Assembly (NCBI RefSeq): GCF_002234675.1
Contig: NC_019879.2
Span: forward strand, 13,210,464-13,274,463
DNA from: Oryzias latipes
Taxonomy: Eukaryota > Chordata > Actinopteri > Beloniformes > Adrianichthyidae
Direction of reading: 5' to 3'
Length of the DNA stretch: 64,000 nt
A model generated the notes under the pieces. That model was not told the origin of the DNA. It was given only the letters and a program-made list of their open reading frames with translations, and made no database searches. A program made the position numbers and the translations under genes. This document shows, piece by piece, positions 1-64,000 of the stretch. Position 1 is the stretch's first letter; every line of letters starts with the position of its first letter.

Positions 1-463
1 CAATTGAAACAAATGGAATTTGGCAGCCAAGATAATAATAAACAGCACACATGATTGCACCAAGATACCAGCAAGATGTGTTCCTGTAAATTTCTAATGG
101 CAACAACAGAAGCCCCACGAGAAAATCTGAGACAGCCAGAGAGAGGAGGATGATGTTAGTGGGAGAGTGGAGCTGCCTGGAAGGAAAAACAGATTGACAT
201 TATTTAAATGTAAAACCCATCATAGTATCCACTGAGAAAAAAGCAACAGGAGACATTTATAAACTGTTGTTGTTCAGAAAAAAAATCAACCTAAAGTGGG
301 AGACTGAAATGATGACAAGCAGGTTCAGAACTACAGTGATCACAGAGATGATAGACAAGACAGTGTTAAGAAACATGGCTTTGGTCCATTGAATTGTTAA
401 CTTCCTGCAGGAACTGTTAAGTAGCTGTGGAAAGCAGAACTCTCCTGTGTCCTGGATCTCCAT
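1..463 (-). CDS. TAAR olfactory receptor, copy 1 (3' part beyond the window)
   Basis: Minus-strand class A GPCR of the trace amine-associated receptor family. It is the first of three near-identical copies in the window. Exon 1 is 291-463, with its ATG at 461-463, and encodes the N-terminus with an N-S-S glycosylation site and TM1. It ends in AG|GT. The 114-bp intron is 177-290. Exon 2 starts at 176 and runs off the window at position 1, so only TM2 and the start of TM3 are visible. The visible part is open. Compared with copy 2 it has at least two amino-acid changes near the top of TM3 (Glu to Ala in the LGEIMC segment, Thr to Ser before CWYL). Whether the rest is intact cannot be judged here. 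Confidence 0.9.
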
Positions 464-517
464 GATCAGTGAGATACTGCTTCAGCAGCTCTCTGCTAAA
501 CTTCCTGCTGTAATGCC

Positions 518-525
518 CTTTTATA
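518..525 (-). promoter_or_regulatory. TATA box of TAAR copy 1
   Basis: On the minus strand this reads TATAAAAG, about 55 bases upstream of the ATG at 463. The same motif stands at the same distance before copies 2 and 3. This predicts a short 5' UTR of roughly 30 bases. It is a sequence match only; the start site has not been mapped. Confidence 0.5.
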
Positions 526-1202
526 TTTTACTCACCCTCCCCTCTCCTCCTGTAGTTTCTTAAAAATTCCCTTGACCAATTTCTCTATTGTCATAAGACC
601 CTAAATTTTCTACTTACGCTTTTCTGACCTCCAATCTTAGTTCTATTTTAAATGATTATAAGATTGGTAAATTCTACTGAATGTAAATGTCTCTGTCCAA
701 ATTTGTTGTGTTTCTAGTCTGGGAATGCTGTCTACCTGGTTTGTCCTTGTACTTTAAAAGTTTCGCAACTAGTGCACTGGTTATAACTGCACTCCTTTTG
801 AGTAGTGCATTTTTGTGTGAATCTTCCTCAAAACATCATGCCAATCTGATTCACTGATCTTAATTTGAAAATCAATCTCCCAACCTCATTTAATGACTGA
901 CATTGAAGTTACATTCAGACGTGAAATTAGACCTATCATTGCTAAAAATTTTTTTTTTTTTTGGAGGGATCAAAAATCATGATCTCATCCATCTCATTGT
1001 TTGGAGGTTTGTCTGGAAACCCTGGGATGGATACTGAGACAACTTGCTGAATCTGCCAGGATCTAAAATAAAAAAAAAGTTGGAAGTTTGTACTTACTAG
1101 ATATCTTCTGAAAAGCTGCAAACTTATTTTTATGAAATAAATGATTGAGAGTTGTCAGCCCTGTTTGTTTGGACTAGTAAACTCATTCTTAACAGACCAA
1201 AA
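526..1202. repeat. TAAR upstream flank shared by the three copies
   Basis: Non-coding sequence that aligns closely with 26916-27855 and 60698-61425. It marks the segmental duplication unit. Copies 1 and 3 keep a stretch around 810-850 that copy 2 has lost. I see no gene here. Confidence 0.7.
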
Positions 1203-1821
1203 TGTCATGACCAGAAGGCGGGACGGACCCAGATGCTGAAACCCAGAAGGCCGAGACTGGTAGGTGAGAGGTAAGATATTTATTTGAATTCTTGTTGTTT
1301 CCTGGCGGAGCTGTGGGTAACTTGGCTGCGGCTCTTGACTGGAGGCTCCGGTACCATTCGTGGCGAACTCCCTGAGAGAGAGGGGCGAGACAGAGTCCGT
1401 GGCTGTTGTTCGTGGTGCGTGGCGTGGCTGGAGATCTTGAAGAGAGCAGTGGCTCGGTTCGATGCGTGGCGTGGCTATGAATCTTGTCGAGCACAGAGAC
1501 TGTGGCTCACAATGACAGGCGGCTTCAGCGATGGAGAGCAGTGGATTCTGCTGCTCGCAGTGGTAAGGCTCAGGTGACACTTGTGGCATGAGATGTAAAA
1601 CCTGAAGTGTAGAGGACAAGACAAAGTTAGCTCAGGACGAGACAAGGGGCCAGATGTAGAGAGCTTCAGGTGATAAGGCACCATCAGGGTTAACGAACTG
1701 GCGAAGAATGATGAAGCTGGGTCTCCTTAAGTAGCAGGTGTCTTGATGAGTTGAGTAGTTACAGCTGAGATGAATGAGCAGCAGAGCTGGAGGGGGAGGA
1801 GTCTGACAGGCCACCATGACA
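1203..1821 (-). mobile_element. Solo LTR of a Gypsy chromovirus
   Basis: A 619-bp TG...CA sequence bounded by the 5-bp target duplication CAAAA (1198-1202 and 1822-1826). Read on the minus strand it has the same layout as the complete Gypsy LTR at 4692: TGTCATGGTG start, CCTCCCCCTCC tract, TTAAGGAGA, CGCCAGTTCGTT, GGTGC, and CCAGCATCTGGGTC near the end. No internal Gypsy genes are present, so it is a solo LTR left by LTR-LTR recombination. TAAR copy 2 carries it at the equivalent place; copy 3 has the empty site near 61405. The short ORFs inside are not genes. Confidence 0.82.
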
Positions 1822-1826
1822 CAAAA

Positions 1827-2121
1827 TATGTCCTACATTATGATTAATTTTTTACAGAATTATGAACAATTGGATTGCTAAACGACAAGTTTTTATTTTA
1901 CCCCCAGAAGGAAAGACAGCACAAATCGGCAGTAAAAATAGCTTAAATTGGAAAGACCTAAGCCCATTTCCTGTTTTGGTTACATCAAATGTTCTTTATC
2001 CAAACATACCTTTTTACCATTCCAAATAAATGATGAATGAGTCTTTATATACTTTGTCTAACATCGGAGCCAATTTTTCAGAGGAACTGAATAAAACTCA
2101 CTCGGTAGCCCATCTGGACCT
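1827..2121 (-). pseudogene. LINE reverse-transcriptase fragment
   Basis: Minus-strand remnant of a LINE ORF2. The fuller version in the third duplicate (62157-62345) reads through a KSPGPDGLPSEFY motif, typical of the start of L1/Tx1-type reverse transcriptases. Here it ends abruptly at the Harbinger border. Heavily decayed. Confidence 0.5.
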
Positions 2122-2326
2122 GGGGCCTCATTTATAAAACTTTGCGTAGGATTTGCGTCAGAAGTGGCGTACGGATGAAACATAGGATGTGCGTACGCAC
2201 AGAAATATTCAGATTTATAAAACCGTGCGCACGCACATCCTACGGATCTTTCCCTTGATAAATCACAATCAATTCTAAATGTAGCACAGTTTTTGCGGCT
2301 TCATTACGCGCCCATAGTTGCCCATA

Positions 2327-4050
2327 AATCAGGGGTCTCAAACTCAATTTACCTGGGGGCCACTGAAGGCAGGGTCTAGCTGAGGGAGGGCCACAACTGC
2401 AACACACACACACGCAACTAGTGTTTCTGAGAGCCAATAAATTTGTATGGAACATGTACTATACTATTACTATACTCTCTTATTAACTGTTTTCTGCACA
2501 AAATTTACTTATAAAACTTTGATTCAAATAAAATACGTGAATAAAAAAATCAATAAGTAAATAAATCAGTAATACATTTGTTTATTTATTCTTCTATATC
2601 TGCTGTTTTCTCATTCAAACATCCTTTTTAACACAGTTCAGTTAACACTGTTGAATTTTAACTATTAAACGCTAAAGAAGACTTAAATTCTACAGTTCTG
2701 TAAATCCATCAATGGTTCTTCTGAACACGGCTTCTCTTGTCTTTTTCTCACTGATGGACACTTGGCAGCACTTCCTCCCAAACAGCTGAGATCCTCAGTG
2801 TGGTTGAAGATGATTGTCAGTAAATCTGTACTGGACTTATTGAAATTGATGTTGGAGACGTCAGAGAGGATGTGCTCCCAATTCTGAGTCCGTGTTGAAT
2901 TTTATTTAATTTTTTTAAGTTTACTCTTTAAACCACAAATCAGTAAAGGAGAAACAAAATTCAGTAACCATTTTTGGATTTTCTTTCTTATGACCTTTTG
3001 CACATTTAAACCCCGGTCACAAGTTATTGTAGAGCAGCCGGTCAGCCACTCCTATATTTTTATAAAAAACGGATGGAAATTCATGTTGGCAACACTAAAT
3101 ATGTGCAGCCAAGATGCACAATAAGCCTGTTTGAGATCACTCAGGTGGAGGAAATGTGGCAACAGATCACCTGGTGTGTGACGGATGTTTCTGCTTTTCC
3201 TCCAACATCACCTGTCAATCATCACAAAAATATCAGGAGAAAGGGGCGGGAGCAGCAAGGCCCCAACCTGAGCGAACGCAGCTGGAAATGTAATACTTTA
3301 CTGACTGCAAGCCGCCAATTGACTACAAAACAATGCATTGTGGGAAATGTCTCCTGACGGTTTTTGTAGTTGAGTGATCAATTAAAATCATATAAAATAC
3401 CTATTGATTAAAAAAAGGCTACATACTTTACAAACCTTCAAATCAATATAAAAGACATAATAACACAGATCATACTGAGGGGGAGAGGCATATTAAAACT
3501 AAATTGAATTTTAAGGAAAACTCCAACTTCCTGTCCTCCTTCAGTCTCACAGCAGATTCGCCTTCACCACCCCCACCCCCCCCACCCCCCCTCTGCGCGC
3601 CTGGTCTCCCCAACATACAGACGCGGCGCTGTTTCATCTCAAACACGTCTACCGTTGCATTTTCATACGTCACACGTATTTTCAGTGTGTCTGAGACTAG
3701 ATGGTGGTGTTTTTTTTCTGCGCAGCGACCCGACTCTCCTGTGGGAGCGGAGAGACCCGTTTGGTCGCGTTGAACGCCGCCGCACGCCTAACCGTAACCA
3801 TAACCTTCCTTCGTGTCTATGCGACCCAGAAAAAAGTTCAGGATCCGCTGCATGGATCTAGAAAATTACGAGCGAATAAATACGTTCTAATAAGGAAAGT
3901 AAGGAACTCCTTAATGTGGACCGGGGAGGGGGCTGTCAGGTTTCTTGTCTTAAATATTTTCCTGCTTTCAAGCCCGGTAATTGTCCCGCCCCCAAGAGTC
4001 ATTTACCCCACTGTGATTGGTTGGTTGTCAGCGCCGCGAACACTGAAAAG
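2327..4050. other. Inserted block inside the Harbinger, hAT-like left end
   Basis: The shorter Harbinger copy has only about 30 bases at this place. The block opens with CAGGGGTCTCAAACTC, which resembles the terminus of fish hAT elements, but I cannot find a matching inverted end. It includes a short CA tract (about 2403-2416) and a C-rich tract (about 3565-3590). I do not recognise a gene in it. Some of the sequence replaced is also deleted. Confidence 0.35.
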
Positions 4051-4074
4051 GTGTCATTGATTGATTCCGAAGTC

Positions 4075-4476
4075 ATGGCAAAGACAGAGAGGAAATCAAA
4101 AAAACGTAACTTTACTCAATGTGAAGTAAAAGTTATCGTTGGCGAGGTGGAAAAGAGGAGAAAAATGTTGTTTGGACAGCACAGTGTGGGCATTACTAAT
4201 GCCAAAAAGGCACTTGAGTGGCAAACGGTGGCAGACGCCGTAAATGCTGTAGCCTCACAACCTCGTGGCCGAAATAAAAAAGAAATGGTCGGAAATCAAA
4301 GTCGACGCAAAAAAACGTCTAGCACTCCATCGCCAGAGTGTGTCTGCCACGGGTGGGGGAAAGTTGACCCCTCTTAATGAGAGACTGGCGGCAATTATTG
4401 GGGAATCCCTATTACGTGGAGTGGTGACTGAGGCGGAGGTGGGACACCGATGCGCCAGATGCACCGGGTGACACAG
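4075..4476 (+). pseudogene. Myb/SANT-like DNA-binding protein of Harbinger (NAIF1-like), exon 1
   Basis: From the ATG at 4075 the product begins with a Lys/Arg-rich stretch. It then has the Myb/SANT-like trihelix pattern: NFT..EV..IV.EVEKRR..LFG.HS.GITN..K..EW..VADAVNAV. In the Harbinger superfamily such a protein brings the transposase to the element ends. The reading frame breaks around 4262, where the continuing helix (AEIKKKWSEIKVDAKKR) is found one frame away, and again around 4437 compared with the sister copy. A donor-like GTAGG follows at 4477, and a C-terminal coiled-coil exon lies near 10509-10740. Probably inactive. Confidence 0.6.
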
Positions 4477-4691
4477 GTAGGAGAAATAATAAAAATGAAT
4501 GCAGTCAAGTCACATGCAGGCTACACCAGTGGTCCCAAACCTTTTTGTCACCGCGGACCGGTACAACGCAAGACACGTTTACCGCGGACCAGTGGGGGGG
4601 GGGGGTGTTGGTGAGGGGTATAAAAGAAATCAATCAATCAATAAATCCATATTTTAAATAGGTTTCTTGATACTGCTTGTTAAGGGCAGAT

Positions 4692-5237
4692 TGACATGGT
4701 GCCTCTGTCGGCCTCCTCCCCCTCTCCTCTCCGCTTGGCTGCTGATTCTCAACACCTGCGACCACTTACCTCATCACCTCATCCGCCTTCATAAGGAGCC
4801 ACAGGATCATCAGTCTTCGCCAGTCCGTTGCCCCTGATGGTGCATAGTTGGTCCTCAAGTCAAGCTACTGTTCGTTTTCGCTACGTCAAGCCTATGACTA
4901 AACCTGTCTCTCTCTCTACTCACCCTCAGGAATCCAGTACCACGAGTGGTCGCTCGAATCAGTTCCCAGCCGTTCTCATCAGTCTGTCCTCTCCTGCGGT
5001 CCCACCACGAGCCTCTGCCTCATCAAGTGTCTCCACCTTCGTCAACATCGGCCTACGGAGAAATCCACCAGTGACGCCACTAACTTCTGTCTTTCAGTTC
5101 GGAACCGACATCTGGACCTGCTCACGTTCAGCTCTCTGCTCCTCGTATTAAAACTCTTACCCGCCAACGTTCGCCTCCCGCTGTGTTTCTTCTGGGTTCC
5201 AGCATCTGGGTTCGAAAAGTGTTCTGTAGCCATGACA
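4692..5237 (+). repeat. 5' LTR of the complete Gypsy
   Basis: 546 bp, TGACATGGTG...TAGCCATGACA. It includes a TTCATAAGGAG stretch before the predicted transcript start at 4819 and ATTAAA at 5148, a likely poly(A) signal. The Gag start codon overlaps the last six bases of the LTR. Confidence 0.96.
4819..4829 (+). promoter_or_regulatory. Predicted self-primer at the RNA 5' end
   Basis: GCCAGTCCGTT is the exact reverse complement of the 11 bases at 5239-5249 just behind the LTR. In Tf1-type elements the first 11 bases of the transcript fold back and prime minus-strand synthesis. This predicts that the R region, and so transcription, starts here. Confidence 0.72.
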
Positions 5238-5238
5238 G

Positions 5239-5249
5239 AACGGACTGGC
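5239..5249 (+). other. Primer-binding site (self-priming)
   Basis: AACGGACTGGC, starting two bases after the LTR end and inside the Gag reading frame. It does not resemble a usual tRNA 3' end. It pairs perfectly over 11 bases with 4819-4829. Confidence 0.72.
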
Positions 5250-6220
5250 CTTAATCCCAACCCAGCTGACCCAGAAGGACTCAGATTAGCCGTTTCCCAA
5301 CAAGGCATTATGCTGGGACGTCAAGCGGACGCTCTGTCGCAAATGGCGGCTGCCCAGCAGGATCTCTTTCATCGCCTAGATGGTATGACCCAGACCTTAC
5401 ATGAACTAACCAGCCAGTTTTCCCAGGTTTCGCCTGCCACAGTCCATACTCCTGTCGTCCCAGTTCCTTCCGCTTCCGGAGTGCCGGCCGCAACCGAAAA
5501 CATCCGACTCCAACCGGAACCTTTCTTCGGGGAGGTGGAAGCCTGCGGAGGATTTTTGCTGCAGTGCCAGTTAATATGTCAACAAGCTCCCCGATTCTAC
5601 CAGTCCGACCACAGTAAGATCACCCTTGTCATTAATTCTCTATGAAGTAAAGCTCTCCAGTGGGCCCAAGCTTTTCTCTCTGCCAATCCCATCTCTCACC
5701 TGTCTTACGAGCGATTCCTCGGCGAATTCCGCCTGATATTCGACCAACCTCGTAAACAGGAAGAGGCTACCCGGCGGCTGCTCGCACTCAAACAGCGGAA
5801 CCGTGCTGTTAGCGATCACGTCATCGATTTCCGCATTCTAGCGGTTGAAGCTGGCTGGCCCGATCTGGCCCTCAAAGGCGTTTTTTACCAGTCCTTGAAT
5901 GAACAAATTAAAGACCACCTTTGTTCTCAACCGGAAGCACGATCCTTTGAGGAGTTAGTGTCCGCCGCTCTCCGGTCGGACGTTAGGATACGTGAGCGCC
6001 AAAAAGAACGAGGTCATCCGGCTCCACGTCCCCCGACTAAGTCCATCCACGCTCCACCGATCGATCCAGGCCTGTATGCTGCTGAGCGTCCTGTCCCCTC
6101 CAAGACTATGGAGGAACCCATGCAGATCGGCCACTCAAGGCTGTCAGAAGAGGAACGGCGCAAAAGACGCGAAGCTGGAGCCTGTTTTTACTGCGGGGCT
6201 AAAGGCCATCTAGTCTCAGG

Positions 6221-9200
6221 ATGTCCAGTTCGTTTAAACTTCCCAGCCCCTCGCTAGACGACAGGCCGCGAGGGGAGTTATCTGCCACAGATTCTGGTAA
6301 AGAATTCATGTATTTACCTGTCAAGTTATGCCTCGATCGCCAAGTTCATGAACTCAGGGCCCTCGTAGATTCTGGGGCGGAACAGAGCTTAATTGACTTT
6401 CGTGTAGTTAACCACTTGTCTATCCCCACAGAGCCCCTAGAAAACCCCATTGAAGCCTCGGGCCTCGGGGGACAACACCTGTCCCGTATTACCCATCGCA
6501 CCAAGCCCATTCTCCTCGTCACGTCAGGTAACCATAGGGAATCAGTTCAGTTTTACATCACCCAGTCCGCCCATACCCCCATAGTGTTAGGGTTCACCTG
6601 GCTCAGATTACATAATCCCCAATTTAACTGGGCTCAGGGATCTGTCACTCAGTGGAGTCCTTATTGCCTTGCAAACTGTTTACTGTCCGCTGTTCCCCGT
6701 GTTCCCCCCACAGATACCGAGAGTCCCGCCTCAGTAGATCTGGTTTCCATTCCATCTTGTTATCACGACTTAAAAGCAGTTTTCAGCAAATCTAAGGCTA
6801 GCGCTCTTCCCCCGCATAGACCTTACGATTGCGCCATTACTCTCCTTCCTGGCGCTCCTTTACCTAAGGGGCGGCTGTTCAACCTGTCCGGTCCCGAAAG
6901 AAGCGCCATGGAACAGTACATCCAGGAAGCGCTCTCGTTAGGTCACATACGACCCTCTTCCTCCCCTGTGGGGGCTGGTTTTTTCTTCGTGGCTAAGAAA
7001 GATAAGACACTCAGGCCCTGCATCGACTACCGCGAACTAAATCAGATCACCGTCAAAGATAAATATTCCTTGCCTTTAATCACGTCTGTTTTTGACTCTC
7101 TTCAACAAGCCCGTATCTTCACGAAATTAGACCTCCGCAATGCGTACCATCTGGTTCGTATCAAGGAAGGCGACGAATGGAAGACTGCATTTAAAACCCC
7201 CTTAGGGCACTATGAATATTTGGTCATGCCCTTTGGCCTCACCAACGCCCCTGCAGTCTTCCAGCGGTTGGTCAACGACGTTCTCCGTGACTTCCTTAAT
7301 CGCTTCATTTTCGTCTACCTTGATGACATTCTCATCTATTCCCATGATCAGGCCCAGCATGAACATCACGTACGTCTCGTGCTTGAGAGGCTTTTGGAAA
7401 ACCAACTCTATGTAAAATTCGAGAAATGCGAATTTCATGTTCCAACCGTTCAGTTTCTCGGCTACGTCATCGAGGCAGGTTGCATCCGACCTGACCCCTC
7501 TAAGATAGAGGCCGTCGCCAACTGGGCACCTCCAGACACACGGAAAAAACTTCAGCAGTTCTTAGGCTTCGCCAACTTTTATAGGCGATTTATCAGGAAT
7601 TACAGCAGCATCGCTTCTCCTCTCACACGCCTTACTTCCACTACTCATCCCTTTGCCTGGTCTTCTGAAGCCCAACAAGCCTTCGACAAACTGAAGGACC
7701 TTTTCGTATCCGCACCCATCCTCATCCAACCTGATCCATCTCGTCAATTCATTGTCGAGGTGGACGCTTCTGATACCGGTGTGGGTGCCGTCCTCTCCCA
7801 AAAAGAGGCCTCAACTGACAAATTAAAACCTTGTGCTTATTTTTCACGAAAACTATCACCAGCAGAAAGAAACTATGATGTCGGCAACCGGGAACTACTT
7901 GCCATCAAGCTGGCATTGGAGGAATGGCGTCACTGGTTGGAGGGAGCAGAACAGCCATTCATCGTGTGGACAGACCACAAGAACCTGGCCTATCTCCGCT
8001 CAGCCAAACGACTCAACTCCAGGCAAGCTCGTTGGTGTCTTTTTTTTGACCGCTTCAATTTTGTGATCACCTACAGACCCGGATCCCGAAATATCAAGCC
8101 TGACGCCCTGTCCCGAAAATACAGTCCATCAGAACGCGCCCCGGCCACCATCCTTCCTTCCACCTGCGTCATCGGAACCCTCACGTGGGACATCGAGAAC
8201 AAGGTACTCCAAGCCCTGAGAGACAATGATGACCTCCCTCCTGTCCCCAGGGGTACCTTGTTCGTCCCTGCTGATCTCCGGTCCGAGGTCATCACCTGGG
8301 GGCATACTTCCCGCTTGGCTTGCCATGGGGGGGTTCACCGGACTCTGAACCTCATCCGCAAAAGGTTCCATTGGCCTGCCATGGAAAAGGACGTGCGGGA
8401 GTATGTCGCTGCCTGCTCCACGTGCGCCCGATCAAAATCCTCATCCTCAGCTCCGGCAGGTCTGCTTCATCCTCTCCCCACTCCCAATCGACCCTGGTCC
8501 CATCTTGCCATTGATTTCGTCACCGGTCTCCCCCCGTCACACGGTAACACTACTGTCCTCACTGTTATTGATCGTTTTTCGAAAATGGCTCACTTCATTC
8601 CCCTTCCTCAACTCCCCACGGCCACTGAAACTGCTGACCTGATGGTCAAACACGTTTTTCGCCACCATGGCATCCCTATGGACATTGTCTCCGACCGTGG
8701 CCCTCAATTCACGTCACAAGTGTGGAAGGCTTTCTGCTCGGCCTTGGGGGCCACGGTCAGTCTCTCGTCTGGTTATCATCCCCAGTCAAATGGCCAAGCG
8801 GAGAGAGCGAACCAGGAGCTGGAGGCAGCTCTCCGCTGTCTGGCGGCACAGAATGAAAAGGACTGGTCCACCTTCCTGGTATGGATAGAGTACGCCCATA
8901 ACACTCATCCTTCATCTGCCACCGGGATCTCTCCTTTTGAGGCCGCCCTAGGGTACTCACCACCTCTGTTTCCATCCCAGGAGTTGGATCTGGCAGTGCC
9001 TTCCGTCCAACATCACCTCCAGCGTTGTCAACGCGTCTGGACTCAGACGAAGGCCGCTCTCCTCCGCACCAAGGAGAGCAACTGCCGGATCGCCAACCGT
9101 CGCAGGGTGGTGGGACCCGACTATCAACCAGGTCAGAGGGTTTGGCTCTCTACTCGCAATATCCCCATTCAGGCATCTTCCAAGAAACTGGCTCCCCGAT

Positions 9201-9553
9201 TCATCGGTCCTTACGTCATAGACAAGCTCATCAACCCTACCTGTGTCCGTCTTCGTTTGCCCAAAGCCCTGAAGGTCCACCCGTCGTTTCACATCTCCCA
9301 GATCAAGCCAGTCCAGGACAGTCCTCTGTGCCCGCCGTCCACTTCCCCACCGCCCGCCCGGGTCATCGACGGCGCTCCGGCCTATGACGTCAGCCGGATT
9401 TTGGACGTCCGTCGGAGGGGTCGTGGATTCCAGTTCCTGGTCGACTGGGTGGGCTACGGTCCGGAGGAGCGCTCATGGATTCCCCGCTCGTTTATTTTGG
9501 ACCCCTCTCTCATTGAGGATTTCTACCGTGCCCACCCTGATCGCCGCCCTTGA
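6221..9553 (+). CDS. pol: Pol polyprotein of the complete Gypsy (PR-RT-RH-IN-chromodomain)
   Basis: An intact 1110-residue frame. The aspartic protease has LVDSGAEQS near residue 50. The reverse transcriptase spans about 230-420, with the YLDDILIYS active site near 366. RNase H follows with [16 protein letters not shown] near 511, NRELLAI and WTDHKNL. Integrase has an HHCC zinc region (H...H...C..C near 700-735) and a core with Asp in AIDFVTG (about 763), Asp in [10 protein letters not shown] (about 823) and Glu in GQAERAN (about 860). A C-terminal chromodomain covers about 1055-1105 ([11 protein letters not shown]...[15 protein letters not shown]), which in chromoviruses guides integration to marked histones. 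Translation probably enters by the frameshift at 6233 rather than at the ATG at 6221. All catalytic residues that I can see are present. Confidence 0.97.
6233..6239 (+). promoter_or_regulatory. Gag-Pol -1 frameshift site UUUAAAC
   Basis: In the Gag frame the codons read CGT TTA AAC, which presents the heptamer T TTA AAC in the correct X XXY YYZ phase. It lies within the only window where the Pol frame is open and Gag has not ended (6203-6257). A -1 slip moves exactly into the Pol frame. UUUAAAC is an established strong slippery heptamer. Whether a stimulatory structure follows was not computed. Confidence 0.78.
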
Positions 9554-9570
9554 CCGCCTGGAGGCGGTTG

Positions 9571-9585
9571 TTGAGGGGGGGGTAC
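9571..9585 (+). other. Polypurine tract
   Basis: A GAGGGGGGGGG run followed by TAC directly before the 3' LTR at 9586. This is the expected primer for plus-strand synthesis. Decayed relatives show the same feature, grown to 20 G at 31501-31520. Confidence 0.72.
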
Positions 9586-10131
9586 TGACATGGTGCCTCT
9601 GTCGGCCTCCTCCCCCTCTCCTCTCCGCTTGGCTGCTGATTCTCAACACCTGCGACCACTTACCTCATCACCTCATCCGCCTTCATAAGGAGCCACAGGA
9701 TCATCAGTCTTCGCCAGTCCGTTGCCCCTGATGGTGCATAGTTGGTCCTCAAGTCAAGCTACTGTTCGTTTTCGCTACGTCAAGCCTATGACTAAACCTG
9801 TCTCTCTCTCTACTCACCCTCAGGAATCCAGTACCACGAGTGGTCGCTCGAATCAGTTCCCAGCCGTTCTCATCAGTCTGTCCTCTCCTGCGGTCCCACC
9901 ACGAGCCTCTGCCTCATCAAGTGTCTCCACCTTCGTCAACATCGGCCTACGGAGAAATCCACCAGTGACGCCACTAACTTCTGTCTTTCAGTTCGGAACC
10001 GACATCTGGACCTGCTCACGTTCAGCTCTCTGCTCCTCGTATTAAAACTCTTACCCGCCAACGTTCGCCTCCCGCTGTGTTTCTTCTGGGTTCCAGCATC
10101 TGGGTTCGAAAAGTGTTCTGTAGCCATGACA
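9586..10131 (+). repeat. 3' LTR of the complete Gypsy
   Basis: 546 bp. By eye it matches the 5' LTR base for base, and the 107-residue ORF in both is identical. That ORF is not a gene. Confidence 0.96.
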
Positions 10132-10508
10132 CAGATTTCCCTTTTTTAGCGGGTGCAGGTTCCTCTTCTGTTCCTTTCATTGGTCCGATTCCCCTTGTCA
10201 AAGCAACTTTCTAAAGAAGTTTGTTTTTTGCTCATTTTGGTTGTTTGGGTTTAATTTTATCACGTGATGTTTGGTGTTGCGACTTTGACATGCGTTAAGT
10301 GTGACGGATGTGACGGATTTTTTTCGAAAAAAAAACAATAAAATGGAAATTATTTTTTCTGTCTGTGCGTCCCGGTGCCAAAATTTCCCGCGGCCCGGTG
10401 CCAAGTGTCCCGCGCCTGGTACCGGTCCGCGGCCCAGTGGTTGGGGACCACTGGGCTACACAATTACAGTTTATTAATATAGAACAATTTTATTTTAGTT
10501 GCTAGGTG

Positions 10509-10740
10509 TTCCAGCGGGGCCAGTGATTACGATGCTGCAGCTGAGCAGCCGTCTGGACCCAGTGTCTCCACGGCACGCAGATCTCAACCCTCCAGCAGTG
10601 GACGTGTCCTCACCGATGCAGTCCTTGAAATGCAGAGGGAAGTAATTAGTTCAATCAGAGAGGTGGCCAAGCAGTTGGGCGAAATCAAGACTGCCCTGAC
10701 TGAAATAAACTGCACGATGAGGGAATTCTTGAATAAATAA
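10509..10740 (+). pseudogene. C-terminal exon of the Harbinger Myb/SANT-like protein
   Basis: In one frame this reads a Ser/Ala-rich linker, then a helical tail VLEMQREVISSIREV...IKTALTEINCTMREF ending in a stop at 10738-10740. This is like the tail of NAIF1-like Harbinger proteins. A TGCTAG acceptor-like site precedes it. The phase does not join cleanly to the decayed exon at 4075-4476. The hAT insertion (4527-10453) sits in the intron. Confidence 0.5.
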
Positions 10741-11301
10741 TGCTTTCCACACCTTTTGTTGTTCTTTACAAGCGACGCATCACTTCCAAACGCTGGCGCA
10801 CAGCAGCAGCATTTGGCTCAAATGCGTGGGGATGGGGTTCAGGGTCAGGGCCAACACAGCAATAACTATATTGTTTATGAGGATGAATTGCACAACATGC
10901 CAATAATGCAGAACATATTTCACTTTTCTTTTTGCAAATATGTGTTCATTTGAATTTCTGTTGTAATTTTTGTTTGATGTTTTTTTTTGTTTGTTTCACT
11001 GCTGATCGGTCCAACGGGTGTTCGTGTAGGCTGTTAATTGTAAGACTTGCTTTGTGAAGTCTTCATGTTATTTATGAGAGGCAGTATTGTCATTTTTACT
11101 TCACTTTCACGTGTTTCTTCCATCTGCCGACAGTATCGCCATTTCTCATTTCACCCGTTTTTGTGCGTACGCGTGGGTCAGAGCTTGCGTGATGGACCAG
11201 ACATTTTCCTGTCAATTTTGCTTTTAATAATTATCAATTATTGCGTAGAGAGTGGTGTACGCCTTCTTTTGTGCGTACGCAACTTTAATAAATGAGGCCC
11301 C

Positions 11302-11682
11302 AGAAGCCCAGGCAGCATTCGACAAACTCAAGCAACTCTTTGTTTCAGCTCCCATCCTCATCCAACTAGACCCCTCTCGACAATCCATAGTAGAGGTGGA
11401 TGCCTCAGATTGCGGCATGGGAGCTGCCCTCCCACAAAAGGAGGAGTCCTCTGGAAAGCTAAAACCCTGTGCTTTCTTTTCCTGCAAATTATCTCCGGCC
11501 GGGCAAAAGAACAACGTCGGCAACCAAAAGTTGCTAGCTATAAAGTTGGCTCTGAAAGAGTGGCGTCATTGGCTGGTGGGGGCTGAACAGCCTTTCATAG
11601 TATGGACAGACCACAGAAATTTGGCGTAGTTACGTACGGCCAAAAAACTGAACTCACGGCAAGCTCGTTGGTGTCTTGGACA
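11302..11682 (+). pseudogene. Gypsy Pol fragment (RT end and RNase H)
   Basis: Plus-strand fragment with [41 protein letters not shown] and WTDHRNLA. It is close in sequence to 29895-30290 but shorter. It begins exactly at the Harbinger right end and breaks off at about 11682 against a minus-strand LINE. A stop codon at 11627 and base changes show that it is dead. Confidence 0.82.
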
Positions 11683-11965
11683 GTGTTTAATCATGCTGGA
11701 GAGGACCTCCTCTGGAGAGGACCTCATAGCTCATCTGCGCATGTCTTCAGGAGCCTGGGGCACGACCCATCTGGGCCTGCTGCTTTCCTGGCCTTCAGTT
11801 TCTTCAGCTCTCTTCTTACCTGATGTTCAGTAAGTGAGGTGTACTGAGGGAGACCTGATACCACCAGTGCAGGTTCATTTGTAGGATGAGGAGGGAATAA
11901 GGGGGCACAGGATGAGGTAGGTGGGGGGTTTGCGGATGAATTAAACCTATTAAAATTATCATTTA
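11683..11965 (-). pseudogene. Rex1-like LINE fragment (reverse-transcriptase start)
   Basis: The minus strand reads a linker and then LTEHQVRRELKKLKARKAAGPDGSCPRLLKT, the opening of a Rex1/CR1-type reverse transcriptase. The frame continues across the L1-like insertion into 14395-14730, so this is one element split in two. Confidence 0.65.
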
Positions 11966-14394
11966 CGGGGTCATTTGGTACGGGGCAGGGGGGGTTGACG
12001 GGTCGGGGTCTCCGCTGAGGCCATCGGCGGTTTCCCCGGCCGGTTGGCTGCCTCGGTCCCGTCGAGGCCTGACCAGAGCTCTTCTAGGGCCGGCGTTTGG
12101 GGGTGGGGGCCTGGGCTTGCTCCGGGGGGGGCCGGCGCTTTCTGGCTCCCCTCTCTCTGTGTGGGGGTGGTGGTGCTGGGCCTGGGGTGTCTGCGCCTCC
12201 GGGGGTGGGGCCCCGGGGCTGGGTGGGCCTGGCCCCCTTGCTGGGGGGGGGGGGCGGGGGACGGCTGTTTGACCACCGGGGGACAGTCTATCATCTGTCC
12301 CCAACTTACCCCCTTCCTCATATAACCTCATAATAGGGTGAGGGGGTGGGGGGCTTAGCCTGCGATGAGCCTTGGGGGGGGGGGGTTTACTAGGCAGTGA
12401 CCCCCCTCCTGTGGTTGCCGTATGGAGTGGGCCCCCCCTCTTTCGGTTTTATTTGCACCTTAGACATGTAGGGCCCTTGAGGGAGCCGGTTTAGCTCGTG
12501 CTGGTTTGCGGCGCCTTCCGTCCGTGAAACCAGGGTTCGACTCCGGGCTGCTCCCTGTTCCCTTCTCCACCTCTGTGCCGGTTCAAAGCCCGGTTTGAGA
12601 AGGTTGCGTCAGGAAGGGCATCCGGCGTAAAACATTGCCAAATTTACCATGCGACTTGTTCGCTGTGGCGACCCCTGATGGGAGAAGCCAAAAGAGGAAG
12701 AAGAGACATGTAGGGCCCTTGGTAGGGGGGGTGCTTGGACATCACTGCCAGCATGCAGCGGATGTCCTCCTAGCACCCTACCCGCCAATTTTAACCGCAC
12801 CTTAGACATTTAGGGCCCCTTGGTGGGGAGGGTGAGGGGACGTCACTGTGAGTAATCAGGAGACGTCCCCTTAGTGCCTTACCCGCCAATTTTAACCGCA
12901 CCCCCCTTAGTACACACACCCCTCCCCCCTCAATATATACATCCCAACATAAACACACACACATGCACACACACACTCTCTCAAACACACATACACGCAC
13001 ACACATTTTGCAAGGAAGGTGGGACCTAGGACCATCTGTCCCCTGCCTCTTCCCTGGTGGGGGGTACGGGCCCCTTTGCAACGGCGGCTGTGTCCCCGGG
13101 GTGCCGGCTTCCTGGGCCCGGCGGTGCTCTCTCCGCGCGGTGGGGGGGGGGTTCACATTACATCTGAGCCGGGGGTGTTCGTGTCCCTGGGGGGTGGGTT
13201 CTGGTCCTTGCTCCTGAGTGCTGGGCCCCGCCAAATTTCCAACTGTGGCCGAGCCTGGTCAAGCCATATTTACAACACCCTTTGTGGGCCCTCTTTTTTC
13301 CCCGGGGTTCCCCCCTTCTGGGCGGGGGCGGCGGGCCCCTGCCTCGCTCCTCCCTGGACCAACCGTGGGCCGGGCGGATGGCTGCCTGGAGTGCGGAGTG
13401 GGTCTCCCTTGGGGGGTCCTGGCTCGTACCTGGGGTTGGGGCGGGGGGATGCCCGGAACTCCTGGGTGGTGGTGGGGTGCTCGTCTGGGGCTGTGGGCGT
13501 CCTTCTCCGGTGGGGCCCTGCGTTGGGTTCTCCCGGCGCGGCGGGGGGGCTGCTCTCCTGGTTGGGCTGGGGCGGCGCCCTCTTTCCCTCCGTGCCTCCC
13601 TGCTCTCTGGCTCTGGGGGCCTTGCGGCGGCCCTGCTGGCCCTGGCCTGGGTGGCGGGCTTGGTCGCCCGGGCGGCGGTTGTTCCCTGCCGGTTCCCGTG
13701 TGGCGTTGGGGGGATTCCGGCTGCCGCTGCTGGTGCGGTGGGGGTCTTGGGGTGGGGATGGCTGGGCACTCTCCCTCCTTCTTTTCACGTTCCACCATCC
13801 ATTTTAGAAGAACATAAACACTCACCTGAGCACAGGTGTTAGCTCAACAGACTGAATGACTGAAATATTTCACACTAGTTGGTTTTAAGGCATAAGTATG
13901 CGTGTGAACACTATCTGTTTTGTGTACATGTCGACAGGTGGACATTTTTGCAACTAACAGGTGTGTTTATAACATTTGAGTGTGTGTGTGGACAGGCTCC
14001 GCCCTTTTTTTTTTGTTTTTTTTTTCATTTGAACCTTACCATAATGATTAACAACCAGTAAACTTGCTGCTTTATGCTGCTTCATGGTCTTATCCCCCTT
14101 CCCCTCCTATTATCACCCCCTACCCCCCCTCTCTCTAACGTCCCTCTCTCTTCTTCCCCTCTTTCCTTTTCCGTCCGGTCCAACACCAAAGATTTTCAGA
14201 CATGTTTGAAATTAATAAAGTTTGGCCTCAATTACAAAAGGGGTTTATTCAGACATACCTTTGGTTTGTCTGAAGATTAATAACCCCTCTTGTTAAAGTA
14301 AAATATGTCCAACCCAAGAGGCCCTCAGCTCTCATCTGTCTGCCTAGCTGTTGGACAGGACAAGTTAAAAAAAAAAAAAAAAAAAAAAAAAATG
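11966..14394 (+). mobile_element. 5'-truncated L1-like LINE, 3' UTR copy 1
   Basis: It corresponds to the last part of the larger L1-like element at 52176-58380 (from about 56672). It is a G-rich 3' UTR with several long G runs, a CA-repeat stretch (12950-13010), the block CTGTTGGACAGGACAAGTT and a 25-base poly(A) tail. An 8-bp target duplication ATCATTTA lies at 11958-11965 and 14395-14402. It is inserted in the Rex1-like LINE and carries a SINE at 12480-12703. The long Gly/Pro/Arg-rich ORFs on both strands (12-13.8 kb) reflect base composition and are not genes. Confidence 0.87.
12480..12703 (+). mobile_element. tRNA-derived SINE
   Basis: 224 bp flanked by a perfect 18-bp target duplication (12462-12479 and 12704-12721). 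The head resembles a tRNA, with an A-box-like TAGCTCGTGCTGG and a B-box-like GGGTTCGACTCC. The tail (GTCAGGAAGGGCATCCGGCGTAAAA..., CTGTGGCGACCCCTGATGGG, then AAGAGGAAGAAG) resembles the 3' end of RTE-type LINEs, which would supply the enzymes for its movement. It is absent from the other two L1-like tails. Confidence 0.88.
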
Positions 14395-15132
14395 ATCATT
14401 TAGATCATTGGCTCGCTCCACACTGTCTCCTCCAGATGCCGCCCCTTTTTTACACCCTGTGATTGTTTTCATTCCATCCCACACTTCTTTTATATTGTTT
14501 GTCCTCAATTTCCCCTCTATCTTAGCTTTGTAGTTTTCTCTAGAGCTTCTCATACAGCACCTCAACTCAGCTTGCACAGCATTTTTCTTTTCCAAATTAT
14601 TTTCTTTGTAGGCCCTCTTTTTCCTGTTGAGGATCTCCTTCGATTTTTTCCCCCACATAGGAGCTTTCCTACCCCTTCTGCGCCCCCTCCTTGTCCTTCT
14701 CCCAAAGTCCCTCCAACACGTCCTTCCCACCTATCATCCAAACCCCCTCCGGCATGTCTACCCCATTGTTCACCAAAATTCTGTCCAGCTCCTGCCTTCC
14801 TGGTCCATCACCGAAATTACCCTCTACTCTACCTCTCCCGCGTGCCAGAGGTGCGATCTCCAGGAGCTAGGATGAAACGAGCCTCCAGTGTCCCAAGACT
14901 TACAGTCATGGTGAAGGTTACATCAAACTGTCCACCTGTGATGGACATCTTTCTTCTGATGACTGATTTTGATTGGGCAGTCTCGAGGGTTAGATTGCCC
15001 AATCAAAAATAAATCTAGTTCACATCCCCTGCTAAAAGGCTACACCCAGTCCCATTGAAACTAATCTTAAACTTGCTGCACTCAGTGTCAGATCTTTATG
15101 TAAACTTATCATTTTTAATCAATTACATACGA
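14395..15132 (-). pseudogene. Rex1-like LINE fragment (between endonuclease and RT) and adjoining repeat
   Basis: The minus strand encodes SKEILNRKKRAYKENNLEKKN.VQ.ELR and YKAKIEGKLRTNN.KEVWDGMKTITG, typical of Rex1-like elements between endonuclease and reverse transcriptase. From about 14900 no protein is recognisable. A hairpin near 14967-15008 (TTTTGATTGGGCA against TGCCCAATCAAAA) stands before the next element. The same block recurs at 62357-62790. Confidence 0.6.
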
Positions 15133-15904
15133 AAGAGGATTAGGGCCATGGAGAACGAAAAAAAGGCATAGAAAATTCTGACTTTTTTCTCAGAATTCTG
15201 ACTTTAATCTCAGAAATTTGACTTGAAACTCAGAATTCTGACTGTAATCTCAGAATTATGCGCTACTGGTGCGTGTGAGCCACATCCTTCAGCACTGCAG
15301 AGTCCGAGGAGCTGCAGGAGTGAAACCAACAAAATTGACGTCTGTAAGTGTCTTTTTGCATGCTCAAGACTTTCCGTAGGAGGTCATTTTGCTAATGGAA
15401 GAACAGAACGCAAGTTAAAATTTTTTTTTTTTAAACTGGATCTTGTAAATGAACGGGCAGCAGGCTTTGCTAGCATTTTGCAAAAGCCATGCAGGGTTTT
15501 GCATAGCTGGTGCAAAAAGGGCTTTGTATAGACATATTTAGCACCCCCATTGTCGTGCCCATTTATATCAACAACTCCCTTATAATCTCGTTTTTTATAG
15601 CCTTTAGAAAATACTCTCTACTTATGTTTAACAGATTGTCGTGTTTTACTATGCATGATACCCACCGATCATTACACTCCAACACAGTAAGATTCAGTTT
15701 TCAGCCTTCTCTTCATGTGACACGTCTATTTTTATTATCTCATTGCCAAACAAACACTCTGCAAACAACGCTCCCCTGTTACTGAATCATAACCTTTCAT
15801 AACTTTTAATACAACATCAATTTGTTATTCTGTATCTGTGCGAGTTTAAATAAAGCTCAGGTGGTGGAAGTCACGTGACACCTCAGAGTAGCGTTGCGTA
15901 TCCA

Positions 15905-17880
15905 ACTTCCGCCTCCAGCCCGAACCCTTTCTTGGAGATGTTAAAGCCTGGGGAGGATTTTTACTACAATGTCAGCTCATATTTCAACAAGCACCCAGGT
16001 ACTACCAAACCGATCACAGCAAAATTACTCTAATCGTTAACGCTCTCCGGAATAAAGCACTCCAGTGGGCCCAAGATTTTCTGGCCGCTCATCCCATCTC
16101 TCACCTCCCGTTCGACTGATTCATCTGAGAATTTTGTCTGGTGTTCGATCAGCCACCCACGCAGGCAGAAGCCATCCGACGGTTGTTGAGTTTCAAACAA
16201 TGCGACCGTTCGGTAAAAGAGCACGTAATAGATTTTCAAATTCTGGCGGTCGAGGCTGACTGGCCCGATACTGCACTCAAAGGAATATTCTATCAATCAC
16301 TAAATGTAAGAATCAAGGATCATTTATGTTCACAACCTGAAGCTAACAATTTTGAAGATCTCGTTTCCGCAGCCATCCAATCAGACGTCCGGCTAAGAGA
16401 ACGTCAAATTGAGTGAAAACGTAAGCAAACATCCATCACTCCCTCTCGCAACTCTATGATAAATGTTTTTCCACAATCTGGTCAAGAATCAACTGGACCT
16501 GCCACTGAAGAACCTATGCAAGTCGGTCATTTTAAACTCACAATTGAAGAAAGACAGAAACGGAGGGAAGAGGGGTTATGCGTTTACTGTGAACTTTGGT
16601 CACTTAGTATCTCAATGCACCCTCCGTTCAAACTCTAGAGCCCCCTCGTTAGATAACAGACCACGGGGAAATAATTCTGTAAACACCAAAGAAAAGAAAT
16701 TTCTTTTTGTTCCTGTCAAGATCTCTCACTAAAATCTTGTTCATGAATTTTGGGCTCCCATTGACTCTTGCGCTGAACACAACTCTCGTTACCCACCGAA
16801 CCTCTCGACTATCCTGTCAACGCGGCCGGGTTAGGTGGTAAACAACTTTCCCAGATCACGAATCGTACCAAACCCATTCTCATTCTCACCTCCGGTAACC
16901 ACAGAGAATATCTTAGATTTTTTGTTACTCAGTGTCCCCAGACCCCTATAATCTTGGGGTTCTCCTGGCTCCAACTCCATAACCCTCAAATTGACTGGTT
17001 TACACCCCGTATTTCAAACTATAGTACCTTTTGTGTGGCTAATTGCCTTCATTCCGCTATTCCGTCCACCACTGCTTCAGTACCTGATTTAGAAGAAAAC
17101 GTAGATTTGTCTAGAGTACCTTCCAGCTATCATGATCTTAAGTCGGTATTTTGCAAAACCAAGGCTAGCGCCTTGCCACCCCACAGGCCTTATGACTGCG
17201 CTATCGAACTCCTTAATGGTGCACCCCTCCCTAAAGGGAAATTATTCAATCTGTCAGGACCTAAAAAAAAAACATGGAGAATTACATCCAGGAAGCTCTC
17301 TCCTTGGGTCACATCCGTCCCTCATCCTCTCCAGTCGGTGCAGGTTTCTTTTTCGTGGAGAATAAAGATAAATGCTTGAGACCCTGCATTGACTATTGTG
17401 ACTTGAATCAAATAACAGTAAAAGACAAGTATGCTCTTCCTCTAATTAATTGCGTATTCAATTCAGTCCAAGAGGCACATGTTTTTTCAAAATTAGATCT
17501 CTGCAATGCCTATCATCTAGTTCGCATCCGAGAAGGCGACGAATGGAAAACAGCCTTTAATACACCTTTATGCCACTACGAATACCTTGTCATGCCTTTT
17601 GGACTCACTAACGCCCCCGCCATTTTCCAGAGGCTTGTTTATGATGTCCTTCGGGACTTCTTCAATAGATTTGTCTTCGTTTATTCAGATGATATCCTCA
17701 TCTACTCTACCAATCAATCTCAACACGAAAACCATGTCCGTCTCGTTTTGGAAAGGTTGTTAGAAAATCAATTATTTGTTAAGTCAGAAAAATGCGAGTT
17801 TCACGTCTCCACCGTTCCCTTTTTGGGCTGTATCATTGAGGCTGGCAACATTCGTCTAGACTCAGCCAAAGTTTGAAGCC
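15905..17880 (+). pseudogene. Decayed Gypsy chromovirus, Gag to RT
   Basis: Related to the complete Gypsy at 4692. Gag is recognisable from QPEPFFGDVKAWGGF to about 16640, including CVYCEL..HLVSQC, where the zinc knuckle is damaged. The protease is broken: the DSGA motif is altered near 16766. The RT runs from about 16954 with [16 protein letters not shown] and YSDDILIYS, where the normal Leu of YLDD is Ser. Several frameshifts and stops are present. The sequence jumps from the end of RT at 17880 almost directly to an LTR at about 17936, so RNase H, integrase and chromodomain are deleted. Confidence 0.87.
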
Positions 17881-17935
17881 ATTACCAGTTGGGAGGTCCC
17901 CTAGACAAGGAAAAAATGACAACAATTCCTGGGCT

Positions 17936-18795
17936 TCGTCATGGTGCCTTTGTCAGCTATCCTCCCCCTCCCCTCTCTGCTCTGCTCTGTTCCGGACGCG
18001 ACCAGCTGGTTCCACTCACCTCATCAGCATACAGCCACCTTAAGGAGATCCACTGCCAGCATTTAACGCCAGTTCGTTGTTCCACTACGGTGCATAGTCT
18101 GGTCAACTCAAGTTCTCGTTCATGTCTGATTATAATAATAATAATGGATTAAATTTATCTGCGCTTTTCCAGACGCTCAAAGCGCTTACATAGTGGCCAT
18201 TATTCATTCACTCCTCATTCATACTTGGTGATGGTAAGCTATGATTGTAGCCACAGCTGCCCTGGGGCAGACTGACAGAGGCGTGGCTGCCATTTCGCGC
18301 CTACGGCCCCTCTGACCATCACCGGGATCATACATGCACATTCACACACCAGTGGAGCCACACTGGAGGCAAGGAGGGTGAAGTGTCTTGCCCAAGGACA
18401 CAACGACATTTTGGCTGGTGGGAGCGGGGAATCGAACCGCCAACCCTTCGATCATTGGACGACCCGCTCAACCCCCTGAGCCACTGTCGCCCCTTATACC
18501 TCGCTTAATCCTATTCTTCGACTCGCCTACAGGAAAGATCACCACGAGTGCTCCTCTGGTCGCTGTTGCCTGTCCATGCTCCTCGTCCGATCCTCGTATC
18601 CAGCTCAAGCCAAGTCCTCCGGTTTCTGCCGCCAAACCCTCCAGCCTGCCTCGCCTCAGAACCAAGATTCCAGCTCTTCACCAGCCATCATAATCATAGA
18701 CTGTGAATTAAATCTTTTCTATTTACCTGACGCATCTCTGGGTTTTCTTCCGGGTTCCAGCATTTGGGTCTGCCAAGTCTAGTGAGATCATGACA
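17936..18795 (+). repeat. Gypsy 3' LTR interrupted by a short repeat
   Basis: It opens GTCATGGTGCCTTTGTC and closes CATTTGGGTCTGCCAAGTCTAGTGAGATCATGACA, like the other chromovirus LTRs here. It contains AACGCCAGTTCGTTG (about 18068), the counterpart of the self-primer. It is split by the repeat at 18131-18495. Confidence 0.78.
18131..18495 (+). repeat. Interspersed repeat of unassigned class
   Basis: Opens with a TAATAATAATAATGG repeat and TTTCCAGACGCTCAAAGCGCTTACA, and ends GAGCCACTGTCGCCCC. It contains GGGAATCGAACCGCCAACC, which resembles a B box read in reverse. It interrupts the LTR; TTATA-like bases stand at both borders. This looks like a common fish short repeat, but I cannot say whether it is a SINE or a MITE. 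Confidence 0.55.
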
Positions 18796-19836
18796 TATCT
18801 GAAAATACCTGCAGATAACTGACATACCTTTTCCTTCTAATTTGACTTTATTTCTTATTAATCTTCTGACCCTGCTTTGTCCCTTTTGGGGTCACAGGGC
18901 TGCTAGAGCCTATCACTGCCTCATTTTTCTTCTGTGAAATATACAAAGAAATATGTATTATTAAACACATTTTTTATCATTATTTTGTTACTTACTTTTA
19001 ATTTTCAGTATTTCCATAACAGATGCATCAAATGATAGTAACCTAATATTAAAATTATTAAATCAACTAAATTTTCATTATATGATCTATTTGTATCCTT
19101 TTGTATCCCTTTCTGTGTGGAGTTAGCATGTTCTCCTCCATGCATGAATGGGTTTTCTGCAGCTTCTTCCATCAGTCCAAAAGACTTGCATCATTATAGT
19201 TGATTAATGTAAAATGTGTGAATGGTGATTGTGTGCATTGTTTGTCTCTGTCCCAGAGCTGCATAATCCTCCAAAGTGATGACATCACAGTCAATCTGCA
19301 CAAAAGAAAAATAAATTGTTGATAATAATTTTTAAAAGGTAAATGAGTTTTATTCGATGTCACAGTAAAAATATAAGAAAGTAACTATCTTCTTTGTCTT
19401 AAAATGAAGTCTTGGCATCTGGAGTTCCATCTTTTTTTTCAAGAAAGATTTGAAATCCAGATGCCAAGACTCAATTTAAAGACATCATCTGGATAAATGA
19501 GAACTTTCACCAACATGGAGCTTCCATATTGCTGTGTGCAAACCTTTGACAACATTTGATACCTGGGAGAAATCAGGTGCATCCAAATAGAAAAATCCTG
19601 ATCTACATTGAGTCAATTATCTGATTTCTTTTGGAGAACCACCTGATGACGTTACATTGAAACTGTCCCTAACTCTCAAAACTACACCTGTCAAAAAATC
19701 AAAGCATATTCTCTGTAAACATTGTAGCAGCATTGATAGACGTGCTGTTAGCTTCGCTAATGTGGGTGTTAAAAATAATCAACACATGGCTGTTTCTTCT
19801 GTCTGTACTCTCCGAGGAAGAGATGACGGTTGCCTT
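18796..19836. other. No gene seen; contains a hairpin
   Basis: AT-rich sequence in the centre of the long-inverted-end element. No coding region is supported. A strong hairpin has its stem at 19409-19423 and 19456-19470: 15 perfectly paired bases, GTCTTGGCATCTGGA, around a 32-base loop, with weaker pairing beyond. Confidence 0.4.
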
Positions 19837-20619
19837 AGATACGCAACGCCACTCCGACGTGTAATGTGACTTTCACAACCTGTGCCTCCTTTACACTCAC
19901 AAAAATGTAATGGTAATGGTGGTATTAAATGTTATGAAAATAAATATTTATTAAACGGGGCACCATCCTGCATGTCGGCCAATAAGAAGATAAAAAGATA
20001 TAAAATGACGTGACAGGACGCCTGGGGAGCTAAAAATTGTAATAAAGTCAAAAGAAAGATCGTGGCCATTACAGAAAACACAACAATCTGTCGGATAAAA
20101 ACAAGTCCAGTAGTATTTTCAGGACGTAAAACGTCTTTAAATTTCCATAAATGAGATTAACAGGTAGTTGAATGTAAACAGGCTGCATGCAAACAATACT
20201 GCAGTGTGCAGAAATGCACAACTTGAAACTCCATGAGACTGTCAGTCACAGATGTTTACCTTGATATTTCAACAGCATACGTACGTTTTAAAGACGTTTT
20301 ACAGTTACAAAATCCTTGCATAGTCTGACCCTTTTTCATTTACAAATTCCAAATATATAAATCTCTTTTTACTCAACTTCTGTTGTGCTGTTAACACAGT
20401 GGCCTCCTCTGGTAAACGTCAAGCATGCAACAAGAAACTTTTCATTAGTTCCACTCAGCATGTATGACTCCACAGTGCTGCTAAAGGTAACTGAAGGAAG
20501 TAGCTCACCAGCCTCCGTAGTTCTGAGATTAAAGTCAGAATTCTGAGTTTAAAGTCAGAATTTTTTCTGCCCTTTATTTTTTCTGCATGGCCCTAATCCT
20601 CTTCCCTAATTATATCTCT

Positions 20620-21060
20620 TCTTATAATCTTGATTTTAGGATGTTAACTGAAACATGGCTTGGCAAAAACACAGGTAATATCATTCTAGTCAAATCAACT
20701 CCCTCCAACTACAAATCTGAATCTGAAATACAAGAAAGTAAAAAGAGTGGAGGCGTTTCAACACTGTTTAGAGATAATATCGCAACCCACAGATTGTCAT
20801 TGGGTGTGTTTTCATCTTTTGAGTATGTTTCGTTTAAAATTGAGTTAAAACTCCTTCCTTACTTCCTTACTCCTTACTTCCTTCAGCACAGCCAAAGTTT
20901 AATTGATAATTTCACTGAAATGCTCTCATTTGTGTGCACAGACTTCGAGGGTTTAGTCGTTACAGGTGATTTTAATGTTCATGTGGATCATATAAATGAC
21001 AGAAATGTAAAAGAGCTCAACGCTGTCCTTGAAACCGTTGGTCTTATTCAAATTGACCCT
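20620..21060 (+). pseudogene. LINE endonuclease fragment (L2/CR1-like)
   Basis: The plus strand reads LTETWLGKNTGN, GGVSTLFRDNI and VVTGDFNVHVD, motifs of the apurinic-like endonuclease of L2/CR1-type LINEs. It stops at about 21060 and is joined head-on to the minus-strand RT fragment below. Internal deletions are likely. Confidence 0.65.
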
Positions 21061-21149
21061 TGGGGAACCCCACAACTTATTTAATAGATTCTTGAAGAGC
21101 ACGTACTCATTCTTACATAAAAGTGTCGATCTGTAAGGTAAGAGTAAAA
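21060..21149 (-). pseudogene. LINE reverse-transcriptase fragment, downstream half
   Basis: The minus strand continues the RT of 22766-23600 (LKWFYSYLTDRHFYVRMST..., then a stop, then SCGVPQG). It is separated from its upstream half only by the L1-like insertion at 21162-22753. Confidence 0.65.
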
Positions 21150-21161
21150 CCATTTAAGAAC

Positions 21162-22753
21162 CGCACCTTAGACATTTAGGGCCCCTTGGTGGGGAGGGTG
21201 AGGGGACGTCACTGTGAGTAATCAGGAGATGTCCCCTTAGTGCCCTACCCGCCAATTTTAACTGCACCCCCCTTAGTACATACACCCCTCCCCCCCTCAA
21301 TATATACATCCCAACATAAACACACACACATGCACACACACACTATCTCAAACACACATACACGCACACACATTTTGCAAGGAAGGTGGGACCTGGGACC
21401 ATCTGTACCCTGCCTCTTCCCTGGTGGGGGGTACGGGCCCCTTTGCAACGGCGGCCGTGTCCCCGGGGTGCCGGCTTCCTGGGCCCGGCGGTGCTCTCTC
21501 CGCACGGTGGGGGGGTTCACATTACATCTGAGCCGGGGGTGTTCGTGTCCCTGGGGGGTGGGTTCTGGTCCTTGCTCCTGAGTGCTGGGCCCCGCCAAAT
21601 TTCCAACTGTGGCCGAGCCTGGTCGGGCCATATTTACAACACCCCTTGTGGGCCCTCTTTTTTCCCCGGGGTTCCCCCCTCCTGGGCGGGGGCGGCGGGC
21701 CCCTGCCTAGCTCCTCCCTGGACCAACCGTGGGCCGGGCGGATGGCTGCCTGGAGTGCGGAGCGGGTCTCCCTTGGGGGTTCCTGGCTCGTACCTGGGGT
21801 TGGGGCGGGGGGATGCCCGGAACTCCTGGGTGGTGGTGGGGTGCTCGTCTGGGGCTGTGGGCGTCCTTCTCAAGTGGGGCCCTGCGTTGGGTTCTCCCGG
21901 CGCGGCGGGGGGGCTGCTCTCCTGGTTGGGCTGGGGCGGCGCTCTCTTTCCCTCCGTGCCTCCCTGCTCTCTGGCTCCGGGGGCCTTGCGGCGGTCCTGC
22001 TGGCCCTGGCCTGGGTGGCGGGCTTGGTCGCCCGGGCGGCGGTTGTTCCCTGCCGGTTCCCGTGTGGCGTTGGGGGGGTTCCGGCTGCCGCTGCTGGTGC
22101 GGTGGGGGTCTTGGGGTGGGGATGGCTGGGCACTCTCCCTCTTTCTTTTCACGTTCCACCATCCATTTTAGAAGAACATAAACACTCACATGAGCACAGG
22201 TGTTAGCTCAACAGACTGAATGACTGAAATATTTCACACTAGTTGGTTTTAAGGCATAAGTATGCGTGTGAACACTATCTGTTTTGTGTACATGTCGACA
22301 GGTGGACATTTTTGCAACTAACAGGTGTGTTTATAACATTTGAGTGTGTGTGTGGACAGGCTCCGCCCTTTTTTTTTTTTTTTTTACATTTAAACCTTAC
22401 CATAATGATTAACAACCAGTAAACTTGTTGCTTTATGCTGCTTCATGGTCTTATCCCCCTTCCCCTCCTATTATCACCCCCTACCCCCCCTCTCTCTAAC
22501 GTCCCTCTCTCTTCTTCCCCTCTTTCCTTTTCCGTCCGGTCCAACACCAAAGATTTTCAGACATGTTTGAAATTAATAAAGTTTGGCCTCAATTACAAAA
22601 GGGGTTTATTCAGACATACCTTTGGTTTGTCTGAAGATTAATAACCCCTCTTGTTAAAGTAAAATATGTCCAACCCAAGAGGCCCTCAGCTCTCATCTGA
22701 CTGCCCAGCTGTTGGACAGGACAAGTTAAAAAAAAAAAAAAAAAAAAAAAAAC
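21162..22753 (+). mobile_element. 5'-truncated L1-like LINE, 3' UTR copy 2
   Basis: Very similar to 12794-14390. It begins at CGCACCTTAGACATTTAGGG, has the same CA stretch, G-rich region and CTGTTGGACAGGACAAGTT block, and ends in about 25 A. The target duplication is CCATTTAAGAAC (21150-21161 and 22754-22765). It lies inside a minus-strand L2-like RT. The proline/glycine-rich ORFs here are not genes. Confidence 0.9.
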
Positions 22754-22765
22754 CCATTTAAGAAC

Positions 22766-23610
22766 ATTTCCAGAGAGGCCCACTAGACTCCTAAGTCTGT
22801 CTAATAGAATCTGGTGATCTACTGTATCAAAAGCAGCACTATGGTCCAGTAGCACCAGAACAGAAGGTTTCTGTGAGTCATAGTTTATTCTGAGATCGTT
22901 AACGATCTTTAAAAGATCTCTGTACTATGGTTTGTTCTAAAACCAGACTGATATTTCTCTAAAATTTTTTGGGTAGTTAAAAACTCATGCAGTTGAGTAG
23001 CAACACTTTTTCTAAATTTTAATTAAAAATGGTAAGTTGGATACAGGTCTATAGTTATCCAGAGTTTTCGGGTCTAAATGACTCTTCTTCGGAAGGGGCC
23101 TCACCACCGCTGTCTCACAGGCAGAGGGGAAGACCCCCGTCTGAAGAGAGCAGTTTACTATATTTAAAAGCTCTGACTCAAAGAATCCATAAAATGTTTT
23201 AAAGAGTGAAGTGGGAATGGGATCTAAAAGGCTGGTTGTAATGTTTACTTGGGATACAACTCGACCAAGTATCTCTGCATCAACCAGTACAAAACCCCCC
23301 AGTGTTTCTTCTGGTAAAAACAATGCTGGTGATCTGTTAAAACCAGTGTATTACAAAGATGAAATATTTGATTTTATAGCATGGATTTTACCCATGAAGT
23401 GGTCTGCAAAGTCCTCACATGTAGCATTAGATGATGGCATGGAGATCTTGTTGAAATCTTTGTTTATTAAAATATAAATTGTTTTAAAAAGAGATTTGGG
23501 CTTGTTTTTTTTTTCTGAAATGGTTTTTGAAAAATAGGAGGTTCTGGCTGTTGGTTTTATGGTGTGTGTGTGTGTGTGTTGGTGTGTCTGAGTGAGGGTG
23601 GACATTGATT
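22766..23610 (-). pseudogene. L2-like LINE reverse-transcriptase fragment
   Basis: The minus strand shows, in order: a linker with CEDFADHFMGKI; VDAEILGRVVSQV...LDPIPTSLFK; then SACETAVVRPLPKKSHLDP.TLDNYRPVSNLPF; and LLDHSAAFDTVDHQILLDRL. These are the early blocks of an L2/CR1-type reverse transcriptase. Frameshifts are present. A CA/TG tract at 23560-23590 interrupts the linker. Confidence 0.75.
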
Positions 23611-23647
23611 GTTGTTGATTTATTTTTATGTTTATTTTATTTTTCTC

Positions 23648-24135
23648 CCCCGTGAACCGCCAACTTAACGTGGTGGGGGAGTTTGAGAGCTCGAGTGATC
23701 CCAGGAGCTAAGCTGTCTGGGGTTTAAGCCCCTGGTAGGGTTTCCCATTGCAGGTCCTGGGTGACGAGCCAGACAGAGAGCGGTTCAGAACCCCCTGATG
23801 AAAGGAAAGACCAAGGACCCGATAACGTCGCCCGGATTGGCGTCACCGGGTCCCACTCTGGAGCCAGGGTTGGGGCTCGCAGGCGAGCGCCTGGTGACCG
23901 GGGCTCTTCCCACGGGCCCCAGTCAGGCTTAGCCTGAAGGAGCGACGTGGGACCACTCTCCCATGGGCCCACCACCCGTAGGAGACCTCAAAAGGGGCAG
24001 TTGCAATGTGGTTTGGGTGGCAGTCGAGGGCGGATGCGGGTGTTTCTCTTTATTTTGGTTGCCAATCTCCTCCACGGTCGGCCCTGCACTCCGTTGTTAA
24101 ACCTCTGCCCTCGAAGGGACTCCTCCCTCATTTTT
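23648..24135 (+). mobile_element. RTE-like LINE 5' region (fragment)
   Basis: The stretch GTGAACCGCCAACTTAACGT, followed by GATCCCAGGAGCTAAGCTGTCTGGGG and a GCCCCTGGTAGGG box, resembles the 5' part of RTE-type LINEs that I know from fish. No ORF is convincing. I rely on resemblance alone, so the family is tentative. Confidence 0.42.
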
Positions 24136-24336
24136 CCTTAACCAGTGTGTTGAGTCCCTTGTTTTTAATACATTTTAGTGTTAAGGAAATTGTTTTTAAA
24201 CTGGTACCATGTCTTGGCCTCATTTTGAAAAGTAATCTGCGCACCTGGGTTGAAGCGCCTTTGGGTTCCCCCGACCCCCGTTGTTGTTGTTTAAAAATAT
24301 TTTACTTTTTGCGTCTCACCCACCTTCCGTATCTCT

Positions 24337-24570
24337 TTGCTGAAGTCCGCTAGTGGAAGTCCGGATGGGGGGTCGCGGCCTGAACCCGCTGACATCGACA
24401 TGCCCCTATTGATGGTGGAAGGCGAGGCGCCCTATCTAGTCAGGGAGATCCTAGATTCCTGGGGCCGAGGGATCTGCTTCAATATTTCCTGGTTTGCTCC
24501 TGACGACATCCTTGATCCCTCCCTGATCAACAACTTCCACCAATGCCACCCCGAAAGACCAGCACCCTGA
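24337..24570 (+). pseudogene. Gypsy Pol C-terminus (chromodomain)
   Basis: Reads [20 protein letters not shown]...[25 protein letters not shown] and a stop. This is the chromodomain end of a Gypsy of a different subfamily from that at 4692. It lies just before an LTR. A related stump is at 36165-36298. Confidence 0.72.
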
Positions 24571-24635
24571 GCTCATGGCTGACTCCAGCGTCGGATGTCC
24601 CCTCGCTTCTGGAGCCACTCGCAGGAGTGGGGCTC

Positions 24636-25063
24636 TGTCAGAAGTCTGAGCTCTGTCTCTCCCTTTGGTCACTGGTGAGAACCATCTCCAGAGTTATAAA
24701 CACACTACAGCTCCCAGCAACCCCAGCACACAATTCCTGGATGCTGCACACCTGACTCTCGTTCATTCAATCAATAACAACATACTTAAGCACTGCACTG
24801 AGTGAAGCTCAGTATTGTTTGTGGTTCTCTGCCTTTATTAACGAGCATTGTATTTGGATCTAATCTTCTGTTTCCTGAAGTGTTTCTAACTCTGTTTGCC
24901 TGCCACTTGCCCCAACCCTCGCCTGGATCCTGACTACCCCATCTCTCCTCTGATGCTTTCATGCCTCTTACTGACCTCTGACCCTGATTTAGCTTTGTGG
25001 AGTTTAAGCTAAACTAATAAACCTGCTGCAGTTGGAACCAGCTGTCTGCCTGTTCTTGTAACA
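24636..25063 (+). repeat. Gypsy 3' LTR
   Basis: A 428-bp TGTCAGAAGTCTGAG...TTCTTGTAACA sequence directly downstream of the chromodomain, with AATAAA at 25017. It directly abuts the TAAR downstream flank. Confidence 0.7.
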
Positions 25064-25740
25064 CCATTATGCATAAACGGCATTAATCCCACTGCTAAAC
25101 AAAGTAGCTGGTGGCACCAAACACCAATTGACACAGAAAGGGCATTTTTGGTCATAGAATGCGAGTATGGCAAGGCTTTTCATAAAAATATTGTATCTTT
25201 AAACTGTTAAACTGCAGATCAATACCCATTTTGTAATGTCTTTAGATAGCTAAAACTCTCTTTCCTGCAGCATAGAAAACCTAGAAAGTTTGTGGGGGTG
25301 AATTCAACACCATGTGAGAACTAGTTGTAACAAATTTTTAATAAGTTTAATAAATGACATTTATTTGTAAGGAACCTGCACATGAATATTGCCTAATTAA
25401 AACATCTACCATTTCTAGAAGCTTTTCAAAACAATGCTCTGTGCTGCTTTTTATAAAGACATACATTTATGAGGAAAATAATTCTGCTTTGTGGCCTAGA
25501 TACACAATATTTTCTTTGTCTACAAAAAAGTAGTTGCCTGGCCCTGCTCCAAAATGTATACAGACAGACAAAAAAAGAATCAGTTGTCAGATTCACAGGT
25601 CTAAGATAAGATGATTTATGTCTTTATCCTTTAAGGGCTTCTCTATGCTTTAATAAAACAATTGTTAAATAAATGCAAGTCATTCACAATGATGGAAGTT
25701 GCTCCATAGAAAATGTCACCTCAGTAACTCCACAGTCTCT
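25064..25740. repeat. TAAR copy 2 downstream flank
   Basis: Non-coding sequence shared with 58776-59525 and in part with 36299-36650. It belongs to the TAAR duplication unit. I see no further gene. Confidence 0.65.
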
Positions 25741-26853
25741 CTACAGTATGTTTGTCACACAGGAGTCAGGCTTCAGTATCTGCAGAGTGATGATAAGTTT
25801 AACAGCTTTTCTAAACCAGGGGTAAAATAGAGTGTAGATCACTGGGTTCAGGCAGGAGTTAAAATAAAACAAACCAGTCAACAGGTATTGATTAGATGTG
25901 TCAATCAAATTGATGTCTATGAAAGTATAACAATACAACGGGCAGAAACATAACAAATATGTAAAGACAAGAACCCCAAGAGTCCTGGCTGCTTTCAGCT
26001 CTGATCTCTTTGCTTTTACTTTACTTGGATGTTGAACGGAGACAAATGTAACATGAGAACGCATGGAGCGAGCCTGAATCACAGCTACCACAAACACTCT
26101 CATGTACAGAAGTACAATGGCTGTCACTGGAATAATAAATGTCAAAATCAGATCAGCCACTCCTGTAACATAGCTGAAAATGATTGAACACTGTCCAAGA
26201 CATGAAACATCTTTGTCAGGTTTAATGAGGTGAATTATCTGATCTTGGATATAAAATATGCTGTACAGACCGTACCAGAGCCAACACAGAAAAACACACA
26301 GTTTGACTCTCACTGCAGTGATTCTGGTGGGGTAATGCAGAGGGTGACAAATGGCCACATAGCGGTCAACTGATATCAAAATAATGTTACCAATTGAAAC
26401 AAATGGAATTTGGCAGCCAAGATAATAATAAACAGCACACATGATTTCACCAAGATACCAGCAAGTTGTGTTCCTGTAAATTTCTAACGGCAACAACAGA
26501 AGCCCCACGAGAAAATCTGAGACAGCCAGAGAGAGGAGGATGATGTTAGTGGGAGAGTGGAGCTGCCTGGAAGGAAACACAGATTGACATTATTTAAATG
26601 TAAAACCCATCATAGTATCCACTGAGAAAAAAGCAACAGGAGACATTTATAAACTGTTGGTGTTCAGAAAAAAAATCAACCTAAAGTGGGAGACTGAAAT
26701 GATGACAAGCAGGTTCAGAACTACAGTGATCACAGAGATGATAGACAAGACAGTGTTAAGAAACATGGCTTTGGTCCATTGAATTGTTAACTTCCTGCAG
26801 GAACTGTTAAGTAGCTGTGGAAAGCAGAACTCTCCTGTGTCCTGGATCTCCAT
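25741..26853 (-). CDS. TAAR olfactory receptor, copy 2 (complete)
   Basis: CDS complement(join(25741..26566,26681..26853)), 332 residues. Both splice borders are canonical and the codon is shared as AG|G. It is a seven-helix receptor of the plasma membrane, expected in olfactory neurons to sense amines through Gs-type signalling (family knowledge). Seen: N-S-S glycosylation site, Cys 101 (3.25), DRY at 125-127, and the TAAR fingerprint NSCLNPVIYTLFYPWF near 294-309. The classical amine-binding Asp at 3.32 is Gly (residue 108). Instead an Asp stands in TM5, eight residues before the TM5 proline, that is 5.42 (residue 196). TM6 has CFCP, Phe rather than Trp at 6.48. The gene is intact and probably functional. 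Confidence 0.94.
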
Positions 26854-26907
26854 GATCAGTGAGATACTGCTTCAGCAGCTCTCTGCTAAACTTCCTGCTG
26901 TAATGCC

Positions 26908-26915
26908 CTTTTATA
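26908..26915 (-). promoter_or_regulatory. TATA box of TAAR copy 2
   Basis: TATAAAAG on the minus strand, 55 bases before the ATG, conserved in all three copies. Confidence 0.5.
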
Positions 26916-27855
26916 ATATTTTACTCACCCTCCCCTCTCCTCCTGTAGTTTCTCAAAAATTCCCTTGACCAATTTCTCTATTGTCATAAGACCCTAAATT
27001 TTCTACTTAAGCTTTTCTGACCTCCAATCTTAGTTCTATTTTATATGATTAAAAGATTGGTAAATTCTACTGAATGTAAATGTCTTTGTCCAAATTTGTT
27101 GTGTTTCTAGTCTGGGAATGCTGTCTACCTGGTTTGTGCTTGTACTTTAAAAGTATCGCAACTAGTGCACTGGTTATAACTGCACTCCTTTTGAGTAGTG
27201 CATTTTTCACTGATCTTAATTTGACAATCGATCTCCCAACCTCATTAAATGACTGACATTGAAGTTACATTCAGACGTGAAATTAGACCTGTCATTGCTG
27301 AAATTGTTTTTTTTTTGGAGGGATCAAAAATCATGATCTCATCCATCTCATTGTTTAGAGGTTTGTCTGGGAACCCTGGGATGGATACTGAGGCAACGTG
27401 CTGAATCTGCAAGGATCTAAAAAAAAAGAGAAGTTGGAAGTTTGTACTTATTAGATATCTGCTGAAAAGCTGCAAACTTATTTTTAGTAAACAAATGATT
27501 GAGAGTTGTCAGCCCTGCTTGTTGCCACCTGAGAAATGTAGAGTCTTGGATTTAAGGTTGGAAGAAAACATTAGATACAATTGGGACTAGTAAACTCATT
27601 CTAACCAGACCAAAATATGTCCTACATTGTAAGCAATTTTTTTCAAGAATTATGAACAATTGAACAGAGGAAGCTGAATAAAACTAACTCAGCAGCCCAT
27701 CTGGACCTGGTGGATCTAAAAAAAAAAAAAATTTGGAAGTTTGTACTTACTAGATATCTTCTGAAAAGCTGCAAACTTGTTTTTATGAAATAAATGATTG
27801 AGAGTTGTCAGCCCTGTTTGTTTGGACTAGTAAACTCATTCTTAACAGACCAAAA
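26916..27855. repeat. TAAR copy 2 upstream flank with an internal repeat
   Basis: Aligned with 526-1202 and 60698-61425, but the segment around 27412-27610 is repeated in altered form at 27713-27855. The first version has the LTR-free target site (ACCAAAATATGTCC, like copy 3) and the second runs into the solo LTR (like copy 1). The flank therefore looks like a recombinant of the two types. Confidence 0.65.
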
Positions 27856-28478
27856 TGTCATGACTGGAAGGCGGGACGGACCCAGATGCTGAAACCCAGA
27901 AGGCAGAGACAGGTAGGTGAGCGGTAAGTAAGATATTTATTTGAATTCTTGTTGTTTCCTGGCGGAGCTGTGGGTAACGTGGCTGCGGCTCTTGACTGGA
28001 GGCTCCGGTACCATTCGTGGCGAACTCCCTGAGAGAGAGGGCCGAGACAGAGTCCGTGGCTGGTGTTCGTGGTGCGTGGCGTGGCTGGAGATCTTGAAGA
28101 GAGCAGTGGCTCGGTTCGATGCGTGGCGTGGCTATGAATCTTGTCGAGCACAGAGACTGTGGCTCACAATGACAGGCGGCTTCAGCGATGGAGAGCAGTG
28201 GCTTCTGCTGCTCGCAGTGGTAAGGCTCAGGTGACACTTGTGGCATGAGATGTAAAACCTGAAGTGTAGAGGACAAGACAAAGTTAGCTCAGGACGAGAC
28301 AAGGGGCCAGATGTAGAGAGCTTCAGGAGATAAGGCACCATCAGGGTTAACGAACTGGCGAAAAATGATGAAGCTGGGTCTCCTTAAGTAGCAGGTGTCT
28401 TGATGAGTTGAGTAGTCACAGCTGAGATGAATGAGCAGCAGAGCTGGAGGGGGAGGAGTCTGACAGGCCACCATGACA
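27856..28478 (-). mobile_element. Solo Gypsy LTR, sister of 1203-1821
   Basis: 623 bp with the same ends and the same CAAAA target duplication (27851-27855 and 28479-28483). It differs from the LTR at 1203 by scattered substitutions and a short insertion. It is the same insertion event, copied by the segmental duplication. Confidence 0.82.
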
Positions 28479-28483
28479 CAAAA

Positions 28484-28779
28484 TATGTCCTACATTATGA
28501 GCAATTTTTTTACAGAATTATGAACAATTGGATTGCTAAACGACAAGTTTTTATTTTACCCCCAGAAGGAAAGACAGCACAAATCGGCAGTAAAAATAGC
28601 TTAAATTGGAAAGACCTAAGCCCATTTCCTGTTTTGGTTACATCAAATGTTTTTTATCCAAACATACTTTTTTACCATTCCAAATAAATGGTGAATGAGT
28701 CTGTATATACTTTGTCTAACAATGGAGCCAATTTTTTAGAGGAACTGAATAAAACTCACTCGGCAGCCCATCTGGACCT
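28484..28779 (-). pseudogene. LINE reverse-transcriptase fragment, sister of 1827-2121
   Basis: Same LINE remnant, same endpoint at the Harbinger border. No intact reading frame. Confidence 0.5.
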
Positions 28780-29032
28780 GGGGCCTCATTTATAAAACTT
28801 TGCATAGGATTTGCGTCAGAAGTGGCGTACGGATGAAAAATAGGACATGCGTAGGCACAGAAATATTCGGATTTATAAAACCGTGCGCACGCACATCCTA
28901 CGGATCTTTCCCTTAATAAATCACAATCAATTCTAAATGTAGCCCAGTTTTTGCGGCTTCATTACGCGCCCATAGTTGCCCATAAATAGTCTGTGAAACG
29001 CCCACAAGTTAATATTCATTGATTCCGAAGTC

Positions 29033-29455
29033 ATGGCAAACACAGAGAGGAAATCAAAAAAACCTAACTTTACTTAATGTGAAGTAGAAGTTATCGTTGG
29101 CAAGGTGGAAAAGAGGAGAAAAATGTTGTTTGGAAAGCACAGTGTGGGCATTACTAATGCCAAAAAGGCACTTGAGTGGCAAACGGTGGCAGACGCCGTA
29201 AATGCTGTAGCCTCACAACCTCGTGGCCGAAGTAAAAAAGATATGGTCGGACATCAAAGTCGAGGCAAAAAAACGTCTAGCACTCCATCGCCAGAGTGTG
29301 TCTGCCACGGGTGAGGGAAAGGGGACACCGGAGTTGACCCCTCTTGATGAGAGACTGGCGGCAATTATTGGGGAATCCCTATTAAGTGGAGTGGTGACTG
29401 AGGCGGAGGGGGACACCGACGCGCCAGATGCACCGGGTGACACAGGTAAGAGAAA
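29033..29455 (+). pseudogene. Myb/SANT-like Harbinger protein, dead copy
   Basis: Same protein as at 4075. It has a stop codon 14 codons after the ATG (NFT then TAA) and the same frame break after AVASQ. The downstream frame AEVKKIWSDIKVEAKKRLALHR is well preserved. Confidence 0.62.
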
Positions 29456-29499
29456 TAATTAAAATGAATACAGTCAAGTCACATGCAGGCTACACCAGT

Positions 29500-29690
29500 G
29501 GTCCCCAACCTTTTTGTCACCGCGGACCGGTACAACGCAAGACACGTTTAACGCTGGGGGGTTGAGGTGCACCGCAAGGCACGTTTACCGCGGACCGGTG
29601 GGGGGGTTGAGGTGCACCGCAAGGCACGTTTACCGCGGACCGGTGTGTGTGTGTGTGTGTGTGTGGGGGGGGGGGGGGGTTGAGGTGCAC
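29500..29690 (+). repeat. hAT stump with a 40-60-bp tandem repeat
   Basis: It begins CAGTGGTCCCCAACC after GGCTACAC, exactly as at 4519-4541. Then a unit with GGTTGAGGTGCACCGCAAGG and CACGTTTACCGCGGACCGGTG repeats about three times and ends in a GT tract and a run of about 15 G (29643-29680). The right end of the hAT element is missing. Confidence 0.7.
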
Positions 29691-29894
29691 CACATATTAC
29701 GCACAGCAGGATTGGTACGTGGGAATTGCCCGTAGCAAGCATTTCACCCGTTTTTGTGCGTACGCCTGGGTCAGAGCTTGCGTGATGGACCACACATTTT
29801 CCCGTCAAGTTTGCTTTTTATAAATATCAATTATTGCGTAGAGAGTGGTGTACGCCTTCTTTTGTGCGTACGCAACGTTTATAAATGAGGCCCC

Positions 29895-31500
29895 AGAAGC
29901 CCAGGCAGCATTTGACAAACTCAAGCAACTCTTTGTTTCAGCTCCCATCCTCATCCAACTAGACCCCTCTCGACAATTCATAGTAGAGGTGGATGCCTCA
30001 GATTGCGGCAAGGGAGCTGCCCTCTCACAAAAGGAGGAGTCCTCTGGAAAGCTAAAACCCTGTGCTTTCTTTTCCTGCAAATTATCTCCAGCCGAGCAAA
30101 TAACAACGTCGGCAACCGAAAGTTGCTAGCTATAAAGTTGGCTCTGAAAGAGTGGCATCATTGGCTGGTGGCGGCTGAACAGCCTTTTATTGTATGGACA
30201 GACCACAAAAATTTGGCATAGTTAGACTGAACAAAAGACTGAACTCACGTCAAACTCGTTGGTGTTTATTTTTAGACCGATTCCATTTCACGATCACCTA
30301 TAGACCTGGCAGTAGAAATGTAAAACCTGATGCTCTCTCCCACAAATATAGCCCTTCAGAACGCACCATCTCCACCCTCCTACGAGAAACCTGCATCTTG
30401 GGCAACCTCACATGGGACATTGAGACCAGGGTCCTGCAAGCTCATGGTGCCCGACCATGCAACATGTCCTAGAGGAACTCTGTTTGTCCCATCGAGGTCA
30501 TGTCATGGGGGCATGCGTCTAAGGTGTCCTGTCACGGCAGGGTACACCGGACTGTAAGTCTAATCCATAAGAGGTTCTACTGGCCCTCCTTGGAGAAAGA
30601 CGTTCGGGAGTACATCGCGGCCTGTACCACCTGCGCCCGCTCTAAATCTTCGAACTCTGCTACAGCTGGACTACTCCAACCACTGCCCACTCCTAGCCAC
30701 CACCGGTCTCATCCTCAGTCTAACAGCCAATAGAGGGGCTGGAGCTGGAGGCAGCCCTCCATTGTTTGGCGGCACAGAATCACAACGACTGGTCCCAGAA
30801 TCTGGTTTGGATTGAGTACGCCCAAAATGCTCATCCGTCCTCCGCTACTGGGGTGTCTCCGTTCGAGGCCGCCCTCGGGTACTCACCACCTCTGTTTCCG
30901 TCCCAGGAATTCGATTTGGCGGTGCCGTCGGTCGAACAACACCTCCAGCATTGCCAACGCGTCTGGTGCCAGACCAGGGTTGCTCTTCTCCACACCAAGG
31001 AGAGCAACTGCCGCATCGCCAATCGACAGGGTAGTGGGACCCACTTATCAGCCTGGACAGAGGGTCTGGCTCTCGGCACGGAACATCCCCCTCCAAACCA
31101 CCACCCGGAAGCTGGCTCCCCGCTACATCGGACCCTACGAGATTGACAGGATCATCAATCCTTCCTGTGTCCGTCTTAAACTCCCGGCTGCTCTCAAGGT
31201 ACACCCTTCATTCCATGTCTCGCAAATTAAACCTGTCATGGACAGTCCTCTGGGCCCGCCGTCCGCTTCCCCTCCGCCTGCCCGTGTCATTGACGGCGCC
31301 CCCACCTTCACGGTTGGCCGGGTATTGGATGTCCGAAGCTGAAGCCTTGGATTCCAGTTCCTGGTCGACTGGGAGGGATACGGTTGTGGGGAGCGGTCCA
31401 GGATCTCCCGCTCTCTCATTCTGGACCCCACACTAATCGAAGACTTTTACCTGGCTCACCCAGATCCGCATCCTGGACCGCCCGGCGGTCAGTGGTCGTT
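29895..31500 (+). pseudogene. Decayed Gypsy Pol (RNase H, part of integrase, chromodomain)
   Basis: The same family as the complete Gypsy. Visible blocks: [24 protein letters not shown], the zinc region GRVHRTVSLIHKRFYWPSLEKDVREYIAACTTCARSK, then a jump from PLPTPSHHRSH to PQSNSQ. The jump deletes about 290 bp, including the first two catalytic Asp residues of integrase. The C-terminal part and the chromodomain (about 31280-31450) follow with frameshifts. It is dead. Confidence 0.88.
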
Positions 31501-31520
31501 GGGGGGGGGGGGGGGGGGGG
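31501..31520 (+). repeat. Poly-G tract (expanded polypurine tract)
   Basis: Twenty G in a row directly before the LTR at 31523, at the place of the polypurine tract of the related element (9571-9582, nine G). Confidence 0.75.
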
Positions 31521-31522
31521 TC

Positions 31523-32065
31523 TGTCATTGTGCCTCTGTGAGCTCTCATCCCCCTCCCCTCTCTGCTTGGCTCCTGATTCATCTCAGTTGTGTCCACTCA
31601 CCTCATCACCCACCAGACCTTCGTAAAGAGATCCAGAACCAGCATTCATCGCCAGTTCTTTGCCCCAGATGGTGCATAACCTGGTCTTATGTCTAGTCTA
31701 GTCCGAGTGTTAATGTTTTAGTCTAACGTTGTTATTGCCTCGCCTTCAGGACCTTCTGACCACGAGTGGACACCTGAGTCACCTGTTTACCAGAGCCACC
31801 GAATCTCACGGAACATCAAGAGCCTCTAGCCTCGCCACGAGCCAACTCTGACCTCCAGGTACGCCACGAGCCAACTGTGACCTCAAACCTCGCCACAAGC
31901 CATAGCAACCTCCAGCTTCTTTACCTGATGCGCTCCAGCCTCCAGCCACATCAAGATCCCAAGTTATTCCGAATCAATCAAAACCCTTTATTTACCATCT
32001 TACTCACATCTGTTTTCTTTTCGGATGCCAGCATCTGGGTCTGTCTTGCCTAGTTTGCCATGACA
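31523..32065 (+). repeat. Gypsy 3' LTR
   Basis: 543 bp, TGTCATTGTGCCTCTG...GTTTGCCATGACA. It contains CATCGCCAGTTCTTTG, the diverged counterpart of the self-primer. It contains a small duplicated block with GCCACGAGCCAACTCTGACCTC. Confidence 0.85.
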
Positions 32066-32590
32066 GTTTATTATTTTCAAAGCACATTAGCACCCATATT
32101 AGCGAAGCTATTGGTACCACTACAAACTTTACAGGGTACAGTTTATTATTTTTTTACAGGGCGGGGTTTTTATTTGTTTTTTCTTTTGGGCGAGGGTTTT
32201 TGAAGTACCGGAAAGCTTGAACGTTACGTCATCATATACGTAGTTCTGCAGAATCTGATGATTGACTCTTTTGTAGTCTACTAGTGCGTCCCTGGTCTGC
32301 CTCCAGATGCGCCTGCATCGGTGAAGCAATGTCAGCCAATGAGAAGATAAAAAGATATAAAGTGACGCGACAGGACGCCTGAGACCTAAATATTGTAATA
32401 AAGTCAAAAGAAAGATCGGTTGCCATTACAGTCACCCCTACTTAGAAAACACAACAATCTGTCGGATAAAAACAAGTCCAGTAGTATTTTCAGAACGTAA
32501 AACGTCTTTAAATCTCCAGAAATGAGATGATCAGGTAGTTGAATGTAAACGGGCTGCATGCAAACAAAACTGCAGTGTGCAGAAATTTTC
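32066..32590. repeat. Fragment of the long-inverted-end element
   Basis: 32330-32590 is closely similar, in the same orientation, to 19975-20215 (AATAAAGTCAAAAGAAAGATC..., AACACAACAATCTGTCGGATAAAAAC...). The part at 32075-32115 resembles the complement of about 19750-19785. No gene is visible. Confidence 0.6.
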
Positions 32591-32599
32591 ATTTTATTT

Positions 32600-33700
32600 T
32601 CTCTTTCCTTTCTTTTAAAGTCAATTTATTTTGATTATGTATGTTTTTAATCTTTGCACAATTATTTATCGTGATTTTAATGCATTTTCCACTTTTGCAA
32701 AGCATATTGAATTACTTTGTGTGCGAATTGTGCAATACAAATAAACTTCTCTTGCCTTGTCTAAGTATTCTATGGAATGAGAAGTGAGCCTGTCATGTTC
32801 TGCACAGAGTTTTAGACGTTCTTTATACAGATCATGTGTGGGATTTAATGAGTATCTGTTGTCCAAATCATCAATCCATTTCTCTGAATTTCTTTGTTGA
32901 GAGACATCTTGTTTCTTTTTAGCTACGTAATAAATCACTTGACTAAGATATGTTATATGTTAAGTTAATCTCCAAGAACAAGGACGTTTGATCAGAGATG
33001 AATTTTAGAAAAAAAAAAACATCACTCAATAACAGAGAATTGAATGTCAATTGTCGTCTAGGTAGGGATGCCGCTGGTTTTTCCAATTTTAACACCAATG
33101 GTGGGTGATCTTATTTTACAATTGGTTCATGATCGCATCACTGAATATTAGGGGTCAGTTTATTATCTGTTAGAAAATAATAAATTCTGCTGTAGGTCTT
33201 ATGAGAGTTAGAAAAGAAAGAATATTGTCTGTCTATTGTCTGCGTTTTTTGTGAATGCAAAAAACGCCAGAAGTCTAAGACACCATAGGTGGAGATGAAA
33301 TACTGAACATAGGAGGCAGCTTTGGATATTGCATACCCTGGTATAAAATCTATCCATCCCTGGATTCAAACACAAGTTTAGGTCTCCATCCATAATGAAA
33401 ATGTATGAATTTAAACATGACAGTCGTCACAAAATTTAGGAAAAAAGTTTGGATTGTCAATGTTTAGCATACATATTAGCCATATTGACCTTAAGATTAT
33501 AAAGTAAACCTGTGACTATCACATATCTACCATTGGGATCAGTTAAGACTGAAGAGGGGGTAAAAGAAATAATCTCATTTATTAATATTGCAACTCCCCT
33601 GGCCTTCCATCAGAAAAGTCGAATGAAATAGTTGTCCAACCCAACCACCTCTCAAGCGAGTATTGTCTACATTTTTTAGATCCATTTCCTGAAAGAGATG
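32600..33700 (-). pseudogene. L1-like LINE ORF2 fragment (endonuclease and linker)
   Basis: The minus strand shows an endonuclease region (GDLNLCLNPGMDR, SRVFHLHLW-like remnants) and a linker with DNRYSLNPTHDLYKERLKLCAEHDRL. Both are typical of L1-type ORF2 upstream of the reverse transcriptase. It contains many stops. An AAATAAACTTCTCTTGCCTTG stretch at 32738-32758 looks like the end of an inserted short repeat. Confidence 0.5.
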
Positions 33701-33718
33701 CAGTTAAGCAATTATACT

Positions 33719-34080
33719 GCCACCTACAGGACAATAGCCACTTTGAAAATTTTCAGTCAGGGTTCAGACCACACCACAGCACAGAAACTGCACTAGTTAT
33801 AGTCTCTAATGACTTATTATTGGCCTCAGAAAAGAGATTATTTTCTATTCTGGTCCTGTTAGAACTTAGCCCAGCCTTTGACGCCATCGACCAGAGTATT
33901 TTACGCCAAAGATTAGAGCATGACATAGGGATCAGAGGATCTGCCCTCCATTGGTTTGTATCCTAATTCGATGGGTACCAGTTTGTTAATGTGAATGGAC
34001 AGTCTTCTCACTGCACTCGAGTTAGCTACGGAGTCCCACAGGGCTCAGTTTTAGGACCCATCCTGTTTATTACATGCTAC
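33719..34080 (+). pseudogene. L2-like LINE reverse-transcriptase fragment
   Basis: The plus strand reads FQSGFRPHHSTETAL, LELSPAFDAIDQSILRQRL and then SYGVPQGSVLGPILF. These are the central blocks of an L2-type reverse transcriptase. A stop near 33964 and the lack of the YxDD block show that it is truncated. Confidence 0.75.
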
Positions 34081-34086
34081 CTGTAA

Positions 34087-34284
34087 CCTTTGTGCTATCC
34101 TAGGCGCTTTAACATTGGGAGTTGGGTCATCTAGACCCACTAGACCTGAACCTTTTTTCTTCAATGATTTGTGAACCTCACTGGTGTCCATGGATTACAT
34201 AAAATCTTTCCACCTTTATCCACCTTTGTCATGGTAGGGAGAACACTTCAATGTAAGGGTGGGGTCATCTAAGATAGCACAAGG
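34087..34284. mobile_element. Short MITE with CCTTTGTGCTATC ends
   Basis: 198 bp. The left end CCTTTGTGCTATCCTAGG is mirrored by GATAGCACAAGG at the right. The interior (GGGTCATCTAGACCCACTAGA...) has no ORF. It cuts the L2-like fragment off from the LTR fragment to the right. The superfamily is not certain. Confidence 0.7.
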
Positions 34285-34543
34285 CTTTGAGAAACATAAT
34301 GATGATGAAGATTCCTGAGAGTGGAACAGAGAGGCACAATTAGCGAGGCAAAACCAAGGTAAGACACAAGACATGAGAGAGCCATACTAAGCACCGCGGG
34401 AGGAACAACGGACTGGCGTTGAAGACAGGTCCTGGATCTCCTTAAGTAGGCGGGGTAATGAAGAGGTGAGTGGAGCCAGCTGGTCGCGTCCAGAGCCGAG
34501 CAGGAATGGGAGGGGGAAAGTGACTGACAGAGGCACCATTGAC
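34285..34543 (-). repeat. Gypsy LTR fragment
   Basis: On the minus strand it begins TGTCAATGGTGCCTCTGTCAG and contains CTACTTAAGGAGATCCAGGA and CAACGCCAGTCCGTTG. It is the 5' half of a chromovirus LTR with a self-primer block identical to that of the complete Gypsy. The rest is lost. Confidence 0.68.
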
Positions 34544-34999
34544 ACCCCCACCACAACCACCACCTAACACCACCACTACCAACCAACAAACACAACAGCA
34601 CCACCTACTCTATCAATATATAAAACTTCCACTCTAAATTTTCTAACTCTTCTAAGCCCTAATTTTTTAAGGGTAACTAAAACATGTTACCCCATGGATA
34701 TAAGAATATTTCCAAGATATGTTCATGTTACTTTGAAAAGAAATAAAGCATTTGTCCCAAATAGGAAAGAAAACAGTCCTAGTAACAACAAAAGTATACT
34801 ATTAAAAATGTATAGAAATAAGGGGCTAGAAAGCCAAAAAATGTATACACACTATCTAAATCCAAAAACACACTGGGGGACAGTCATTAACATAGACAAC
34901 AATATATGTCTGCAAGCCTAAATCAAGATTTGACAGTAGATAAAGTTTCATACTTCAGCCATGTTCAAACTGTTTATTCAGTCTCGCTTGTAACACTTC
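34544..34999. other. Nothing recognised
   Basis: An ACC-rich stretch (34544-34600) and then AT-rich sequence. A 75-residue ORF at 34694-34921 has no family resemblance that I can see. Confidence 0.3.
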
Positions 35000-35522
35000 A
35001 CAAACTTTTCAGCCTTCAGCGCAGAGCTGAAACTTTGCTGCGTGCCAAAAGGTACTCTTTATTCTGGTGTAGATGGAAGCAAAGGATGACCATCCGCGGT
35101 CTGTCCCCGGGCCTGGGACAAAAGATTTGGATGGCTGAGGAACTTCAATTTCTTCTGGTAGACCTACTAAAAGCGCGTTAGACTGCACCTTTATTCCTTC
35201 CAAGTCTGTAAGATTAGACTCAAGCTTCTTGTTTTTAGTTTGTAGCGTAGCACAGCTAGTCACTTTAGCCAAACGTTGGTGAAGTGACGCGACGTTGTCC
35301 TCCAGTGATGTTAAACATTCGTTGTGGCGCTCCAACTCCTTCTGCAATCCATCGAGCTTTCTATTTAACTTCATCAGAGAAAGAAATTTTCAAATCAGCA
35401 AGAAGTGTAGTCCTGTGTTCAGCTAGCAACGCTGCTATGTCTGTTCTGTTAATTGCAGCAGAGGCGCCGTGATCATATGATTCTGCTGTTTTTTCAGTCA
35501 GTTTGGCAGTTTCGGGTGGCAT
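35000..35522 (-). pseudogene. L1-like ORF1 fragment
   Basis: The minus strand begins MPPETAKLTEKTAES and continues through a coiled-coil (LDGLQKELERHNECLTSLE). It then reads LESNLTDLEGIKVQSNALLVGLPEEIE, the start of the RNA-binding domain of L1-type ORF1 proteins. It has at least one break near 35375. It may belong to the same minus-strand L1-like element as 32600-33700, with later insertions between. Confidence 0.62.
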
Positions 35523-35649
35523 TTCTGGTCAGGATAGAAGCAGGGAGATTTCTTTCCATGCTCAAATATTATTAGGCATTATACAAGTCAGTTTGTGGGG
35601 TTAAAATGATAAAGGTTGTGGACTCGTAGAAAAAATGCGTCCTAACACT

Positions 35650-36110
35650 TGCTCGTCAAACCAGAAACCCCTTCAAATGTCTTCTTTGACTGTTTAAATA
35701 GCATTTTCAAGCAACATGATAAAAAGGAAATTATTCTACTGGGTGACTAAACTAAAGAAGATGCCCAAACATAATGTCAAAACAATTTAGATGACTCAGA
35801 TGATCTGTAAGACAACAAAAAGAACAAAATCTTCTCAAACACTTCCAGACTTAATTTTCACAAATAAAGCTGTTCCGATTAAAAAGACGTATAACCTTCA
35901 TACAGGGCATGCTAAATTTTACAAAAAGCATGCCACAGAATATAAATGTCAGTTAAGGCAGGATCAGGATTTCTTTTATCTCTCAACAAGACAATGTCCT
36001 CATTGAAAATTAAATGAAGCAACTAAACTAGAATACATCCATTAGTTTTAAATCTTGTGAACAAACTTGTGATGATTTAATGTCTACTTTTAAAAATATT
36101 TTACTGAAAT
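35650..36110 (+). pseudogene. LINE endonuclease fragment (weak)
   Basis: Plus-strand pieces KKEIILLGD and SSQTLPDLIFTNKAVPIKKTYNLHTG resemble the end of a LINE endonuclease domain. Stops are frequent and the family cannot be fixed. Confidence 0.38.
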
Positions 36111-36164
36111 ATACAAATATAATGGTATAAAATAACACAAAACAAAAACAAAGGTCATCAGTTA

Positions 36165-36298
36165 CCTCCACCTTCCACATCTCTCTGCTGGAGTCCGCTG
36201 GTGGACCTCCGGATTGGGGGTCGCAGGGTCATGAACCCGCTGACGTCGACATGACCCCTTTGATGGTGGAAGGCGAGGCAGCCCATCTAGTCAGGGAG
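36165..36298 (+). pseudogene. Gypsy chromodomain stump
   Basis: Closely similar to 24315-24450 (CTCTCTGCTGGAGTCCGCTG..., MVEGEAAHLVREM). It breaks off exactly where the TAAR downstream flank begins at 36299. Confidence 0.65.
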
Positions 36299-36650
36299 AT
36301 GGCACCAAACACCAATTGACACGAAAAGGGCCTTTTTGTTCATAGAATGCAAAGTATGGCAAGGCTTTCATAAGAATGTTGTTTCTTTCAATTTCAAGTG
36401 CATATCAATACTCTTTTTACCTATAGACAGCATGCTGTTCAGTTAGTGTAGTATTGGCAGGAGACTTTAAATCTAAGTTTCTGCTTAGGAACAACAAATT
36501 GCCAACCAAATTGTAGAAATGCTGCGAAGTTTTTGCTTGTTTCTGGTCTACCTATATATGTGATCAACCATTCTTAGTGATGATGTTTCACAAACTTGGG
36601 TATAGATATAGATATAGATCTCTCACAGATAATCAGATGTCAGCTGTGCT
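36299..36650. repeat. Orphan TAAR downstream flank
   Basis: ATGGCACCAAACACCAATTG..., then TGCTGTTCAGTTAGTGTAGTATTGGCAGG and TCTCTCACAGATAATCAGATGTCAGCTG. It matches parts of 25110-25220 and 58780-59030, but no receptor exon follows. It is probably the tail of a fourth duplicate whose gene was lost. Confidence 0.6.
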
Positions 36651-36759
36651 TCTTCCATTTCTGAATCAAAATGTCAGCTTGGCTTTGAACACGTTAAACT
36701 CAAGTCAGGACAAGATTTCTCCCGCTGAACAAGAAAAACGTCAAGTGAGGTGCTTAGAT

Positions 36760-37628
36760 CAGTGTTTTTCAACCAGTGTGCCGCGGCACACTAGTGTGCC
36801 GTGGGAGATGGTCAAGTGTGCCGTGGGAAATTGCCCTCATTAACTGATCTAAAAACATTTCCCATCTCCAGGATTTCAGCTCTGTGTTCATCTAAACAGG
36901 CCCTGATAAAACACTGAGGAGTTAGGAATATAAAAGATCGTAAAATACTTTTTCTTTGCGTTTATTTTATTTTTATTAAAGACATTTTGATAAGAATGAC
37001 GTACCACGATTTAGCTGCAGCTATAACTGTGTAAGGAAAAGTCCCGTCCCTTTCACTGTCTCCACCAATCATTCTTGGGGGACTTAATCACATGTCATCA
37101 GTCTGACCAATCAGAAGTGGTTAAAGTCTTCACTTCCTTGTCCCGATTTAGCTCGTTAAGTCGCTCAGTTATAACAAAAATACCTGCAAAAGCTCGTCTT
37201 TAGCAGTGTAGCTTTCCACAGAATCCGGTATCAGACCGTGGAACAAGTTAACAAAACAATGAAGCTCCGAAAAGCAATCTCCGGCCGTTTTATGCACTAC
37301 ATCTCCCACGATGCATTGGGTTGTGAGAGTGACAGCGCACAAGGAGATCTGTTGTTGAACGTCTTGAAACCAACGAACACACATCAAACTGTTTTTAAAT
37401 CTTCTAACTTAACTTTTATTGCATCTTTTAGAAAAAAACAGCTGCAGTCTCCAGCTTTTTCTGACACAATTATCTCAAAAGTGCATGTGAGATTGTGGAG
37501 GGGCTGTAGATCAATACAGACTGTGAGTTTCTCCTTGTTTTTTTTTGTTTTTTTTGGATGCTGATGTGCCGCGGGATTTTTTTTAAGGTTAAAGTGTGCC
37601 GTGGCTCAGAAAAGGTTGAAAAATACTG
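36760..37628. mobile_element. Non-autonomous hAT element
   Basis: 869 bp, CAGTGTTTTTCAACCAGTG...AAGGTTGAAAAATACTG, with a perfect 8-bp target duplication GCTTAGAT (36752-36759 and 37629-37636). GTGCCGCGG motifs lie at both ends. No transposase. A relative starts at 63233. Confidence 0.92.
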
Positions 37629-37769
37629 GCTTAGATAACAAACGTATGCCTACAAATGCACCAGCAGTGAACTGGGACACCTCTTTTCATAGAACTTTGA
37701 ACAAAAATCACAGTTTGGTGAGAGTCATTACTGTGCGACGGTGCTTGATTTGGACAGAAAATAAAAATA

Positions 37770-38490
37770 TGGCCCAGAAGAAAAACCAAGCAACAAGTAA
37801 TGGTGATGACATTAAAGCTATACTCCACGAAATTCATGTCAAGCTAGCTCCTTCCATGGATAGTTGAAGAGTTCCGAAGACTCTGAGCTCAAAACGAGCA
37901 GCAAGATAATTGGTTAGAGATTCTGGAGAAAAGAGGGACGACATGGAATAACAAGCAAGGATAAATAATGCCATTCTCATTGGATTACAGATCAAACCTT
38001 GGGCAAAGCTAAATGCAGCTGGAGCTAGCATTGCAAATGCTAATAGCAATGCTAGCATTCCTAGCGCCTCTTCTGAAACGGGGAGCGATGGAGAGTCTCT
38101 GAAACACCAAGTGGAATCATTTCTCACGTCTAAAGGGATTTCCCTGTATCTAAATACCATCTAAGCCTGCTACCCGCTTCCCAGGAGACTGGAGACGGAG
38201 AATCCATCGATCATTATCGGGTGTGTAAATCAAAAACAAAAGCTAGCTCTGACGAATCAAAGGAGTAATCTGAAGAGATCTGCTGCTTATATAAACGACC
38301 ATCTGACCAGAAGAAATGCTAAAATCGCCAAACATGCCAGGCTTCTCAGGAAGCGTAAACAGATTGAAAGCACTTGGGTTAAAGGCTGCAAGATTTACGT
38401 CAAACCACTTGGTCCACCGGACCGGTCCAAGGTACTGATTGTTAACACCATGAAGGACTTGGAGAAGTGTTTGGTCACGGACATCTGAAC
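37770..38490 (+). pseudogene. LINE ORF1-like remnant
   Basis: The plus strand reads MAQKKNQATSNGDDIKAILHEIH, and later DHLTRRNAKIAKHARLLRKRKQIESTW..CKIYVKPLG. The second block resembles a nucleic-acid-binding ORF1 type found next to fish LINEs. At least four stops interrupt it. Confidence 0.5.
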
Positions 38491-38929
38491 CAACAAATGC
38501 AGTAATAAATCAAAGAGTCAAATTTAATTTCAAGAAAGATGACGCCTGGATTCATCCCGGTCTCCAAAAGTCTGAAGTGTCCCTTATTTTTAGCCGAATT
38601 CTGACCTGCAGACAACTTGACCTCAACTTTAAGCGCCGCTGATAACAGCCGCAGAAGGATACGAACCTTTATCTAATGTCTGCAGAAATAAAAGTGAAGA
38701 GAACTATAAACTCTGTTTAAACACAGTTAAACGACTGTTAATCAGCAGAAGAAGGAATACCAACCTTAGACATTTGACAGAATACGGACCCTTTTTTATT
38801 TTATCTCACAGCATTATCTTAGTATACATTTTTTTTAAATAATAATAATAAAAAAACACATTTAATCAGTTATTGAAGATGGTTATAATGATTGATTTCT
38901 AATTATATAAATTCACTTGATCTAAGAAG
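38491..38929. other. Nothing recognised
   Basis: AT-rich sequence without a supported ORF, apart from possible continuation of the LINE ORF1 remnant to its left. Confidence 0.3.
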
Positions 38930-39437
38930 TGTCATAGCGCCTCTGGCAGTCTCTTCTCCCCCTCCCCTCTCTGCTCTGATTATTGGAACCAGCTGTGGAC
39001 ACTGACCTCATCTACTCACCGCCTTCCTAAGGAGATCCAGCCACAGCTTTCATCGCCAGTTCGTTGCCAATTCGTGGTCCTTCACGGTGCTTAGTTTGGT
39101 CACCAAGTCTTTTTTTGTTTTCAAGTCTTCATACTACTTACCTTGTTTTGTCGCCTCGCTCTCAGATCCGTTTCCACGAGTCTCCACCTGGATAAATCTT
39201 CCCCAGGAGCTGCCGCTGCCACGCCACGCCTCCGCCACGACTCTCGCTTCGTATCATATCCAGCCACGAAGAAACTCCAGCTACGGCAAGACAGCTGTTA
39301 TTCCTTACAGTCCTCCAAGTGACCATTTCTAAAGACTAATTGACTTTTTCCATCTGGAAAATTAAACCTCTTTTGTTATCACTACTAAGTCTGAGTTTAC
39401 TTCCAGGTTCCAGCATCTGGGTCTGCTACGTCATACA
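38930..39437 (+). mobile_element. Solo Gypsy LTR
   Basis: TGTCATAGCGCCTCTGGCAG... through TTCCTAAGGAGATCCAG and CATCGCCAGTTCGTTG to CCAGCATCTGGGTCTGCTACGTCATACA. It has the chromovirus LTR layout. I find no clear target duplication, so one end may be altered. Confidence 0.72.
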
Positions 39438-39885
39438 TATCATAACATAAAGTCATGATTTGTTATGTTCATTTTCTGATAGTATTATTTTTTTAATCAT
39501 AAATATGATTTTTCTAATGAAAATAATCTAAATATATTTTAGCTAATTGATCTGTATGTGGTATGTTATTATACAAAATAGTTATAACTACTTTACATAA
39601 TTATGAAGTAATTCATCATTGTCATGTGATTAATTGATACTTAAGCACGTAATGACTTGAAATGGTGTTAGTAAGGCATTAATATCAGATGAAAAGTTAT
39701 GAACCGGATAATGATAAATCATGTAATAAAATGGTTACGGTAGAACAGTGGTATGATTATAGAAGTTCGGATCTTTCCACTCCCTTTCAAGCAATCTTTG
39801 ATTTAATATCTAATTATTCTAAGTTTGATACGTCTTTCAATGAATGTATGAATACTTTTGAGCATTATTCCATGATTGCTTGAAA
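39438..39885. other. AT-rich, no gene seen
   Basis: Low-complexity AT-rich spacer between the solo LTR and a Gypsy Pol fragment. The short ORFs here show no family resemblance. Confidence 0.3.
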
Positions 39886-40897
39886 TAAACCATATCAAAA
39901 GCTGCTGGAATCCCAGCCCATATGCCTCTTCAATCGTGCTTGTAAAGAAGAAGGATAGCAGTCTCTGCATGTGTGTGGACTATCGTCAGCCTAACCACAA
40001 AAATCAGGAAGGACGCATTCCCTCTTCCCCGCTTTGAAGACATTTTAGACTCAATGGTCGGGGCCCACTGGTTTTCAACCATAGATTTGGCTAGTTGTTA
40101 AAACCAGGAGGAAGATAAGGCCAAAACGGCATTTTGCACTTCAGTCTCTTCGAACGGAATCTTATGCCTTTCGGACTCTGCAATGCCCCTCTCACCTTCC
40201 AGCGCCTCATGCAACAGATCTTCGTATCAACAGTGCAAATCATTGTTTTTGTACTTGGATGATATTGTGGTGTTTTCATCCACAGTTGATTAGCATTTGG
40301 AAAGGCTAGAGGTGGTGCTTGAACGGCTGCAGCAGGACGGGTTGAAGGTTCAGCTGAGTAAATGTCCCTTCTTTCAACGGCCCAGCGCCTCATGCAACAG
40401 ATCTTCGGGTATCAACAGTGCAAATCATTCTTTTTGTACTTGGATGATATTGTGGTGTTTTCATCAACAGTTGATTAGCATTTGAAAAGGCTAGAGGTGG
40501 TGCTTGAATGGTTGCAGCAGGACGGGTTGAAGGTTAAGCTGAGTAAATGTGCCTTCTTTCAACGGCAGGTACGTTACCTGGGGCAAATGATCTAAGAAAA
40601 AAAGGGGTGTCCACAGACCCCAGCAAGGTCGAAGCGGTGGCCAACTGGGAACCCCCAACTACCATCTACCAACTGCGGTCATTCTTTGGGTTTGCCAGTT
40701 AATATCTGCAGTTTGTGGAGGGCTTTGCCAAGTTGGCTGCCCCATTGCATTGGTTAGTGGCTGAGCTCGAGGGCAAAAAGACCTAGAAAAAGTCAGCCAT
40801 AGGCTTAATGGAAAGCTGGACGGAGGGTTGTCGGAAAAGTTTTGTCTCTCCCTTTCATTTTGGAGGTAGATGCCAGCTACAGTGGAGCTACCGAGCT
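39886..40897 (+). pseudogene. Gypsy Pol fragment, RT to RNase H (left part)
   Basis: A second Gypsy lineage. It reads MCVDYRQPN, PSSPL, MPFGLCNAPLTFQRLMQQIF, YLDDIVVFSS, STDPSKVEAVANWEPP, FFGFAS and EVDASYSGA. Many stops. RNase H is cut by the Merlin-type transposon after SGA and resumes at 52020 with GAVLSQEQGGEVRPIVYASRGL, then at 58381 with REYLLGHKCIVFTDNNPLSYL. Confidence 0.88.
40199..40565 (+). repeat. 183-bp tandem duplication inside the Gypsy RT
   Basis: Units 40199-40381 and 40382-40565 start CCAGCGCCTCATGCAACAG and end CTTTCAACGG. They differ by small indels and substitutions. The YLDD active-site region is thereby doubled. Confidence 0.85.
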
Positions 40898-43800
40898 GGG
40901 TAACACTTTATAATAACTATCCGTTATAGCTAGTTAACAAATCATTAATAAAATCTTAGTTATTGAGCAATAAATGACTTGCTAAATAACTGTTAACAGT
41001 TAGTTAAGGATTTATAAATGTATCTTATAGATAGACAGCAGATAACTAACAAGCTTTTAGTTAGTGAGCTATAAATGACTTGTTACCCGTATATTCATGA
41101 GTTCTAACTGTACCTTATTAATTAGCCAGATGATGAAGAAACTGTTAATAAATTACTTACTAATGACTTATTAAGAATCAGTTAATACTTTAAACATGTT
41201 ACTAGGACGTTATTATAAAGTTGCAGCTATTCCTCGTTTCTTCACTATTTGTAAATGAGGATCAATTCCAACTTTATAATAACGTCCAAATAACATTTAC
41301 AAGCTAATAACTAACGCTTAACTGCTATATTAACTCACACTTTACAGGTCAGTTGTTAATAGTTTAACCATCTGCTAGTGAAGCTTTGTTGAAAAGCAAA
41401 TGGGTGGGACAATTTCAAGGTACAAAAATATGTAATATTCAAAATATCAGATGCTTTATCTCATCCTTCTTTCACTAATAGCTTTTTCTGTTTACCGTAC
41501 TTGACCAAAGAAACACCACAAGTTAAGTGTTGAACACTGTTTATTCCTTTTCCACACATACTGAGTCGTCACATGGCAGATCAGCAGAATAAAACGGAAT
41601 TTTAGAACTTTTTGAGCAGAACAGAAAAAAACAAATGAATCTATAACAAGGATTGCTGTAGAACAATTCGAACTCAATATATTTGGTCAACCGGACCTGA
41701 GCAACACTGAACTACTCTGTGACACCATCCCGCAGTGTTTCAATACCTAAGCTTTCCTGGACAGAGGAATCAGTTTTCCCTTCTTCTTTTGATGTTCAAC
41801 ATCCCTCAAAAGGTTTGGATCACTATTTATCACTTCCAGACATTTTTTTGAAAAGTCCTGAAGTCGTTGCTGTGGCGTGTGGGCACCCAGTAACTCCTTA
41901 TATGTCTTTGGGGCCACCACAGCCAATTCACAGATCGGAGCATTGCTGACAATGGTGTTTCGGTCAACACCGACCTTCTGATATGCCAAACTCAGCTTTC
42001 TCCCTTTCTTGTAAGCCTTTAGGACTTTCTTGTATCTCTTGATGACCTCTTGAGGATGACGTGCTGAAACAGATAGAAATTTAAGTACAACAAACATACA
42101 ATAAGTGAATAAACACAGGGACACAAACACAGATACTATGCGGTTGCAAAAAGGGATGAAGACTACACAAACAAGGCAATTGGAGAGTTCACAATACTAT
42201 ACCCACCAGGACATACATTTAAAACATTTTTTCACACAAAAACAGAAAGAAAGCTAGACAGACATAGAAAAAGACAGATACAGACAAACAGAGACACAGA
42301 GAGACAGATGTGATGTCTCCATGCTCGACACCCTGACACACATGAGGGGAGTGGCCTTTTTGCTGTCCTGTCTTTACGCTTACCTCTTCGCCTGCTGTGT
42401 TCCCTTTTTGTCTTCTTTTTCTTTCTTTTGTCCTTTTTTTTTTGACTCCGGTGGCGGTGCATCTTTTTGTTCTTGCGTTTTTTCTTCATTTCTGATCTGA
42501 AAAAGCAGTTGATGAGGTGCTGGATGAAGAGGAGTTGAATGAAGTGGAGCTGAATGAACTGGAGCTGGATGAACTGGAGCTGGATGAACTGAAGGACGAA
42601 GAAAAAGAAGATGCACCAGGAGATGTGTTGGCCGAGGAGGATGAGTCAGTTGTCCCACTGTTATCTGTGTGAACAACATGATAGAAAACACAATTCAATT
42701 GTTAATTTGAAATTATTACCTATGATAATACAAGTCCACTCGCATACATTCTTTTAACATTTGCATTTCCCAAGACTTACTATTTAATTAATCAGCATCA
42801 CTGTGGGTCATCAGTTGAACAGATGTGTTTGCTGTTAATCGATGCTACAAATAGGCTATTATCTTTTAGGAACTAACTGTGCAATAACACACTTGTGTTC
42901 CAATAGACCTGGCCAATAAATTAATTTGATCAATTAATTCAAATTTGTAGTTCAAGATTTTCCCATTTTTTTGGGAGAATCTGGCCTCTATTTACCCAGC
43001 ACTCTGCTTTCTTGGAGTAAATCTGTCCTTGTTTTCTCTGCATGTTTTAGTTAGAGTTTCCAGTTGCATGACATTAAAAATGTCTTCATGCCATTTACAA
43101 ATTACTTTTAGATCATTTCATTTTCTTAAAAAAGTTGTCATTCTCGTCAGCTGGTCCAGACTACAGTTGATCTTGTGGGCGATGCATGGGGGTCTTTTTA
43201 AGTGACATGTTTTGCTGCTGTGCTAAAGGAAACAAAAACAACTTATTTGTGATAGGAAATGAAACACATTATTGATGGTGGCTGGTGAGTCAAAAAATAA
43301 AATGTGGTCACTGTGGTGGTGACTTTAAACTTGGAGCATCAAATCACACGCAGCAAAATCCGTTTGATGGTCGTTAGCAGAAGAGGGAGTATGAGGACAA
43401 CCTAGACAAAGTTTTTTTTTTTTTGGCCATAGCGCCGAGCTCCATGTTTTGATGGGGGCCTTCTCACTGTTAAATATTGGCCTTTCTTTCCCTTAATATA
43501 TATATTTTACAAAGCACCAAAGTATTATTGCCAGGTGTGCAGTCCTGTTTCAAACAACAAACAAAACTGTGGGCCCACTTACTTTGACCAACTTGTTGGC
43601 AGAGGGAGTCTCTCTCCTTAGTCAGGTCACTGATTTTTTTGGTGACTGTGTGCTGCTTCTTCTTCTTGGCCTCACGTCGTTTAAGCTCTTTCTTCTTAAA
43701 ATGCAGAAATGCTGTTGGAGCTACAGTTTCTTCAGTATCTGAAATGATACCATAAAGAACAAATTCTAATTAGAAAAGCCAGGTTAGGGTAAATGTATAA

Positions 43801-44071
43801 AATATGACCTTTAAAAATAATGTTTTGATGTTCTGAAGGGTCAATATTATACAAATATCATACAAGAACGGCAGAAGAGCTTAGATAAAATCCACCAATA
43901 AGCGAATTAACAAGAAATGGCTAATGAAGAGCAAACCTTCATTAGCCAAATGTTGCTCTTAATTTTACTCCTCCATCGTCAAATTTGGTCATATTTGGCA
44001 CCTAGTGAGTTTTAAATTTTGGACCCCGCCTGCATACTTTTATCCTTGGAGTGTTTTTCTTGTTTCTAAAC
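40898..44071 (+). repeat. Left inverted arm of the Merlin-type transposon
   Basis: 3174 bp, complementary to 48845-52019. I noticed three mismatches in the outer 100 bp and only isolated ones further in (for example the Ser/Phe change in the ORFs near 42310 and 50620). The outer part is rich in TTAGTTA and TAACTAA motifs. A palindrome at about 41207-41281 (GACGTTATTATAAAGTTG against CAACTTTATAATAACGTC) repeats the terminal motif. The inner border carries the complement of the last 10 codons of the transposase. Confidence 0.92.
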
Positions 44072-46383
44072 TGGACGCTGATGTTTCTTTAGATCCTTTG
44101 TCCATTTTTCACAACCTGGTATAGACTTTTCTGTCTGTCAAATACCCAGAGTCATGATGAGTGAGATGATGGAAACAAATTCACTTTGATGCAGACTCGT
44201 CTTTTTCTCTGCTTCCACTTTTCATAAAATCCAGTAAACCCAATAAATTACATTAATTTATGGATAAAAACTATTTTTTTATTTAGAAAGCAGCTGTTGG
44301 TTTGTTGCGGGATCTGGAGTCATAAGCGGTATCTGAGCTCCTCCCCGGCTCTGTACCTGTTCAGATGTTCACGTCCTCTGCAGCCAAGTTGGTTTGCCCC
44401 GCGCGTTAACCCCCCCAACCCCCCCCCCCCCACACACACACACACACATACGCGCGCGCCGCGCACATGCGTACGGGCTGCTCCAGTGTATTCTTCACAG
44501 AGTGCAAATACTGTAATTACAAGTACACACGACAGTAAGGGTGCCCTTGCGCACATTTCATTAACTTGGACGTGGAAATGAGCGGTTTTAGTCTAGAAAA
44601 ACTGCGGGGGGGGGGGGGGGGGGGTACATTTTTGGGATGCTCGTGCCGTGGCACGAGTCGTGCAGGAAGATTGTGCCCTAGCCAGGGCCGGCCCTGGTCT
44701 TCTGGGGGCCCTAAGCGAAATTTAATTTGTGGGCCCTCTAACTGATCAGCAGCACCAAAAAAACACAACTGTTGTTGTAATATAAATGAGAAATCCCTAT
44801 TAATACATTTGTGAATTATTGTTGCTGCCAAAGAATTGAATACAGTATATTGCCTGCATGTTGGATACACATTTAGTGGTGCACAACAAATTTTAAATGC
44901 AAAGAAATAAATATGAATGACAAATGTATATAGATATATAAATATATATTTTTTAATGTAACATTAAGCACTCAACAAATGACATTCACAAAACTCCAAC
45001 TTTCAAAAACAGCAACTTAACAGAAAATCAAATAACGATAAAACAATCCAACATAAAGAACACAACAGCTCAATGAGGGGATTTTGGAAAATTCAAAGTC
45101 TTTATCAGTCTGAAAAGGACCTCTCTGCACCTAATCCATTCTTTCTGGATCATAGACTGTGGTTGGTCATTCAGCTGGACAAATTGGATTTGAGGTTGGT
45201 GGAATTGATTCTACATATTTCATGCCAATGCAAGATTTTAAGACACATTCAATGTTGAAAAAGTAAGTCAGACTACCTGACCTGCTATAATAAACAACAG
45301 TTTTTTTAATGACATAAACCGGAAAATGCAGAAAGCACTATATGTGTTAGCAAAACAATTAAACAATACGATTATAACATGAGTTAAAACATTTTTCAGC
45401 CACCATACCATCATCATTATTTACTTTTCTCTGCTATTAGCCGTTTTGGAAGGTCATGTCCGACCTCATGATCTTGGAAACTTGGATATCAGAATTATTT
45501 TCGAGTTTTCCATTGGAAATGACGGGGTTGTTTATGTGCAATCTTCACCTCGGATCGATTAGTATAATTTGACGTAAATTGCGCAGCTGCACCGAAAGGC
45601 AGGATAATGTATAAATACGGCCCCAACATCCTCCAAACTTACCTTGTGATTGATGTTGAAGTTCATCTTTTTTCAGCTCCTAATGGTGGATAAAGTATCT
45701 TTGGCATGATGTTGTCTTGTCGCTTTAATCAGTGTGATAAAATGTGCTCGTTTTTTTTTTCTTTTTCCCAACTTTATTGAAACAAAAATGCGCTCGTAAA
45801 TGCACACTGTGTATGGCTCAGATGGAATGATGTTGACCAATCGTTGCAAAGAGGGGCGTGACGCCCTTATTTGGGTTGCCAGATTGGTTCAGGTGTGTTG
45901 AAGGGGGGATCACAAAAGTGCAAGTTTCTTTTGCACAACATTCAGAGCGCACGTTGGTACGGAAATTCTATCAAGTGGGTTGCCAGATTTGGGTCTTTCT
46001 TTATTTCATTTTTTTCGCCACTTCGGGGCCCTGGTGATGACGGGGGCCCTACGCGGCTGCGTAATTCGCGTATAGGGAGGGCCGGCCATGGCCCTAGCCA
46101 GTGGCTTCACTACTATGGTTGAATTGTGTAAAACAAATCAATGACTCCGATGTTTAATCAATCTCAATCAAGCTTCTTTTCATTGAAAGAAAAGATAACA
46201 CGTTTGCTTACCGACACCGTCATCGTCCATGTGCACATCCGGCTGGTCCACAGTTGAAGTTTCCCTCTCCTTCGAAATTCCCGCTGTTGACTTTTTCCTC
46301 TTTTTTCCGACAGTACCTGGATTTATCGCGGTAGTTTGCGCATTCCCGCTGGGGTTGGACATTTTACCAGACCGTGTGTTCAT
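41747..46383 (-). CDS. CCDC106-like protein gene carried by the transposon (frame break in exon 3)
   Basis: Exons: 46212-46383 (ATG at 46383, basic KKRKKS stretch), 43583-43738 (coiled coil KKISDLTKERDSLCQQ), 42384-42664 (Ser-rich, then Lys/Arg-rich) and 41747-42063 (conserved domain: RYKKVLKAYKKGRKLSLAY, VDRNTIVSNAPICELAV, and a basic end). All borders are GT-AG and the phases agree. The order of coiled coil, Ser-rich, basic and RYKK...VDRNT...APIxEL domains matches CCDC106, a nuclear protein of vertebrates. In exon 3 the Ser-rich frame ends in TGA, which overlaps an ATG (ATGA) one frame back; that frame continues correctly into exon 4. Either a 1-base deletion broke the gene or the second part is translated by reinitiation. 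Its role in the transposon is unknown. Confidence 0.72.
44400..44460 (+). repeat. C tract, CA repeat and alternating CG/CA
   Basis: A run of C followed by CACACA and CGCGCG sequence. A further run of about 19 G stands at 44606-44624. Both are in intron 1 of the CCDC106-like gene. Confidence 0.8.
44683..46090. mobile_element. hAT-type element in intron 1 of the CCDC106-like gene
   Basis: 1408 bp, CAGGGCCGGCCCTGG...GAGGGCCGGCCATG, with an 8-bp target duplication GCCCTAGC (44675-44682 and 46091-46098). GGGGCCCT motifs lie near both ends. No transposase is visible. It has inserted into the Merlin-type element and does not disturb the splice sites. Confidence 0.83.
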
Positions 46384-46710
46384 CTCTATGCCTTGAAATC
46401 AATTTAAAGAACTTGCTACGTGACTCGTGAGTGAAGGATGGGCGCATCTGTCTAGGTTGTCGCCGGCTGCAACTAATCAAAATGGGCCTACAACGGTGAT
46501 TGACAAGTTGATAACCAGCCGATATGATGGGGGAGGCCGCATGGCACCGCCCTCAGCCCATGAATACGAATATGATTGGCTTGGTTTATCCTCATCACAC
46601 CGATTTATTATAGTTTGCAATTCAAACGTAATCTGGCGGGAGTTAGTCACTGAAGCTCAGGAATAGTGTGGCGAGTGCGCGGAAAAACGGAGGATAAGAA
46701 AACTAAAATC
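46384..46710. promoter_or_regulatory. Shared divergent promoter region
   Basis: About 330 bp between the minus-strand ATG of the CCDC106-like gene and the plus-strand ATG of the transposase. It contains a CCAAT-type GATTGG (46574-46579) and no obvious TATA box. The head-to-head layout suggests coordinated transcription. This is inferred from position only. Confidence 0.4.
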
Positions 46711-48876
46711 ATGCCTGGTTTAGCCACTGAGCTAAGACAGCTTATCGAAGGAGAAACTAAATCTACAAGGAGACACAAAGTCTTAATCAAATGGCTGCAG
46801 AAGAAAATACTTCTAAGAAGACGGATGAGATGCAAAGAATGCAAACACAAGATGAAATTCAGGGAATCAGTCTGTGTGGATAACTATGCATGGTAAGTTT
46901 CTTTTTATTGAATAAAATGACAACACACATTGATAATTTGTTAAAGAATTTCTTGTGAAAATTAAATCTATTTATTGTGCTAATAAAAGGGCATCTTAAC
47001 TCATGTTAAGATTAAGGGTAAACATGCTGACTATTGTCCTTCTTGCCAAATTTTTGAAAATCATAATACATTTTTTTAACTCCTCAATTTATAACCATCT
47101 GCCTTCTGCCCCTGAGGTAGTAAAGTTGAATTTCGGGATTCATCAGCTGAGTCATCAGTTGGGCAGCTACTGTCCCGATGACTCAGAGCTTCAGTTTCAA
47201 TCAGTTTACTGATTTCAACATGGCGGCGCCTGTCTCAGGAACAGTGGTGCACCTCGTTTAGTCCATTGTTTTTACAGTTTATGAGTTAACGTCAGTGTCA
47301 ATCACAGATCCAAACCATATCTCCCCAGCTCAGCCTACCTTCACCAGGCCCACTCCTTTTTTTTGTTTGTTTTGCATTTTTCAAATCATGGGCTGAGAGT
47401 GGAGTCAGCATCCAACTGCCCTGTTGGGTTACCCTTTAATTTCTAGATACACACTACTATAAACTAAACAATGTACATGATTACAATACGCTAAAAGGCT
47501 GTGCATATCTGCTATAAAAAATAACAACACCATTGAAATATATTAATGTATATGTTATTGGGGTTCCTTGCACTGAATATTTCTAGTTGGGCTTTATGGC
47601 CAAATACACATTACTTTGGGGGGTCCTTGACTTGAAAACAGATTTAAAATCACTGCTTTGGCCACTACCTTGGCCTATGTCATAAGTATTTTTATTTGTA
47701 TATTTTCAGGATTTGCAAACACCACAGCCACAAAGGAAGGAAACTGAAGAGGTCTGTTAGACACAAATCTATATTCAGCAAATCAAAGGTCTCCCTCTTC
47801 AACTGGATGCGGTTTCTCTACAGGTACACTATTGCATTGGTATATTATTTTAGAATGTCTGTCTTTGACATAAAGTGTTTATTTCTATAGAAATACAATA
47901 TAACTATGCTGCCATAAACAATACTTGGAGACTGTACTTACTAAAATGTTGCTTTTCATCTTATATAGCATCTCTAGTCATGAAGATAAGTGATTGGAGT
48001 TATTTCACTTCTGTGATTTATTTTGCTAAAAGTTGTAATTTACACCTTAAATTTTTGGATTTTTTGTCTATCAAACCAAAAAGAAGACAAGAACTGTGGT
48101 GTAATAATAATTTGCTCTTTCATTATATTTGCACAAGGCCCTGCGCCTACGTCAAGTGGACATGATAAGTGACGACATTTCTGGGAGCTCAGCAACACTG
48201 TCCAAGATGGCTCGAAAGCTGCGAGATGTTTGCACCACTGCAATGGACAGATATCAGCAAGCAAGAGGCCAGTACATCGGGGGGCAGGAGCAGTTTGTCA
48301 CAGTTGATGAGAGCCACTTTAGACATAAAAGAAAGGCAAGCAGCAATCACTATTATGTAATAATGCAAATATACAAATTATTGAATGACAGATATTTTTT
48401 TGGTTTGATGAAGAATAATTCCTAATATTTCATGTTTTCAACAGTATGGACGGGGACGAATGGCTGGTGGGTGGAAGAGGAAGAAGTGGGTGTTTGGGAT
48501 GCTAGGTGTTGACCGGAGGGGGAGAAGACATGCTAAACCTATTCTTCGCTTGGTCGAGAGAAGAAGAAGGAGAGATCTGGTGCCGCTTATAGCTCACCAT
48601 GTTAAAGTAGGCTCTACAATAATAAGTGACGAATGGCGGGCTTATCACAATGCTTTACCTGAGCTAGGTTACACTCATTTCACTGTCAATCACAGTGTGT
48701 CATATGTCGATGCCCAAACAGGTGCACATACTCAACACATAGAGAGGGCCTGGAGAACAGTTAAGGAAAATGTGTGGAGACTCAGGGGAAATCGTACAGA
48801 AGAGTTACTGTTAGACCATCTCAGAGTTATTGAATGGCATGAGTGTTTAGAAACAAGAAAAACACTCCAAGGATAA
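46711..48876 (+). CDS. Merlin (IS1595/ISXO2-like) DDE transposase, four exons
   Basis: Exons 46711-46892, 47710-47823, 48138-48335 and 48445-48876, about 308 codons. The N-terminal part has a zinc-ribbon-like CKEC...WICKHH and the family block KRSVRHKSIFSKSKVSLFNWM. The catalytic core has Asp in FVTVDESHF, Asp in GSTIISDEWRAY and Glu in THTQHIERAWRTVK-type sequence (seen as HTQHIERAWRTVK), with the family hallmark YTHFTVNHS...FVD/YVDAQTGAHTQ between. The triad is intact. Intron 3 has a GC-AG border (AAAG|GCAAGC). The exon 2 to 3 junction is out of phase by one base with the only visible sites, so either a site is misplaced or this copy is damaged. The last 10 codons lie in the right arm. Confidence 0.87.
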
Positions 48877-51800
48877 AAGTATGCAGGCGGGGTCCAAAAT
48901 TTAAAACTCACTAGGTGCCAAATATGACCAAATTTGACGATGGAGGAGTAAAATTAAGAGCAACATTTGGCTAATGAAGGTTTGCTCTTCATTAGCCATT
49001 TCTTGTTAATTCGCTTATTGGTGGATTTTATCTAAGCTCTTCTGCCGTTCTTGTATGATATTTGTATAATATTGACCCTTCAGAACATCAAAACATTATT
49101 TTTAAAGGTCATATTTTATACATTTACCCTAACCTGGCTTTTCTAATTAGAATTTGTTCTTTATGGTATCATTTCAGATACTGAGGAAACTGTAGCTCCA
49201 ACAGCATTTCTGCATTTTAAGAAGAAAGAGCTTAAACGACGTGAGGCCAAGAAGAAGAAGCAGCACACAGTCACCAAAAAAATCAGTGACCTGACTAAGG
49301 AGAGAGACTCCCTCTGCCAACAAGTTGGTCAAAGTAAGTGGGCCCACAGTTTTGTTTGTTGTTTGAAACAGGACTGCACACCTGGCAATAATACTTTGGT
49401 GCTTTGTAAAATATATATATTAAGGGAAAGAAAGGCCAATATTTAACAGTGAGAAGGCCCCCATCAAAACATGGAGCTCGGCGCTATGGCCAAAAAAAAA
49501 AAAAACTTTGTCTAGGTTGTCCTCATACTCCCTCTTCTGCTAACGACCATCAAACGGATTTTGCTGCGTGTGATTTGATGCTCCAAGTTTAAAGTCACCA
49601 CCACAGTGACCACATTTTATTTTTTGACTCACCAGCCACCATCAATAATGTGTTTCATTTCCTATCACAAATAAGTTGTTTTTGTTTCCTTTAGCACAGC
49701 AGCAAAACATGTCACTTAAAAAGACCCCCATGCATCGCCCACAAGATCAACTGTAGTCTGGACCAGCTGACGAGAATGACAACTTTTTTAAGAAAATGAA
49801 ATGATCTAAAAGTAATTTGTAAATGGCATGAAGACATTTTTAATGTCATGCAACTGGAAACTCTAACTAAAACATGCAGAGAAAACAAGGACAGATTTAC
49901 TCCAAGAAAGCAGAGTGCTGGGTAAATAGAGGCCAGATTCTCCCAAAAAAATGGGAAAATCTTGAACTACAAATTTGAATTAATTGATCAAATTAATTTA
50001 TTGGCCAGGTCTATTGGAACACAAGTGTGTTATTGCACAGTTAGTTCCTAAAAGATAATAGCCTATTTGTAGCATCGATTAACAGCAAACACATCTGTTC
50101 AACTGATGACCCACAGTGATGCTGATTAATTAAATAGTAAGTCTTGGGAAATGCAAATGTTAAAAGAATGTATGCGAGTGGACTTGTATTATCATAGGTA
50201 ATAATTTCAAATTAACAATTGAATTGTGTTTTCTATCATGTTGTTCACACAGATAACAGTGGGACAACTGACTCATCCTCCTCGGCCAACACATCTCCTG
50301 GTGCATCTTCTTTTTCTTCGTCCTTCAGTTCATCCAGCTCCAGTTCATCCAGCTCCAGTTCATTCAGCTCCACTTCATTCAACTCCTCTTCATCCAGCAC
50401 CTCATCAACTGCTTTTTCAGATCAGAAATGAAGAAAAAACGCAAGAACAAAAAGATGCACCGCCACCGGAGTCAAAAAAAAAAGGACAAAAGAAAGAAAA
50501 AGAAGACAAAAAGGGAACACAGCAGGCGAAGAGGTAAGCGTAAAGACAGGACAGCAAAAAGGCCACTCCCCTCATGTGTGTCAGGGTGTCGAGCATGGAG
50601 ACATCACATCTGTCTCTTTGTGTCTCTGTTTGTCTGTATCTGTCTTTTTCTATGTCTGTCTAGCTTTCTTTCTGTTTTTGTGTGAAAAAATGTTTTAAAT
50701 GTATGTCCTGGTGGGTATAGTATTGTGAACTCTCCAATTGCCTTGTTTGTGTAGTCTTCATCCCTTTTTGCAACCGCATAGTATCTGTGTTTGTGTCCCT
50801 GTGTTTATTCACTTATTGTATGTTTGTTGTACTTAAATTTCTATCTGTTTCAGCACGTCATCCTCAAGAGGTCATCAAGAGATACAAGAAAGTCCTAAAG
50901 GCTTACAAGAAAGGGAGAAAGCTGAGTTTGGCATATCAGAAGGTCGGTGTTGACCGAAACACCATTGTCAGCAATGCTCCGATCTGTGAATTGGCTGTGG
51001 TGGCCCCAAAGACATATAAGGAGTTACTGGGTGCCCACACGCCACAGCAACGACTTCAGGACTTTTCAAAAAAATGTCTGGAAGTGATAAATAGTGATCC
51101 AAACCTTTTGAGGGATGTTGAACATCAAAAGAAGAAGGGAAAACTGATTCCTCTGTCCAGGAAAGCTTAGGTATTGAAACACTGCGGGATGGTGTCACAG
51201 AGTAGTTCAGTGTTGCTCAGGTCCGGTTGACCAAATATATTGAGTTCGAATTGTTCTACAGCAATCCTTGTTATAGATTCATTTGTTTTTTTCTGTTCTG
51301 CTCAAAAAGTTCTAAAATTCCGTTTTATTCTGCTGATCTGCCATGTGACGACTCAGTATGTGTGGAAAAGGAATAAACAGTGTTCAACACTTAACTTGTG
51401 GTGTTTCTTTGGTCAAGTACGGTAAACAGAAAAAGCTATTAGTGAAAGAAGGATGAGATAAAGCATCTGATATTTTGAATATTACATATTTTTGTACCTT
51501 GAAATTGTCCCACCCATTTGCTTTTCAACAAAGCTTCACTAGCAGATGGTTAAACTATTAACAACTGACCTGTAAAGTGTGAGTTAATATAGCAGTTAAG
51601 CGTTAGTTATTAGCTTGTAAATGTTATTTGGACGTTATTATAAAGTTGGAATTGATCCTCATTTACAAATAGTGAAGAAACGAGGAATAGCTGCAACTTT
51701 ATAATAACGTCCTAGTAACATGTTTAAAGTATTAACTGATTCTTAATAAGTCATTAGTAAGTAATTTATTAACAGTTTCTTCATCATCTGGCTAATTAAT

Positions 51801-52019
51801 AAGGTACAGTTAGAACTCATGAATATACGGGTAACAAGTCATTTATAGCTCACTAACTAAAAGCTTGTTAGTTATCTGCTGTCTATCTATAAGATACATT
51901 TATAAATCCTTAACTAACTGTTAACAGTTATTTAGCAAGTCATCTATTGCTCAATAACTAAGAGTTTATTAATGATTTGTTAACCAGCTATAACGGATAG
52001 TTATTATAAAGTGTTACCC
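48845..52019 (-). repeat. Right inverted arm of the Merlin-type transposon
   Basis: 3175 bp, the reverse complement of 40898-44071. It begins inside the last exon of the transposase and contains CCDC106-like exons 2-4 in plus orientation. Confidence 0.92.
49178..51170 (+). pseudogene. CCDC106-like duplicate without exon 1
   Basis: Exons at 49178-49333, 50253-50533 and 50854-51170 mirror exons 2-4 of the left-arm gene, with the same splice sites and the same ATGA frame break at 50428-50431. Exon 1 and its promoter are missing, because they lie in the unique centre. Expression would need read-through from the transposase gene, and none of the transposase exon ends that I see joins exon 2 in phase. 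AATAAA follows at about 51372. Confidence 0.77.
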
Positions 52020-52175
52020 GGAGCGGTGCTGTCACAGGAGCAAGGTGGGGAAGTAAGGCCCATTGTTTACGCCAGCCGAGGTCTATGGCCCCCAGAGCGT
52101 AATATGAATAACTCCAGCTCAATGACGCTGGAGTTTCTGGCTATGAAGTAGGCGATGGCCGAAATGTACAGGGAG
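52020..52175 (+). pseudogene. Gypsy RNase H, middle part
   Basis: Continues the frame of 39886-40897: GAVLSQEQGGEVRPIVYASRGLWPPERN...MTLEFLAMK. It ends at the L1-like insertion. Confidence 0.87.
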
Positions 52176-52266
52176 TTTTTTTTTTCTTTCCTCTTCCCTC
52201 CCCCCTCTCCCCCCTCCTCATATGTAAATCACCTGGAAGCAACTCATCCTCGGTAAGTATTTATTT

Positions 52267-52500
52267 ATGCACGGAACGGGTGCGCGCGCACACAAGCGCA
52301 CACATGGGCGTGCACATGCGATCCCGCACACACACGCCGACATACTGCAAACACCTCACACAGGCTCCCATAGGACGCACACGACACGCAGCTCACGTAG
52401 CCAGAAAACGTTCACGCGCACACATGCACAGCGCTCCTCTGTCACGTGCAGCGGGTTTGCAATGCGGGCACGCGCACACAGACTGGCACACACGCATTAC
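52267..52500 (+). repeat. CACACG-rich leader of the L1-like element
   Basis: Alternating CA/CG stretches with many GCACACA motifs upstream of ORF2. The ORFs read through it are compositional. Confidence 0.6.
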
Positions 52501-52531
52501 TTAGCTTTACACCTTTTCAGTCAGAGCAGTT

Positions 52532-55500
52532 ATGAACAGTCTTAACATCGTTAGCTGGAATGTGCATCGACTTGGCTCTGGGCCAAAGAGATTGAAAGTT
52601 TTAAATCACCTGTGTGGTCTAAAAGCAGATATAGCTCTACTGCAGGAGACCCATTTATTGAATTCATTGAATCACCTCCTGTGCTGCTTACAATTTCCAG
52701 TCATATGTTCTGCCAGTTACAACTCCAAACAACGAGGAGTTGCTGTTTTAATTAATAAAAATCTTAATTTTACTCATAAGGATACAGTTACTGACCCAGA
52801 AGGCAGATTTGTAATCATTAATATATCCATTCAGAATAAGGACTTGTGTAGCGAGTGTTTACGGCCCTAATGTTGACGACTCTTCCTTCTTTCACAGATT
52901 CTTCACCTCACTCTCAGTTCACTCTGACTCCACAATCATTATCGGAGGAGACGTCAACCTTGTTTTGGACCCTGAACTTGACAGACTCAGCACAGCAGCA
53001 AACCAGCGTACATGGCGGTCTGCAAGTATTCTAAAGCAGTACATGAATGATCTGGGTCTCTGCGACACGTGGCGCTCATGTCATCCAAGCACTAAAGGGT
53101 TCACCTTTTTTTTTCCAGTTCACCACTCACACTCCCGTTTAGACTATTTATTAATCAGTAACTCTCTTTTAAAAAAATATTCAAAGTTCCAACATTCATC
53201 CAATTATTATCAGTGATCATAAACCAGTCTCTGTAAATATTTCTAGGGAAATATCCACACCCTCAGGTACAACCTGGAGGTTTAATCCGTCTCTCTTAAA
53301 GGACCAGGAATTTATTGAATTCTTTAAAAAAGAGTGGGCAACCTTCTTAGACTTCAACAATACTCCAGACATCTCACCATGCCTTCTTTGGGAAACAGCA
53401 AAGGCAGTCATGAGAGGGAAAATCATTTCTTATTCAACGCACAAAAAACGCAAAGAGAAAGCAGAATTATTAGAACTTGAAAATAAAATCAAAACTCTGG
53501 AGACTGCTTCTGCTGCTTCTGCACAGGAACACATTCTGGGAGATCTGAAAAATTTAAAGCTGCAGTTAAATGACATCATTAATAAACAAACACAATTTCA
53601 AATACAAAGGCTACGACTTGAAATATTTGAAAACTCTAATAAATCTGGCAAATTTTTGGCTAATCAGCTTAAAATTAATAGAGAAAAATCATCAATCACC
53701 TCTATTATGGACCAAACAGTAAATGTCACTCACGACCCGGTCAAAATTAATAACGCATTTGAAAACTTTTATAAAAATTTGTACACATCACAGATCAATC
53801 TGTCAGAGCGAAGTATTGACTCATTTCTTAATAATGTAAACCTACCCAGGTTAAATGAGGATCAAATCACAAATTTAGACTCTCCGCTCTCGTTGTCAGA
53901 ACTTCATGAAGCTCTGTTACTTATGCCTAATGGTAAAAAACCAGGGCCTGACAGCTTTCCTGCTGAGTTTTATAAAGAATTCTGGGAACAGCTGGCACCA
54001 ACATTTTATAAAACGGTCACATTTATCAATGAGAGCCAATCAATGCCACCTAACGTGAACTCAGCCAACATAATCCTTCTTCTAAAACCAGACAAAGATC
54101 CCACTAGTCCTTCAAGCTATCGCCCCATTTCTCTAATCAGTGCAGATGTAAAAATATCTGCAAAGAACTAGCACAGAGAATAGAAAAAATCACTCCTCAC
54201 ATAATTCACTTCGACCAAACTGGATTCATCAAAGGCAGACACTCGGATGACAATGTCCGTAGACTAGTTAATATAATAGACTTTGCCACCATTGAAAACC
54301 AGGAAATTACTGTACTATTGCTGGATGCTGAAAAAGCCTTTGGCAGAGTAAACTGGAAGTTCCTTATTGCTACCCTCCATAAGTTTGGTTTTGGAGAAGC
54401 ATTCATCAATTGGATCAAAATATTATATCACAACCCCAATGCATCAGTTAGAACTAATAAACAGACTTCAAACAGGTTTTTTCTTGGAAGAGGAACCAGA
54501 CAGGGTTGCCCACTCTCTCCTTCTCTTTCTGCTATATTCATTGAGCCTCTAGCTGCAGCAATAAGACAGAATGAGAGCATTATAGGAATAAAAACCAAAC
54601 ACAGCCATCTTAAAATTAGTCTCTATGCAGATGACATATTTCTGTTTTTAAGGAATTTACATTCTGTAAATGAAACAGCAATGATCATTAATGAATTCTC
54701 CTCCATATCAGAATATTCCATTAATTGGAATAAGTCTGTTTTATTACCACTCAACATGAATTTGGAACAAAGATTCACAATTCCAGTTAAAACAGTAAAA
54801 ATCAAATATCTGGGTATCTACTTTTCCCCCAAACTATCAGAACTGGTGCAGCTAAACCACACCCCATTACTGAAAAGCATTCAGGACGATCTAACACGCT
54901 GGACCAACCTGCCTCTGTCACTTATGGGCAAAGTAGCCACGGTTAAAATGAAAATCTTATCCAAAGTTAATTATCTCTTCTCAATGATTCCCACACAACC
55001 ATTAAAATGGTTCAAAACATTAGACTCATCCATATCAAGCTTTTTATGGAACAATAAACCTGCAAGAATTAGTCTAAAAACTTTGAAATCTGCAAAAAGC
55101 TGTGGAGGATTAGAATGAACTAATTTCCACAAATACTTTCTTGCAAATAGATTACAATACATCTTAAAATGGTTAAAAAATAATCCAGAAACCAACTCAT
55201 GGTTAGACTTGGAACAGGCATTATATGGAAAGATCAACCTGTCAGATCTACCATTTATAAGCCAAACAGTTAAAAACCAGGATTGTTTCATAACTATTAA
55301 TATAAACACCACTTTAACAGCCTGGTGGGAATTTCTCAAAATATCAAAATCATCAATTCAACCGTGCAAAATGACACCCATCTGGAACAACCCGGACATC
55401 CTTATAAACAAAAAAATGATTCACTTCCCAGCTTGGCAAGCAGGGGGCATAAAACAACTAGAGCACGTAATTATTGATGGAAGATTCATAACTCCCCAGG

Positions 55501-55950
55501 AACTTCAAGACAAACATGGAATAAATAATTTTTTGGAATATCAGCAACTTAAATCAAGTATTACTAAAAAGTTTAAATATAAAGACAACGATTTAAAGCT
55601 ACCAGATGTAGTTACCACTCTGATTAATTTTTCAATGAATAGAACTCTCTCCAATATATACAAACTTTAATGTAATTTAGATAACAATATTTCCCTTCCA
55701 ACAACAAAATGGGATGCAGATTTGAGCATCAGCACAGATGAAAGCTCCTGGTCAGAACTCTGTCTAAACACCTTTAAACTGACAAAAAGTCCAAATTTGC
55801 AGCTAATCCATCTCAAAACTCCGACAGCTACATGCACGCACTGTGGTTCTGCACACCTGTCTAGGCTCTCTGGCAGCAGGTATGTGCCGATTTATCAGTC
55901 TGGCTTAAGGTTTCAATCACGGCCTCACCGTCACTTTGTGTGCTTGGTGA
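52532..55950 (+). pseudogene. L1-like ORF2 (endonuclease and reverse transcriptase), broken
   Basis: ATG at 52532. The endonuclease shows IVSWNVHRLGSGPKR, ALLQETHL, IIGGDVNLVLDPELDR and SRLDYLLIS. The linker and RT show MPNGKKPGPDSFPAEFYKEFW, SSYRPISLISAD, FDQTGFIKGRHSDDN, LLDAEKAFGRVNWKFL, RGTRQGCPLSPSL and the active site SLYADDIFLFL. A C-terminal part follows to about 55950 (WNNPDILINKKMI..., YMHALWFC-like). Frame changes at about 52855, 53205 and 54155 and stops at 55116 and 55668 kill it. It encoded the enzyme that nicks target DNA and reverse-transcribes the element. It is closest in style to fish L1/Swimmer-type LINEs (inference). Confidence 0.9.
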
Positions 55951-56099
55951 CATGAGTGCCATCGATATAGAAGAAGGATTAGCATCTATCATTTTCATAA
56001 CTCTTTGTATTGCTAAAAAAAACTATTTTAATAAATTGGAAAAACGAGAAAAATATAAACATAAGTCAACACAGAAATCTGCTGTTTGATCATGTCAGC

Positions 56100-58363
56100 T
56101 TGGAAAAAATGTTAGCCCAAAGTTCAAGTAACTTTGAAAGAATTCAGTCTCTCTGGTCTCCCGTGGCTGACTCCGTGACTTAGGGGATGGGGGGCCTGGT
56201 CGTCGCTGCTCCTTGCCCTTCTGCCGTGGTTTGGGGTGGGGGTCGGGGCCTCCGGTGCCTGGCGGGGGCGGTGGAGGCTCCGTTGGTCGGGGGGTCGGGT
56301 CCAGTGCCTGGGTGGGGCGGGCTGGGGAGCGGCGTGGTCCTCTGGGCTTGGGTGTGGGGAGGCGTGGGGGGGGGGGTGCCCTGGCTTGGCTTGGGGGGTT
56401 GGTCCCTTTGCCTGTGCTGGGGGGGGGTGGCGGGGGGCCCTGCTCGGGGGGGAGGGCCGAGCGGCGCTGGGCGGGCAGCCCATCTAGACCTGGGGCTGGG
56501 ATCAGCCCTTCCCTCGCTCTGGGACGGGACGGGACAACCCTCTTGGGGTCCCCGGTCGCTCTGGGGGTCATCCGCTTCGGCTGCGGGGTCTGGCGTGGGG
56601 TGATGTTGGGGCTTGTTGGCCCTGTCCTGTGGGGGGGCGTTCTGGGGAGGGAGGGGGAGCCCACTATTGGTACGGGACCTTGGGGGGTTGACGGGTCGGG
56701 GTCTCCGCTGAGGGAATCTGCGGTTGCCCCGGCCGGTTGGCTGCCTCTGTCCCGTCGAGGCCTGACCAGAGCTCTTCTAGGGCCGGCGCTTGGGGGGGAG
56801 GGCCTGGCCCGGCAACCATGGGAGTGGTACCCCTCCCATGGTTGCCGTATGGAGTGGGCCCCCCCTCTTTCGGTTTATTTGCACCTTAGACATGTAGAGC
56901 CCTTGGTAGGGGGTGCTTGGACATCACTGCCAGCAAGCAGCGGATGTCCTCCTAGCACCCTACCCGCCAATTTTAACCGCACCTTAGACATTTAGGGCCC
57001 CTTGGTGGGGAGGGTGAGGGGACATCACTGTGAGTAATCAGGAGATGTCCCCTCAGTGCCCTACTCGCCAATATAACTGCACCCCCCTTAGTACACATAC
57101 CCCTCCCCCCTTAAAATACACACTCCAACATAAAACACACACACATGCACACACACACCCTCACAAACACACATACACGCACACACATTTTGCAAGGAAG
57201 GTGGGACCTAGGATCATCTGTCCCCTACCCCTTCCCTGGTGGGGGGTACGGGTTCCTTGGCGACGGCTGGCGTGTCCCCTGGGCCCGGCAGTGCTCTCTC
57301 CGCTCGGGCGGGGGGGTTCACATTACACCTGAGCCGGGGGTGTCCGTGTCTCTGGGGGTGGGTTCTGGTCCTTGCCCCTGGGTGCTGGGCCCCGCCAAAC
57401 TTCCAACAGTGGCCCAGCCGGGTCGGGCCATGTTTACAACACCACTTGTGGGCCCCCCTTTTTCCCCGGGGTGCTCCCCTCCGGGGTGGGGGTGGCTGTC
57501 CCCTGCCTTGCTCCTCCGTGGACCAACTGTGGGCCGGGTGGGTGGCTGCCTGGAGTGCAGAGCGGGTCTCCCTTGGGGGGTCCTGGCTCGTACCTGGGGT
57601 TGGGGCGGGGGGAAGCCTGGAACTCCTGGGTGGTGATTGGGTGCTCGTCTGGGGCTGTGGGTGCCCTACTTGGGTGGGGCCCTGCGTTGGGCTCTCCAGG
57701 CGCGGCGGGGGGGCTGCTCTCCTGGTTGGGCTGGGGCGCCGCTCTCTTTCCACCGTGCTTCCCTGCTCTCTGGCTCTTGGGGCCTCGCAGCGGTCATGCT
57801 GGCACTGGCATGGGTGGCGGATTTGGTCGCCCGGGGGGGCGGTTGTCCCCTGCCTGCTGCCGTGTGGCGTTGGGGGGATTCCGGCTGCCGCTGCTGCTGC
57901 GGCGGGGGTCTGGGTGTGGGGGTGGCTGGGCGCTCCTCCTCCTTCTTTTCACATTCCACCATCCAATTTAGAAGAACATAAACACTCACCTGAGCACAGG
58001 TGTTAGCTCACCTTTGCACTAATAGTTTGCATGATTGAATGAATGAAAGATTTCACACTAGTTGGTTTAAAGGCATAGGTATGCGTGTGTGAACACTATC
58101 TGTTTTGTGTACATGTTGACATGTGGACATTTTTGCAGCTAGCAGGTGTGTTGATAACATTTCAGTGTGTGTGTGGACAGGCCCCGTCCTTTTTGTACTA
58201 CATTTGAACCTTACCGTAATGACAAACAACCAGTAAGCCTGTCTGCTCTATGCTGCTTCATGGTCTTACCCCCCCCCCCCCCCCCCTCCCACTATCATGT
58301 GACCAACACAAGAGGCCCTCAGCTCTAATCTGTCTGCCCAGCTGTTGGACAGGACAAGTTGGA
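56100..58363 (+). other. G-rich 3' UTR of the L1-like element
   Basis: Dense G runs (for example 56361-56390 and 57300-57700), a CA tract (57125-57190), a repeated module ACCTTAGACATNTAGGGCCC (56882 and 56982) and the end block CTGTTGGACAGGACAAGTT. All long ORFs here are rich in Gly, Pro, Arg and Trp and are not genes. Confidence 0.75.
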
Positions 58364-58380
58364 GAAAAAAAAAAAAAAAA

Positions 58381-58775
58381 GAAATGTACAGGGAGTATCT
58401 CCTGGGACACAAGTGCATTGTCTTCACAGACAACAACCCCCTGAGCTACCTGTCTACCACAAAGCTTGGTGCCACTGAACACAGTTGGGCAGCCCAGCTG
58501 GCCTCATTTGATTTTGAGGAGGAGGAGTAACAGGAATGCTGATGCCTAGTCCTGGCAACATCCTCCAGAGCCACTGGAGTTGGCTCCTGCAGTGTTAGGC
58601 ACAAGACTGCCACAATGCATGCAGCTTAGTCAGGGACCAGAGGCGAGTGAGAGCACTCAAGCCACTATTGTGGTTTTTCCACAACATTCTTGCTCGGACT
58701 TGTCTTCCCTGCAGAGCTTGGATGCTGTGATCCGGGAGCTTTTGCCATTCTAGGAACATCCTCTTGTTCTAAACT
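58381..58775 (+). pseudogene. Gypsy RNase H, right part
   Basis: Continues from 52175: MYREYLLGHKCIVFTDNNPLSYLSTTKLGATEHSWAAQLASFDFE, then a frame change and further Pol sequence (PEASESTQATIV-like). It is then joined to the TAAR downstream flank. Confidence 0.83.
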
Positions 58776-59525
58776 GCAGATCAATACTCATTTTTCCTGT
58801 AGAGACCATGCTGTTGAGTTGGTGTAGTATTGGCAGGAGACTTTAAATCTAAGTTTCTGCTCAGGAACAAGAAAATGCCAACCAAAAGAAGAAATGCCGA
58901 GAAGATTTTGCTTTTTTTTGGTCTACCTACATATGTGATCAAACATTCTTAGTGATGATGCTTTACAAACTCAGGTATAGATTGTCTCTCACAGATGATC
59001 ATATGTCAGCTGTGCTTTTCCCATTTTGTAATGTCTTTAGATAGCTAAAACCCTCTTTCCTGCAGCATATAAAACCTAGAAAGGTTGTGGGGGTGAATTC
59101 AACACCATGTGAGAACTAGTTGTAACAAATTTTTAATAAGTTTAATAAATGACATTTATTTGTAAGGAACCTGCACATGAATATTGCCTAATTAAAACAT
59201 CTACCATTTCTAGAAGCTTTTCAAAACAATGCTCTGTGCTGCTTTTTATGAAGACATACAATTATGAAGAAAATAATTCTTTGGCCTAGCCATACACAAT
59301 GTTTTCTTTGTCTACACAAAAAAGTTGTTGCTCTAAAATGTTTAAAGACAGACAAAAAAAAGAATAAACTATCAGATTCACAGGTCTAAGATAAGATGAT
59401 TTATGTCTTTATCCTTTAAGGGCTTCTCTATGCTTTAATAAAACAATTGTTAAATAAATGCAAGTCATTCACAATGATGGAAGTTGCTCCATAAAAACAG
59501 TCACCTCAGTAACTCCACAGTCTCT
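58776..59525. repeat. TAAR copy 3 downstream flank
   Basis: Aligned with 25206-25740 and 36400-36650. No gene seen. Confidence 0.65.
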
Positions 59526-60635
59526 CTACAGTATGTTTGTCACACAGGAGTCAGGCTTCAGTATCTGCAGAGTGATGATAAGTTTAACAGCTTTTCTAAA
59601 CCAGGGGTAAAATAGAGTGTAGATCACTGGGTTCAGGCAGGAGTTAAAATAAAACAAACCAGTCAACAGGTATTGATTAGATGTGTCAATCAAATTGATG
59701 TCTAAGAAAGTATACAAAGGGCAGAAACATAACAAATATGTAAAGACAAGAACACCAAGAGTCCTGGCTGCTTTCAGCTCTGATCTCTTTGCTTTTACTT
59801 TACTTGGATGTTGAATAGAGACAAATGTAACATGAGAACGCATGGAACGAGCCTGAATCACAGCCACCACAAACACTCTCATGTACAGAACTACAATGGC
59901 TGTCACTGGAATAATAAATGTCAAAATCAGATCAGCCACTCCTGTAACGTAGCTGAAAATGATTGAACACTGTCCAAGACATGAAACATCTTTATCAGGT
60001 TTAATGAGGTGAATGATCTGATCCTGGATATAAAATATGCTGTACAGACCATACCAGAGCCAACACAGAAAAACACACAGTTTGACTCTCACTACAGTGA
60101 TTCTGGTGGGGTAATGCAGAGGGTGACAAATGGCCACATAACGGTCAACTGATATCAGAATAATGTTACCAATTGAAACAAGTGGAATTTGGCAGCCAAG
60201 ATAATAATAAACAGCACACATGATTTCACCAAGATACCAGCAAGTTGTGTTCCTGTAAATTTCTAATGGCAACAACAGAAGCCCCACGAGAAAATCTGAG
60301 ACAGCCAGAGAGAGGAGGATGATGTTAGTGGGAGAGTGGAGCTGCCTGGAAGGAAACACAGATTGACATTATTTAAATGTAAAACCCATCATAGTATCCA
60401 CTGAGAAAAAAGCAACAGGAGACATTTATAAACTGTTGGTGTTCAGAAAAAAAAAAATCAACCTAAAGTGGGAGACTGAAATGATGACAAGCAGGTTCAG
60501 AACTACAGTGATCACAGAGATGATAGACAAGACAGTATTAAGAAACATGGCTTTGGTCCATTGAATTGTTAACTTCCTGCAGGAACTGTTAAGTAGCTGT
60601 GGAAAGCAGAACTCTCCTGTGTCCTGGATCTCCAT
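59526..60635 (-). CDS. TAAR olfactory receptor, copy 3 (complete)
   Basis: CDS complement(join(59526..60345,60463..60635)), 330 residues, with the same two-exon structure as copy 2 (intron 117 bp). It keeps the DRY motif, the TAAR fingerprint NSCLNPVIYTLFYPWF, Gly at 3.32 and Asp at 5.42. Compared with copy 2 it lacks two residues at the outer end of TM6 (PLYTFLDINL against PLYCYTFIDINL). It also has a few substitutions, for example Phe to Leu early in TM3 and Leu to Val in TM5. These changes touch the helix ends that line the ligand pocket in this family, so ligand preference may differ. The gene is intact. Confidence 0.94.
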
Positions 60636-60689
60636 GATCAGTGAGAGACTGCTTCAGCAGCTCTCTGCTAAACTTCCTACTGTAATGCC

Positions 60690-60697
60690 CTTTTATA
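60690..60697 (-). promoter_or_regulatory. TATA box of TAAR copy 3
   Basis: TATAAAAG on the minus strand at the same distance from the ATG as in the other copies. Confidence 0.5.
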
Positions 60698-61531
60698 ATA
60701 TTTTACTCACCCTCCCCTCTCCTCCTGTAGTTTCTTTAAAATTCCCTTGACCAATTTCCCTCTTGTCATAAGACCCTAATTTTTCTACGTAAGCTTTTCT
60801 ATTTTAAATTATTATAAGGTCTGTAAATTCTACTGAATGTAAATGTCATTGTCCAAATTTGTTGTGTTTCTAGTCTGGGAATGCTGTCTACCTGGTTTGT
60901 GCTTGTACTTAAAAAGTATTGCAACTACTGCAGTGGTTATAACTGCACTCCTTTCGAGTAGTGCAGTTTTGAGTGAATCTTCCTCAAAACATCATGCCAA
61001 TCTGATTCACTGATCTTAATTTGAAAATCCATCTCCCAACCTCATTTAATGACTGACTTTGAAGTTGCATTCAGGCAGGAAATCATTTCTGAAATTTCTT
61101 TTTTTTTTGGAGGGATCAAAAATTATGAACCCATCCATCTCATTGTTTGGAGGTTTGTCTGGGAACCCTAGGATGGATACTGAGACAACGTTCTGAATCT
61201 GCAAGGATCTAAAAAAAAAAAAGAGAAGTTGGAAGTTTGTACTTACTAGATATCTGCTGAAAAGCTGCAAACTAATTTTAATGAAATAAATGATAGAGAG
61301 TTTTCAGCCCTGTTTGTTGCCAGTTGAAAAAATGTAGAGTCTTGGACTAAAGGTTGGAAGAAAACATTGGGTACAATTGGGACTAGTAAACTCATTCTTA
61401 ACAGACCAAAATATGTCCTACATTGTAAGTAATTTTTTACAGAATTTTAAACAATTGGATTGCTTTTTGATTGCTGGAAAGTTTTTACTTTTCCCCCTGA
61501 AGGAAAGACAGCACAAATCGACAGTCAAAAT
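60698..61531. repeat. TAAR copy 3 upstream flank
   Basis: Aligned with 526-1202, then with 1822-1930. The solo LTR of copies 1 and 2 is absent (empty site ACCAAAATATGTCC near 61405). No gene. Confidence 0.7.
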
Positions 61532-62080
61532 TGTCAGGTTTTGAATAAGCCGGACCCAAATGCAGACTGGAAACAGTTTATTGAAAAGAGGATGGAATCT
61601 TCAGGATAGGCAACTGGCAGTAGATCCAGAGATCAACTTTAGATGATGAAGAGGGGAGGAATCCAGAACTAGAAAGACGAGGCTTGACAGCTTGGCTTAA
61701 GGAGTCTGACTTGGCTTGGAAAGGCTGAGGTTGGTCTTGATTTACTTGGCTTGGCTAGGTTTGTTTTGCTCGGTTGGGTTTGGCTTGGCTGGGTTTGGTC
61801 TTGTCTTGCTTGGCTTGGTTAAGTCTTGTTTTGCTAGGCTTGAAGTGGCTAGGCTTGGCTTGGATTTGTCCTGCTTGACTTGGCTTGGATTGGTGCTGCT
61901 TGGCTTGGCTTGGTTTTGTGCTGCTTGAATTGGCTTTGCTTGGCTTTAACCAGCCGGGATTAGTGGTCTCTTCCATAGACGAAAACAGACGAACAGACAA
62001 TGGCCGGAGGGAGTGAAGGACTTATAAAGGCAGACTAATTAGATGTAGAATAGGTGCGAGAACCTAAGGCAGGTATGACA
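61532..62080 (-). mobile_element. Solo LTR of a different LTR element
   Basis: 549 bp, TGTCAGGTTTTGAATAAGCC...GGCAGGTATGACA. It interrupts the LINE remnant between AGTCAAAAT and AAAGCATAAATTGG, which are contiguous in copies 1 and 2. Only a short AAAA-type duplication can be seen. The orientation is uncertain. It contains a minisatellite. Confidence 0.6.
61690..61960 (+). repeat. Degenerate CTTGGCTTGG-type minisatellite
   Basis: Many imperfect units of GGCTTGG(C/T)TT..., inside the solo LTR. An ORF on each strand is a product of the repeat. Confidence 0.85.
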
Positions 62081-62356
62081 AAAGCATAAATTGGAAAGAC
62101 CTAAGCCCATTTCCTGTTTTGGTTTCATCAAATGTTCTTTATGCAAACATACCTTTTTACCATTCCAAATAAATGATTAAAGAGTCTGTATATACTTTGG
62201 CTAATATTGGAGCCAATTTTTCAGAGGAAGCTGAATAAAACTCACTCGGCAGCCCATCTGGACCTGGTGATTTGTGTGGCTGTAATGATACAATAGCTGC
62301 TACGATCTCCTTCTGTTGTATTGGTGCATCTAAGACAGAGACCTCTTCAGGAGGTC
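62081..62356 (-). pseudogene. LINE reverse-transcriptase start
   Basis: The minus strand reads VLDAPIQQKEIVAAIVSLQPHKSPGPDGLPSEFY, the opening of an L1/Tx1-type RT. It is the least truncated version of the remnants at 1827 and 28484. It is joined to a Rex1-like piece at a small palindrome (AGAGACCTCTTCAGGAGGTCTCT, 62337-62359). Confidence 0.7.
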
Positions 62357-62790
62357 TCTGTCCTTCTCCCAAAGTCCCTCCAACACGTTCTTCCCACTTA
62401 TCATCCAAACCCCCTCCGGCACTTCCACCCCATTGTTCACCAAAATTCTGTCCAGCTCCTGCCCATCACACAAATTACCCTCTACTCTACCTCTCCAGCG
62501 TGCCTCTAGAGGTGCTATCTCCAGGAGCTAGGATGAAACGGGCCTCCAGTGTCCCAGAACTTATAGTCATGGTGAGGTTACATCAAGCTGTCCACCTGTG
62601 ATGGACATCTTTCTTCTGATGACTGATTTTGATAGGGCAGTCTCGAGGATTAGATTGCCCAATCAAAAAAAATCTAGTTTAGATCCCCTGCTAGAAGGCT
62701 ATGACCAGTCCCATTGAAACTAATGTCAAACATGCTGCACTCAATGTCAGATCTTTATGTAAACTAATCCTTTTTAATCAATTATATATG
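62357..62790 (-). pseudogene. Rex1-like LINE fragment, duplicate of 14690-15132
   Basis: Close match to the sequence before the long-inverted-end element at 15133, including the TTTTGATAGGGCA hairpin region at about 62626-62670. No intact frame. Confidence 0.58.
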
Positions 62791-63232
62791 GAAGAGGATT
62801 AGGGCCATGGAGAAAGAAAAAAAAAGGCATAGAAAATCTGACTTTAATCTCTGAATTCAGATTTTTTTCTCTGAATTCTGACTTTTAACTCAGAATTCGG
62901 ACTTTAAACTCAGAATTCGGACTTTAATCTCAGAATTCGGACTTTAATCTCAGAATTATGCGCTACTGGCGTACGTGACCCACATCCTTCAGCACTGCAG
63001 AGTCCGAGGAGCTGCAGGAGTGAAACCAACAAAATTGACGTCTGTAAGTGTCTTTTTCCATGCTCAAGGCTTACCGGAGGAGGTCCTTTTGCTAATGGAA
63101 GAACAGAAGGTCAGTTAAAAAAAATAGTTTTAAACTGGATCTTGTAAATGAAAGGGCAGCAGGCTATGTTAGCATTTTGCAACAGCAATGCAGGGCTTTG
63201 CATAGCTGCTGCAAAAAGGGCGTTGTCTAGAT
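62791..63232 (+). mobile_element. Left end of a second long-inverted-end element
   Basis: GAAGAGGATTAGGGCCATGGAG followed by four or five CTCAGAATTC(T/G)GACTTTAA units and the block CACATCCTTCAGCACTGCAG. It matches 15133-15530. It is interrupted by an hAT element and runs off the window. Confidence 0.6.
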
Positions 63233-64000
63233 CAATGTTTTTGATCCAGTGAAGGTGTACCGTGGGAGATGGTCAAGTGTGCCGTGGGAAATTGCCCTAA
63301 TTAACTGATCTAACAACATTTCCCATCTCCAGGATATCAGCTCTTTGTTCATCCAAACAGGCCCTGATAAAACACTGAGAAGTTAGGAATATGAAAGATC
63401 ATAAAATACTTTAGCTGCAACTAAACTTTCTGAAAAGTCACGCCCCTTTAACTGTCTCCGCAAATCATTCTTGGAGTTTTAATCACGTCATCAGTCTGAC
63501 CAATCAGAAGTGGTTAAAGTCTCGACTTCCTTGTTCTGATTCTGTTGATAAAGTCGCTCAGTTCTAACAAAAATACAAGCTAAAGCTCGTCTTTAGCGGT
63601 GTAGCTTTCCACCGAATCCAGTGTCAGACCGTGGAACAAGTGAACAAAACAATGAAGCTCAGAGACGCTTGTCTTTCTGCGTTGGGCGGATTTTTGCACT
63701 ACATCTCCCATGATGCATTGGGTAAAGTGACAGCGTCTTGGCGCACAATGAGTCTTTCCTCTTAACGTCTCGAAACAACAACGAACACAAATCAACACAA
63801 AAACACTTTTTGAATCTTCCAACTTAACTTTTATTACATTTTTTAGAAAAAACAGCTGCAGCTTCCAGCTTTTCCAGCCACAATTATCACAAACATGCAC
63901 GTGAGATTGTGGAGGCTCTGCGGAGACTAAGATTTTCTCCTTTTTCTTTTTTTGGATGCTGGTGTGCCGCGGGATTTTTGTCAAGGTTAAAGTGGCTCTA
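63233..64000 (+). mobile_element. Non-autonomous hAT element, cut by the window end
   Basis: Similar to 36760-37628 throughout (GTGTGCCGTGGGAAATTGCCCT..., ATTCTTGGAG..., TGTGCCGCGGGATTTTTG). Its first bases are slightly decayed (CAATGTTTTTGATCC). The right terminus is beyond position 64000. Confidence 0.8.

Follow-up and report, generated by a model that had tools for sequence, protein, structure and literature searches.

A Merlin-Type Transposon of Medaka with a Divergent CCDC106-Like Gene and 3.17-kb Inverted Arms

Merlin Elements and Two-Gene Transposons

The available text of PMC8101967 traces the Merlin superfamily of DNA transposons to Feschotte 2004. It gives terminal inverted repeats (TIRs) of 24–462 bp and lists, as a criterion of membership, TIRs that begin with GG. 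A target-site duplication of 8 or 9 bp is a further criterion for the superfamily. One protist Merlin family is described there with an extra 1-kb open reading frame (ORF), which overlaps the transposase and has no known relatives. Neither "CCDC" nor "second ORF" is mentioned anywhere in the main text of that paper, and "CCDC" is likewise absent from PMC4746887. The literature search found no description of a Merlin element paired with a CCDC106 gene.

Two-gene transposons have been characterized in other groups. PIF/Harbinger elements encode a Myb-like second protein, a DNA-binding partner that assists the transposase. The element described here resembles them in this two-gene organization with a putative DNA-binding partner, but neither its transposase nor its partner is related to theirs. 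A further parallel comes from Kolobok, whose DDD/E lineages each keep an extra gene and in which KolobokP has long terminal repeats, according to the available text of PMC9587614. However, Kolobok belongs to a different superfamily, the extra genes encode nucleases, a helicase or KolX, and the repeats of KolobokP are direct, not inverted (PMC9587614).

The medaka (Oryzias latipes) element is like Merlin in its DDE_Tnp_IS1595 domain with a D–D–E triad, its terminal GG and a possible 8-bp target-site duplication. It differs in having a divergently oriented CCDC106-like second gene and, in this copy, arms of 3.17 kb where the available text of PMC8101967 reports the much shorter TIRs given above.

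Anatomy of the Medaka Element

The element lies in a window (the whole stretch of DNA analysed) of 64,000 nucleotides from contig NC_019879.2, and its features are collected in Table 1.

Table 1. Features of the medaka element, in window coordinates
Feature	Position	Strand	Remarks
Left half, best candidate target-site duplication	40891..40898	+	CCGAGCTG, element start taken as GGTAAC
Whole element	40898..52019	.	11,122 bp; matching ends and arms
Left inverted arm	40898..44071	+	about 3.17 kb
Subterminal AT-rich region	40898..41397	+	imperfect repeats; paired 72-nt and 53-nt units
CCDC106-like exon 4	41747..42063	-	left arm; CCDC106 domain
CCDC106-like exon 3	42384..42664	-	left arm; Ser-rich then Lys-rich; frame broken
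CCDC106-like exon 2	43583..43738	-	left arm; coiled coil; first base set by eye
Nested hAT-like insertion	44683..46090	.	within CCDC106-like intron 1
CCDC106-like exon 1	46212..46383	-	unique middle; matches P0132, an O. latipes gene model
Transposase exon 1	46711..46892	+	start MPGLATELRQL; tblastn with P0001, 80% identity
Transposase exon 2	47710..47823	+	tblastn with P0001
Transposase exon 3	48138..48335	+	first catalytic D, motif TVDES from 48300; GC-AG donor follows
Transposase exon 4	48445..48876	+	second D, motif ISDEW from 48622; E, motif HIERAW from 48736
Right inverted arm	48845..52019	-	read as inverted copy of left end
Right-arm copies of CCDC106-like exons 2–4	49178..51170	+	49178–49333, 50253–50533, 50854–51170
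Right half, best candidate target-site duplication	52019..52026	+	CGGAGCGG

The two ends share an identical tip, GGGTAACACTTTATAATAAC, found at 40898 (+) and 52019 (-), and both read GGGTAAC, that is, they have the GG-initial terminal inverted repeats expected of Merlin. When the 20 bases of GGGTAACACTTTATAATAAC were searched with up to three substitutions, no match was found in the window beyond these two outer tips. A unique middle of 4.77 kb separates the arms. The best candidate target-site duplication pairs CCGAGCTG with CGGAGCGG, which are identical at 6/8 positions (P = 0.004 for any single placing, with 15 placings listed). Three features place the element in Merlin: the transposase domain, the catalytic triad and the terminal GG.

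The motif TTAGTTA/TAACTAA, picked post hoc, occurs five times in the subterminal region, once in the remaining left arm and never in the middle. The insertion nested in the first intron of the CCDC106-like gene is flanked on each side by an 8-bp direct repeat, GCCCTAGC (44675 and 46091); its ends read CAGGGCCGGCCC and CATGGCCGGCCC, and we take it to be hAT-like.

The Transposase Gene

The transposase is encoded rightward in four exons (46711–48876), with splice sites set by eye. Exon 4 matches PF12762 (DDE_Tnp_IS1595, the ISXO2/IS1595-type DDE domain) with an E-value of 5.1e-16, and the same family is matched by all 35 chosen relatives. The search returned 136 proteins at E ≤ 0.001, of which the best 120 were listed. 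Among the matches listed, the closest relative is Fundulus P0001 (87% over 97%), and the named relatives are fishes, with one cluster (P0049) also labelled Mustela.

The original prediction of a spliced transposase with an intact D–D–E triad holds for the triad, as TVDES, ISDEW and HIERAW are in register with the relatives. It does not extend to an intact gene copy, since the tail of the protein is lost and one exon junction is unreadable. After VIEWHE, the truncated protein continues with ten arm-encoded residues before a stop, while P0001 has 24 further residues. This tail is found in 17/17 aligned relatives, picked partly for their full-length look; its motif is present in 26 of the 35 chosen relatives and absent from nine, several of which are gene models that stop prematurely or run out of frame. 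The block at the junction of exons 2 and 3 (RFAQGL in P0001), conserved in relatives, cannot be read in frame here; an alternative, unverified donor would keep a putative open frame.

At a threshold of E 0.001, none of the 35 relatives matched a Zn_Tnp_IS1595 domain, and Merlin is described as lacking this domain in the available text of PMC8101967. At the N-terminus, 12 of the 35 match another zinc ribbon, that of the recombinase family PF13408. A separate observation concerns Labeo rohita, a distant cyprinid, in which protein P0028, carrying the name IQ domain-containing protein H, includes a transposase fragment 90% identical to the transposase in the window over 51% of the query. This likeness may reflect horizontal transfer or contamination.

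The CCDC106-Like Gene

The second gene is read leftward from 46383, with exon 1 in the middle and exons 2–4 in the left arm, so it is not cargo enclosed between the arms. The right arm repeats exons 2–4, with no exon 1 beside them. Each arm matches PF15794, the CCDC106 family, with an E-value of 8.2e-31 and 108 bits against a curated cut-off of 30.2. The prediction of a Merlin-type element with matching ends and a spliced CCDC106-like gene between them was right; both ends start with GG.

The exons of medaka model P0132 were located in the window by two tblastn pieces at 98.9 and 100%, one of them frame-shifted, and by two further pieces at 82.7 and 69.9%. These lower values arise because the alignments run on into introns; by eye, the exon parts are identical. 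The first base of exon 2 had to be set by eye because a difference between the arms hid this exon from the exact search. In medaka models P0129, P0131, P0132 and P0133, the same two sequences are joined as exons 1 and 2. In this copy the gene is not intact: its frame is broken past the Ser-rich tract in both arms and is open in medaka relatives such as P0122. The structure model of P0122 contains a long helix (14–59) that corresponds to the N-terminal coiled coil.

The O. latipes models P0122, P0129, P0131 and P0133 represent the second gene of the element. Names such as zinc finger CCHC domain-containing protein 10-like and suppressor protein SRP40-like are found among them, and they look like misnamed transposon genes.

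The two genes are divergent, with start codons 327 bp apart, a spacing that makes a shared promoter region likely.

A Predicted LEAFY-Like Domain

The product of the second gene is like CCDC106 (PF15794) in its Pfam family match and in combining a coiled coil with a C-terminal domain; it differs in that the version of the element is repeated in medaka and sits in a transposon. The C-terminal domain (41747–42063) is predicted to resemble the DNA-binding fold of plant LEAFY, with 6–17% identity in structural alignments. At the sequence level, the LEAFY family is not among the Pfam matches up to E 1, and none of the 18 matches to PDB sequences at this threshold is a LEAFY chain. To our knowledge, a LEAFY-like DNA-binding fold is not known from animals.

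The predicted protein would thus consist of a coiled coil, Ser-rich and Lys-rich stretches and a C-terminal helical LEAFY-like domain. We infer that it may bind the DNA of the element, the likeliest target being the 0.5 kb of subterminal sequence with its many repeats, and that it could help to assemble or target the transposition complex.

Vertebrate CCDC106 has been studied for its effect on p53. A bolder proposal is that CCDC106 is by origin a LEAFY-fold DNA-binding partner of Merlin, and that the vertebrate gene is a domesticated copy of a transposon gene; we regard this as a tentative and rather doubtful possibility.

Pairing of the Two Genes in Other Fishes

The original prediction regarded the CCDC106-like gene as captured. 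To follow the gene pair beyond medaka, the 112 matches of a CCDC106-like profile search were compared with the transposase list (best 120 of 136). Among the matches listed, five species have numbered locus tags in both gene lists (transposase/CCDC106): Metynnis (1/1), Mugilogobius (3/1), Serrasalmus (5/1), Epinephelus coioides (1/2) and Coilia (2/1). The tags are consecutive in Metynnis (280360/280370) and Mugilogobius (015389/015388), on contigs of equal size in both cases; those of Serrasalmus, E. coioides and Coilia are non-consecutive among the matches listed. Consecutive tags in at least two species would arise by random gene order with a probability of about 4e-7, assuming 25,000 genes. 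In addition, a single gene model of Triplophysa (P0090) contains both domains. The expectation that both genes would recur together at other loci has thus been supported indirectly, by consecutive tags in two species and one two-domain model. Equal-sized longest contigs, noted without a tally over every species common to the two lists, suggest that the genes share a chromosome in Danio, Melanotaenia, Parambassis and E. coioides as well, a link drawn from contig size alone.

One tree was built from 23 selected transposases and another from 27 selected CCDC106 domains. Both place Danio and Triplophysa outside the group of other linked species, and in both Mugilogobius, Melanotaenia and Parambassis cluster together. 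The position of Epinephelus differs between the two trees, several forks are weak and a long-branch warning applies to Triplophysa. Correlations between transposase and CCDC106 distances were not significant.

These data bear on the possibility that one Merlin copy captured the CCDC106-like gene from its host as a passive passenger, with no role in transposition. Such an origin is conceivable in that a vertebrate gene bears the name CCDC106 (Latimeria entry P0213) and that uptake of host sequence by DNA transposons, via gap filling, has been reported (available text of PMC8277862). However, a recent single capture predicts neither the adjacency of diverged relatives of both genes in Metynnis and Mugilogobius, joined in one model in Triplophysa, nor the main split common to the two trees, and we consider it unlikely. 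Because both genes are adjacent in other fishes, the second gene looks like a long-standing partner in a two-gene element and not a one-off capture, as far as gene order and sequence comparison can tell.

Origin of the Inverted Arms

Base-by-base alignment of the arms revealed five substitutions and one single-base indel in a T run. Their length and identity are far beyond chance, and the prediction of two nearly identical inverted arms of 3.17 kb was accurate. They are also longer than the TIRs in the range of PMC8101967 (available text), although the proposed factor of about one hundred proved too high: they are about 7 times the longest of these.

The inner edge of the right arm falls inside exon 4 of the transposase and cuts this last exon. 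Because the right arm cuts the conserved transposase tail, the left end probably served as template, with the right end as its copy; for the same reason, the arms look like a late local rearrangement of this copy rather than the architecture of a family. Three of the five substitutions lie within the outer 76 bp (P = 1.3e-4, for a stretch chosen post hoc). This clustering fits an old right repeat retained as the tip, with the inner part copied from the left.

The simplest path to this structure would be a repair event. The right terminal repeat would anneal to the left one, and synthesis would copy about 3.1 kb inward from the left end before rejoining in the last transposase exon. In this way, the left end, copied in inverted orientation, would take the place of the right end, generating the 3.17-kb arms at the cost of the transposase tail. 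Gap filling with template switching has been described for DNA transposons (available text of PMC8277862).

Three other explanations of the arms have been weighed against this late copying of the left end. The first is an assembly artefact, either an inverted chimeric read or a misjoin. Arms that form an almost perfect palindrome are prone to misassembly, but these arms differ by the substitutions and the indel described above, and the outer flanks of the element differ from each other. By eye, the flanks look as if a single Gypsy-like RNase H reading continued across the element (FILEVDASYSG... / GAVLSQEQGGEVRPIVYASRG...), which speaks against a fold-back read. In Pfam, the right flank has a match to RT_RNaseH_2 from profile position 43, with an E-value of 1.9e-5, although its score falls short of the curated cut-off; a left-flank piece gives a weak reverse transcriptase match (E 0.015), and the 29 residues just left of the element have no Pfam match. 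An artefact therefore seems distinctly unlikely. The Gypsy-like flank to the left also contains a tandem duplication of 185 bp (95%) at 40199–40566.

Equally improbable, in our judgement, is that the long-armed form is itself mobile and represents a Merlin subfamily whose kilobase arms transpose with it. With its two nearly identical ends, it could be moved by a transposase from another copy, and the best flanking 8-bp repeat agrees at six positions. Against this, the tail of the transposase is destroyed at the arm junction, and the imperfect target-site repeat together with almost identical arms fits an origin of the arms after insertion.

Finally, two Merlin copies inserted head to head, with loss of the intervening DNA, would likewise yield inverted arms with matching ends, but this is highly improbable, as the middle holds a single exon 1 and a single transposase in an order continuous with the left arm, no inner terminal repeats or second exon 1 were found near 48.8 kb, and GGGTAACACTTTATAATAAC is confined to the outer tips within the window.

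Significance

Taken as a whole, a two-gene teleost Merlin lineage with a standing DNA-binding partner, whose arms in this copy arose later by copying of the left end onto the right, is the reading we favour, with a probability of roughly 0.7. The arms would be a clean example of long inverted repeats arising when one transposon end is copied onto the other. The pair of genes is of more interest than the long arms; no description of this pairing was found in the literature searched. If the reading is correct, Merlin would be a further transposon group with a second protein that binds DNA. The reading would also help to explain the many "CCDC106-like" gene models in fish genomes, of which some carry wrong names, and would prompt the question of a transposon origin for the CCDC106 gene of vertebrates.
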